A stretch of 39,037 bases of DNA from an uncultured Acidimicrobiales bacterium (GTDB lineage: Bacteria > Actinomycetota > Acidimicrobiia > Acidimicrobiales > AC-14): contig CADCTB010000221.1 of assembly GCA_902805665.1 (NCBI GenBank), positions 1 through 39,037 on the forward strand. The letters run 5' to 3'. Position 1 is the first letter of the stretch, and each line of letters starts with the position of its first letter. Below the pieces are notes generated by a model, which saw only the letters and a program-made list of their open reading frames with translations, searched no databases and was not told where the DNA came from. The position numbers and the translations under genes were made by a program. Positions 1 through 39,037 of the stretch are shown in pieces.

Positions 1-483
1 AGCTTCCTCGACCGGTGGTCCGGCACCGTCGCCTTCAACACGGTCTCCCGCACCTTCGACGACGAGGGCGGCTGGGTCGTCGTCGACCTCCAGGGCGGAA
101 CGCTCCAGGTGGCGGGGGGGATGGTCGGAAGCTCGGGAATCGCCGTGCTGGTCGTCGAGCCCTTCGCCAAGTCGGTGCTGACGGCCAGGCGGTTCGTCGG
201 CATGGGGGAGTGGCCGGCCGGCGTGCGACTGGTCGGAGTGGCCAACAAGATCGAGTCCGTCGACGATCAGGCCTACGTGGAGACCGCGCTCGACGAACTG
301 GGCGTCCCGCTGTGGGCCACGGTGCCGCTCGATCCTGCGGTGAAGCAGGCCGAACGCAACGCCCAGCCCCTGGTCACCCTCGACCCCGACACCCCGGCCA
401 AGCGGGCCGTCGCCGGTCTGGCCGACCGGTTGACCGAAGCAGCCGAGGCCAGTGAGGCCCTTCCCACCACATCGAGCAGCTGA
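1..483 (+). CDS. CooC/MinD-like P-loop ATPase, C-terminal part
   Basis: The reading frame is open from the first base of the window to the TGA at 481-483, so only the last 160 residues are visible and the P-loop lies upstream. What remains resembles the second half of CooC/MinD-type ATPases: a Walker-B-like strand (WVVVDLQGG), a strand ending VVEP, the ANK nucleotide-base motif (GVANKIES) and a C-terminal helix. The family uses ATP-driven dimerisation for metal insertion (CooC, nickel into CO dehydrogenase) or for positioning of other complexes. The same blocks (VVDLxGG, VVEP, VANK) occur in the gene 17 bp downstream, so the two are tandem paralogues. No CO dehydrogenase gene is in the window, so a role in its maturation is only inferred from the family. 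Confidence 0.75.
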   Translation, partial: SFLDRWSGTVAFNTVSRTFDDEGGWVVVDLQGGTLQVAGGMVGSSGIAVLVVEPFAKSVLTARRFVGMGEWPAGVRLVGVANKIESVDDQAYVETALDELGVPLWATVPLDPAVKQAERNAQPLVTLDPDTPAKRAVAGLADRLTEAAEASEALPTTSSS

Positions 484-500
484 CCGGAGAGGAGACCGCC

Positions 501-1229
501 GTGACCAAGATCGCTGTCGCCGGCAAGGGCGGATCGGGCAAGACCACAGTGGCGGGGGTGCTGGCCCGCCTCATGGCCGAGGACGGTCGGGAGGTGCTCA
601 CCGTCGACGCCGACGAGAACCCGAACCTCGGTATCTCGCTGGGGCTCGGCGTCGAGGGGACCTACGGGATCATCGGCGCCCGGGAGGAGATGCTGCTCGA
701 CGGGCCGGCGATCTCGTCGTCGATGGAGGACATCGTCGACCGGTTCGCGGCCGAGGCCGGCGAGCGCCTGCGCATCGTGCAGGTCCGCAAGTTCGACCAG
801 TTCCGCCCCGGCTGAGGCGGTCTCTCGGCCGGGCAGTTGCTCGCCGCACTGGAGGACAAGCCGGGCCGCGTGGTCGTCGTCGACCTCGGCGGAGGCGTCA
901 TGACGGTGGCCCGGGGTGACGAGAGCCAGATCGACGCCCTCGTCGTGGTCGTGGAGCCGTACCCCCGCTCGGCCGAGGTGGCCCGGCGGCTCCTCGACAT
1001 GGCTGCCACCAAGGGGATCACCCGGCGGGTGGTCGTGGCCAACAAGGTCTCGGACGACGACGACCTGCGGGCCATCCGCGAGTGGTTGGGGGTCGACCCG
1101 GACATCGTCATCCCCGAGGACCGCAGCGTGTCCGCCGCCGACAAGGCTGGCGCCTCTCCGATCGACCACGCCCCCGAGTCGAACGCCGTCGGGGCCCTGC
1201 GGCCGCTGGCCAGCTCGCTACTGGTCTAA
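501..1229 (+). pseudogene. CooC/MinD-like ATPase interrupted by an in-frame TGA
   Basis: It starts with GTG at 501, behind a GGAGAGGAGA ribosome site. The first 104 codons give a textbook deviant P-loop (AGKGGSGKTT, about residues 8-17) and the TVDADENPNL switch region. The frame is then stopped by TGA at 813-815. The same frame continues at once (GGLSAGQLLAALE) through VVVDLGGG, VVEP and VANK to TAA at 1227-1229. Read through, the product would be about 242 residues, the usual length for this family. The stop lies near where CooC proteins carry their Cys-x-Cys motif. Explanations are a nonsense mutation, a sequencing error (one base from TGC or TGG), or recoding of UGA as selenocysteine. The end overlaps the convergent AAA gene by 12 bp. 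Confidence 0.75.
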
Positions 1230-2963
1230 GCGACGCCCGGCGCGGCTCGGGGCCCCTCGGCGCTTGGCCAGGGCGGCGCGCATGTCGTCGGCCGTCACCA
1301 CGGCGGCCGACCGGGTCAGGGCCGCGACCGCGGCCTCCTGGCACAGGGCCTTGAGGTCGGCGCCGCTCAGGCCGGCAGTGTGCCGGGCCAGCTCGTCGAC
1401 GTCGACCCGGTCGAGGGGCACGCCGGCGGTGAACAGCTGCAGTAGGGCGATCCGCCCCTTGAAGTCCGGAAGCGGGATCTCGATGCTGCGCGACAGCCTG
1501 CCGCTCCGGAGCAGGGCGCGATCGAGCTCGTCGGGCCGGTCGGTGGCGCCCACCACGAACACGCCGCGCCGGCCGCCGACCCCGTCGACCCCGGCCAGGA
1601 GCTCGGCCCACGTGCCGGCGATGGCGTCGATCTCGTCGAAGTAGATGATCGACGGCTGGTTGTCGCGGGCCCGGTCGAAGAGGCGGGCCATTGACCGCTC
1701 CGACTGCCCCAGACCCGGGCTGGTCACGTCGGCACCGGTGATCGGGTGAAACGAGCAGCCGGCCTGGGCGGCGAAGACCTTGGCGATGGTGCTCTTGCCG
1801 GTGCCGGGCGGGCCGGTGAGGAGCAGACCGGCCGGCGGTTCCACCCCGAGAGTTCGGGCCAGCTCCGGGCTCCTCACCATGGCCGCCACCTGCTGCAGCT
1901 CGGCCTTGGTGTGCGCCGGCAGGATCAGCCGGTCCCACGACCAGTCCTCGACCGAGGGGCGGTCGGTGCCGCGGCTGTGCGTGAAGGCGGTTCGCAGGTG
2001 GGCAGCGGTCAGCTGGACGACGTCGGCCGATCCGGTGGACCCGTTGAGCGCGGCCCGCGAGGCCGCCTCCACCGCCCGGGCCATGGCTGCGGGCGTGAGT
2101 CCCTCGGCGGACACCGCCAGGCGCTGCAGGTCGACGTCGGGCGCGAGTGGCTTGCCCTTCACGGCCGCGCCCAGGATGGCGGCCCGGGCCGGCGCGTCGG
2201 GCAGGTCGACCCGGATGTGGCGGTCGAAGCACCCTGGCCGGATGACCGCCGGGTCGAGGGCGTCGCGCTCGTTGGTCGCGGCCATGACGATGAGCTCGGG
2301 CACCCGCCTCGACTGCTCGACCTGCCGCAGGAGCTCGCTCAGTGTCCGCCGGGCCTCCTGGTTGTCGACGTGGTCGCCGCGCTGGGCGATGGCGTCGAGC
2401 TCGTCGAAGAACAGGATGCACGGGATGCGGGCGGCTGCGAAGGCGAAGGCGCGGTGCTCGCCGGCGTACGACGAGACCACGTCGCCCGTGGTCACATGGA
2501 CCAGGTTGAGGCCGAACTCGCCGGCCGCGGCCTCGGCGATGAAGGACTTGCCCACCTCGGGCGGGCCGTGGAGCAGCAGCCCGTTCCAGCGCCGCGGGTC
2601 AGCCGGGGCCCCACGTGCGAGGCCGACGGTGTCCTTGAGCTCGGTCTTGAGTCCCAGCATCCCGCCGACGTCGGCGAAGGTGGGCAGCTCGGTCGGGCCT
2701 TTCACGGCGAAGGGCAGGAGGCCGCCGGGTGCGGCCGGCGTGCTCACGTCGGGAGGGTGCTGGGCGGGCGGCGGTGGCGCCGGCGGCGTGGCGCGCGTGG
2801 GCCGGGCTGTTCGGCTCCCGATCACGGCGACCCCCAGCCCCATGGCCAGTAGGGCGCCGACCACCACGCCCCAAGGCAGCACCGCCAGCACCAACCAACC
2901 CACCAGTGGGATCAGGGCGAGCACGACCAGGAAGGCGGGCCGGGTCCACCACGTCTGCTGCAC
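1218..2963 (-). CDS. Membrane-anchored tandem AAA+ ATPase (Cdc48/VCP-like)
   Basis: A 581-residue protein. Residues 10-50 form two hydrophobic segments, followed by a Pro/Ala-rich linker (51-75) and two AAA+ domains. Domain 1 has Walker A GPPEVGKS (133-140), Walker B ILFFDELD (183-190) and an arginine-finger-type region around RPGCFDR. Domain 2 has GPPGTGKST (384-392), IIYFDEIDAIAG and SGRLSR. AAA proteins of this type unfold or remodel proteins. The N-terminal segments should tether it to the membrane, where Cdc48 carries its soluble N domain. No zinc-protease motif is present, so it is not an intact FtsH. The first Walker A has Glu-Val in place of the usual Gly-Thr, so domain 1 may bind ATP differently. 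The start is ATG. Substrates are unknown. Confidence 0.9.
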   Translation of the reverse strand: MQQTWWTRPAFLVVLALIPLVGWLVLAVLPWGVVVGALLAMGLGVAVIGSRTARPTRATPPAPPPPAQHPPDVSTPAAPGGLLPFAVKGPTELPTFADVGGMLGLKTELKDTVGLARGAPADPRRWNGLLLHGPPEVGKSFIAEAAAGEFGLNLVHVTTGDVVSSYAGEHRAFAFAAARIPCILFFDELDAIAQRGDHVDNQEARRTLSELLRQVEQSRRVPELIVMAATNERDALDPAVIRPGCFDRHIRVDLPDAPARAAILGAAVKGKPLAPDVDLQRLAVSAEGLTPAAMARAVEAASRAALNGSTGSADVVQLTAAHLRTAFTHSRGTDRPSVEDWSWDRLILPAHTKAELQQVAAMVRSPELARTLGVEPPAGLLLTGPPGTGKSTIAKVFAAQAGCSFHPITGADVTSPGLGQSERSMARLFDRARDNQPSIIYFDEIDAIAGTWAELLAGVDGVGGRRGVFVVGATDRPDELDRALLRSGRLSRSIEIPLPDFKGRIALLQLFTAGVPLDRVDVDELARHTAGLSGADLKALCQEAAVAALTRSAAVVTADDMRAALAKRRGAPSRAGRRLDQ

Positions 2964-2977
2964 GGTGGAAGTGTGTC

Positions 2978-3026
2978 ATCGAGTGAGCAGCCGACCCGGG
3001 TAGAGCGGGTCAACTGCTCACTCGAT
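2978..3026 (-). terminator. Two-tier stem-loop between B3/4 and AAA genes
   Basis: A perfect 13-bp inverted repeat (ATCGAGTGAGCAG at 2978-2990, complement at 3014-3026) encloses a second 6-bp stem (GACCCG 2993-2998, CGGGTC 3006-3011), with a 2-nt spacer on each side and a 7-nt loop. It overlaps the stop codon of the minus-strand B3/4 gene and precedes the AAA gene. A factor-independent terminator without a U-tract is the simplest reading. A repeated palindromic element is the alternative. Confidence 0.55.
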
Positions 3027-3737
3027 GGTGATGGAGGGGTGGTACCGGTCGGCGAAGGCGATCGGGCCGACCTGCGCCCCGGCGGCGGTGAGGCGGGCAG
3101 CCAGGTCGTCGAGGGCGGTGCGCAGCGCCGCGTGCTGGACCGCGGTGACCGCCTCGCCCAGGAACAGGCCGCTCTCTGTGTCCTCGGTCAGGCAGGTCTC
3201 CCGGGAGTCCCGGCAGTTGTAGGCCCAGCAGAGGACGGTGGAGCCGGCGGCGTACACGGCCACCTGGTCGGTGAGAGGCATGTCGCCTCCGCCGAGGGGG
3301 ATGAAGGCGTCGGCCGCCGGGTTGGCCAGCCGCAGGTCTATGGACGACCCAGGCAGCCGCTCGACGTCGTAGCCGCCCAGCGGGGCGAGGTGGCGGGTGG
3401 CCACTTCGCAGTACACGTCGACCAGGGCCAGGCCGGTGCGCACCGGGCCGCTCTTGAGCGTGCGGCGGGCCAGCTGCTCGGGGCTGGACTTGTAGGTCGA
3501 CGGCTTGAGGCCGCAGGCGGCGATGGCGGTGCGCCAGTCGCGGATCAGCGGGTGGTCGGCGACCAGCTCGATGGTGACGTCCTGGCTGACCAGGGCGACC
3601 GCGGTGTCGTCGGGGAAGGGCTGGCCGGCCACCGTGGCCGCCGCGGCCCTCAGATCGGAGGCCAGGAGGCCTCCTACCAGGATGTCGGGATGTCGTTCGG
3701 CGATCTCGCCGGCGATGCTCAGCGAGAAGCTAGGCAT
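3018..3737 (-). CDS. B3/4 domain protein (PheT B3/B4-like)
   Basis: A 239-residue soluble protein matching the stand-alone B3/B4 family, named after the domain of the phenylalanyl-tRNA synthetase beta chain that contacts tRNA or edits. Recognisable blocks are LVDVYCEVATRHLAPLGGYD (about residues 104-123), an IDLRLANP segment, FIPLGGGD, and the WAYNCRDSRETCLTEDTES stretch that corresponds to the family's W-N-x-R-x-S/D-x-x-T-x-x-T signature. Stand-alone members have been proposed to hydrolyse mischarged tRNA or bind nucleic acid, but this copy's substrate cannot be read from sequence. Its start overlaps the end of the upstream desaturase gene by 8 bp, so the two are probably co-transcribed and coupled. 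Its stop lies inside a large inverted repeat. Confidence 0.8.
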   Translation of the reverse strand: MPSFSLSIAGEIAERHPDILVGGLLASDLRAAAATVAGQPFPDDTAVALVSQDVTIELVADHPLIRDWRTAIAACGLKPSTYKSSPEQLARRTLKSGPVRTGLALVDVYCEVATRHLAPLGGYDVERLPGSSIDLRLANPAADAFIPLGGGDMPLTDQVAVYAAGSTVLCWAYNCRDSRETCLTEDTESGLFLGEAVTAVQHAALRTALDDLAARLTAAGAQVGPIAFADRYHPSITIE

Positions 3738-4773
3738 CCAGTCCGGTGCGGACGTTCTCGAGGACCTTCTTCCGCCACTGGATGTTGGCGGCGAAGTTGT
3801 CGGCGTCGAGCTCGGCGAGGGTCAGGTGCATCTTGCGGATCTGGTGGTGGGGGACCGACGACCACAGGTGGTGGAGGCTGTGGTGGCCGTCGCCGTGGGG
3901 GTGGATGATCCACCGGTGGGCCCAGCCCAGGTTCGAGATGGTGGCGTTGAAGGCGGTGTTCCCGGCGATGAAGCGGTGCTCGCCGGCCTCACCGAGCATG
4001 CGGATCACCGGCAGCACGAGGCCGAAGGCGACGAGCATGTGGGCCCAGGTCAGCAGGGCCAGGCGCATGTCGCCGGCCAGGGCGACGGCCCCGACGACCA
4101 CTGCGTACCAGGCGCCGGAGAGAAGCAGGGTGACGGCGCTGGTGCCGATGGCGGTGTACCAGGACCAGTTGTACGCCGGCAGGCGGCGGACGACACCCTT
4201 GACCAGCTGGCCGCCGGACAGGCCGGTCATGGCCTCGAGGTCGAACTGCTCGTACCGGATGATGTCCGGGTCGTCGTCGCTGCCGAGGCGGGCGTGGTGG
4301 ACCATGTGGCTGCGGCGGTACTCGCCGACCTGGCTGGCCGTGGGGAACCCGGCCAGCACGTTGGCCAGGAGGTCGTTCCACCGGCCCTGGCGCTGCCAGT
4401 TGCGGTGGGACGCCTCGTGCACCATGCACTCCAGGGCCCGGCCGCTGCGGCCCATGACCACGATGGCCACCAGGCTGATCGCCCACGCGAGAGCCGACGG
4501 GAGGACGGCGTGGGCCAGGGCGGCGGTGACGCCGGCGCCGATGAAGAGCGCGGCATCGCCCACCGCGGTCAGCGTGGAGCGGCGCAGGTCGGTCTTGGCC
4601 GCAGCCGTGAGGATGGGTCGGGCCGCGGCGGGAAGCTTGTAGCCCCGGGGCAGACCCCGTTGGGCCGTCTCGGCCGCCCGCAGCTCCTGGGCCTGGGACA
4701 CCTTTCCAGACGGCTGCCACTCGCGTGGGTCCTCCGGCTGCAGGGGTACGTCGGCGATAAGGGTGTCTGACAA
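3730..4773 (-). CDS. Fatty-acid desaturase family membrane di-iron protein
   Basis: A 347-residue membrane protein. It has the three histidine clusters of the desaturase/hydroxylase superfamily: HEASH, then a SHMVHHARLG block, then a late HPHGDGHHSLHH cluster. Hydrophobic helices lie between them (AALFIGAGVTAALAHAV, LAWAISLVAIVVMG and a pair in the middle). These enzymes use a di-iron centre and O2 to desaturate or hydroxylate lipid chains. The TTG at 4771-4773 is preferred as start because GGGAGG lies 7 nt before it. The frame is open further upstream to a TTG at 4881, but that would overlap the preceding gene and has no better ribosome site. It is coupled to the B3/4 gene by an 8-bp overlap. 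The exact substrate (acyl lipid, carotenoid or other) is unknown. Confidence 0.88.
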   Translation of the reverse strand: MSDTLIADVPLQPEDPREWQPSGKVSQAQELRAAETAQRGLPRGYKLPAAARPILTAAAKTDLRRSTLTAVGDAALFIGAGVTAALAHAVLPSALAWAISLVAIVVMGRSGRALECMVHEASHRNWQRQGRWNDLLANVLAGFPTASQVGEYRRSHMVHHARLGSDDDPDIIRYEQFDLEAMTGLSGGQLVKGVVRRLPAYNWSWYTAIGTSAVTLLLSGAWYAVVVGAVALAGDMRLALLTWAHMLVAFGLVLPVIRMLGEAGEHRFIAGNTAFNATISNLGWAHRWIIHPHGDGHHSLHHLWSSVPHHQIRKMHLTLAELDADNFAANIQWRKKVLENVRTGLDA

Positions 4774-4855
4774 TTCCCAGCCTCCCACTAAGCGTGCTGT
4801 CGCAGTCTCCCGGTTCGACCCCCCGGTTACCAGGGAGCGAACACCCAACCAAGGG

Positions 4856-5320
4856 TCAAACTGGAGTGGCCGGAACTCCAATGGGAAGGGTCAGACGGGT
4901 GCGACGGTGCACGAGGAGTCGCCGCCCGATCTCGTGGACGTCGACGGAAATGATGACCGGCCCGGTTCCGGGTCCGACCAACTCCACGTCGATCTCGGCG
5001 ATGCAGCTCTCACCCGGCTTGAGGATGTTCGACACCCACCAGCCGCGCTGGGGTGGCTGACTGTCCTTCCGGGTGACCAGGACCCGGCCCGGAGGGCCTT
5101 CCTCGAGCGTGCCCTCGACCTTGCGGATGACGCCCGCCTCGCGGCCCCGGTTGATCAGCTCGATCTCGGCGTGGACGCTTCCTTCGTCGGTGCCGATGAT
5201 GGTGCTGGGACCGAAGCCGATCTCGCTGTCGCCTTGCACCCGGGCCAGCACGAACCAGCCGGCGGTGGCGGCGGCCCCGGCCATCCCGGCCGCCCCGAGG
5301 AGGCCGCGGATCATTCGCAT
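4856..5320 (-). CDS. Small membrane-anchored protein of unknown function
   Basis: 154 residues. Residues 1-27 make a short arginine-containing N-terminus and one hydrophobic Ala/Gly-rich segment (LLGAAGMAGAAATAGWFVLA), a signal anchor. The rest is a beta-rich domain with alternating hydrophobic residues (AEIELINRG, VRK-type strands, SCIAEIDVELVG), like an immunoglobulin-type or carrier domain exposed outside the membrane. I do not recognise a family. The ATG at 5314 would give an ATGA overlap with the decarboxylase stop, and the ATG at 5320 a 10-bp overlap. Either way it is translationally coupled to the decarboxylase. The protein is Arg/Glu-rich towards its end (RRLLVHRRTRLTLP). Confidence 0.65.
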   Translation of the reverse strand: MRMIRGLLGAAGMAGAAATAGWFVLARVQGDSEIGFGPSTIIGTDEGSVHAEIELINRGREAGVIRKVEGTLEEGPPGRVLVTRKDSQPPQRGWWVSNILKPGESCIAEIDVELVGPGTGPVIISVDVHEIGRRLLVHRRTRLTLPIGVPATPV

Positions 5321-6768
5321 ACGACCTGGATGCGGTCCAGCTTGGGGTCCTGGGGGCCGACGATGCGCCCGCCGGCCGCGACCTGGGCGGTCAGGTGGGC
5401 CACGAGCGCGGGCGTGAGCCGCTCGCCCGGCACCACGACCGGGATGCCGGGGGGATAGGTGGCCGCCATCTCAGCCGAGATGCGGCCGACGGCGTCGGCC
5501 AGCCGCACCCGCTCCTGAGAGGCGTGAAAGGCCTCGCCCGGGCTCATGACCTGCTCCGGGACCTCGTACAGGGCCCGTTCCACGAAGCCCTGGGCGTCGA
5601 GCTGGTGGGCGCTGGGTTTGTCGGCGATGGCGTGCAGCGCGTCGACGAACTGGTCGAGGTCGGACCGGCTGTGGCCCATGGTCACGTTGGCCAGCACGTT
5701 GGCGTAGTCGGCCATCTCCATCGTCACCGCGTGGTCGTCGAACAGCATCCGCTCGACGTCGTAGCCGGTGTAGCCGGTGCTGATCACGTTGACCGACAGC
5801 CGCGTCGGGTCGAAGGCCACGACGCCGTGGGAGCCGATCAGCCGCTTGTCCAGGCAGGAGAGCAGCGGGTGCTCCTCGATGCGGGCCCGGGCCTCCTCGG
5901 CCAGTTCGATGGCCGTCGAGAGGAGGGCCTCACCCTCGGTGGCCATCTGCATGCGGGCCACGTCGATCGATGCCCGGAGCAGGCACGAGGGGCTGGTGCT
6001 CTGCAGCATGCGGTTGACGACCTCGACGCGGGCGTGGTCGACCAGGTCGCCCTGGACGTGGAGCATGGAGGCCTGCAGGAAGGCGCTGAGCAGCTTGTGG
6101 GCTCCGGCGACGGCCATGTCGGCCCCCTGCGACAACGCGTGGGGCGGCAGGTCGGGGTGGAAGGGGAAGTGGGGGCCCCAAGCCTCGTCGACCAGCAGGG
6201 GCACGCCGTGGCGGTGGGCGGCTTCCGCGATGCCGGCCACGTCGGAGCACACCCCGTAGTAGGTGGGGGAGACGATCAGCACCGCCCGGACCTCGGGATG
6301 GGCCGCCAGGTTGGCCTCCACCTGGGCCGGAGTGACCCCGTGGGCGATGTGGCTCTCGGGATCGAGCTCGGCGGGTATGTAGACCGGGCGGACGCCGCCC
6401 ATCATCAGGGCGGAGATGATCGACCGGTGGGTGTTGCGCGACGTCAGGATCGTGTCGCCGGGGTGGCAGACCGCCGTGACCATCACCTGGTTGCCGAGCG
6501 TGGATCCGTTGGCCAGGAACCAGGTGCGGTCGGCGCCATAGGCCTCGGCGGCCAGTTCCTGGGCCCGGTCGAGGGCCGAACCCGGCACGCCGTCCATGTT
6601 GCCCAGGCCCGGGCTGATGTCGAGCGACAGCATGCGGTCGCCCACTGCGGCCCGCATGTCGGGATGGGCGCCCTTGCCCTGGATGTGGCCAGGCGTGTGG
6701 AAGGCGGCGCGGGGTACCTCCGCGTAGGCGCACAGCGCTTCGAAGTAGGGGGCGGAGGATTGGCTCAT
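5311..6768 (-). CDS. Orn/Lys/Arg decarboxylase family PLP enzyme
   Basis: 485 residues, fold type I PLP enzyme. It opens with the family's substrate-loop sequence (AAFHTPGHIQGKG, residues 21-33). LANGST (85-90) is the phosphate-binding region, HRS at 114-116 packs near the cofactor, VDEAWGPHFPFH contains the pyridine-binding Asp194, and SQGADMAVAGAHKLL contains the Schiff-base lysine, K225. A C-terminal domain follows (KPSAHQL...PGEAFHASQERV). Members decarboxylate lysine, ornithine or arginine to diamines. The short form without an N-terminal wing domain matches the YaaO/SpeA-type group, and specificity cannot be called. The frame stays open upstream, but ATG at 6768 is preferred since the family begins here. 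It lies 11 bp behind the CofE-like gene, in one operon. Confidence 0.88.
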   Translation of the reverse strand: MSQSSAPYFEALCAYAEVPRAAFHTPGHIQGKGAHPDMRAAVGDRMLSLDISPGLGNMDGVPGSALDRAQELAAEAYGADRTWFLANGSTLGNQVMVTAVCHPGDTILTSRNTHRSIISALMMGGVRPVYIPAELDPESHIAHGVTPAQVEANLAAHPEVRAVLIVSPTYYGVCSDVAGIAEAAHRHGVPLLVDEAWGPHFPFHPDLPPHALSQGADMAVAGAHKLLSAFLQASMLHVQGDLVDHARVEVVNRMLQSTSPSCLLRASIDVARMQMATEGEALLSTAIELAEEARARIEEHPLLSCLDKRLIGSHGVVAFDPTRLSVNVISTGYTGYDVERMLFDDHAVTMEMADYANVLANVTMGHSRSDLDQFVDALHAIADKPSAHQLDAQGFVERALYEVPEQVMSPGEAFHASQERVRLADAVGRISAEMAATYPPGIPVVVPGERLTPALVAHLTAQVAAGGRIVGPQDPKLDRIQVVCE

Positions 6769-6779
6769 GGCAGGAGAGG

Positions 6780-7412
6780 TCAGGATGTCCGGACCAGCAC
6801 GAGCGGGGTGCGCTCGTCGGCGTTGCCCTGGGGGTTGGGCCGCATCGACTCGACCAGCAGGTCGTGATCGATGAACGGCGACGCGCCGCAGATCTCCACC
6901 CGGCCGAGGTCGTTGGCGTCGACCACCGCGGCGCCACAGCCCAGGGCCGCGGCCACCTTGCAGGCCACGCCCGTGGGATCGTCCGGGCCGAGGACGATGT
7001 CCTGGGTGTAGGGCGGAAGGTTCCCGGGGACGTCGTCGATCCAGGTCACCTGGCGGCCGGCGATGCGGTAGAAGTCGCCGTGGCGACCGAGCGCTCGTCC
7101 GGGCATGGCCACAGCCAGGGCCAGCAGGATGCGGGGCAGGCCGGCCAGGTCGATCGCCACCTGAAAGGCATATGGGTTGCACAGGCTGCTGTCGAAGTTG
7201 AAGAAACGGCACAGGATGCGGGCCGCCACGCCCGGGTGCACGTCGTCGAGGTCGACGATGCGCCCCTGGGTGATGGCCAGGGGCGACTCGCAGATGACGA
7301 GGATGTCGGAGGGCTCGGGCTGGAGACCGGCAGTCTCCAGCGCGCCCTGCGCAACCTCGATGATGTCGTCGCCCGGGACGAGCAACGCTGTCTTCAGCGG
7401 CATGACCTTCAT
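6780..7412 (-). CDS. CofE-like coenzyme F420-0:L-glutamate ligase family protein
   Basis: About 210 residues from ATG 7412 (or ATG 7403). It resembles the CofE/FbiB N-terminal family, whose members add glutamate to coenzyme F420-0 with GTP: ILVICESPLAITQGRIVDLDDVHPG (about 35-60) matches the start signature, and FFNFDSSLCNPYAFQVAIDLAG and the ADERTPLVLVR ending match the family's later blocks. It lacks the FbiB nitroreductase-like C-terminal domain. There are no other F420 genes in the window, and it is co-directional with a PLP decarboxylase 11 bp downstream. A different amino-acid ligation is therefore possible. Its 5' end overlaps the 5' end of the divergent HTH gene if both use their first ATG. 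Confidence 0.75.
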   Translation of the reverse strand: MKVMPLKTALLVPGDDIIEVAQGALETAGLQPEPSDILVICESPLAITQGRIVDLDDVHPGVAARILCRFFNFDSSLCNPYAFQVAIDLAGLPRILLALAVAMPGRALGRHGDFYRIAGRQVTWIDDVPGNLPPYTQDIVLGPDDPTGVACKVAAALGCGAAVVDANDLGRVEICGASPFIDHDLLVESMRPNPQGNADERTPLVLVRTS

Positions 7413-8550
7413 CCCGCCGGAACCGTACCCGAAACCATCCTCGGAACCAGGATTCTCAGCAAGTAACGTTCTGGCCGCGAACACCTCCGAGCCCCTCGCC
7501 GATCGCCTGCGCCGTTTGCGGGCCAAGGAGCACCTCACGCGCGAGGGGCTGAGCGTCCGCACGGCCGAGCTCGACCCGCAGCGTCCGGTGTCGGTGGCCA
7601 TGATCGGGCTGATGGAGAGCCGGCTCAAGCCGTACCGCCTCCCGACGCGGATGAGCACCCGGGGCCTGGCCATCGAGACCGTCGCCCGGGCGCTCAACGT
7701 GGAGCTCGAGGAGCTGCTCGAGTGCTTCTCCGACGACGATCTGGCCCGCTCCTGCTTCGCCCACCGCCGCTCGGTACAGGTGCCCCAGCTGGCGGCGGGG
7801 AAGGCGTTCGCCGCCTTCGTGGCGTCGCTGCCGAGCACGGCGGAGGACCTGTTGCGGGTGCCCGGCGCCGCCCACCTCCAGAACACCGAGGCGTTCGCCT
7901 ACCTCTTCGCCCTGGAGCGGGAGTACGCCGGGCTCGAGATGCTCGTGGCCGACGAGCCGCCGCTGCTCTTCCTCGACGACGAGGACCGCAGCCGGTGGAC
8001 CGAGGGCATGGACCTGGCCCCCGAGGACGCCGCCACCTTCGCCGGCCTCTTCGCCGACTACCAGGCCCACTTCCGGGCTCTGGCCCTGAGCGGCCGCAAG
8101 CGGTACCAGGTGGTGCTCAACCGCCAGACCTTCGCCGCCTTCCTGTCGAACAAGACCCCGGCCAAGGCCGCGTCCCTCGTCGAGGACATGATCTCGCTGC
8201 TCCAGGCCGCGCCGCTGTTCCAGATGCTCCTCGTCGACTACCCGCGGGCGCCCGAGGAGCTGGAGATCATCTCCCGGCACACCTCCATCCCGCCCGACTT
8301 CGCCGACACCCTCAGCGTGGTCATCCGTCAGACGTCGCGGAACTCGGCAACCGTCGAGTACTCCCTCATCCCCATGCCTCAGACCTACATGTCGCTGCAC
8401 CGCGACATCGCCGAGGCCAACCGGGCGTGGTCCATCGGCCTCGACCAGTACGAGTCACGTCACCGCCTGGCCGGCGGCTCCGACTGGGCCCGGGCGTCGA
8501 ACGAGACCACCACCCAACTGCTCAAAGAGGTGCTGGCAAGCCTCGGTTAG
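7402..8550 (+). CDS. HTH (XRE-like) transcriptional regulator with large C-terminal domain
   Basis: 382 residues from ATG 7402. Residues 30-85 look like an XRE-type helix-turn-helix (LADRLRRLRAKEHLT...VSVAMIGLMESR...LAIETVARALNVELEELLE). The other 300 residues are an alpha-helical domain of unknown family with an ALEREYAGLEML segment and repeated KxLVEDM-type helices. No membrane segment is seen. The start is uncertain: the first 25 residues are Pro/Ser-rich, and no ribosome site is obvious, so a downstream CTG or TTG near 7471-7516 or a leaderless start is possible. It is divergent from the CofE-like gene with overlapping 5' ends, which suggests it regulates that operon. The downstream methyltransferase starts 9 bp after its stop. 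Confidence 0.75.
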   Translation: MTFIPPEPYPKPSSEPGFSASNVLAANTSEPLADRLRRLRAKEHLTREGLSVRTAELDPQRPVSVAMIGLMESRLKPYRLPTRMSTRGLAIETVARALNVELEELLECFSDDDLARSCFAHRRSVQVPQLAAGKAFAAFVASLPSTAEDLLRVPGAAHLQNTEAFAYLFALEREYAGLEMLVADEPPLLFLDDEDRSRWTEGMDLAPEDAATFAGLFADYQAHFRALALSGRKRYQVVLNRQTFAAFLSNKTPAKAASLVEDMISLLQAAPLFQMLLVDYPRAPEELEIISRHTSIPPDFADTLSVVIRQTSRNSATVEYSLIPMPQTYMSLHRDIAEANRAWSIGLDQYESRHRLAGGSDWARASNETTTQLLKEVLASLG

Positions 8551-8559
8551 CGTGCCGCG

Positions 8560-9489
8560 GTGGACCAAGAGCTGCTCGACCTCCTCTGCTGCCCGCTCGA
8601 CCAGGGTGCCCCCCTCACCGAGTCCGGGACGTCGCTCGAGTGCCCGACGTGCGGCGCGCTCTATCCGGTCGTCGACGGCATCGTCGTCTTCCTCACCGCC
8701 CAGGAGCTCTCCGACCAGGAGGAGAAGGAGCGGAACTTCCGCAGCGAGGAGAGCGAGTGGTACGACGACATGTACGTCGGCTACACCGACCTGGTCGAGG
8801 TGCCTACCGTCGTCCGCCGCCTGGGCCGGCCGTTCGGGCCCATCCTCGACGCCGGTTGCGGCACGGGGCGCATCACCGAGGCGTTGGTTCCGCTGGGCCA
8901 GCCGATCGTCGCCATCGACTACAGCGAGGCCTGCCTGCGCAAGATGCAGCAGCGCACCGCCGGAGCGCGGGTGCTGGCCGTGCAGTCGGACCTGCGCAAC
9001 CTGCCCCTGCGTTCCGGCGTCATGGCCGCGGCCATCTCCATCGAGGTGCACCCCCACCTGCGTGACGGCGACCGCCAGAGGTACCTCGGTGAGCTGGCCC
9101 GGGTCATGGCCCCGTACGCCCCTCTGTCGATCTCGACCCTCAACTACAACCTGGTCTTCCGGGCCTGGCAGGCCCTGGGCAACGACGGGGCCCGAGAGGG
9201 CGAGCACGTCCTGGGCAACGACTACCACTACCGCCGGTTCGACCGTGACGAGTTCCGGCGGGAGCTGGCCGAGCACTTCGCCGTCGAGGAGCTGACCGGG
9301 ATCCGCAACATTCCCGCCCGCAGCCTGGCCGGGGCGGTCAGCAAGGTCGGGTGGCGCCAGGGTGGCGACAAGCTCCTGGGGCTGATGAACCAGCGGGGCT
9401 ACAAGGTCGACCACATGCTGGAACGCACCGCGGTGGCCGGGATGGTCGGGTTCTTCTGGCTGGCCAAGGCGGTCAAACGGCCGGCCTGA
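8560..9489 (+). CDS. SAM methyltransferase with N-terminal Trm112-like zinc ribbon
   Basis: 309 residues from GTG 8560. Residues 1-50 form a Trm112-like zinc-binding strip (LLCCPLDQG...LECPTCGALYPVVDGIVVFL; the Cys pair at 10-11 and CPTC ligate zinc). It is fused to a class I SAM-dependent methyltransferase with motif I ILDAGCGTGRITEAL, an acidic AIDYS end of strand 2, and VQSDLRNLPL. The layout is that of RlmA/UbiE-like bacterial methyltransferases with a zinc ribbon. The target may be a small molecule or RNA. A late hydrophobic stretch (AVAGMVGFFWLAKAV) may touch the membrane. It follows the HTH gene by 9 bp. A palindrome follows the stop. Confidence 0.85.
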   Translation: MDQELLDLLCCPLDQGAPLTESGTSLECPTCGALYPVVDGIVVFLTAQELSDQEEKERNFRSEESEWYDDMYVGYTDLVEVPTVVRRLGRPFGPILDAGCGTGRITEALVPLGQPIVAIDYSEACLRKMQQRTAGARVLAVQSDLRNLPLRSGVMAAAISIEVHPHLRDGDRQRYLGELARVMAPYAPLSISTLNYNLVFRAWQALGNDGAREGEHVLGNDYHYRRFDRDEFRRELAEHFAVEELTGIRNIPARSLAGAVSKVGWRQGGDKLLGLMNQRGYKVDHMLERTAVAGMVGFFWLAKAVKRPA

Positions 9490-9515
9490 TGACTCCCGCC
9501 GTTTGCGTGCTTGCC

Positions 9516-9536
9516 GACCGGCCTCCCGGGCCGGTC
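9516..9536. terminator. Bidirectional stem-loop after the methyltransferase gene
   Basis: An 8-bp perfect stem (GACCGGCC at 9516-9523, GGCCGGTC at 9529-9536) around a 5-nt loop. It lies 27 bp after the methyltransferase stop and overlaps the end of a possible minus-strand ORF, as expected for a shared terminator between convergent genes. There is no clear U-tract. Confidence 0.5.
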
Positions 9537-9726
9537 AAACGCTCGTGACCCGCCGGCTGGGATGCGAGGCCTCCGGGGACAGCAGGAACAGCATGCCGTG
9601 GCGGGTGACGGCCTCGTAGGCGCCGACACGGCCCCAGAACACCGGAGGGGCCTTGGTGTCGCCTCTCGGGGCGTCTCCCGTACGCCGCCGCCGGTTCGCT
9701 GTCAGGAGGGCTCGCCGGGCGCTCAC
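9535..9726 (-). CDS. Possible small protein, unknown
   Basis: A 63-codon frame from GTG 9726. The first half is Arg-rich (ARRALLTANRRRRTG) and the second half a more ordinary sequence (VFWGRVGAYEAVTRHGMLFLLSPEAS), which looks protein-like. It fills an otherwise empty 308-bp gap between the methyltransferase and the next plus-strand gene and ends at a palindrome. No family is recognised. The gap may also be non-coding. Confidence 0.35.
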   Translation of the reverse strand: MSARRALLTANRRRRTGDAPRGDTKAPPVFWGRVGAYEAVTRHGMLFLLSPEASHPSRRVTSV

Positions 9727-9797
9727 GCCCACATCTTGGTGCGGCCACGTCCGCGTCGGGTGCATACCCGCGGCCGTCGCCGCATAGAGTCCCGCCC

Positions 9798-9980
9798 ATG
9801 GCAACCGAAGAAGAACTTCAGCAGGCTTGGATCAACACCCGTCTGGCGGTGCTCCAGGCCATCGACGTACAGGTGGGAACCGGCAAGGTGAGCGCGGATG
9901 TGGCGTCGCAGGCCCTGGATCTGGCCGAGGCCTACGCCTGGCTGACCAGGCCCGACCAGGGGCACGGCAAGGGCGCCTGA
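9798..9980 (+). CDS. Small hypothetical protein (60 aa)
   Basis: Begins at ATG 9798 and encodes 60 residues, mainly two amphipathic helices (TEEELQQAWINTRLAVLQAID and SADVASQALDLAEAYAWL) joined by a short GTGKVS turn. A helical hairpin of this kind suggests a small soluble binding partner, but no family is recognised. It is divergent from the small minus-strand frame and followed by a strong stem-loop, so it is a separate unit. Confidence 0.55.
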   Translation: MATEEELQQAWINTRLAVLQAIDVQVGTGKVSADVASQALDLAEAYAWLTRPDQGHGKGA

Positions 9981-10044
9981 GCGGACAGCAGTTGGCGGGA
10001 GCGCCACACCGAGCGGCGGTGTGACGGGGATGCAGACATGAAAG

Positions 10045-10070
10045 GGCCTGGACCGTCCGCGGTCCAGGCC
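10045..10070. terminator. Strong bidirectional stem-loop
   Basis: A 10-bp perfect stem (GGCCTGGACC, complement GGTCCAGGCC) with a 6-nt GTCCGC loop, followed by TCTT on the plus strand and CTTT on the minus strand. It lies between the ends of two convergent small genes (9980 and 10098). Confidence 0.75.
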
Positions 10071-10097
10071 TCTTCACGTTGGCGCCCTGCGGACCGG

Positions 10098-10514
10098 TTA
10101 CCGAGGACGCCGGTGCAGCAATCGTCGCAACCGGTGGCCGGATCGCCTGGGGGTCGGGGTGGGCGGCGCCTGCGTCGGCTCGAGGAGGGCATCGAGTGCG
10201 GCGGCGTCCAGCTGCCCGGACGAGCCACTGACGGTCGTGGTCGCGGGGACGAAGCGCATGTGCTCGGCAGACGGCGTTTCGACGTCGGGCGGCGGCGGGA
10301 CAGCTGTCGGAAACCGCAGCACGGGGGCGGGTTCTGCCTGAGGCGTTCGCGTCGCACCGTCAATCTCGCGGGAGCCCCAGAGGTAGTCGGGGATGGCGAA
10401 GTCCGTGCTTCCGGAGGACGCGGAGGGCAGGTGCACCGACGTCGTCGGGCCCCAGTCGATCAGTCCCTCTGGAGAAGCCGACTCCCAGACGTCCTCAGGC
10501 TCTGCTGCGCTCAC
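10098..10514 (-). CDS. Pro/Ala-rich hypothetical protein
   Basis: 138 residues from GTG 10514, with an AAGGT-type ribosome site upstream. The N-terminus is acidic with tryptophans (EPEDVWESASPEGLIDWGP, DYLWGS), the middle is Pro/Thr-rich and disordered, a short helix follows (QLDAAALDALLE), and the end is very basic (RRSGHRLRRLLHRRPR). There is no transmembrane segment and no recognised domain. The acidic-to-basic layout fits a small disordered protein that binds a protein or nucleic acid. It lies just downstream of tRNA-Leu on the same strand. Confidence 0.55.
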   Translation of the reverse strand: MSAAEPEDVWESASPEGLIDWGPTTSVHLPSASSGSTDFAIPDYLWGSREIDGATRTPQAEPAPVLRFPTAVPPPPDVETPSAEHMRFVPATTTVSGSSGQLDAAALDALLEPTQAPPTPTPRRSGHRLRRLLHRRPR

Positions 10515-10560
10515 CGCCGGTTACCTTACGCACTGGTTCTCCCGACTCGTGGGACGGTGG

Positions 10561-10644
10561 TGCCCGGAGCGGGAATCGAACCCGCAAGCCCTTGCGGGCA
10601 ATGGTGTTTGAGACCATCGCGTTTGCCGATTTCGCCATCCGGGC
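10561..10644 (-). tRNA. tRNA-Leu (anticodon CAA)
   Basis: The reverse complement folds as a class II tRNA of 84 nt: acceptor GCCCGGA/TCCGGGC with discriminator A, D arm with GCG/CGC stem, anticodon stem ATGGT/ACCAT with loop CTCAAAC (anticodon CAA, decoding UUG), a long variable arm, and T arm GCGGG-TTCGATT-CCCGC. CCA is not encoded. The long variable arm and the anticodon make leucine the clear call. Confidence 0.95.
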
Positions 10645-10666
10645 GGGCGCGAAAAGGTGGAGCCCC

Positions 10667-10700
10667 GAGGAAGTTCCGCTTCCTCCGACCCGAGAGTCGG
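10667..10700. terminator. Tandem small stem-loops between a minus-strand gene and tRNA-Leu
   Basis: GAGGAAG (10667-10673) pairs with CTTCCTC (10679-10685) over a 5-nt loop. It is followed at once by CCGAC...GTCGG (10685-10700). They lie about 90 bp after the stop of the gene at 10791-11348 and just upstream of the tRNA. They could end that transcript or mark a processing site. The remaining bases to 10790 show no gene. Confidence 0.4.
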
Positions 10701-10790
10701 TCTCTGCGTTGCCCCCTTGGGACTCCGAGGCCCACTGTAAGGACCGGGCCCTGGAGTGTCAAGGGGATTCTCGACAGATGCTGCGCTCCC

Positions 10791-11348
10791 TCACACGCCC
10801 CAGGCGTTGGCGCGTTCGAGCAGGAACCGGCTGACGGCCAGGCACCTGTCCAGGAGGTCGCAGAGCAGCTCTTCGCCGGCCCAGACCTTGGCCAGGGACA
10901 CCTGCTGACGGGCGACGATCGTGAGGCTGCGCTCCGGCGCGTCGGTGACCGAGCCGAAGGAGTCGATGGCCGACACCTCGAGCGGCAGCTCGGGTCCGCC
11001 CACACCGGCGAGGTCGGTGGCCAGGACCAGCAGGTCGGGCCCATTGGGCAGGGGAGGCAGGGCCCAGGTGAAGGTGAGCGGGAACGAGAACTCATCCGGC
11101 GGCTCGTCGTCGTCGGGCAGGTTGGCGGCGACGTCCTCGAACGCCAGCAGCACCCGAGGCTCGACCTCCAGGGCCAGATGGAGGTCGAGCGGGCCGCCGC
11201 ACCCCTCCTCGGGATGGAGATCGACCTCCCAGACCTGGCGGAGTGAGTACGTCTCGACGAAGTGCCGCTCGTCGTGGACATGGAAGCCATGGTCCACTGC
11301 GTGGTCCTTCAGTTCGGCGACGTACCCCGCCACGTCGATGGCGGCCAA
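10791..11348 (-). CDS. Hypothetical acidic protein, unknown family
   Basis: 185 residues if started at TTG 11348, which has a good GGAGG ribosome site 6 nt upstream. The frame is open far upstream, but only as antisense to the phosphatase gene. The sequence is acidic and beta-rich: HFVETYSLRQVWEVDLHPEEG, then LALEVEPRVLLAFEDV, an acidic DDDEPPDEF loop and PLTFTWALPPLPNGPDLLVLATDLAG, with a helical end (CDLLDRCLAVSRFLLERA). No catalytic signature or membrane segment is seen. It is divergent from the inositol-monophosphatase gene, with 60 bp between starts. Function unknown. Confidence 0.65.
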   Translation of the reverse strand: MAAIDVAGYVAELKDHAVDHGFHVHDERHFVETYSLRQVWEVDLHPEEGCGGPLDLHLALEVEPRVLLAFEDVAANLPDDDEPPDEFSFPLTFTWALPPLPNGPDLLVLATDLAGVGGPELPLEVSAIDSFGSVTDAPERSLTIVARQQVSLAKVWAGEELLCDLLDRCLAVSRFLLERANAWGV

Positions 11349-11408
11349 GCAGTACCTCCAGAGTTGCGGACGGAAGACGGGGCGAGCGTAGCTGTAGCGT
11401 TCTCGCGG

Positions 11409-12173
11409 GTGACCGACGACGTGCTCCTGGCCGTGCTCTCCGATGCGGCGGCCGCAGTCCGGTCCGCGCTCGACGGCCTGGCCGACTGGGGCCCCGCAGG
11501 GACCCGGCCCGGCCAGTACCACTCGGACCTGGCGGCCGACGTCGCCGCCCTCGAAGTCCTGCGGGGGGCGGGGCTCGGCGTGCTGAGCGAGGAGACGGGG
11601 CCGCACGACACCGGCCGCGACATCGTCGTGGCCCTCGACCCGGTCGACGGCTCGACCAACGCGTCGCGAGGCATCCCGTGGTTCGCCACCAGCCTGTGCG
11701 CGGTCGACGAACGGGGCGCCCGGGTGGCGTTGGTGGTCAACCAGGCCACGGGAGAGCGCTTCGAGGCCGTACGGGGCGGTGGCGCCCTGCGCAACGGGCG
11801 CCCAACCGGTCCCACGGCCTGCACCAGCCTGAGCGACGCCGTGCTCGGCCTCACCGGCTACCCCCCGGTCGACCTCGGGTGGCGCCAGATGCGCTCGCTG
11901 GGAGCGGCCGCCCTCGACCTCTGCGCGGTGGCCTGCGGCCACCTCGACGCCTACGTCGACTGCTCCAACCACGCCCACAGTCCGTGGGACTACCTGGGCG
12001 GCATGCTGGTGTGCCAGGAGGCGGGCGCCCGGGTGACAGAGGCGGCCGGGCGCGAGCTCCTCGCCCTCGGCTGGAAGGACCGGCGGGTGCCGGTGGCCGC
12101 GGCCACGCCGGAGCTCCTGGCCGAGCTCGTCGCCGCCCGCAACGCCTTCCCGGTACCGGCCACCGCAGCCTGA
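11409..12173 (+). CDS. Inositol monophosphatase / FIG superfamily phosphatase
   Basis: 254 residues from GTG 11409. It has the metal-binding signatures of the Li-sensitive phosphatase family: SEETG (about 60-64), DPVDGSTNA (77-85) and, near the C-terminus, SPWDYLGG (W193, D194). The family uses two or three Mg2+ to remove phosphate from inositol-1-phosphate, fructose-1,6-bisphosphate, histidinol phosphate or PAP. An archaeal-type dual IMPase/FBPase activity would suit a Calvin-cycle organism, and no other fructose-bisphosphatase is seen here, but this is inference. An upstream ATG at 11262 overlaps the divergent gene and is less likely. The Nudix gene starts 6 bp after its stop, so the two are likely co-transcribed. 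Confidence 0.85.
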   Translation: MTDDVLLAVLSDAAAAVRSALDGLADWGPAGTRPGQYHSDLAADVAALEVLRGAGLGVLSEETGPHDTGRDIVVALDPVDGSTNASRGIPWFATSLCAVDERGARVALVVNQATGERFEAVRGGGALRNGRPTGPTACTSLSDAVLGLTGYPPVDLGWRQMRSLGAAALDLCAVACGHLDAYVDCSNHAHSPWDYLGGMLVCQEAGARVTEAAGRELLALGWKDRRVPVAAATPELLAELVAARNAFPVPATAA

Positions 12174-12179
12174 CAGCTG

Positions 12180-12665
12180 GTGTCCCGCCGAACCCAGACC
12201 GTCCTGCTGGCCGGTTACAAGCGACTGCCCCAGGTGGCCCGGACCTTTCTGATCCGGAGGGCCACGCCGTCCTTCCACGTGGGGGCCATCTGCGTGGTGG
12301 AGCGGGCCGACGGCCACCTGCTGCTCGTCCGCCAGTCCTACCGCCGCGACGGCTGGGGATTCCCAGGCGGTCTGCTCCGCCGGCGCGAGGAGCCGGCCGA
12401 CGCCGCCCGCCGTGAGTTGCGTGAGGAGCTGGGCGTCGACGTGGAGCTGAGCGGCCTGCCGGTGGTCGTGATCGACACAGCCATGCGGCGGATCGACGTC
12501 GTCTTCAACGCCCGCCTCGCCGAGGAGTCGGCCCTGCCGGAGCGGACCGCCCACTCCCCGGAGATCACCGACGCCCGCTGGTTCCCGGCCGACGGCCTTC
12601 CCGGCCTGCTTCCCGAGGCCACCGCCGCCCTCATTCAGCTCGGTCGCACCTTCCCGCCCCGGTAG
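12180..12665 (+). CDS. Nudix hydrolase
   Basis: 161 residues from GTG 12180. The Nudix box is complete and canonical: GGLLRRREEPADAARRELREELGV (about 61-84), with the Mg2+-binding glutamates in REL-x-EE. It is preceded by the usual strand (HLLLVRQSYRRDGWGFPGG). The family cleaves nucleoside diphosphates linked to other moieties. The YRRDGWGFPGG environment is that of broad-range NTP or sugar-nucleotide hydrolases, so the substrate is open. It sits 6 bp behind the phosphatase gene and 12 bp before tRNA-Val. Confidence 0.9.
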   Translation: MSRRTQTVLLAGYKRLPQVARTFLIRRATPSFHVGAICVVERADGHLLLVRQSYRRDGWGFPGGLLRRREEPADAARRELREELGVDVELSGLPVVVIDTAMRRIDVVFNARLAEESALPERTAHSPEITDARWFPADGLPGLLPEATAALIQLGRTFPPR

Positions 12666-12677
12666 CCTCGTCTGTTC

Positions 12678-12751
12678 GGGCGCTTAGCTCAGCTGGTTAG
12701 AGCACATCCCTTACAAGGATGGGGTCGGGGGTTCGAGTCCCTCAGCGCCCA
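12678..12751 (+). tRNA. tRNA-Val (anticodon TAC)
   Basis: A 74-nt cloverleaf: acceptor GGGCGCT/AGCGCCC with discriminator A, D loop AGCTGGTTAGA, anticodon stem CATCC/GGATG with loop CTTACAA (TAC, decoding GUA), and T arm GGGGG-TTCGAGT-CCCTC. CCA is not encoded; the plus strand continues ACCCCCC. Confidence 0.95.
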
Positions 12752-12765
12752 CCCCCCACGCGCCG

Positions 12766-12876
12766 GTGGCGGAGGTGGGCGGCGGCATCGTGACCGCCGG
12801 CGTCACCAACCCGATGGGGATGATCGTCGGCTTCATCTTCAACCGCAGTTCAGGGCCGGCTGACGGCGAGCGCTAG
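12766..12876 (+). CDS. Possible 36-aa glycine-rich peptide after tRNA-Val
   Basis: An open frame from GTG 12766 to TAG at 12874-12876. It encodes a small hydrophobic, glycine-rich peptide (VGGGIVTAGVTNPMGMIVGFIF) ending in a polar tail. It may be a single-helix membrane peptide or the remnant of a larger protein whose start has been lost at the tRNA. No ribosome site stands out. Its end overlaps the convergent gene by 4 bp. Confidence 0.25.
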   Translation: MAEVGGGIVTAGVTNPMGMIVGFIFNRSSGPADGER

Positions 12877-13310
12877 ATGGGCGCCGCCCCCGGGGCGAGC
12901 GCGGTGCTCGGTACCGGAGGCCGTTCCCAGCGCCGCACCCGGCTCAATGACACCGGCCCTTGCGCGGCCGGAGCGACGTGGGGCTGGGCCCACCTTCGGT
13001 CGGCGCGGTAGGCGAGCACGCCGATGTAGGCCAGGAACGAGTCGACCAGGAAGAGGTGGACGACGAGGAGCGCTCTGAAGGTGGGGAGGAGCCCCATCAG
13101 CAGGGTGGCGGCCATGGCGATCAGCAGACCGCCGGCGATACGCCGCCGCCGGTCGACCGCTCGCGACCGAGGGCGGGGTGGGGTGTAGAGGGCGGCCGGC
13201 CCCTCGCCGAAGCTGACGAGGAAGGCCTCCTTGCGGGCGGCATGGGCCTTCAGGGCCGGAGGAACGAGGATGAGGGCCCAGATGAGGGCAACGAGGAGAG
13301 CGACGCCCAT
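12873..13310 (-). CDS. Small integral membrane protein, unknown
   Basis: 145 residues from ATG 13310, because the membrane segment starts right there; the frame is open to 13352 with an Arg-rich extension. Segment 1 is GVALLVALIWALILVPPAL, then a cytoplasmic loop, then two helices (IAGGLLIAMAATLLMGLLP and LLVVHLFLVDSFLAYIGVLAYRA) and an Arg/Pro-rich tail. The VPPALxxHAARKE sequence after the first helix is common in short actinobacterial membrane proteins of unknown role. No enzymatic motif is present. Confidence 0.65.
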   Translation of the reverse strand: MGVALLVALIWALILVPPALKAHAARKEAFLVSFGEGPAALYTPPRPRSRAVDRRRRIAGGLLIAMAATLLMGLLPTFRALLVVHLFLVDSFLAYIGVLAYRADRRWAQPHVAPAAQGPVSLSRVRRWERPPVPSTALAPGAAPI

Positions 13311-13376
13311 GCCGCGCCTACCGGACCATCGCCCGGCCCGCCGCCCTGTCACCCCGCGTGGGCATGGCGTCAGACT

Positions 13377-13422
13377 AGAGCACGGTGTGCTCTGACTCCA
13401 GTGCGACCGCCACTAGGGGCGG
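13377..13422 (-). terminator. Tandem stem-loops after the zinc-ribbon gene
   Basis: AGAGCAC-GGT-GTGCTCT (13377-13393) and CCGCC...GGCGG (13407-13422) follow the stop of the minus-strand 47-aa gene (stop at 13430). They are short, perfect stems and probably end its transcript. No other gene is seen between 13311 and 13429. Confidence 0.5.
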
Positions 13423-13429
13423 AGTCGAC

Positions 13430-13573
13430 CTACCGCTCGGGCGGGCAGGTGCAGTTGTCGGTGGCCATGTTGCAACCGTTGCAGGCCACGCGGCCCTCGT
13501 GGTTGTCGATGTGGACACCCTTGCCGCACAGTGCGCACTGACCTCTGGCGATGATGTCGCTCAGCTTCGACAT
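13430..13573 (-). CDS. 47-aa cysteine-rich zinc-ribbon protein
   Basis: ATG at 13571-13573 on the minus strand, with AAGGAG in the leader. It encodes 47 residues, starting MSKLSDIIARGQCALCGKG and ending with a CNGC pair and a DNCTCPPER tail. Six cysteines (CALC, CNGC, CTC) in so small a protein suggest a zinc knuckle, and the IDNHEGRVACNGC spacing resembles small actinobacterial zinc ribbons. It has no membrane part. It is divergent from the 68-aa gene at 13733, with 159 bp between starts. Zinc binding or a redox role is inferred; no named family is claimed. Confidence 0.75.
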   Translation of the reverse strand: MSKLSDIIARGQCALCGKGVHIDNHEGRVACNGCNMATDNCTCPPER

Positions 13574-13685
13574 GCTGTCTGGCTCCTTCTTTTCCTGCGG
13601 ACGACGTGGCGGACTCTAGTCAGAACAAGAGTACCGGCCTAGCCCCCATAAGTCCTGCGAGGGCGTATCCTTGAACTCGGAACGA

Positions 13686-13709
13686 CATGGAAACACGAGT
13701 CATGGAAAC
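13686..13709 (+). repeat. CATGGAAAC direct repeat in a divergent promoter region
   Basis: CATGGAAAC occurs at 13686-13694 and again at 13701-13709, 15 bp apart, between the divergent 47-aa and 68-aa genes. A two-site operator is possible. The same bases also encode a short METR-VMETRRRKR frame ending at the 68-aa start, which may be a leader peptide or chance. Confidence 0.35.
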
Positions 13710-13732
13710 GCGACGCAGGAAGCGCATCGGCG

Positions 13733-13939
13733 ATGTCAACGAGTAAGCCCGTCACCCGTAAGGCGATTCGCTGCCCGGACTGCTACGCCCGGGTCGTCGG
13801 GGAGCCCGGCGACGACGCCAAGACCACGCTCTGGCTCCACGGCCTCTCCGGTCGGTGCCGGGCCAAGCAGACCCCGAAGACCGAGAAGCCCAGGCGCAAG
13901 GAGCGGCTGGAAGCGATGCTCGGCGAGGAGTGGGGCTAG
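13733..13939 (+). CDS. Small basic protein with a CPxC motif (68 aa)
   Basis: 68 residues from ATG 13733. IRCPDCYARVVGEPGDDAKTTLWLHGLSGRC contains a CPDC pair and one later Cys, a small zinc-finger-like start, followed by a basic KTEKPRRKERLEAMLGEEWG helix. It looks like a nucleic-acid-associated or ribosome-associated peptide, but no family is recognised. It is transcribed towards the PBP gene, 72 bp away, and divergently from the 47-aa zinc ribbon. Confidence 0.6.
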   Translation: MSTSKPVTRKAIRCPDCYARVVGEPGDDAKTTLWLHGLSGRCRAKQTPKTEKPRRKERLEAMLGEEWG

Positions 13940-14011
13940 CCCGACCCGGCAGTCCGGTCCCCGCAAGGCGGCGCGCCCCCGCGCCCGACCGAACCGAAGT
14001 AGCGTTTCGGC

Positions 14012-16360
14012 GTGTTCGCCTCTGAGCCCAGCCCGTTCGGACAGGCCCTGGGGAGCTACGCCGGCAAGGGGGCTCGGGTCGTCGCCATGTGGGCGGTCAC
14101 CATCGGCGTGGCGGGCGCCGTCCTGGCCCTCGGCAGCGCGTTGCTCTTCGACCAGGCCAAGGCGTTCTTCACCGCCGGGGAGGCCGGCTCCGACGTGGCC
14201 AAGATCGAGCTGGCGCCGCTGGCCACCCGGTCGATCCTCTACGCCGCCGACGGTTCCATCCTCCAGCACCTCCGCGGCGAGGAGGACCGCCTCCCGGTCC
14301 CCATCGACAAGGTGCCTGAGCACGTGATCACCGCGGTCCTCGACGCCGAGGACGAGCGGTACTTCGATCACGGCCCGCTCGACCTGCGCTCGATGACCCG
14401 GGCCCTGATCTCGAACCTGGAAGCAGGTGAGATCTCCGAAGGTGGATCCACCATCACCCAGCAGCTGGTCAAAACTGCGCTGCTCAATCCCAAGCAGGAC
14501 CTCAACCGCAAGCTGCAGGAGGCCTCGCTGGCCATTCGGCTCGAGCGGCAGATGTCCAAGACGGAGATCCTCGAGCGCTACCTGAACACCGTCTACTTCG
14601 GCAACAGCGCCTACGGCATCCAGGCCGCGGCCGAGCGCTATTACCAGACCGACGTCGACAAGCTCACCCTGGGCCAGGCCATCCTGCTCGCCGGCCTCAT
14701 CCGCAACCCCGTCGGCGCCGACCCCTACAACAACCCCGAGGACGCCAGAGGCCGGCGCGACGTCATCATCGACCGCATGGCCCGCCTGGGCCACGTGACC
14801 CCTGAGCAGGTCGTGTCGCTCAAAGAGGAGCCCCTGCCCACGCCGGTGGCTCAAGAGGACTTCGACAGCAGCAACTACTTCACCCGCCACGTGGTCGACC
14901 TGTTGCAGAAGGACCCGAAGTACCTGGGCGGCACCGAAGCCGAGCGTGACCGCCTGATCTTCCGGGGCGGGATCAGCGTCCACGCCACCCTGGTCCCCGA
15001 CGTCCAGGCCCTCGCCGAGCGGTCCATCGCCGAGACGCTGCCGGAGGACCGCCGGGAGTTCAACGCCGCCCTCGTGTCCGTCGAACCGGCGAGCGGGGCG
15101 GTGCGGGCCGCGGTCAGCGGGCTCAACTTCGCCGACCACAAGGTCGACCTGATCACCGGCCTCGGCCGCCAGACCGGCTCGTCGTTCAAGATGCTCACGC
15201 TCATGGCCGCGCTGGAGCACGGCGAGATACCGGCGGACACCATCGCCGGGACCGCCCCATGCGTCATCGCCAACCCGAACAGCGTGGACAAGGTGTGGGA
15301 TCCCAGCAACGTCGAGGGCCAGGGCGGCGGGGTGATGAGCCTCAGCGAGGCCACGGTCCAGTCGGTCAACTGTGCGTATGCCCGCCTCATCAAGCTGGTC
15401 GGGCCGGAAAAGGTCGTCGACGTCGCCCGGCGCATGGGGATCAAGAACGCGGACCTCCAACCCGACCTGGCGATCACCCTCGGCGCCCGCGAGGTCACCC
15501 CTTTGGAGATGGCCACCGCCTACGCCACCCTGGCCAACGACGGCGAGTACCACGAGCCCTACTTCATCGACCGGATCGAGGACCGCGACGGCAATGTGCT
15601 GTTCAAGCAGTCCACCAAGGGCGAGCGGGCCGTGTCCGCGGTCAATGCCCGAACCGTCAGCCAGACCCTGACCCAGGTCGTGCAGCGCGGCACCGGCCTC
15701 GCCGCCCAGGTCCCCCGGTGGCAGGTAGCGGGCAAGACGGGCTCCACCGACAGGAACGCGGATGCATGGTTCGTCGGTGTGACGCCGAAGCTGGCCACAG
15801 CGGTCTGGATGGGAGACCCGGCCAGCAACGAGAACTCCATGATCAACGTGGGCGCCTTCCCCCGGGTCTACGGCGGCACGTATCCGGCGATGATCTTCGG
15901 GACCTATATGCGGCAGTACCTCCAGGGCCAGGCCCCCGTGGACTTCGCCCCGCCGGAGCGCGTGCCCAACCAGCGTGCGCCCAAGTACCTCGACCTCCCG
16001 GCCTGCCTGATGGCTGAAGTGCTGACGCCGAAGCCGTGTGGCGAGGTCACCAACAGCGGGTCGCGCAACTTCAGCTCCAACAACAACGGCAATTTCGGCA
16101 ACACGGGCAGCAGCAACAGCGGCAGCACCGGGAACGGCCGCGGCAACGCGGTCAACACCTTCAACGACGACGCGCCGGTCGCCACCGTGCCCCGTGGGCC
16201 GGTTGGGACCGTGCCACAGCCGGTGGTACCCCAGCAGCCGGTGGTGACGGTCCCTCAGTTCCCCGTCGTCACCCAACCCCCACAGGTGTTCATCCCTCCA
16301 GTCGTCGTCGACGACGACGACGACGACTCACCACCGACAACCAGACGCAACCGTGGGTAG
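14012..16360 (+). CDS. Class A penicillin-binding protein (PBP1-type)
   Basis: 782 residues from GTG 14012. There is a short cytoplasmic start, one membrane helix (VVAMWAVTIGVAGAVLALGSALLF, about 23-46), then a glycosyltransferase-51 domain with catalytic Glu in DAEDERYFDH (E114 within 111-120) and EGGSTITQQLVK (143-154). A transpeptidase domain follows with S390-S-F-K393, SVNC and KTGS (575-578). The enzyme polymerises lipid II and cross-links peptidoglycan outside the membrane. After about 690 the protein is a low-complexity tail: Asn/Ser/Gly-rich, then Val/Pro/Gln-rich, an Asp run and RRNRG. Such tails are common in actinobacterial PBPs. A DUF164-like gene follows 9 bp downstream. Confidence 0.95.
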   Translation: MFASEPSPFGQALGSYAGKGARVVAMWAVTIGVAGAVLALGSALLFDQAKAFFTAGEAGSDVAKIELAPLATRSILYAADGSILQHLRGEEDRLPVPIDKVPEHVITAVLDAEDERYFDHGPLDLRSMTRALISNLEAGEISEGGSTITQQLVKTALLNPKQDLNRKLQEASLAIRLERQMSKTEILERYLNTVYFGNSAYGIQAAAERYYQTDVDKLTLGQAILLAGLIRNPVGADPYNNPEDARGRRDVIIDRMARLGHVTPEQVVSLKEEPLPTPVAQEDFDSSNYFTRHVVDLLQKDPKYLGGTEAERDRLIFRGGISVHATLVPDVQALAERSIAETLPEDRREFNAALVSVEPASGAVRAAVSGLNFADHKVDLITGLGRQTGSSFKMLTLMAALEHGEIPADTIAGTAPCVIANPNSVDKVWDPSNVEGQGGGVMSLSEATVQSVNCAYARLIKLVGPEKVVDVARRMGIKNADLQPDLAITLGAREVTPLEMATAYATLANDGEYHEPYFIDRIEDRDGNVLFKQSTKGERAVSAVNARTVSQTLTQVVQRGTGLAAQVPRWQVAGKTGSTDRNADAWFVGVTPKLATAVWMGDPASNENSMINVGAFPRVYGGTYPAMIFGTYMRQYLQGQAPVDFAPPERVPNQRAPKYLDLPACLMAEVLTPKPCGEVTNSGSRNFSSNNNGNFGNTGSSNSGSTGNGRGNAVNTFNDDAPVATVPRGPVGTVPQPVVPQQPVVTVPQFPVVTQPPQVFIPPVVVDDDDDDSPPTTRRNRG

Positions 16361-16369
16361 CCGGCCCGC

Positions 16370-17086
16370 TTGACAGTGTTCCACGACCTGCTGAGGGTCC
16401 AGGACCACGACACCGCCGCGGACCGCCTGAGACACCGGCGTCAAAACCTTCCCGAGCTGGCCGAGCTGCGGGCCTGCGAGGACGAGCTCGGCCGGCTCGA
16501 GACCACCCTGGCCGAGGTCGCGGCCGATGCGGCCGAGGCCGCGCGGCTGCAGCGCCGGGTCGAGTCCGAGCTGGCGCTGTTGGAGTCGAAGGTCTCCGAG
16601 CTCGACGCCAAGCTGTACTCCGGCGTGGTCACCGTGCCTCGGGAGCTGCAGGCGATGCAGACCGAGGGCGAGGCCATGCGCCAACGTCGGGCGGCGCTCG
16701 AGGACGAGGTGCTCGAGGCGATGGGCGCCCGGGAGACCCTCGACGAGCAACTGGGCGAGCTGGAGAGCCGCAGGGCTGAGCTCGACCGGGAAGGGGTGCG
16801 ACTCCGGGCTGCGGTGGCCGAGGGCCAGGCCGGAGTCGACCGTGACCTGGCGGCGGAGCTCGCCGCCCGCCAGGAGGCAGCGGCGGCAATCCCGGCCGAC
16901 GTGACCGCGCTCTACGAGCAGCTGCGGGCCCACCTGGGCGGCGTCGCCGCCGCCCCGCTGGTGAACGGCCGCTGCGGGGGCTGCCACCTCGCCCTGCCGG
17001 CCACCGAGCTCGACCGGATGCGCAAGGAGCCGGCCGACGCCCTGGTGCGCTGCGAGCAGTGCGAGCGCATCCTCGTGCGCCCCTGA
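16370..17086 (+). CDS. Coiled-coil protein with C4 zinc ribbon (DUF164/CT398-like)
   Basis: 238 residues from TTG 16370 (GTG 16376 is an alternative). Residues 10-180 are long Glu/Arg/Ala heptads forming an antiparallel coiled coil (SELALLESKVSELDAKLYSG, with the conserved GVVTVPRELQAMQ turn). The C-terminus is a C4 zinc ribbon: CGGCHLALP near 205 and CEQCERIL near 230. The architecture is that of the DUF164/zf-RING_7 family (chlamydial CT398-like), thought to act as a scaffold or RNA/protein-binding adaptor. It lies between the PBP gene and a membrane-protein gene that follows by 1 bp, forming one operon. Confidence 0.85.
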   Translation: MTVFHDLLRVQDHDTAADRLRHRRQNLPELAELRACEDELGRLETTLAEVAADAAEAARLQRRVESELALLESKVSELDAKLYSGVVTVPRELQAMQTEGEAMRQRRAALEDEVLEAMGARETLDEQLGELESRRAELDREGVRLRAAVAEGQAGVDRDLAAELAARQEAAAAIPADVTALYEQLRAHLGGVAAAPLVNGRCGGCHLALPATELDRMRKEPADALVRCEQCERILVRP

Positions 17087-17087
17087 A

Positions 17088-17567
17088 GTGATCTTCTGGC
17101 CCGCCGGGGTCGCCCTCGGCCTGGTCTGGCTCGTCTTCCGCGATCCGGCGTTCGACTATCGGATGGTGGTGGTCGGCGCCCTCCTGCCCGACCTCATCGA
17201 CGCCCCCTTCGGTGGCGCCCGCCTGGCCCACACCCTCCTGGCCGCCGTCGCCGTCCTCACCGTCGTCATGCTCGCCACCCGGGGCCACCGTCACGTCCGC
17301 CGCAGCCTCCTGGCCGTCCCCATCGGCATGTTCGCCCACCTGGTGGCCGACGGCATGTGGGCCCGCACCGAGGCGTTCTGGTACCCCGCCTTCGGAGGCC
17401 CCCTCACCGGCCGCCTCCCCGCCCTGGACCACGGCCTCACGGTGCTTCTCCTGGAGGAACTCGCCGGATTCCTGGTCGTCGCCTGGTGCTGGCAAAGGTT
17501 CAGGCTCAGCGACGCAAAGGTCCGAAGGACCTTCCTGAAGACAGGCCACCTACCCCGGGATCTCTGA
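17088..17567 (+). CDS. Membrane protein, YdjM/metal-dependent-hydrolase-like
   Basis: 159 residues from GTG 17088, one base after the previous stop. Four or more hydrophobic segments alternate with conserved polar residues in an H-D-H-D pattern: LLPDLIDAPF, RLAHTLLA, GMFAHLVADGMW and PALDHGLTVLLLEE. This resembles the YdjM-like family annotated as membrane-bound metal-dependent hydrolases. Enzymatic activity of that family is not well shown. The tail is basic (RFRLSDAKVRRTFLK). A strong stem-loop overlaps its stop. Confidence 0.7.
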   Translation: MIFWPAGVALGLVWLVFRDPAFDYRMVVVGALLPDLIDAPFGGARLAHTLLAAVAVLTVVMLATRGHRHVRRSLLAVPIGMFAHLVADGMWARTEAFWYPAFGGPLTGRLPALDHGLTVLLLEELAGFLVVAWCWQRFRLSDAKVRRTFLKTGHLPRDL

Positions 17568-17592
17568 AACGCCGGCCGGAGGCCGGCGTTTC
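17566..17592. terminator. Strong stem-loop terminator
   Basis: GAAACGCCGGCC pairs perfectly with GGCCGGCGTTTC across a GGA loop, a 12-bp stem overlapping the stop of the preceding membrane-protein gene. The AAAC/GTTT ends give short A/T flanks in both directions. It ends the PBP operon. Confidence 0.8.
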
Positions 17593-17597
17593 ACCGA

Positions 17598-17707
17598 CGA
17601 ACCGCCGAGGCAAAGCCGAGGCTTGGTTCGCCGGAACAGGCTGAGCCCGGCCGGAAGGCCGGACTTCGCCCTTGACGAACTCCCCCCGAAGGCGGCCGAA
17701 GGCCGCC
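17598..17707. repeat. Cluster of further stem-loops between convergent operons
   Basis: After the main terminator come CGAACC...GGTTCG (17598-17630, imperfect inside), CCGGCC-GGAA-GGCCGG (17647-17662) and GGCGGCC-GAA-GGCCGCC (17691-17707). The last abuts the stop of phosphoribulokinase on the minus strand and is its likely terminator. Together with 17566-17592 this makes four stem-loops in 142 bp. Confidence 0.6.
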
Positions 17708-17708
17708 C

Positions 17709-18656
17709 TCAGTGGGAGTTCTGCGCCTGGAACATGTGGTACAGCAGGATGAGCTGAGCGATGGCGAGAGGCTCGCTACGCTTGCCGGCCTCGATGGTGC
17801 CGAGGGACTCGGGCACCTCCTCGTCGACACCCAGCTCCTTCCAGATCTGCTGCTCCACGTCCTCGGTGATCTCGCGAGGGGCGTAGGAGTGGATGTGGAG
17901 GGCGTCGACCGGCTTGCCGTCGTCGTCGCGGGTCAGCTTCAGGTGCATGGCCTCACGGTGGTCGTCGGTGAGGATGTTGGCCAGGTCGGGATGCGAGATC
18001 GTCGGTCGCAGCAGCAGCGTCGCCGACAGCGGCTCGTTCGGGTCGCGGCCCTCGATCTTGTCGAAGCGGATGACGATGTCGGCCTGGGACCGCTGGGGAC
18101 GGATGAACCGGGCCGACTCTGGCTCGCGCTTCTCCAGGTCGGCGAGGACCTGCTCCTCGGTGTAACCGCGCTTGGAGGTGTCCCGCTTGATCTTCCAGTC
18201 GTAGCGGACGGGCTCGGGCGGGTCGAGGTAGACCGTGGCATCGAAGCAGGCCCGGGTCATCTTGGAGTACAGCGGCAGGAGACCCTCGATGATCACGTAC
18301 TCCCGCGGCTCGATGAGCACCGGGCGGCCGAGGGTGCCGTCCGTGTGGTTGTACACGGGCTTGAGGATGGGATGGCCCAGGGCCAGCAGCTGGAGGTGCT
18401 GCTCCATGACCTCGACGTAGTTGCAGTCGGGGTGCAGGGGGGTGAAGGGGAGGTTCTTGCGCTCGACGCGGTCGTAGCGGTGGTAGTCGTCGACGCAGAT
18501 CGACGTGATGCGGTCGGCCCCGAGGGACTCCACGAGCCCCTTGGTGATGGTGGTCTTGCCGGCCGCGCTGTCACCGGCGATGGCGAGCATGATGGGCCGC
18601 CCCGGGCCGTCGCCGTTCCGGTAGGCCCGCTGAAGGTTGACCTGCTTGTCGGGCAT
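17709..18656 (-). CDS. prk: Phosphoribulokinase
   Basis: 315 residues from ATG 18656, with GGGAG 7 nt upstream. The protein starts with a P-loop AIAGDSAAGKTT (25-36), followed by ITSICVDDYHRYDR with the catalytic-type Asp pair, the NLPFTPLHPDCNYVEVM segment, YVIIEGLLPLYS and the DLEKREPESARFIRPQR region. These are diagnostic of phosphoribulokinase, which phosphorylates ribulose-5-phosphate to ribulose-1,5-bisphosphate for RuBisCO. The length and RxQRSQADIVI pattern match bacterial enzymes. It lies 20 bp behind rpe, so epimerase and kinase are made together. A stem-loop follows the stop. The long upstream open frame is only antisense or shadow to rpe. Confidence 0.95.
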   Translation of the reverse strand: MPDKQVNLQRAYRNGDGPGRPIMLAIAGDSAAGKTTITKGLVESLGADRITSICVDDYHRYDRVERKNLPFTPLHPDCNYVEVMEQHLQLLALGHPILKPVYNHTDGTLGRPVLIEPREYVIIEGLLPLYSKMTRACFDATVYLDPPEPVRYDWKIKRDTSKRGYTEEQVLADLEKREPESARFIRPQRSQADIVIRFDKIEGRDPNEPLSATLLLRPTISHPDLANILTDDHREAMHLKLTRDDDGKPVDALHIHSYAPREITEDVEQQIWKELGVDEEVPESLGTIEAGKRSEPLAIAQLILLYHMFQAQNSH

Positions 18657-18676
18657 CGAACGCTCCCTTTCGTCCC

Positions 18677-19399
18677 TTACGCCGCCATGGCCTCTTCGGC
18701 CAGCCGTCGCAGCTCCGTCACCGCGTCGGTGAGGCCGCCCTGGTGCTTGTACAGGGCGCTGCCGGCGACGAGGACCCGGGCGCCTGCCGCTGCCGCGCCG
18801 GCGATCGTGTCGGAGGAGATGCCGCCATCGACCTCGAGGTCGATCGGGAAGCCGCTCTCTTCGATCATCTTTGCCGCCTCGCGGATCTTCGGCTCCATGG
18901 TGGCGATGTACTTCTGGCCACCGAAGCCGGGGTTCACGGTCATGACGAGCACCATGTCGACCAGGTCGAGGACGTGGCGGACCACGTCGAGCGAGGTGTG
19001 GGGGTTGAGGGCCACACCCGACTTGCCACCGGCCTCGCGGATGGTGGAGAGCGTCTTGTGCAGGTGGGGCGTGGTTTCGGCGTGGACGATGAGCAGCTCG
19101 CAGCCGGCGTCGAGGTACTGGAGCATCATCTGGTCGGGGTTGACCACCATCAGGTGGGCCTCGAACGGCACGGTGGCGTGCGGGCGGCACGCCTTGATGA
19201 CGTCGGGGCCGAAGGTGAGGTTGGGCACGAACACACCGTCCATGACGTCCCACTGGATCTTGTCGACGCCCGCCGCCTCCAGGGCGGCCACCTCCTCGCC
19301 GAGCTTGGAGTAGTCCGCCGGCAGGACCGACGGCACGATCTGCACCGGACTGGCCGGCGGCCGGATGTTGGTGACAGTTGCGTGCTCCGTGACGGTCAT
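18677..19399 (-). CDS. rpe: Ribulose-phosphate 3-epimerase
   Basis: 240 residues, a TIM barrel. IVPSVLPADYSKLGEEV has the first strand, WDVMDGVFVPNLTFGPDVI holds a metal and catalytic Asp, EAHLMV the metal-binding His, MTVNPGFGGQKY the phosphate loop and the LEVDGGISSDT strand the catalytic Asp. The enzyme interconverts ribulose-5-phosphate and xylulose-5-phosphate. It is the first gene of an rpe-prk operon, with 20 bp to prk. The N-terminus carries about 18 extra residues (MTVTEHATVTNIRPPAS), so a later start is possible. It is divergent from the response regulator. Confidence 0.95.
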   Translation of the reverse strand: MTVTEHATVTNIRPPASPVQIVPSVLPADYSKLGEEVAALEAAGVDKIQWDVMDGVFVPNLTFGPDVIKACRPHATVPFEAHLMVVNPDQMMLQYLDAGCELLIVHAETTPHLHKTLSTIREAGGKSGVALNPHTSLDVVRHVLDLVDMVLVMTVNPGFGGQKYIATMEPKIREAAKMIEESGFPIDLEVDGGISSDTIAGAAAAGARVLVAGSALYKHQGGLTDAVTELRRLAEEAMAA

Positions 19400-19491
19400 G
19401 TTCCTCGATTCGGGGCGTCAAGCGCCAAGGGGTGAGTTGGGTGATCCTATGACTTCTCCGTCTTCCGCGCCTCACCCCTAAGGTGGATTCC

Positions 19492-20187
19492 ATGGGGGAG
19501 AACCTGTCGATCGTGCCTCCGGTCGACGCCACCCGTCCGCCGGTGCGCCTGCTGCTGGTCGACGACCACCAGGTGGTGCTGGAAGGGCTGGCGTCGATGC
19601 TCGCTTCTCAGAGCCACCGGGTGGTCGTCGCCGCCGCCACCACCACCGGCGACGACGCCCTGCGGCTGGCCGCCGAGCGCCTCCCCGACGTCGTCCTGCT
19701 CGACGTCCGTCTCCGGGGGGCCAGCGGGCTCGACCTGTGCGCCGAGCTGGTCCGCCGCCACCCGGGTATCAAGGTGGTCTTCTTCACCGTCTACGACGAC
19801 GAGCAGTACCTGTTCCAGGCCCTCCGGGTGGGGGCTTCGGGCTTCCTGCTCAAGACCACCACGGGCCCCGAGCTGGCCGACCATCTCGACCGCGTCATGG
19901 ACGGTGACGTGACCGTCGACCCGACCCTGGCCGGGCGGGTGGCGATGACCGCCTCCCGCCTGCAGAGCGGTGAGTTCTGGCCCGGGGCGCACACCGGCCT
20001 CACCCAGCGCGAGAGCGAGGTCCTCGGCCTCATGGTGCGGGGCCTCTCCAACCGCGCCATCGCCCTGCGGCTGTCGATCGGTGAGGACACGGTGAAGACC
20101 CACGCCCGCGCCGTGTACCGCAAGCTCGAGGTGACCGACCGGGCCCAGGCCGTGGCCTTCGCTCTACGAGAAGGGATCTTCCACTGA
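19492..20187 (+). CDS. NarL/FixJ-type response regulator
   Basis: 231 residues from ATG 19492, chosen because AAGGTGG lies 5 nt upstream; a GTG at 19483 is in frame. The receiver domain has the LLVDDHQ acidic pair (D24, D25), the phospho-acceptor D71 in PDVVLLDVRL, FFTVYDD and the conserved Lys in GFLLKTT. A C-terminal LuxR-type HTH follows (LTQRESEVLGLMVRGLSNRAIALRLSIGEDTVKTHARAVYRKL). It would bind DNA when phosphorylated, presumably by the kinase encoded 118 bp downstream. It is divergent from rpe, so it may control the rpe-prk operon, but only position supports this. Confidence 0.92.
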   Translation: MGENLSIVPPVDATRPPVRLLLVDDHQVVLEGLASMLASQSHRVVVAAATTTGDDALRLAAERLPDVVLLDVRLRGASGLDLCAELVRRHPGIKVVFFTVYDDEQYLFQALRVGASGFLLKTTTGPELADHLDRVMDGDVTVDPTLAGRVAMTASRLQSGEFWPGAHTGLTQRESEVLGLMVRGLSNRAIALRLSIGEDTVKTHARAVYRKLEVTDRAQAVAFALREGIFH

Positions 20188-20193
20188 ATCTTG

Positions 20194-20253
20194 TGACGGG
20201 CACCCGGGTGCTTCGCACACGGCAACTCCGTTGGCCACGGAGGCAGGCCGTCA
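20194..20253 (+). promoter_or_regulatory. Possible branched RNA structure before the kinase gene
   Basis: TGACGG (20194-20199) pairs with CCGTCA (20248-20253). Between them lie the palindrome GCACCCGGGTGC (20200-20211) and the hairpin CTCCGT-TGGCC-ACGGAG (20226-20242). This makes a plausible three-way junction in the 117-nt gap between the regulator and kinase genes. No known riboswitch consensus was recognised. Confidence 0.35.
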
Positions 20254-20255
20254 CT

Positions 20256-20282
20256 GGCGGCGGGGACCCCTGCCCCGCCGCC
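20256..20282 (+). terminator. GC-rich stem-loop before the kinase gene
   Basis: GGCGGCGGGG (20256-20265) pairs with CCCCGCCGCC (20273-20282) across a 7-nt loop. A 10-bp GC stem directly after the branched structure could end or attenuate read-through from the regulator gene into the kinase gene. No U-tract follows; a GGAGG ribosome site comes 6 nt later. Confidence 0.5.
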
Positions 20283-20304
20283 GATCCGGAGGGATTCTCC
20301 AGCC

Positions 20305-21516
20305 GTGAGTGAAGCGGCACGCGGTCACGGCTCCGTCCGCCTGCTCGAGCACATCATCGAGGTCACGTCGGCCGATCTCGACGTGCGCGAGGTCAGCCAG
20401 CGGGTGGCGGCCCTGGTGACTGCGGCCACCGACTCCGACGTCTGCTTCGTCCACCTCGTCGACGACGAGCTGCAGCGGGTGGTGCTGGCGGGAGCCACGC
20501 CGCCGTTCGACGAGCACGTCGGGCGCGTCCAACTGGCGCTGGGGGAGGGCATCGCCGGCTGGGTGGCCAAGCACGCCAAGCCCGCGGTCGTGCCCGACAA
20601 GTGGAAGGACAACCGCTACCGGTACATCCCCGAACTGCGGGGCCAGGACTTCACGTCGATGGTCTCGGTCCCCATGCTGGCCCGCGGCCGGGTGGTGGGG
20701 GTGCTCAACGTCCACTCCCGGGCCGCGCGCGACTACGGCGACGACGACCTGGTGCTGCTCACCCAGGTGGCGAACCTCATGGCCGGGGCCATCGAGAACG
20801 CCCGGCTCTACCGCCGGCTGGCGGAGCGGGAGGAGGTGCTCGAGCGCTTCGCCTCCCGCACCGTCGAGGCCCAGGAGCTGGAGCGTCGCCGGCTGGCCGG
20901 GGAGATTCACGACGGGATCAGCCAGCGTCTGGTCAGCCTCTGGTACCACCTCCTCGCAGCCGACGACGCGGTCGGCCCCGCCGAGGACGCGAGCACCGTC
21001 CGGCGGGAGCTGGGGATGGCCAAGGAGCTGGCCACCGAGGCGCTGGCGGAGGCCCGGGGGGCCATCACGGGCCTGCGCCCGTTCGTGCTCGACGACCTGG
21101 GGCTCGGTCCGGGCCTCGAGAGCCTGGGCCGCACCTTGACCGGCTTGGAGGTGGACGTCGACGTGGAGCCGGTGGTCCTGCCGCCGCACGCCGAGGTCGC
21201 CCTCTACCGGATCGCCCAGGAGGCACTGCAGAACGTCGTCAAGCACGCCGAGGCCACCACGGTGCGGGTGCGCCTGACCTCCGCCGACGACGGTGTCCGG
21301 CTCGTGGTCTCCGACGACGGCGTGGGCTTCGACGAGGACTCGATCGCCGGCGCCGAGCGGCGGCACTCCTACGGCCTGGTCGGCATCCGGGAGCGAGCCG
21401 AGCTGATCGGTGCCTCGCTCCGGCTGGCGTCACGGCCAGGCACGGGCACCACAGTCGAGGTGGTGGTGCCGCATCCGCCGGCCGACCCGGGCCACGGACA
21501 TCCCGGGAAAGTGTGA
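20305..21516 (+). CDS. GAF-domain sensor histidine kinase (NarL-type partner)
   Basis: 403 residues from GTG 20305. Residues 10-165 form a GAF domain (VRLLEHIIEVTSADLD...VLNVHSR...ARLYRRL). A coiled linker follows, then a HisKA_3 dimerisation domain with phospho-acceptor H202 in LAGEIHDGISQRL, and a HATPase_c domain with QEALQNVVKHA (N box), SDDGVGFD (G1) and GLVGIRERAELIGA (G2), ending GTGTTVEVVVP. There is no transmembrane segment, so it senses a cytosolic signal, perhaps a ligand or redox state in the GAF domain. It is the natural partner of the response regulator upstream. The protein ends with a His/Pro-rich tail. Confidence 0.92.
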   Translation: MSEAARGHGSVRLLEHIIEVTSADLDVREVSQRVAALVTAATDSDVCFVHLVDDELQRVVLAGATPPFDEHVGRVQLALGEGIAGWVAKHAKPAVVPDKWKDNRYRYIPELRGQDFTSMVSVPMLARGRVVGVLNVHSRAARDYGDDDLVLLTQVANLMAGAIENARLYRRLAEREEVLERFASRTVEAQELERRRLAGEIHDGISQRLVSLWYHLLAADDAVGPAEDASTVRRELGMAKELATEALAEARGAITGLRPFVLDDLGLGPGLESLGRTLTGLEVDVDVEPVVLPPHAEVALYRIAQEALQNVVKHAEATTVRVRLTSADDGVRLVVSDDGVGFDEDSIAGAERRHSYGLVGIRERAELIGASLRLASRPGTGTTVEVVVPHPPADPGHGHPGKV

Positions 21517-21580
21517 AAGGTATCTCCCCGACCGGACACACAGCTTTGAACAGGCAGATGCCTGGTGCACCGATAGGGGA

Positions 21581-22195
21581 GTGCGGTTGCCGAGGAAGAA
21601 TACGGTTGGGATACTGGGTGCGGCGGTCCTGGTGTTCGCATTGGTGGCAGTGCCGGCCGGGGCCGATGCCCAGACGAGGATGGATGAGGTCGACGGACGT
21701 TCATCGTCGCGTCAGGATGAGGCCCGGCCGGCGTTCGCCATGTTCGAAGGACGGACGATCGACCTGAGCAGGGACTGGGGCCAGGCGCGGGCCTGCCTGG
21801 TCTGGCGGGAGGGCGGCGTACTCGAGTGCTTCCGGAACAGTGAGGCGCTCGACGCCCGGGAGGCGGAGCTCGGTCCGCGGCGGAGATCATCGGAGCCGAC
21901 GCCGTCGGTCGCCTCCTACTCATACTCCTGCTCCAGCTCCTTCCGCCTTTACGAGGACAACTGGTACGGCGGGCGCCGGCTGTCCTTCTGGGACCGCGGC
22001 TACTGGCAGAACCTCTGGAACTACGGGTTCGAGGATCGAACGTCGTCCTACGCCGTCGGCGCCTGTCCGGTCTGGCTGGCCGAGCACGGCGACGGGGGGG
22101 GTTGGTGGTATCCCGGTCCTACCTATGCCTACGCGGGCGAGCCGGTCATGCAGTGGGACTGGCAGGACACCATTTCCTCCATCTACATCGGTTAG
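21581..22195 (+). CDS. Secreted protein with I36/crystallin-like domain
   Basis: 204 residues from GTG 21581; a TTG at 21587 has better spacing to AGGGGAG. The start is a signal peptide: basic RLPRKN, a hydrophobic VGILGAAVLVFALVAVPAG core and a likely cut after ADA. The mature C-terminal half (FRLYEDNWYGGRRLSFWDRGYWQNLWNYGFEDRTSSY, about 115-151) resembles the peptidase-inhibitor I36 and beta/gamma-crystallin fold, common in actinobacterial secreted proteins. It may protect against proteases or bind the envelope. It follows the kinase gene by 64 bp and ends at a strong terminator. The link with the two-component system is positional only. Confidence 0.7.
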   Translation: MRLPRKNTVGILGAAVLVFALVAVPAGADAQTRMDEVDGRSSSRQDEARPAFAMFEGRTIDLSRDWGQARACLVWREGGVLECFRNSEALDAREAELGPRRRSSEPTPSVASYSYSCSSSFRLYEDNWYGGRRLSFWDRGYWQNLWNYGFEDRTSSYAVGACPVWLAEHGDGGGWWYPGPTYAYAGEPVMQWDWQDTISSIYIG

Positions 22196-22247
22196 GTCTC
22201 CCGACTCCGCGGTCTCCCCAGCCGCCGTGGCGTCGGGAATGGTGAGG

Positions 22248-22271
22248 CGGCCGGCCCTTTGGGGTCGGCCG
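22248..22271 (+). terminator. Intrinsic terminator of the secreted-protein gene
   Basis: CGGCCG (22248-22253) pairs with CGGCCG (22266-22271), and the stem is extended inwards by GCCC/GGGT (one G-U pair) to 10 bp with a TTTG loop. It is followed by TTTCCCACGTTT. Confidence 0.75.
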
Positions 22272-22298
22272 TTTCCCACGTTTGGCTGACCTACCACC

Positions 22299-22898
22299 AT
22301 GGACGACGCTGCCGACGCCGTGGATGACGACCACCACCGGGACGCCGTACGGCGGTTCCAGGGCATCTATGACGCGCACTACCGGTCCGTCACCGCCTAC
22401 GCCCGCCGGCGCACGGCCGATCCGGTCGACGCCCAGGACGTCGTCGCCGAGACGTTCACCATCGCCTGGCGGCGCCTGGGCGAGTTGCCCGACGACGACG
22501 CCATCCTGCCGTGGCTGTACGGAGTCGCCCGCCGGGTCCTGGCCAACCAACGTCGGGGCAATCGGCGCCGCGACGACCTGACCACCCGGCTGCGCAGCCG
22601 GCAAGCCGGTTCGGCCGACGTCGAGAGCGTGGTGCTCGCCTCCGAGGAGCGCCGCACCGTGCTGGCCGCACTGGCCCGGCTTCGAGGCTCGGACCAGGAG
22701 ATCCTCCGGTTGGCGGTATGGGAGGAGCTGCCGCACCGGGAGATCGCCCAGGTGCTCGGAGGCTCGGAGTCGTCGGTGGCCGTGCGGCTCCACCGGGCCC
22801 GCTCGCGGCTCGGTCGGGAAATCACGAAAGAAGAGCGCCGCCGCGGACACGAAGATCCGGGAGACCCCGGACGCCGAGCGGAAGGTCACGAGGAATGA
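22299..22898 (+). CDS. ECF-type RNA polymerase sigma factor
   Basis: 199 residues from ATG 22299. Region 2 is FQGIYDAHYRSVTAYARRRTADPVDAQDVVAETFTIAWRRL (about 24-64), ending in the PWLYGVARRVLANQRR block (about 71-86). A Gln/Ala linker follows, then region 4 with LARLRGSDQEILRLAVWEELPHREIAQVLGGSESSVAVRLHRARSRL (about 126-172). These are the diagnostic regions of group 4 sigma factors. The stop overlaps the start of the next gene by 4 bp (ATGA), so a coupled membrane protein, perhaps its anti-sigma factor, is made in ratio. Its regulon cannot be read from this window. Confidence 0.93.
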   Translation: MDDAADAVDDDHHRDAVRRFQGIYDAHYRSVTAYARRRTADPVDAQDVVAETFTIAWRRLGELPDDDAILPWLYGVARRVLANQRRGNRRRDDLTTRLRSRQAGSADVESVVLASEERRTVLAALARLRGSDQEILRLAVWEELPHREIAQVLGGSESSVAVRLHRARSRLGREITKEERRRGHEDPGDPGRRAEGHEE

Positions 22899-23668
22899 GC
22901 AACGTGAGGGATCCGCTCGATCGGCTTCGAGCCGTGAACCCCGTGCTCCTGACCCATGCGACCCTCTCGCCTCCGGATCCCGTCCTGTTCCGTCGCATCA
23001 CCTCCGTGACCGGAGAGCGGCTGCGCCCGCGCCGCCAGCGCCGCCGGGCGAAGCGGCTGGTCCCCGTTCTTGTCGCGTCGACCTTGCTCGGGGGAGCGGC
23101 GGCCTACGCCTTCCTGCGGGGCGAGGTCTCCAAGCCCGAGAGCGTGGCCTGCTACGCGTCGGCCAGCCTCGAGGCGAACACCGAGGTGGTGAGCTTCGAC
23201 GAACGGGGCCCGGTCGCCGCCTGCGCCGAGCTCTGGCGGCGTGGTGCCTTCGGCCCAACCCCGGAGGTGCCGGACCTGGCCGAATGCGTGCTCGGCTCAG
23301 GAGTGGTCGGCGTGTTCCCCACGACGCCGGGCCAGGACGTCTGCACGCTCCTGAACCTCCCGATCGTCCCGCCCGCGCCGACGAGCGTCCCGGGGACAGC
23401 GCCCCAGCCCCCGGCCGACTCCACCGCCCGGGTGCTCGCCTTCCGAGAAGCGGTCGCCGGCCCGTTCCTGGAGAGCCCGTGCGTGGAGGCCCCGGCCGCG
23501 TTCTCGATCGTCCGCCGTGAGCTCGACCGGGCCGGCCTGGCCGACTGGACCATCCGTGGTGGTGAGGGCCTCACCAGCGACGGCTTCACCGCCCAGCGGC
23601 CATGCGCCACGCTCTCGTTGCGGCCGGAGAACAAGGAGGTCGTCCTGGTGCCGACGCCGCGGAGGTAG
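22895..23668 (+). CDS. Single-pass membrane protein coupled to the sigma factor (possible anti-sigma factor)
   Basis: 257 residues from ATG 22895, overlapping the sigma stop (ATGA). A cytosolic N-terminus (about 1-48, basic RPRRQRRRAKR at the end) is followed by one membrane helix (LVPVLVASTLLGGAAAYAFL, about 49-68). An extracytoplasmic part follows with cysteines (VACYAS, AACAELW, LAECVLG, DVCTLL, SPCVEA, RPCATL) that may form disulfides. The topology and coupling are those of a regulator of the sigma factor. The anti-sigma N-terminal ZAS motif (H-x3-C-x2-C) is not visible, so this is inferred from context. Confidence 0.65.
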   Translation: MSNVRDPLDRLRAVNPVLLTHATLSPPDPVLFRRITSVTGERLRPRRQRRRAKRLVPVLVASTLLGGAAAYAFLRGEVSKPESVACYASASLEANTEVVSFDERGPVAACAELWRRGAFGPTPEVPDLAECVLGSGVVGVFPTTPGQDVCTLLNLPIVPPAPTSVPGTAPQPPADSTARVLAFREAVAGPFLESPCVEAPAAFSIVRRELDRAGLADWTIRGGEGLTSDGFTAQRPCATLSLRPENKEVVLVPTPRR

Positions 23669-23698
23669 CCATGCTGCGTCTTGGGTAGGCCACGCCAC

Positions 23699-24364
23699 AT
23701 GACTTCGCCCCGCCCGGCCGTGCTCTTCGACATCGACGGCACCCTGCTCGACACCAACTACTTCCACGCCGTGTCCTGGTGGTACGCGCTCCGCGAGGCC
23801 GGCGAGGACATTCCGATGGCCCGCATCCACCCCCTGATCGGCATGGGCTCGGACCAGCTCCTCACCGAGCTGCTGGGCGAGGAGCGCGAGGGCCTCAGCG
23901 AGCTCCACTCCAAGTACTACAAGCCCTACAAGAAGGATCTCCACGCGTTCCCGAAGGCCGCCGACCTCCTGAGCGCGGTCGGCAAGCGAGGCGTGCAGGT
24001 CGTGCTGGCCACGTCGTCGAAGGAGGAGGATCTCGACCAGCTCCTCGAAGCCCTGGGCCCGGAGGAGGGCGTGATCGACGAGATCGTCCACGGCGACATG
24101 GTCGGTTCCAGCAAGCCGGCGCCGGACATCTTCGCCGTCGCGCTCGAACGACTCGAGCTGGCGCCCGAGCAGACCATGGTGGTCGGCGACACCCGCTGGG
24201 ACATCGAGGCCGCGGCCAAGTGCGGTCTCGACGTGGTCGCCGTCCTCACCGGAGGGTCAACCCGCCAGGATCTCACCGACGCCGGCGCGGTGGCCGTCTA
24301 CGAGGACGCGGCCGACCTGCTGGCCAACCTCGACGACAGCCCGCTGTCCCGCCTCCTCGAGTAG
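23699..24364 (+). CDS. HAD-family phosphatase (phosphoglycolate phosphatase-like)
   Basis: 221 residues from ATG 23699; a TTG at 23681 is in frame but less likely. HAD motif I is FDIDGTLLDTN (nucleophile and acid Asp pair), motif II VLATSSKEED, motif III Lys in GSSKPAPDIF, and motif IV VGDTRWDIEAA. The cap is the helical C1 type. These enzymes cleave small phosphates. In a RuBisCO-containing organism a phosphoglycolate or xylulose-bisphosphate phosphatase is attractive, and aldolase and cbbR lie just downstream, but specificity is not determined by these motifs. It is convergent with aldolase across a large inverted repeat. Confidence 0.88.
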   Translation: MTSPRPAVLFDIDGTLLDTNYFHAVSWWYALREAGEDIPMARIHPLIGMGSDQLLTELLGEEREGLSELHSKYYKPYKKDLHAFPKAADLLSAVGKRGVQVVLATSSKEEDLDQLLEALGPEEGVIDEIVHGDMVGSSKPAPDIFAVALERLELAPEQTMVVGDTRWDIEAAAKCGLDVVAVLTGGSTRQDLTDAGAVAVYEDAADLLANLDDSPLSRLLE

Positions 24365-24370
24365 CCGGCG

Positions 24371-24418
24371 AACCTGCGACATTCCCGGTCGTCAGGGCGA
24401 CCATGAATGTCGCAGGTT
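24371..24418. repeat. Two-tier inverted repeat between convergent genes
   Basis: A perfect 14-bp inverted repeat (AACCTGCGACATTC at 24371-24384, complement at 24405-24418) encloses a 5-bp stem GGTCG/CGACC (24387-24391, 24398-24402), with two unpaired bases on each side and a 6-nt loop. It fills nearly all of the 66-bp gap between the HAD and aldolase stops. It may be a bidirectional terminator or a copy of a palindromic repeat family. Confidence 0.6.
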
Positions 24419-24430
24419 GGCTCGACACGA

Positions 24431-25459
24431 TCAGACGCCGGCGGTCTCCATGTCCCGGCTGTAGGTGCCGGTGGCTGCGGCGCTGGTGAGGCTGGCCCGA
24501 TGCGAGGCCACCTTCTGGGCTTCGGCCACGTTCTCGCTCGATCCCTTCCACGTGCGCAGGGCTGCGTCCTGGAGGGCTCGGCCGTAGGAGAAGGTCAGGG
24601 CCCAGGGGTGCGGGCCCTGCTTGTTCATGAGGTCGAGGTGCTCGGTGGCCACCTCGGCCGACTGCCCACCGGAGAGGAAGGCGATACCCGGCACGGCGGC
24701 CGGGACGGTGCGGTAGAGGAGGTCGAGGGTGCGGTCGGCGACTTCCTGGGCGCTGGCCTGGGTGGACGAGCCCTTGCCCGAGATGACCATGTTGGGCTTC
24801 AGGACCATGCCCCGGAGGTCGACCCGCTGGGCGGCCAGCTCGAGGAACACCCGCTGCTGGGTCTTCAGGGTGACGTCGTAGCAGGTGTCGATGTCGTTGG
24901 CGCCGTCCATCATCACCTCGGGCTCGATGATCGGCACCAGGCCGCCTTCCTGGCACAGGGCGCCGTAACGGGCCAGGGCGTGGGCGTTGCACCGGATGGC
25001 GTAGTCCGACGGGAAGCCCTTCTCCTCGTCGATGATGATGACTGCCCGCCACTTGGCGAACTTGGCGCCCAGGCTGACGTACTCCTCGATGCGCTCACGG
25101 AGGCCGTCGAGGCCCTCGGTGACCTGCTCGTCGTTGTCCAGGGCAAGGGGCTTTGAGCCGGTGTCGACCTTGATGCCGGGGAGGATGCCCTTGGACTCGA
25201 GCATCTTGGGGAACGGCGTGCCGTCGGCCGAGGACTGGCGGATCGTCTCGTCGTACAGGATGACGCCGCTGATGAACTCCTCGATGCCGGGGGTGCTCAG
25301 CAGGGTGTCGCGGTAGGCCCGCCGGTTCTCCTCGGTGGACTCGATGTCGAGTGCGCCGAAACGCTTCGTGATCGTGGCATTGCTCTCGTCGGCCGCCAGG
25401 ACCCCCCGGCCCCGGGCGACCATTGTCTGGGCGATAGCAGCAAGATCAGTTGCGCTCAT
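24431..25459 (-). CDS. fba: Class I fructose-bisphosphate aldolase
   Basis: 342 residues from ATG 25459, with GGGAGG 8 nt upstream. It has the class I signatures: GVLAADES (19-26), TKRF, LYDETI with the substrate-binding Asp-Glu, FAKWRAV, PIIEPEV and the Schiff-base lysine K221 in GMVLKPNMV, followed by FLSGGQS and WALTFSYGRALQ. It condenses dihydroxyacetone phosphate and glyceraldehyde-3-phosphate, and sedoheptulose bisphosphate in the Calvin cycle, without metal. It follows cbbR by 44 bp on the same strand, so the two may be one transcript. Most bacterial Calvin operons use class II aldolase, so the class I enzyme here is notable. Confidence 0.95.
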   Translation of the reverse strand: MSATDLAAIAQTMVARGRGVLAADESNATITKRFGALDIESTEENRRAYRDTLLSTPGIEEFISGVILYDETIRQSSADGTPFPKMLESKGILPGIKVDTGSKPLALDNDEQVTEGLDGLRERIEEYVSLGAKFAKWRAVIIIDEEKGFPSDYAIRCNAHALARYGALCQEGGLVPIIEPEVMMDGANDIDTCYDVTLKTQQRVFLELAAQRVDLRGMVLKPNMVISGKGSSTQASAQEVADRTLDLLYRTVPAAVPGIAFLSGGQSAEVATEHLDLMNKQGPHPWALTFSYGRALQDAALRTWKGSSENVAEAQKVASHRASLTSAAATGTYSRDMETAGV

Positions 25460-25503
25460 GTCTGGAAATCCTCCCGGTCAGGGTGCGTGTTCTGATGGGA
25501 ACG

Positions 25504-26418
25504 TTAGCCCGGTGAGGCCTCCCGGACCAGGGTGAACCCGTCGCGGCGTGCGCCTACGAGGTGGGTCAGGAACAGTCCGGCGGTGCCGGGCAGGTGTTCG
25601 TTGGCCCGGGCCACGACGTGCCACGCCCGCTGGCGGGGAAGGTCGGCGCAGCGCCACTCCTCGAGTGTGCCTTCGTCGAGCTCCCGGACCACAGCGTCGC
25701 GGGAGATGAGCGTGATGCCCAGGCCGACCTGCACCGACTCACGGATGGCGCCGTTGGACCCGAGCGTCAGCGTTCGAGGGTCGACGCCGAGCTCGTCGAG
25801 CAGCTCCTCGGCGGTGCCCCTGGTGCCGGAGCCCTCCTCCCGGACCAGCACCACCGAGCGAGCGAGCGTCTCCACGTCGACCTCGCGCACCGAGGGCTCC
25901 CCGATGCCCGCCGCCACCAGCACCAGCACGTTGGGCCGAGTGGCCAGGGTGACGAATCGGCCGCCACCCGGGGGTCGCCCGCCCACTGCCAGATCGGCCT
26001 CGTAGTGCTCCAAGGCGTCCCATACCCGATCGCGGTTGCCGACCTCCAGAGTGATGCCGGCTTCGGGGTGGCGGTCGCGGAACGAGGCCAGAAAGCGGGG
26101 GACGACGTGCTCCCCGGCGGTCGTCACTGCGGCGAGGCGGAGCTGGCCCCGCTCCGGATCGAGGGCCTCGGCGGTGGCCGCCTTCCCCGTCTCCAGGAGG
26201 GCCAGCACCTGGCGGGCGTAACGGGCGAACACGACGCCGGCCGGAGTGACGACCAGGCCCCGCCCCGCCCGCTCCACCAGGTGCACGCCGAGCTCGCGTT
26301 CGATGGAGCCGACGGCGGCGGAGACCGCAGGGGGACTGACGAGGAGCGCGCGAGCTGCATCGATCACCGACCCCGACGTGGCCACCTCCACAAAGGTTCG
26401 GAGCTGGTTGAAGGTCAT
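25504..26418 (-). CDS. cbbR: LysR-type regulator CbbR
   Basis: 304 residues from ATG 26418. The N-terminal winged HTH is MTFNQLRTFVEVATSGSVIDAARALLVSPPAVSAAVGSIERELGV. The remaining part is a LysR effector-binding domain with two Rossmann-like lobes (RLAAVTTAGEHVVPRFLASFRDRHPE; VLVREEGSGTRGTAEELL; GLGITLISRDAVVREL). The PPAVSAAVGSIERELGVHLVER recognition part and the TAGEHVVPRFL start of the domain are typical of CbbR. It lies divergent to the RuBisCO operon, the standard place for its activator, with 186 bp between starts holding candidate operators. CbbR members sense NADPH, RuBP or other cycle metabolites; which one here is unknown. Confidence 0.92.
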   Translation of the reverse strand: MTFNQLRTFVEVATSGSVIDAARALLVSPPAVSAAVGSIERELGVHLVERAGRGLVVTPAGVVFARYARQVLALLETGKAATAEALDPERGQLRLAAVTTAGEHVVPRFLASFRDRHPEAGITLEVGNRDRVWDALEHYEADLAVGGRPPGGGRFVTLATRPNVLVLVAAGIGEPSVREVDVETLARSVVLVREEGSGTRGTAEELLDELGVDPRTLTLGSNGAIRESVQVGLGITLISRDAVVRELDEGTLEEWRCADLPRQRAWHVVARANEHLPGTAGLFLTHLVGARRDGFTLVREASPG

Positions 26419-26420
26419 GT

Positions 26421-26460
26421 CGTAAGCTTACGCTAAACGGTAAGGTTCAAAAAACGGTAA
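26421..26460. promoter_or_regulatory. Candidate CbbR operator in the cbbR-cbbL gap
   Basis: CGTAAGCTTACG (26421-26432) is a perfect palindrome. TTAC-N8-GTAA (26428-26443) is an overlapping inverted repeat. AAACGGTAA occurs at 26435-26443 and again at 26452-26460. This T/A-rich stretch stands out in GC-rich DNA. LysR regulators bind T-N11-A and CbbR-type TNA-N7-TNA motifs. Placement next to the cbbR start codon fits autoregulation. Confidence 0.6.
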
Positions 26461-26544
26461 ATACCACATGGACAACCTAACTCTCCGTCTGCCAGAATCG
26501 ACGTAACCCCCCAACGAGGGAACCAGATCCAGCACAAAAGAATC

Positions 26545-26562
26545 ACTCCCCGTAGTGGGAGT
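26545..26562 (+). promoter_or_regulatory. Hairpin in the cbbL leader
   Basis: ACTCCC (26545-26550) pairs with GGGAGT (26557-26562) across CGTAGT, about 42 nt before the GTG of cbbL. An AGGAG ribosome site follows 7 nt before the start. A small 5'-UTR stem may stabilise the long operon mRNA. No other gene is seen in the 186-bp gap. Confidence 0.4.
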
Positions 26563-26604
26563 CCGGACCCGGGCCCAGATCGGGCTTCAGCCGAGGAGAA
26601 CCGC

Positions 26605-28038
26605 GTGGCACAGAACAACGGCCAGAGTAACGGCAAGGGCTACCAGGCCGGCGTCAAGAAGTACGCCGACACCTACTGGACCCCGGATTACGTGCCGTTG
26701 GACACCGACCTCCTGGCCGTCTTCAAGGTGATGCCCCAGGAGGGCGTGCCGCACGAGGAGGCGGCCGCCGCGGTGGCCGCCGAGTCATCCACCGGCACAT
26801 GGACCACGGTGTGGACCGACTTCCTCACCGATCTCGAGTACTACAAGGGCCGGGCCTACCGGATCGACCCGGTGAAGGACGGCTCCGGCGCCTTCTTCGC
26901 CTTCGTCGCCTACCCGATCGACCTGTTCGAGGAAGGCTCGGTCGTCAACGTCCTGACCTCCCTCGTGGGCAACGTCTTCGGCTTCAAGGCCATCCGCAGC
27001 CTGCGCCTCGAAGACATCCGCTTCCCGGTGGCGTACGTCAGGACCTGCGGCGGACCGCCCAACGGCATCCAGGTGGAGCGCGACCGTCTCAACAAGTACG
27101 GGCGCCCGCTGCTGGGCTGCACGATCAAGCCCAAGCTCGGCCTGTCGGCCAAGAACTACGGGCGCGCCGTCTACGAGTGCCTCCGAGGCGGGCTCGACTT
27201 CACCAAGGACGACGAGAACATCAACAGCCAGCCCTTCATGCGCTGGAACCACCGCTTCGAGTTCGTGATGGAAGCGGTGCACAAGGCCACGGCAGAGACG
27301 GGCGAGAAGAAGGGCCACTACCTCAACTGCACCGCGGCCACGCCGGAGGAGATGTACAAGCGGGCCGAGTTCGCCAAGTCGCTCGGCTCCCCGATCATCA
27401 TGCACGACTTCCTCACCGCCGGGTTCACCGCCAACACGGGCCTGGCGAACTGGTGCCGCGAGAACGGCATGCTGCTCCACATCCACCGCGCCATGCACGC
27501 GGTGATCGACCGCCACCCCATGCACGGCATCCACTTCCGGGTGCTGGCCAAGTGCCTGCGCCTCTCCGGAGGCGACCATCTCCACGCCGGCACCGTGGTC
27601 GGCAAGCTGGAAGGCGACCGCGAGGCCACGATGGGCTGGATCGATACCCTGCGGGAGTCCTACATCCCCGAGAACCGCAAGCGCGGCATCTTCTTCGACC
27701 AGGACTGGTCGTCGATGCCCGGCGTCATTCCCGTTGCCTCGGGGGGCATCCACGTCTGGCACATGCCCGCACTGGTGGCGATCTTCGGCGACGACGCCTG
27801 CCTGCAGTTCGGCGGCGGGACGCTCGGCCACCCGTGGGGCAACGCACCCGGCGCTCACGCCAACCGGGTAGCGCTCGAGGCCTGCGTCGAGGCACGGAAC
27901 CAGGGCCGGCAGGTCGAACGGGAGGGTAAGGAGATCCTTACCGAGGCGGCCCGCCACAGCCCCGAGCTCGCGATCGCGATGGACACCTGGAAGGAAATCA
28001 AGTTCGAGTTCGACACCGTGGACAAGATCACCGCCTGA
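26605..28038 (+). CDS. cbbL: RuBisCO large subunit, form I (carboxysomal type)
   Basis: 477 residues from GTG 26605, with AGGAG 7 nt before. The carbamylated lysine K201 is in [17 protein letters not shown], and the loop-6 lysine K334 is in [37 protein letters not shown] is the active-site strand, and the conserved HIHRAMHAV and [10 protein letters not shown] histidines are present. It fixes CO2 or O2 to ribulose-1,5-bisphosphate inside the carboxysome. The closeness to csoS2 and the overall sequence put it in form IA. The N-terminus has a short Gln/Asn/Gly-rich start ([20 protein letters not shown]). It heads the cso operon, 80 bp before cbbS. Confidence 0.97.
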
Positions 28039-28118
28039 TCGGCCCGGTCGCCGGTTCCACCCTCCCGGCCTCACGCTCTCGGCCCCTGAAGGACAGGGCC
28101 CCGAAAGGAGAGATTGCT

Positions 28119-28487
28119 ATGGATGTACAACCCTACGGGCCCACCCCCCGCCATGTTGAGACCTTTTCCTACCTGCCACAGATGACGCCCGAGCGGCTCC
28201 GCTACCAGATCGCATACCTCATCGAGTCGGGCTGGAGCCCGGCCATCGAACACACCGAGCCCGAGAAGTCCATGTCGAACTTCTGGTACCTGTGGGAGCT
28301 CCCCTACTTCGGTGAGCAGTCGGTGGACAGGGTCTTGGCGAAGCTGGACGAGTGCCACCGGGCCAATCCCGGTCACCACGTGCGCCTTCTCGGCTACGAC
28401 AACTTCCAGCAGTCCCAGGGCACGGCTTTCATCGTCCACCGCGCTGGTGGCGGCCCGCGGGCGTCCAATGTCAGTGGAGCCCGCTGA
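28119..28487 (+). CDS. cbbS: RuBisCO small subunit
   Basis: 122 residues from ATG 28119, with AAGGAG before it. [30 protein letters not shown] and the [28 protein letters not shown] core match form I small subunits, and [21 protein letters not shown] is the final strand. The protein then runs on for about 14 extra residues ([14 protein letters not shown]) beyond where small subunits usually end. The segment encoding AFIVHR (28425-28442) is copied at 28763-28780, at the end of the small CsoS2-like ORF. It is 80 bp behind cbbL and 2 bp before the next start. Confidence 0.97.
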
Positions 28488-28489
28488 CA

Positions 28490-28795
28490 ATGGACATGAA
28501 CGTGGACCAGACCGCCGGCAGCGGTGATCTGGCCGCGCCCCGAGACGCGGCCCGGTACGGGCGTGCTGCGGCAATGACCCGGCGCCGGGCTCTCTCCGCC
28601 GGCCGGTCGGCCTTGTCGCCCACGCGTCCCACCGCTCCCACGCCGGCGGCGACGGTGGTCGCGACCGACGGCGTGCCTCCCGCCCGTCTCGCCCGGGCCT
28701 TCTCCATGCAGCGACGCCGCCAGCTGTCCCAAGGCAAGCGGGCGCTGAACGGCGGCGCGCCGGCCTTCGTCGTCCACCGCGGGGGAGCTGGCTGA
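28490..28795 (+). CDS. Miniature CsoS2-like protein with two N-repeats and a CbbS-like tail
   Basis: 101 residues from ATG 28490, in a different frame from csoS2. The start (MDMNV..., RDAARYGRAAA about 18-28) aligns with the csoS2 start (MGMYA..., RDAARGGRAAA). It holds two CsoS2-type N-repeats: RYGRAAAMTRRRALSAGRSAL (22-42) and LARAFSMQRRRQLSQGKRAL (67-86). These basic helices bind RuBisCO in CsoS2. The last residues, PAFVVHRGGAG, copy the CbbS C-terminus ([11 protein letters not shown]). The best reading is a tandem duplication of the cbbS tail plus csoS2 5' end, leaving this ORF fused in frame to a copied cbbS tail. TGA is followed 2 nt later by the csoS2 ATG. Whether it is expressed or functional is unknown. 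Confidence 0.7.
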   Translation: MDMNVDQTAGSGDLAAPRDAARYGRAAAMTRRRALSAGRSALSPTRPTAPTPAATVVATDGVPPARLARAFSMQRRRQLSQGKRALNGGAPAFVVHRGGAG

Positions 28796-28797
28796 GC

Positions 28798-31314
28798 ATG
28801 GGAATGTACGCAGTCGACACGGCCGACGCCGCTGAGCTGGGCGAACTCCGAGATGCTGCCCGTGGCGGTCGCGCCGCGGCGACCTTGCGCCGCCGCCAGC
28901 TGTCCCAGGGCAAGCAGGCGCTGAAGGGCGCAGCCGCGCTGCTCGCCGACGAGAACCTGCAGGCCAACGGCGCAGAGGCGGCCCCCGCGGCCAACGGTCA
29001 GGGCGCGCCGAACGGCACGCAAGGGGCTCAGGAGGCGCCGGCCGCCCCGACCGACGCCGTGGCCGCGGCTCACTTCGGCCGCTCCGTCTCCATGGAGCGC
29101 CGCCGTCAGCTGTCCCAGGGCAAGCAGGCGCTGAAAGGCGCTGGCGCGCTGAACGGCGCAGTGGACGTGCCGGCCAACGGCGCGAGTGCTCCACCCGCCG
29201 CCAACGGTCAAGGCGCGCCCAACGGCCAGACGGCTGCTCCCACGGACGCCGTCGCTGCGGCTCACTTCGGCCGCTCCGTCTCCATGGAGCGCCGCCGCCA
29301 GCTGTCCCAGGGCAAGCAGGCGATCAAGGGCGCCGGCGGGCTGCCGCCTGCCGAGAACCGCCAGGTCGACCGCGCCCCTGCGCCCCCTGCCGACGCTCAA
29401 GACGCGCCCAACGGGCAGTCGGCCGCCCCCACCGACGCCGTCACCGCCGCTCACCTCGGCCGTTCCCTCTCCGTGCAGCGCCGCCGCCAGCTGTCCCAGG
29501 GCAAGCTGGCGCTGAACGGCGCCGGCGCCCCGCCCGCCCCGCAGGACCGGCAGGTCGAGGCTGCTCGCGCGGCCAACGGTCAAGGCGCGCCGAACGGCCA
29601 GACCGCCGCCCCCACCGACGCCCTGACCGTCGCCCAGCTCGGCCGCGCCCTCTCCATGGAGCGCCGCCGCCAGCTGTCCCAGGGCAAGCAGGCCCTGACC
29701 GGCGCCGGCCCGCTGCCCGCGGCGGAGAACGTGCACGCCGACGTCGACGCCGGCGTCGACGCCGGCTCAGGTCGTGATCGGGCCCGGGCTCGGCGCGCCC
29801 AGGCGAGCCGCCTGGGCAGCGCAGGGATCAGCAGGCCGGAGCGACAGGGCCGGGTCAGGTACGTGCCCAAGGTCATCGAGTCGCCCACCCACGGCGGCCA
29901 GCACGTGACCGGGGTCCGGATCGGTCCGGGCGTGCAGGTCACGGGCGGAGAGCCCGGCGCTTCCCTCCCCGTGTCGGGCACGCAGTACGTTCCGGCCGAT
30001 GGCCCGGCCCCCGAGCCGGGCCACGGGGTCAAGGTCGGGCTGATGCGGACGCCGCAGGGCCTCGTCGTCTCAGGCACCACCGTTCGGGGCAACGTGCCCA
30101 TCACCGGTGACGAGCCCGGCGAGCACCTCCCCATCACCGGCGAAGCCGACCAGAAGTTCGACGACGACATCACGCCACGCGCTTATGGCGGATACCGTCC
30201 GGCGCAGTTCCCCCGCCGGGCCGACCCCCACGGCGCAACCGCGGTCGGCGGCAGGCTGGGTGTCCCACCGCCGCCCGCGCTGGCGCTGGAGATCACCGAC
30301 GACGGGCTGGGCGTCACGGGCACGGCCGTCGGCCGCAGCGGGCGGGTCACCGGGAACGAGGCCGGCGCCTGCCGCCCGATCACCGGCGACCAGTACCAGA
30401 ACCTCTACTCCACCGAGTGCGGCGCCATCGGTGGCGGTACCGCGCCGGCCGCCCACCTCGACCGGGCCCGTTTCGACCCGGTGACCGGGGGCAAGGTGAC
30501 CGTGGCGCAGACCTGGAAGGGCCAGCACGTCACCGGCCCGAGCCTGGAGTACCGCCCCAACGTCACCGGCGACGAGCCGGGTGACTGCCGCCCGGTGACC
30601 GGCACGCCCTACCAGGGGCCAACCACCATGTTCGGCTGGTGTGAGCCCGACGAGGTTGACCCGGCGACCCAGCGCCTCGAGCCCAGGCCTGCAGGCGTGG
30701 CGGTGACCGGCGACCTCCCCATGCACTCCGACCTGGTCACCGGCATCGAGCGCGGCTATCGGAACGACATCAGCGGGTCGTCGTACTACGGCGAGATGCG
30801 GCCCGCGGAGCCGGCGGTCGACGACGACTGGGCCCGCGGGTCCTTCCCGGTGGCCCAGGCCCGTCGCCTGGCCGGCAGGGAGCCCGCCAAAAAGAGGACC
30901 GACGCGGCGCCGCCACCGTCCTGCGAACCTGGCCGCATCACCGGGGCCTTCGCCATCAGCGCAGGCAGGGTGACGGGCAACAACGAGTTCCTGTTCCAGC
31001 CCCGCACCGTCCAGACTCGTGGCGCCACGCAAACGGCGATCACGGGCGAAGGGCGCACCGACGGTCGTGCGGTCACGGGTACCGCCGCCGCCTGGACGTC
31101 CCACGGCCTGGTCACGGGCACCGAGGGCGACATCGCGGCCGGGCGCAACCCCACCGAGGGCGGCGGCCCGTCCAACGCCTGGGCCGGAGCCCAAAGGTTC
31201 AAGAACCTGGCCACGCCCGGAGGGCCGAATGAGAACGCGAGGGTCACCGGCCGAGTCGGCGGGACCCCGAAGGACGGGGTCAGGGTCACCGTCTCCGGCG
31301 GAGCCCAAGGATGA
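28798..31314 (+). CDS. csoS2: CsoS2 carboxysome assembly protein
   Basis: 838 residues, intrinsically disordered scaffold linking RuBisCO to the shell. The N-terminal region has five repeats with an RRRQLSQGK core (residues 31, 101, 165, 228, 289), each followed by an Ala/Pro/Gly/Gln-rich linker such as NGQGAPNGQTAAPTDA. The middle region has five [V/I][T/S]G triplet repeats spaced by 8 residues (about 370-660), with few cysteines. The C-terminal region (about 700-838) has VTG and ITG blocks, GRNP, and ends VSGGAQG, close to the conserved shell-anchoring end of the family. No stop or canonical slippery frameshift leading to a short form was found. It overlaps csoSCA by 4 bp. Confidence 0.95.
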   Translation: MGMYAVDTADAAELGELRDAARGGRAAATLRRRQLSQGKQALKGAAALLADENLQANGAEAAPAANGQGAPNGTQGAQEAPAAPTDAVAAAHFGRSVSMERRRQLSQGKQALKGAGALNGAVDVPANGASAPPAANGQGAPNGQTAAPTDAVAAAHFGRSVSMERRRQLSQGKQAIKGAGGLPPAENRQVDRAPAPPADAQDAPNGQSAAPTDAVTAAHLGRSLSVQRRRQLSQGKLALNGAGAPPAPQDRQVEAARAANGQGAPNGQTAAPTDALTVAQLGRALSMERRRQLSQGKQALTGAGPLPAAENVHADVDAGVDAGSGRDRARARRAQASRLGSAGISRPERQGRVRYVPKVIESPTHGGQHVTGVRIGPGVQVTGGEPGASLPVSGTQYVPADGPAPEPGHGVKVGLMRTPQGLVVSGTTVRGNVPITGDEPGEHLPITGEADQKFDDDITPRAYGGYRPAQFPRRADPHGATAVGGRLGVPPPPALALEITDDGLGVTGTAVGRSGRVTGNEAGACRPITGDQYQNLYSTECGAIGGGTAPAAHLDRARFDPVTGGKVTVAQTWKGQHVTGPSLEYRPNVTGDEPGDCRPVTGTPYQGPTTMFGWCEPDEVDPATQRLEPRPAGVAVTGDLPMHSDLVTGIERGYRNDISGSSYYGEMRPAEPAVDDDWARGSFPVAQARRLAGREPAKKRTDAAPPPSCEPGRITGAFAISAGRVTGNNEFLFQPRTVQTRGATQTAITGEGRTDGRAVTGTAAAWTSHGLVTGTEGDIAAGRNPTEGGGPSNAWAGAQRFKNLATPGGPNENARVTGRVGGTPKDGVRVTVSGGAQG
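28888..29688 (+). repeat. Five tandem csoS2 N-repeat cores
   Basis: Near-identical 27-nt units coding RRRQLSQGK begin at 28888, 29098, 29290, 29479 and 29662. The periods shrink from 210 to 183 bp. A sixth copy (28712-28738) and a diverged one lie in the upstream 101-aa ORF. The DNA identity suggests recent or homogenised duplication. Confidence 0.85.
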
Positions 31315-32897
31315 AGTCCGTGCTCCAGCCCGACGGACGGTGGCTCGCTCCCTGGGACGCGGCTGCGGCCTGGCCGCGCCAGGGCGCGGTGGCGACGGTC
31401 ACGTCTCCGCCTGGCCGGGCGGCCCGGAACGGCGGGTTCGGGCTCAACGTCGCGGCGGGTGGGCATCCGCTGGCGGAGCCGGCGCTCAGCGCCGCCCTGA
31501 AGCAGCGAGCCGAGGAGATCGAGGCCGCCTTCGCGCTCATCCAACCCGTCCTACGCCGGCTGGCGCCGCGCCAGTTCGACGACGGCTTTCCCGAGCAGGC
31601 GCATGGCCAGCTGGTCAACTCGCTCGGGGTCGACATCCCCGCGGCTGAGCTCAACTCGTCCTGGAGCACACCGCTGGACCTCGGTCGCCTCCATGCCCGC
31701 TGCGTGCTCGGGACCTTCCGCAACCTGGTGGAGCGCGAGTTCGACCGGAACCTCCCCGCGCTGCTCGACGAGGGCGAGAGCGCCGAGGTGTTGATCCCGC
31801 GCTTCGGCTTCCACGCGGTCGACATCACCTCCTGCTCCGACGGGCGCCTCCTGGGGGCGGTGGACTTCATCCTCCGGGTGCCGCAGGCGGTCGTGGTGTG
31901 GCACGACGCCTATGCCGGCGCCATGTTCGACGTGGAGGACGCGCTGCACCGCTGGGAATCGGTGGAGCTTCGACGCTGGCGCGAGGGCCGTCCGAACGAC
32001 GCCAGCGAGCCCACCCGCTACCTGAAGGTCGGCCTCTACCACTTCAGCAGCGCCGATCCCCGCCACCAAGGCTGTGCCGCGCACGGCAGTGACGAGGTGC
32101 GCGCCGCCACCGCCCTGCTGGCGCGGCTCCAGGAGTTCGAGGGTGCCGTCGAGTCCACCCAGTGCTGTGGGGCGAGCGTGGCCACACTGCTCGTGGGGGT
32201 GGACACCGACACCGACGCCATCCGCGTCCACGTTCCGGATGCCGCTGGGCGGACCGACGTGGACCGCTTCGTTTCCAGCGCCGCGCTCTACGAGCAGACT
32301 GCGAGCCTCGGGCGCGAGGCCGCCAAGGAGTTCATCCGCCAAGTGGTCGCCGACTGCACCGGCGTGGACGCGGCCGACGCCCGGACCGAGGGCATGCGTT
32401 GGCTCTGCGGCTACCTGCTGAAGAACAACATCGGTCAGGTCGACGCGGTTCTGGGCTGGATCGGCGGACGGTACGCGGATCCCGGCCACACCGAGAAGCT
32501 GCTCGTGGCGGGCGACGCGATCGACGACGTTCAGCTGCGCAACCTCGCCTTCCAGGCACAGATGCGCACGCTCGAAGAAGGTGCCGTCGACCTCGACGTC
32601 GGCATCGGGATCCTCCGCAGGACGAACGCGCCGCACGGGCTTGCGGTTCCGGTGCTCGTGCACGTCGCCTACGACGAGCGCATCCCGGGCGCCTGCGCCA
32701 CCGCGCAAACACGTGCTCGCCGCCTCACCGCGGCCATCGAGACCCGGTATGCAGATGCGGCCGGCAGTGATGGCCTCGTCGTTCAAGGGGTCGTGCGGGC
32801 GCGGGGCCGGGCGCGGCTGGAGCTGGTCGAGGCGGAGGGCGACGGGCCAATGAGCTCGCTCCCACCCGGAGCGCGACGGAAGGAGGCACTGCGATGA
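31311..32897 (+). CDS. csoSCA: Carboxysome shell carbonic anhydrase CsoSCA
   Basis: 528 residues from ATG 31311, an ATGA overlap with csoS2. In the family (numbering of the Halothiobacillus enzyme) zinc is held by C173, H242 and C253, with D175 and R177 as active-site partners. Here C175-x-D177-x-R179 (ITSCSDGR), H244 (GLYHFSS) and C255 (HQGCAAHG) give the same spacing, H to C being 11 in both. It should convert bicarbonate to CO2 inside the carboxysome. The first 90 residues are an Ala/Pro-rich N-terminal region, the part that binds RuBisCO in other members. The start of csoS4A overlaps its stop by 4 bp. Confidence 0.95.
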   Translation: MKSVLQPDGRWLAPWDAAAAWPRQGAVATVTSPPGRAARNGGFGLNVAAGGHPLAEPALSAALKQRAEEIEAAFALIQPVLRRLAPRQFDDGFPEQAHGQLVNSLGVDIPAAELNSSWSTPLDLGRLHARCVLGTFRNLVEREFDRNLPALLDEGESAEVLIPRFGFHAVDITSCSDGRLLGAVDFILRVPQAVVVWHDAYAGAMFDVEDALHRWESVELRRWREGRPNDASEPTRYLKVGLYHFSSADPRHQGCAAHGSDEVRAATALLARLQEFEGAVESTQCCGASVATLLVGVDTDTDAIRVHVPDAAGRTDVDRFVSSAALYEQTASLGREAAKEFIRQVVADCTGVDAADARTEGMRWLCGYLLKNNIGQVDAVLGWIGGRYADPGHTEKLLVAGDAIDDVQLRNLAFQAQMRTLEEGAVDLDVGIGILRRTNAPHGLAVPVLVHVAYDERIPGACATAQTRARRLTAAIETRYADAAGSDGLVVQGVVRARGRARLELVEAEGDGPMSSLPPGARRKEALR

Positions 32898-33241
32898 AGA
32901 TCTTCTGCGTCGAAGGCACGCTGGTCGCCACGGCCCGCATCGGTGGCCTCGAGCTCCACCGGCTGCTGGTCGTCGTGGACCGCAAGGGAGGCAAGCAGGT
33001 GGCGGTCGACCCCGTCGGCTGCAAGCCCGGCGACTGGGTGATCGCGTGTGGAAGCTCGGCGGCGCGCGAAGCCGCCGGCCACAAGGACTACCCGAGCGAC
33101 CTGACCATCGTCGGCATCATCGACTTTTGGGACGAGGAGGCCCCGGGACAAGACAGCCCGGAGGAGGAGCGCCCCGACGAGCCGGAGCTGTTGGTCGTGG
33201 AGTCGGTCGCCCCCTCTTCGAACGGTGGGGCCCGACGATGA
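32894..33241 (+). CDS. csoS4A: Carboxysome vertex protein CsoS4A
   Basis: 115 residues, BMC-P (EutN/CcmL) fold: MKIFCVEGTLVATARIGGLELHRLLVVVDR, then a VAVDPVGCKPGDWVIACGSSAARE loop and a SDLTIVGIIDFWDEE end. Pentamers cap the icosahedral shell vertices. The C-terminus has a long acidic, Pro/Ser-rich extension (about 84-115, EEAPGQDSPEEERPDEPE) that is not part of the fold. It starts in an ATGA overlap with csoSCA and ends in another with csoS4B, so all three are coupled. Confidence 0.95.
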   Translation: MKIFCVEGTLVATARIGGLELHRLLVVVDRKGGKQVAVDPVGCKPGDWVIACGSSAAREAAGHKDYPSDLTIVGIIDFWDEEAPGQDSPEEERPDEPELLVVESVAPSSNGGARR

Positions 33242-33498
33242 ACATCCAACGCGTCGTCGGCGATCTCGTCGCCACCAGTCGAACCCCCATGCTCCAGAAC
33301 CGGTCGCTACGGGTGGTCGAGGACGACAGCGGCGACCTGGAAGTGGCGCTCGACCCGGTCGGCACAAGGCCGGGCGACTTCGTCATCACCATCAGCACCT
33401 CGGCGGCCCGCCATGCCACCGGCGATTACCGCGTCACCACCGACCTGACCATCGGCGGAATCATCGACGACTGGAGCGAGGAGCGATGGCGCGACTGA
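33238..33498 (+). CDS. csoS4B: Carboxysome vertex protein CsoS4B
   Basis: 86 residues from ATG 33238, overlapping csoS4A by 4 bp. Another BMC-P protein: MNIQRVVGDLVATSRTPMLQNRSLRVVED, then LEVALDPVGTRPGDFVITISTSAARHATGDYRVTTDLTIGGIIDDW. It matches CsoS4A block by block without its acidic tail. The two vertex proteins are usually encoded together. 62 bp separate it from csoS1. Confidence 0.95.
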   Translation: MNIQRVVGDLVATSRTPMLQNRSLRVVEDDSGDLEVALDPVGTRPGDFVITISTSAARHATGDYRVTTDLTIGGIIDDWSEERWRD

Positions 33499-33560
33499 CC
33501 CGGTCCACTCCCACCCTGTAACACCCGATCTCAACTCACATACGGAGGAAAGCAGAGAAG

Positions 33561-33893
33561 ATGGCCAACCAAAATGGAAGTTCCGACATTCCGGGCATTG
33601 CCCTGGGCATGATCGAGACCCGGGGCCTCGTCCCCGCGATCGAGGCTGCCGACGCCATGACCAAGGCGTCAGAGGTGCGGCTGATCGGCCGCCAGTTCGT
33701 CGGCGGCGGCTACGTCACCGTGCTGGTGCGTGGCGAGACGGGCGCCGTCAACGCCGCAGTCCGTGCCGGTGCTGACGCGTGCGAGCGCGTGGGCGACGGC
33801 CTGGCTGCTGCACACATCATCGCCCGGCCGCACGGCGAGGTCGAGAACATCCTTCCCGACAGTCCCCGCGAAACCCAGGTCGCCCCGGTCTAG
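33561..33893 (+). CDS. csoS1: Carboxysome major shell protein CsoS1 (BMC-H)
   Basis: 110 residues from ATG 33561, with GGAGGAAAG about 12 nt before. A single BMC domain: IALGMIETRGLVPAIEAADAMTKASEVRLIGRQFVGGGYVTVLVRGETGAVNAAVRAGADACERVGDGLAAAHIIARPHGEVENILP. Hexamers tile the shell facets, and the GGGYVTV loop shapes the central pore. It is the only BMC-H gene in the window; many alpha-carboxysome loci carry two or three csoS1 copies. No csoS1D-type tandem domain protein is seen. A long inverted repeat follows the stop. Confidence 0.95.
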   Translation: MANQNGSSDIPGIALGMIETRGLVPAIEAADAMTKASEVRLIGRQFVGGGYVTVLVRGETGAVNAAVRAGADACERVGDGLAAAHIIARPHGEVENILPDSPRETQVAPV

Positions 33894-33941
33894 GGCCCTC
33901 CAGGTGAACGATTCGCTCCGCCGCGGTACTCCGGGGCGGCG

Positions 33942-33978
33942 ATCCTGAACGCCAGGCAGTCCGGCTGGCGTTCAGGAT
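33942..33978 (+). terminator. Long stem-loop after csoS1
   Basis: A 14-bp perfect stem (ATCCTGAACGCCAG at 33942-33955, complement at 33965-33978) with a 9-nt loop lies between csoS1 and the acRAF-like gene. It is followed by TTCCCCATTC rather than a U-tract. It may be a partial terminator or an RNA stabiliser that keeps csoS1 mRNA abundant relative to downstream genes. Confidence 0.65.
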
Positions 33979-34005
33979 TCCCCATTCACCGACGAGGAGA
34001 ATGAA

Positions 34006-34281
34006 ATGACTACAGAACCCCGATGGCCGGAGGGCTGGACGGAGGTCGAAAGACCGCCGTCGTTGTACCGCCGCTTCGAGTTCGCCGACTACTCCGAGAC
34101 ACGAGCCTTCCTCAACCGGCTCGCGAGCCTGTCGAAGGAGACCGGGCTCGATCCGGACCTGAGCTTCACCCGGACACACGTCACCGTCACGGTGTATGGC
34201 GCGGATGGAGCGACAGTCGACGCGGAGGCACGAGAGTTCGCTGCGCGCGCCGAGGCAATCGCTACCTTGGAGGCAGCTTGA
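34006..34281 (+). CDS. Pterin-4a-carbinolamine dehydratase-like RuBisCO assembly factor (acRAF)
   Basis: 91 residues from ATG 34006, with GAGGAG in the leader. The PCD fold is recognisable (PSLYRRFEFADYSETRAFLNRLASLSKETGLDPDLSFTRTHVTVTVYG), but the dehydratase His-His-Pro is replaced by Leu-Asp-Pro, so it is unlikely to be an active enzyme. Such degenerate PCDs in cso operons (acRAF) help RuBisCO assembly. Position, size and lost active site support that role. It follows csoS1 after a stem-loop and precedes the 96-aa gene by 1 bp. Confidence 0.88.
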   Translation: MTTEPRWPEGWTEVERPPSLYRRFEFADYSETRAFLNRLASLSKETGLDPDLSFTRTHVTVTVYGADGATVDAEAREFAARAEAIATLEAA

Positions 34282-34282
34282 C

Positions 34283-34573
34283 ATGACCCCCGCTAAACGC
34301 CGCCCGGCCACCCCCGTGAGCCCGGGCTCCACGAGAATGGCCCCGGACGTGCCCAGAGTGGCGAACCGGGCGCCCGCGTCTCCTGTGGAGACGAAGGACG
34401 ACACCCAACTGCTCGGCCCCGAGGGCGAACCCATCGCCTTGGAAGCTGCAACCGAAGATGCCGGTGGCGACCCGGCCCCTCCGCAGACCGGGCAAGTGGA
34501 CCCTGAGGCTCGCGCGACGCAGTCGCGACGGCGACCTGGTGGGCTGTACCCGCTACCCGTCTGGCCGGACTGA
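34283..34573 (+). CDS. Disordered 96-aa protein of the cso locus (McdB-like?)
   Basis: 96 residues from ATG 34283, one base after the acRAF stop. It is low in hydrophobics: a basic start (TPAKRRPATPVSPGSTRMAP), a Pro/Ala/Glu/Gln-rich middle (EGEPIALEAATEDAGGDPAPPQTGQ), a basic patch (SRRRPGG) and an aromatic end LYPLPVWPD with the only tryptophan three residues from the terminus. It should be disordered. Alpha-carboxysome McdB positioning proteins are also small, disordered and noted for a C-terminal tryptophan, so McdB is one candidate identity. No ParA-like McdA is seen nearby, and the likeness is not a homology claim. The stop and the Nudix start overlap as TGATG. Confidence 0.6.
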   Translation: MTPAKRRPATPVSPGSTRMAPDVPRVANRAPASPVETKDDTQLLGPEGEPIALEAATEDAGGDPAPPQTGQVDPEARATQSRRRPGGLYPLPVWPD

Positions 34574-35571
34574 TGCTGCCTGGCCGCCGTCTACCCCTCC
34601 GCGGTCGTCCCGTGGTGGACGTGGCGGTCGGCGTGGTCCGCGCGCCCGACGGGCGGGTATTGCTGGCAGAGCGCAGGCCCGGCAGGGACGCGGCCGGCTT
34701 CTGGGAGATTCCCGGAGGCCAGGTCGAGCCGGGCGAGAGCCCGGCCGGGGCTGCGGCGCGTGAGTTGCTCGAGGAGGTCGGCATCCACGCCCTCGAGCTC
34801 GCGCCCTGGCGGGTCTACGAGCACGACTTCCCGGCCAAGCGCGTGCGGCTGCACTGGTTCAACGTGCGCCGGTGGTCGGGCGAGCCCAAGGGCAGGGAAG
34901 GTCAGCAGGTGGCATGGGTGGACCCCGCCCGGCCGACGGTCGGGCCACTGCTGCCGAGCAACGAGCTCGCCTTCGCCACGTTGGCGCTCCCCGAGCTGGT
35001 GGGAGTGGCCCGGGTGAACCACGCGCCGGGCGCTCCTCAGGAGCTGCTGGCGAGGATCCCGTCGTTGGCGGCCGGCGGCCTGCGGCTCCTGATCGTGCGA
35101 GCGCTGGACCTGGCGCCCGGTCAGCGCGTCCAGCTCACCCGCCGGCTGCGCGACAGCAGGCGGGGGACCGAGCTGCGCCTCCTTCTCTCCGGGACGGCGC
35201 TGGAGGCTCGCCAGGCCGGTGCCTGCGGGCTGCACAGCACGGCCGCCGCGCTGGCCGGCCTCATAGAGCGGCCGCCCACGCGGCTGTGGGCGGTGTCAGC
35301 CCACAACGCACGGGACCTCGAGCGCGCCAGTGCCCTGGGTGCCGACTTCGCCATCGTGTCGCCGGTTCTGCCGACGGCTTCGCACCCCGGAGACCAGGCG
35401 TTGGGTTGGGACGGCCTGCAGGCGCTGGCGGCAGCCAGCCCGTTGCCTGTCTACGCGCAAGGGGGGCTGGGGCCTGGTGACATCGGCGCGGCGCACTCGG
35501 TAGGGGCGCTGGGTGTGGCCGTCGACATCTCCCGCCTCTCGAGCTCGGGCCGCAACGGGTCCACGCCGTGA
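34573..35571 (+). CDS. Nudix hydrolase fused to a ThiE/TenI-like domain
   Basis: 332 residues from ATG 34573 (TGATG with the previous gene). Residues 14-135 are a MutT-like Nudix domain with box GGQVEPGESPAGAAARELLEEVGI. Residues 155-325 are a TIM-barrel domain like thiamine-phosphate synthase/TenI (ADFAIVSPVLPTASH, VYAQGGLGPGDI, GALGVAVDIS), with AQGGL where the synthase has AIGGI. This two-domain protein is known from proteobacteria, where the ThiE-like half lacks a proven activity. Removal of oxidised nucleotides, or of a damaged cofactor or sugar phosphate, is possible. Its place inside the cso operon hints at a role in keeping RuBisCO chemistry clean; that is inference. Confidence 0.85.
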   Translation: MLPGRRLPLRGRPVVDVAVGVVRAPDGRVLLAERRPGRDAAGFWEIPGGQVEPGESPAGAAARELLEEVGIHALELAPWRVYEHDFPAKRVRLHWFNVRRWSGEPKGREGQQVAWVDPARPTVGPLLPSNELAFATLALPELVGVARVNHAPGAPQELLARIPSLAAGGLRLLIVRALDLAPGQRVQLTRRLRDSRRGTELRLLLSGTALEARQAGACGLHSTAAALAGLIERPPTRLWAVSAHNARDLERASALGADFAIVSPVLPTASHPGDQALGWDGLQALAAASPLPVYAQGGLGPGDIGAAHSVGALGVAVDISRLSSSGRNGSTP

Positions 35572-35612
35572 TCGAGCGGCCGTCGGATAGTGATTGATGG
35601 ACGGACCGACTG

Positions 35613-35732
35613 ATGGACCGAGTCGTGAACAGCACGCTCGGTCCCGTGATCGTCTTCCTCATGCTCGGGGGAGCGATGGGCTTTCTCCGCTCCAATCTTG
35701 AGGTACCGCAGGGCAGGCGAGACAGCACCTGA
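35613..35732 (+). CDS. 39-aa single-pass membrane peptide before dabB
   Basis: ATG 35613 to TGA at 35730-35732. The peptide is MDRVVNSTLG, a hydrophobic PVIVFLMLGGAMGFL helix, then a polar, basic tail (RSNLEVPQGRRDST). It fits the 210-bp gap between the Nudix gene and dabB. A tiny one-helix peptide beside a membrane transporter could be an accessory subunit. An upstream ATG at 35597 is in another frame. No family is recognised. Confidence 0.45.
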   Translation: MDRVVNSTLGPVIVFLMLGGAMGFLRSNLEVPQGRRDST

Positions 35733-35781
35733 CGATCGAATGGCCGTCAAGCGTTTTGCTGCGTAGGGTGCCTCGCTCGAG

Positions 35782-37425
35782 ATGACGCTCCCCGAGACGC
35801 TGCTGATCTTTGTGCCCGCGCTGCCGGCCATCGGCGCGGCCGCGATCGCGGTCGCGCGCCCCGCCGGAGCGCGGGCCTCAAGGTGGGGGGTGCGAGCAGC
35901 CGCTGCTGCGTTCGCCGCCGCGGTCGTCGTGGCGGTCGTCGTGGCTGCGGACGGACCGGTCGCAGCCGTGGTCGAGGGGAACGATGGCGATGCGCTCGTC
36001 GGCCTGTATGCGAGTCGCGTCACCGCCCTTTTGGGCCTGCTCACCACCGGCGTCGGCTTGGTCGTCCAGTCCTTCGCCGGCCGTAACCTGCAGGGGGATC
36101 TCTTCGCCCGCCGCTTCTTCGTACTGGCCTCGCTGCTGACAGCGGCCACGACGTCCGTGGCCTTCGCCGCCACCCTCGGCCTGCTGTGCGCCGCCTGGAT
36201 CGTGGCCGGCCTGGCGTTGGCTGCGCTCGTGACCCACCGGGCCACCTGGCAACCGGCGAGGCGCTCGTCCCGGCGGACCCTGCGCAGCCTCTGGATCGGA
36301 GACGGGGCGCTCCTGGCGGCCACACTGCTCACCATCGTCTCTGTCGGCGAGATCGACCTCCGCTCGCCGGCCGGCGCCGCGGAGGAACTCGCTGACGCGT
36401 CGATTGCGGTGCTCGGTGGGAACGTGTTGTGGGTGGTCGCCGTGCTCCTGACCGTTGCCGGCATTTCCCGGTCCGCGCTCGTACCCGTGCACCAGTGGCT
36501 GCCGTCCACCATCGCCGCGCCGACGCCGGTGTCGGCGCTGCTCCACGCCGGCGTGGTCAACGGCGCCGGCATGCTGTTGGTGCGACTGGCGCCGGTGTTC
36601 GGGTCCTCGGCCGTGGCGACGCACGTCGCCTTCGCCGCCGGTGCCGTCACGACCTGTTACGCGACGACCGTGATGCTCGTGCGCAGCGACGTGAAGGGGA
36701 ACCTGGCGTGGTCCACGGCAGGGCAGATGGGGTTCATGACGGTGCAGGTGGCCATAGGAGCGTTCCCCGCGGCGTTGCTCCACATCATCGGGCACGGCAT
36801 GTACAAGGCCGCCCTGTTCCTCAGGGCCGGCAGCGCGGTGATGGACCATCTGCACCAGCGGCAACGCCCTCCCGCACATGTCGTCGCCCGCAGCGTTCGA
36901 CTGAGCGTCGCGCTGCTCGTGCCGGCCGCGGCACTTTGGGCCGCGTACGTGATCATCCACCCGCACCTGTCGACGGCGGCGGGTGTGCTCGTGACGGTGT
37001 TCGCGTGGGCAACGGCAGCCCGGGCTGTCGATGGGTGGCTGCGCTCCGCCCCGTTCCGGCCCGTTCCGGCGGTCGCAACCGCGGCATTCGGTTCCGCCGC
37101 CGGAGTGTTCGCCTACGTCGGTGGGCTGACCGCGGTGGAGACCTTCGTCGCTGACGCGCTTCCCGCCGAGGTCCCCGAGCCGGTCAGCTCCGCTCTCCTT
37201 GTTGCGACGCTCGCGGCGATCGCGCTTGTGGTCGCCGTCGTCTGGCTCACTCCAGGGGAGCCGATGCGCAGGTTGCGCAGCCGGGTGTACGCCCTCGCGC
37301 TCACCTCGGCGCCCGTCGCCTCCTCGTTGACGACCCGAGGCAGTTCCACCGGGGTGGCGCCCGTGCCGGAATCCCGCCACCTTCGGCCGGACATGGAGCT
37401 GGTCCGATCGACACGATCGAGATGA
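35782..37425 (+). CDS. dabB: Inorganic-carbon pump membrane subunit DabB (NuoL-like)
   Basis: 547 residues from ATG 35782, about 14 membrane helices. It belongs to the proton-conducting NuoL/MrpA family: SALVPVHQWLPSTIAAPTPVSALLHAGVVNGAGMLLVR (central lysine/histidine helix region), CYATTVMLVRSDVKGNLAWSTAGQMGFM, and ALLHIIGHGMYKAALFLRAGS. Shorter than NuoL and directly followed by dabA, it is DabB, which couples ion movement to the DabA zinc subunit. Together they take up and trap CO2 as bicarbonate at the membrane. Its stop overlaps the dabA start by 4 bp. Confidence 0.92.
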   Translation: MTLPETLLIFVPALPAIGAAAIAVARPAGARASRWGVRAAAAAFAAAVVVAVVVAADGPVAAVVEGNDGDALVGLYASRVTALLGLLTTGVGLVVQSFAGRNLQGDLFARRFFVLASLLTAATTSVAFAATLGLLCAAWIVAGLALAALVTHRATWQPARRSSRRTLRSLWIGDGALLAATLLTIVSVGEIDLRSPAGAAEELADASIAVLGGNVLWVVAVLLTVAGISRSALVPVHQWLPSTIAAPTPVSALLHAGVVNGAGMLLVRLAPVFGSSAVATHVAFAAGAVTTCYATTVMLVRSDVKGNLAWSTAGQMGFMTVQVAIGAFPAALLHIIGHGMYKAALFLRAGSAVMDHLHQRQRPPAHVVARSVRLSVALLVPAAALWAAYVIIHPHLSTAAGVLVTVFAWATAARAVDGWLRSAPFRPVPAVATAAFGSAAGVFAYVGGLTAVETFVADALPAEVPEPVSSALLVATLAAIALVVAVVWLTPGEPMRRLRSRVYALALTSAPVASSLTTRGSSTGVAPVPESRHLRPDMELVRSTRSR

Positions 37426-39037
37426 GCAACCGAGACGACGGCCACCGCGGACGATCTGACCGCGACGCCGAACTCCTCGCCGATGTCTCCGAAGCGGCCC
37501 AGATCATCGCTCCGCTGTGGCCGCTGACCAGCTTCGTGGCGGTCAATCCCCTCCTCGGCCTCCAGCACCTGCCCTTCGACGACGCCACGGCGGTCGCCCG
37601 ACGGTGGTTGCGGGCACGCACGCACCTCACGCTCGCCGGGTTCCGCGAGGCCCACGCCCACGGTGCCGTCACCGATGCTGATCTCCGGCGCGCCATCATC
37701 GAAGTCGACGCCAAGCTGGCGTCGCAGCCCAGCTTCGAGGTAGGGGAGCGAACGGTCGATGCGGTGGAGATCGTCCTTTTGGACCTACTCCTGGGACCGG
37801 ACGACAAGCCCCGGGAGACCGCCGACGATAGGGTCGGCCGCACGGATGTGGCGACCGTCCGGGCGGTCAGCCAGCTCGTGGCCGCGTGGTGTGCAGTCTT
37901 CGTCGACGAGGCCCACGTTCCATGGCCCATGCCCCGCCGCGAGCACGGGTTCTTCCGTGCGTGGCGAGAGCTCGCGCCACACGACCGACGGCTGCGGCGC
38001 CTCGCTGGCCCGACGGGCATGCAATGGCTGGCGCAACTGTCTGATCGTCCGGTCGAGGCCCTCGCCGCCTCGCTCGATGCGCTGGATGTCGGCGACGATC
38101 GCGTCGGCGCCCTTCGCGAGCACCTCGGCCGGCTTCCGGGCTGGGCCGGGTACGCGCGCTGGAACGACGAGTGGGCTCCGCCCGACGACCATCGCCCCTC
38201 GTTGCGCCTCGTGGACCTGCTCGCCGCGCAGGTGGCTGCAACGGCAGCGGCGGCCCATGGCGCCGCTGCTCAGCAGCCCGCCCAGCTGCCGGACGAGGAG
38301 GTCGAGAACGAGAAGCTCCTCGAGGACCGGGTGGCGACGGTGCTCTCCGCTCTCGGAAGCAATTCCGACGATCCCTTCGTCACGTCTGCCGTGCGGGGCG
38401 TCCTGCAGCAGGTGCCGCCGCCGGTGCGGAAGTCGATGTGGCTCGAGGCGCAGGAGGGCAACTTCCGCGATCGTCTGCTGGGACTGATGACCCGCTTGGA
38501 CCCCGGCCCGGTGACCGAGCGGCCGGACGTCCAAGCGGTCTTCTGCATCGACGCCCGCTCGGAGGGCCTGCAACGGCGCCTGCAGGCATGCGGCCCCTAC
38601 GACACCTTCGGGTTCGCCGGGTTCTTTGGCGTTCCCGTGCGCTGGCGGCCGCTCGGGTCGACGGAGAGCGAGGCGCGCTGCCCCGTGCTGTTGAAGCCTG
38701 AACACGACGTCGCCGAGCAGCCACTCCTCCCTGACGGTGCCCTCGGCTACCTCACCGCGCAGCGAACCACCGGCGCAGGACAAGAGGCCTTTCACGCGGC
38801 CAAGGGGAGCCTGGTCGGTCCGTTCGCGCTGGCCGAGGCGGCGGGTTACCTCATGGGTCCGGCGGCCGCGGCGAGGACGCTGACACCAGGCTTGGTGCGT
38901 CGCCTGAAAGGACTGACGGCGCGCCGAGTCGCCCCCCCGCAGACACGACCGGCTGTCGAGGCGGAGAACGACGACAGCTCCGGCTTGGCGCTCGAGGAGC
39001 GGGTCTCGTTCGGGAACAACATCGTCGGCACCATGGG
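37422..39037 (+). CDS. dabA: Inorganic-carbon pump zinc subunit DabA (DUF2309), partial
   Basis: Starts at ATG 37422 in an ATGA overlap with dabB; the frame is open to the window end (538 codons), so the C-terminus is missing. The early region LWPLTSFVAVNPLLGLQHLPFDDA matches the start of DUF2309 proteins. The first zinc-site half is FCIDARSE (C375, D377), equivalent to C351/D353 of the Halothiobacillus protein. The second half (His/Cys, about residues 548-563 by the same offset) lies just beyond the window. DabA is thought to be a beta-carbonic-anhydrase-like protein that hydrates CO2 vectorially with DabB. It completes the CO2-concentrating function of the cso locus. Confidence 0.93.
   Translation, partial: MSNRDDGHRGRSDRDAELLADVSEAAQIIAPLWPLTSFVAVNPLLGLQHLPFDDATAVARRWLRARTHLTLAGFREAHAHGAVTDADLRRAIIEVDAKLASQPSFEVGERTVDAVEIVLLDLLLGPDDKPRETADDRVGRTDVATVRAVSQLVAAWCAVFVDEAHVPWPMPRREHGFFRAWRELAPHDRRLRRLAGPTGMQWLAQLSDRPVEALAASLDALDVGDDRVGALREHLGRLPGWAGYARWNDEWAPPDDHRPSLRLVDLLAAQVAATAAAAHGAAAQQPAQLPDEEVENEKLLEDRVATVLSALGSNSDDPFVTSAVRGVLQQVPPPVRKSMWLEAQEGNFRDRLLGLMTRLDPGPVTERPDVQAVFCIDARSEGLQRRLQACGPYDTFGFAGFFGVPVRWRPLGSTESEARCPVLLKPEHDVAEQPLLPDGALGYLTAQRTTGAGQEAFHAAKGSLVGPFALAEAAGYLMGPAAAARTLTPGLVRRLKGLTARRVAPPQTRPAVEAENDDSSGLALEERVSFGNNIVGTM

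Follow-up and report, generated by a model that had tools for sequence, protein, structure and literature searches.

Does an actinobacterial carboxysome operon encode an McdB, and what could such a protein do without its ATPase partner, McdA? The question arises from a reading frame for a 96-aa protein in the window (the whole stretch of 39,037 nucleotides that was analyzed, from an uncultured bacterium of the actinobacterial order Acidimicrobiales, hereafter the order). The operon runs cbbL, cbbS, csoS2, csoSCA, csoS4A, csoS4B, csoS1, acRAF, the 96-aa ORF, Nudix-TenI, dabB, and dabA, and the place of the ORF between the acRAF-like and Nudix-TenI genes bears out its membership of the carboxysome operon, as proposed by an earlier reading made from the sequence alone (the sequence-only reading). 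The neighboring genes are given below; acRAF, cbbS, and dabA/dabB, like bfr, cbbQ, and cbbO further on, are names that we presume to apply.

26605 to 28038, plus strand: cbbL, from the family scan.
28119 to 28487, plus strand: the gene we take to be cbbS, with matches in ten of ten compared loci.
28798 to 31314, plus strand: csoS2 (PF12288).
31311 to 32897, plus strand: csoSCA, carbonic anhydrase (TIGR02701).
32894 to 33241, plus strand: csoS4A (TIGR02703).
33238 to 33498, plus strand: csoS4B-like vertex protein, a frame picked by its likeness to the CsoS4 of relatives and not by family scan.
33561 to 33893, plus strand: csoS1, BMC shell protein (PF00936).
34006 to 34281, plus strand: acRAF-like gene (PF01329, 33.9 bits).
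34573 to 35571, plus strand: Nudix-TenI fusion gene (NF006530, 289.7 bits; cut-off, 245).
35782 to 39035, plus strand: dabB and dabA (PF00361 in dabB), with dabA continuing past the window end.

The slot that holds the ORF is arranged as acRAF-mcdB-Nudix in the window and its four near relatives and as bfr-acRAF-mcdA-mcdB-cbbQ in other relatives of the order (G032, G345, G036, and G082). Unlike the order's other untruncated cso loci, neither window positions 26605 to 35571 nor the loci of the near relatives (L027 to L030) gave a match for bfr, cbbQ/cbbO, or mcdA. The Nudix-TenI gene (NF006530) is part of the cso operon in the window clade (34573 to 35571 in the window; L027 to L030) and in locus L174 (8621 to 9709), and the other 59 of the 60 gammaproteobacterial stretches gave no match for it; in all it was found in 6 of 73 loci, many of the stretches showing little of the upstream side.

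The ORF starts with ATG and stops with TGA. Base 34282 is the only one between it and the acRAF-like stop codon (34279 to 34281), and its stop overlaps the Nudix ATG by one base, 34573, just as the sequence-only reading had described. The ORF and its parts are as follows.

34269 to 34273, plus strand: GGAGG, a possible ribosome-binding site of the ORF, 9 bases 5' of the ATG, read from the sequence.
34283 to 34573, plus strand: predicted orphan alpha-McdB, 96 aa, disordered, ending in LYPLPVWPD (from the reading frame, relatives, and AlphaFold2).
34283 to 34366, plus strand: basic, proline-rich N-terminal stretch (28 aa), at the place of the helix motif in McdA-linked McdBs (from alignment, charge, and helix propensity).
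34562 to 34573, plus strand: WPD-stop, the putative carboxysome-association tag of alpha-McdBs, TGGCCGGACTGA (signature from PMC11321042).

The protein is rich in proline, alanine, and arginine, and its net charge is +4 in residues 1 to 28, -9 in residues 29 to 76, and +3 in residues 77 to 96. Its charge-hydropathy value of -0.032 is close to the boundary, on the disordered side, and the AlphaFold2 model from the single sequence (mean pLDDT, 63; pTM, 0.14) has no helix of at least 4 residues and no strand of at least 3, in agreement with the disorder noted earlier; disorder was judged from these two measures. No Pfam or NCBIfam model matched the ORF, neither library giving an alpha-McdB model for it, and Pfam gave no match for the two relatives scanned either.

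alpha-McdBs are 51 to 169 aa long, nearly completely disordered, and low in hydrophobicity, and share a mean identity of about 15%, which means that absent similarity outside the signature is to be expected; the C-terminal WPD is invariant among them, within a consensus R(V/I)WPD whose arginine is not invariant, and in Halothiobacillus neapolitanus McdB the last 10 residues suffice for carboxysome association (PMC11321042). The 96-aa protein ends in VWPD, with proline replacing the consensus arginine. The sequence-only reading had picked out the lone C-terminal tryptophan; it is indeed the sole one, third from the end, and it belongs to this alpha-McdB signature, which that reading missed. The residue at the arginine position is variable in the order (orphans, three P, two R, and one E, n = 6; McdA-linked, two A and two R, n = 4), whereas it is arginine in 38 of 39 linked and 18 of 18 orphan proteins of Gammaproteobacteria. 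The window and ten related loci of 11 to 20 kb together contain 3,222 stop-to-stop frames with 30 or more codons; eight of these end in WPD, and all eight are the ORF or its counterpart in the same slot; hence the WPD end is not a product of chance. A scan of the window's genome for W-P-D-stop gave 18 loose matches, 4 of them with a true stop, and only the ORF is a protein-sized frame; the frames around the other 3 true-stop sites have only 6, 24, and 39 codons, and we rejected the idea that this genome encodes a second McdB at another site. By its tag, place, length, and disorder the ORF thus qualifies as an alpha-McdB on sequence grounds, which supports the earlier suggestion of a possible orphan McdB.

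We surveyed cso loci in the order and in a second class. Among 397 genomes of the order, 11 gave a CsoSCA match; searches of the class (5 of 395 genomes) and of the family (3 of 10) returned only genomes already found. A WPD-ending ORF is present in all 8 untruncated loci, and the remaining 3 of the 11 stop at contig ends: in G036 and G082 the bfr-acRAF-mcdA-mcdB-cbbQ segment sits on another contig, and in G092 the cso contig ends within acRAF. G092 has four true-stop WPD sites, three in short frames; a 271-codon frame with an LVWPD end at C80, near 45126 (L099, 627 to 1442, minus strand), is taken for an antisense frame. Used as the query for related loci, the acRAF-like protein retrieved a single locus, which lies in a genome of Caballeronia that lacks CsoSCA. 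The class of that genome, which we take to be Gammaproteobacteria, has CsoSCA in 68 of 369 genomes, from which 60 loci were retrieved. Of these, 56 carry, on the strand of the operon, an ORF that ends in WPD, 52 of them with an acRAF match, and the other 4 are pieces of 3.4 to 4.0 kb cut at contig ends. The ORF lies behind mcdA in 38 loci and occurs only as an orphan in 17; L154 has both, its orphan following acRAF and its mcdA-mcdB pair lying some 10 kb away. L139, where McdA is frame-broken in the data, was assigned to the linked group by hand. In L168 and L175 (genomes G784 and G899), the last 40 residues of the orphan McdBs contain repeated modules (DPY(R/Q)S, DAFQ, and D(V/A)YQ) before WPD. 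The sequence-only reading would have given up the McdB idea had there been neither an McdB match nor a conserved terminal tryptophan; the profile match is indeed lacking, but WPD is kept in 8/8 untruncated loci of the order and 56/56 of Gammaproteobacteria.

A partner was sought with an McdA profile of 42 sequences run on 33 genomes. The four McdA-linked controls, which, like G807, contributed sequences to the profile, scored 253 to 312 bits. Among gammaproteobacterial genomes with a cso orphan, 14 of 18 have an McdA away from it (288 to 307 bits; about 10 kb off in G807 and G855), 13 of these finds being outside the profile; the other four lack an McdA at this level (G784, 53 bits; G899, 51; G866, 92; G960, 92), so that G784 and G899 are orphan-McdB genomes without a detectable McdA. 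The 92-bit matches in G866 and G960 are possibly divergent McdAs or other ParAs. No McdA was detected by the profile in any of the six orphan-bearing genomes of the order, the window's genome (best match, 46 bits) among them (G000, 46 bits; G029, 46; G079, 48; G066, 50; G104, 49; G154, 51), and four relatives without CsoSCA score at the same level (46 to 48 bits). An earlier two-sequence profile had likewise given at most 39 bits in these six genomes, with a best of 32 in the window's genome. AAA_31 has 21 matches in the window's genome, and 8 loci were inspected; P-loop frames were recognized by motif in 6 of them and not in L002 or L003, and none of these frames is McdA-like. We take the inspected P-loop frames to be one chromosomal-type ParA and CooC/ArsA-like ATPases.

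The window itself contains a ParA/CooC-type P-loop frame (KGGSGKTT; 456 to 815, plus strand), which was rejected as McdA with only 19.8 bits against an McdA profile, and the earlier statement that no ParA/McdA is visible in the operon holds. Ten frames chosen in the first 12 kb of the window gave no Pfam match, probably because they were not the true reading frames. The window's genome is 96% complete with 4.4% contamination in 227 contigs; since all five clade genomes (96 to 98% complete) lack an McdA, a gap in a single assembly is an unlikely cause, and an McdA too diverged for the profile or residing on an unbinned replicon may still exist. With mcdA absent from the operon and none detected in the genome, the 96-aa alpha-McdB is classed as an orphan from these searches. 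Where the sequence-only reading had left a choice between a partner elsewhere and a different way of positioning, the failure to find McdA in the genome speaks against the former and favors the latter.

Does the protein retain the part that would bind McdA? In H. neapolitanus McdB, residues 1 to 20 are both required for binding to McdA and sufficient for it; they include a predicted helix whose lysine 7 is critical (preprint PMC12204374). A motif devised after inspection of the linked sequences, (K/R/Q/M)(L/M)xxx(I/M/V/L/T)(R/K/Q/S/A), searched in the first 32 residues, occurs in 43 of 43 McdA-linked McdBs versus 0 of 24 orphans, compared with a mean of 3.3 and a maximum of 9 of 43 in the shuffled linked set. 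Start codons were set via the mcdA stop for linked ORFs and via a ribosome-site score for orphans, and at least that of L153 may be wrong. A held-out HMM trained only on gammaproteobacterial linked proteins separates the proteins of the order partially (linked, 6.0, 3.7, 1.0, and -2.5 bits; orphans, -1.3 to -8.4); among gammaproteobacterial orphans, two reach 4.9 and 1.2 bits. Two measures that were not fitted to the motif agree with it: residues 1 to 20 contain on average 0.33 prolines in linked proteins versus 1.67 in orphans, and helix propensity over residues 2 to 18 differs between the groups with p = 4e-7 when kinship is ignored. The 96-aa protein has prolines at positions 3, 8, 11, and 14 and lacks the helix motif. 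The missing motif, the prolines, and the helix propensity lead us to infer that the McdA-binding arm is gone.

The basic start, which the sequence-only reading had taken as an McdB cue, is real (residues 1 to 20 include 4 charged ones and have a net charge of +4; gammaproteobacterial means of charged residues, 7.3 for linked proteins and 4.8 for orphans). Unlike the N-terminal helix motif, it does not mark McdA-linked McdBs, because the mean net charge of residues 1 to 20 is +3.3 in orphans of the order versus +2.0 in linked proteins of the order.

The reading that we prefer, at a probability of roughly 0.7, is that an alpha-McdB has been kept for work at the carboxysome surface after the loss of its ATPase partner. 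By analogy with the Halothiobacillus protein, the C-terminal VWPD, with the tryptophan through which alpha-McdBs associate with carboxysomes, would bind it to the carboxysome surface; with neither the N-terminal helix nor mcdA, the McdA gradient that spaces carboxysomes could not run; and a disordered surface coat might then tune carboxysome association without an ATPase, by holding shells at a distance from one another, by gathering them into clusters, or by labeling those that are active. In Synechococcus, deleting McdB has further consequences that deleting mcdA does not, and McdB is suspected of roles besides McdA recruitment (PMC8406218).

Positioning might instead still run with another ParA-family ATPase in place of McdA, such as the chromosomal-type ParA at C129 (407-aa frame), which would use the new basic N-terminus. 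ParA/MinD ATPase partners are reported to bind via charged N-termini (PMC10241942), and in the clade MTPA(K/R) is kept in 5/5 genomes and MTPA(K/R)RR in 4/5, alignment columns 1 to 22 being among the better kept. We nevertheless consider this unlikely: the partner interfaces of these ATPases are reported as specific (PMC10241942), the ParA signal is at an equal level in the relatives without CsoSCA, and the P-loop frames at 6 of the 8 inspected loci, from the 21 AAA_31 matches, yielded nothing McdA-like.

It is likewise improbable that the protein is an ATPase-free tether, a special case of McdB acting without an ATPase, with its basic N-terminus on nucleoid DNA and its WPD end on the carboxysome. 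The basic ends around an acidic middle are consistent with such an arrangement, and PhaM and PhaF of PHB granules are tabulated as binding both scaffold and organelle, the scaffold being the nucleoid (PMC13052382). However, the first 20 residues include only 4 basic ones, which is few for DNA binding, and two of these are lost in L030.

The ORF might also be a decaying remnant left by the loss of mcdA, a reading that can point to the fast-evolving middle, dN/dS values of 0.5 to 1.2, and the missing partner. Yet the frame, the MTPA start, and the VWPD end are kept in the window genome and its four near relatives (5 genomes from 2 families) although in-frame lengths range from 71 to 96 aa, and dN/dS lies between 0.5 and 1.0 in 9 of 10 clade pairs (1.2 in the pair of the window and L027). 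Identity is 0.61 and 0.62 at the ends (0.61 in columns 1 to 22) versus 0.50 to 0.53 in the middle, so constraint on the protein is weak and strongest at the ends. With its ends kept, its length changes in frame, and dN/dS mostly below 1, the ORF looks like a real gene, and decay is quite improbable. That it is an unrelated disordered protein with a coincidental VWPD end, as the missing family profile match might suggest, is scarcely credible given that WPD ends only frames in this slot among 3,222 and that low similarity is expected at the mean identity of alpha-McdBs (PMC11321042).

How the alpha-McdB came to stand without its ATPase was approached with an unrooted tree of CsoSCA from 71 loci. 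In it, the window clade's five operons join L174 (genome G718) with support of 100/100, and the order's other six operons form a separate group (100/99); a single cso origin for all 11 was rejected (AU test, p = 1.7e-65), and cso operons seem to have entered this actinobacterial order at least twice, from different sources. L174 has the order csoS1-bfr-acRAF-mcdA-mcdB, followed by a LysR-like frame and then the Nudix-TenI gene. The simplest story would be that an L174-like operon entered the window lineage and then lost bfr and mcdA; its conditional form reflects the unrooted tree and the long branches spanned by the junction of the window clade and L174, and changes on an unrooted tree alone cannot separate loss from gain. 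The linked or orphan state needs 5 changes on the tree, and mcdA would have been lost a second time, independently, in L024 (G154), whose orphan belongs to the other group of the order. A bolder version, which we hold only tentatively and think rather doubtful, is that mcdA was discarded after a cso operon of proteobacterial type had entered the actinobacterial lineage, and that the McdB N-terminus was remodeled (MTPA(K/R)RR, rich in proline) to serve either direct contact with the nucleoid or a new partner; McdB would then organize the carboxysomes by itself.

Type 1 alpha-McdBs, represented by H. neapolitanus McdB, resemble the 96-aa protein in the WPD end, length, disorder, and location behind acRAF in a cso locus. 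They differ in lying directly 3' of mcdA, whereas the 96-aa ORF has no adjacent or detectable distant mcdA, and in having a helix with an McdA-contacting lysine where the 96-aa protein has a proline-rich stretch. Type 2 alpha-McdBs of proteobacteria reside in the cso operon, with an mcdAB pair located separately at another genomic site (PMC8262871), and share with the 96-aa protein a cso operon without mcdA, the WPD end, disorder, and the absence of the McdA-binding N-terminal helix motif. According to the McdA profile scores, this type 2 picture fits most gammaproteobacterial cases (14 of 18 genomes) but fails for the six orphan genomes of the order, the window's among them, where no mcdAB elsewhere was detected. 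A possible further difference is the N-terminus, described as lacking charge in type 2 and basic here (+4 in 20), and the host here is an actinobacterium instead of a proteobacterium. Its genome has nine matches to WhiB, a family for which, among 14 control genomes, Corynebacterium alone gave a signal, in keeping with an actinobacterial host.

Orphan McdBs of cyanobacteria and proteobacteria, which also occur without McdA and are thought to be independent of it (PMC8406218), are thus already published; the passage on them in that paper mentions no actinobacterium and reports no test at the scale of whole genomes. A 2026 review describes, in the section concerned, a partnerless proteobacterial McdB placed away from the cso locus (PMC12918739), and, according to a review on atypical carboxysome loci that does not mention McdB, one such locus was transferred to an actinobacterium (PMC9164163). 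Our literature search, whose scope did not include the main survey (MacCready 2021), found alpha-McdB described in proteobacteria and no account of McdB in actinobacteria. What is added here, as judged from genome sequences, is an orphan alpha-McdB in an actinobacterial clade with McdA undetected in 5/5 genomes, which would widen the range of alpha-McdB to include a lineage of actinobacteria. In the part that treats orphan McdBs, PMC8262871 leaves open for what reason certain bacteria possess one as a second McdB, and most gammaproteobacterial orphans (14/18) share their genome with an McdA, a confounder of which the window clade is free as far as detected; a single deletion in this clade would therefore read out McdA-independent McdB function, and the clade offers a natural test of McdB acting alone in a CO2-fixing bacterium.
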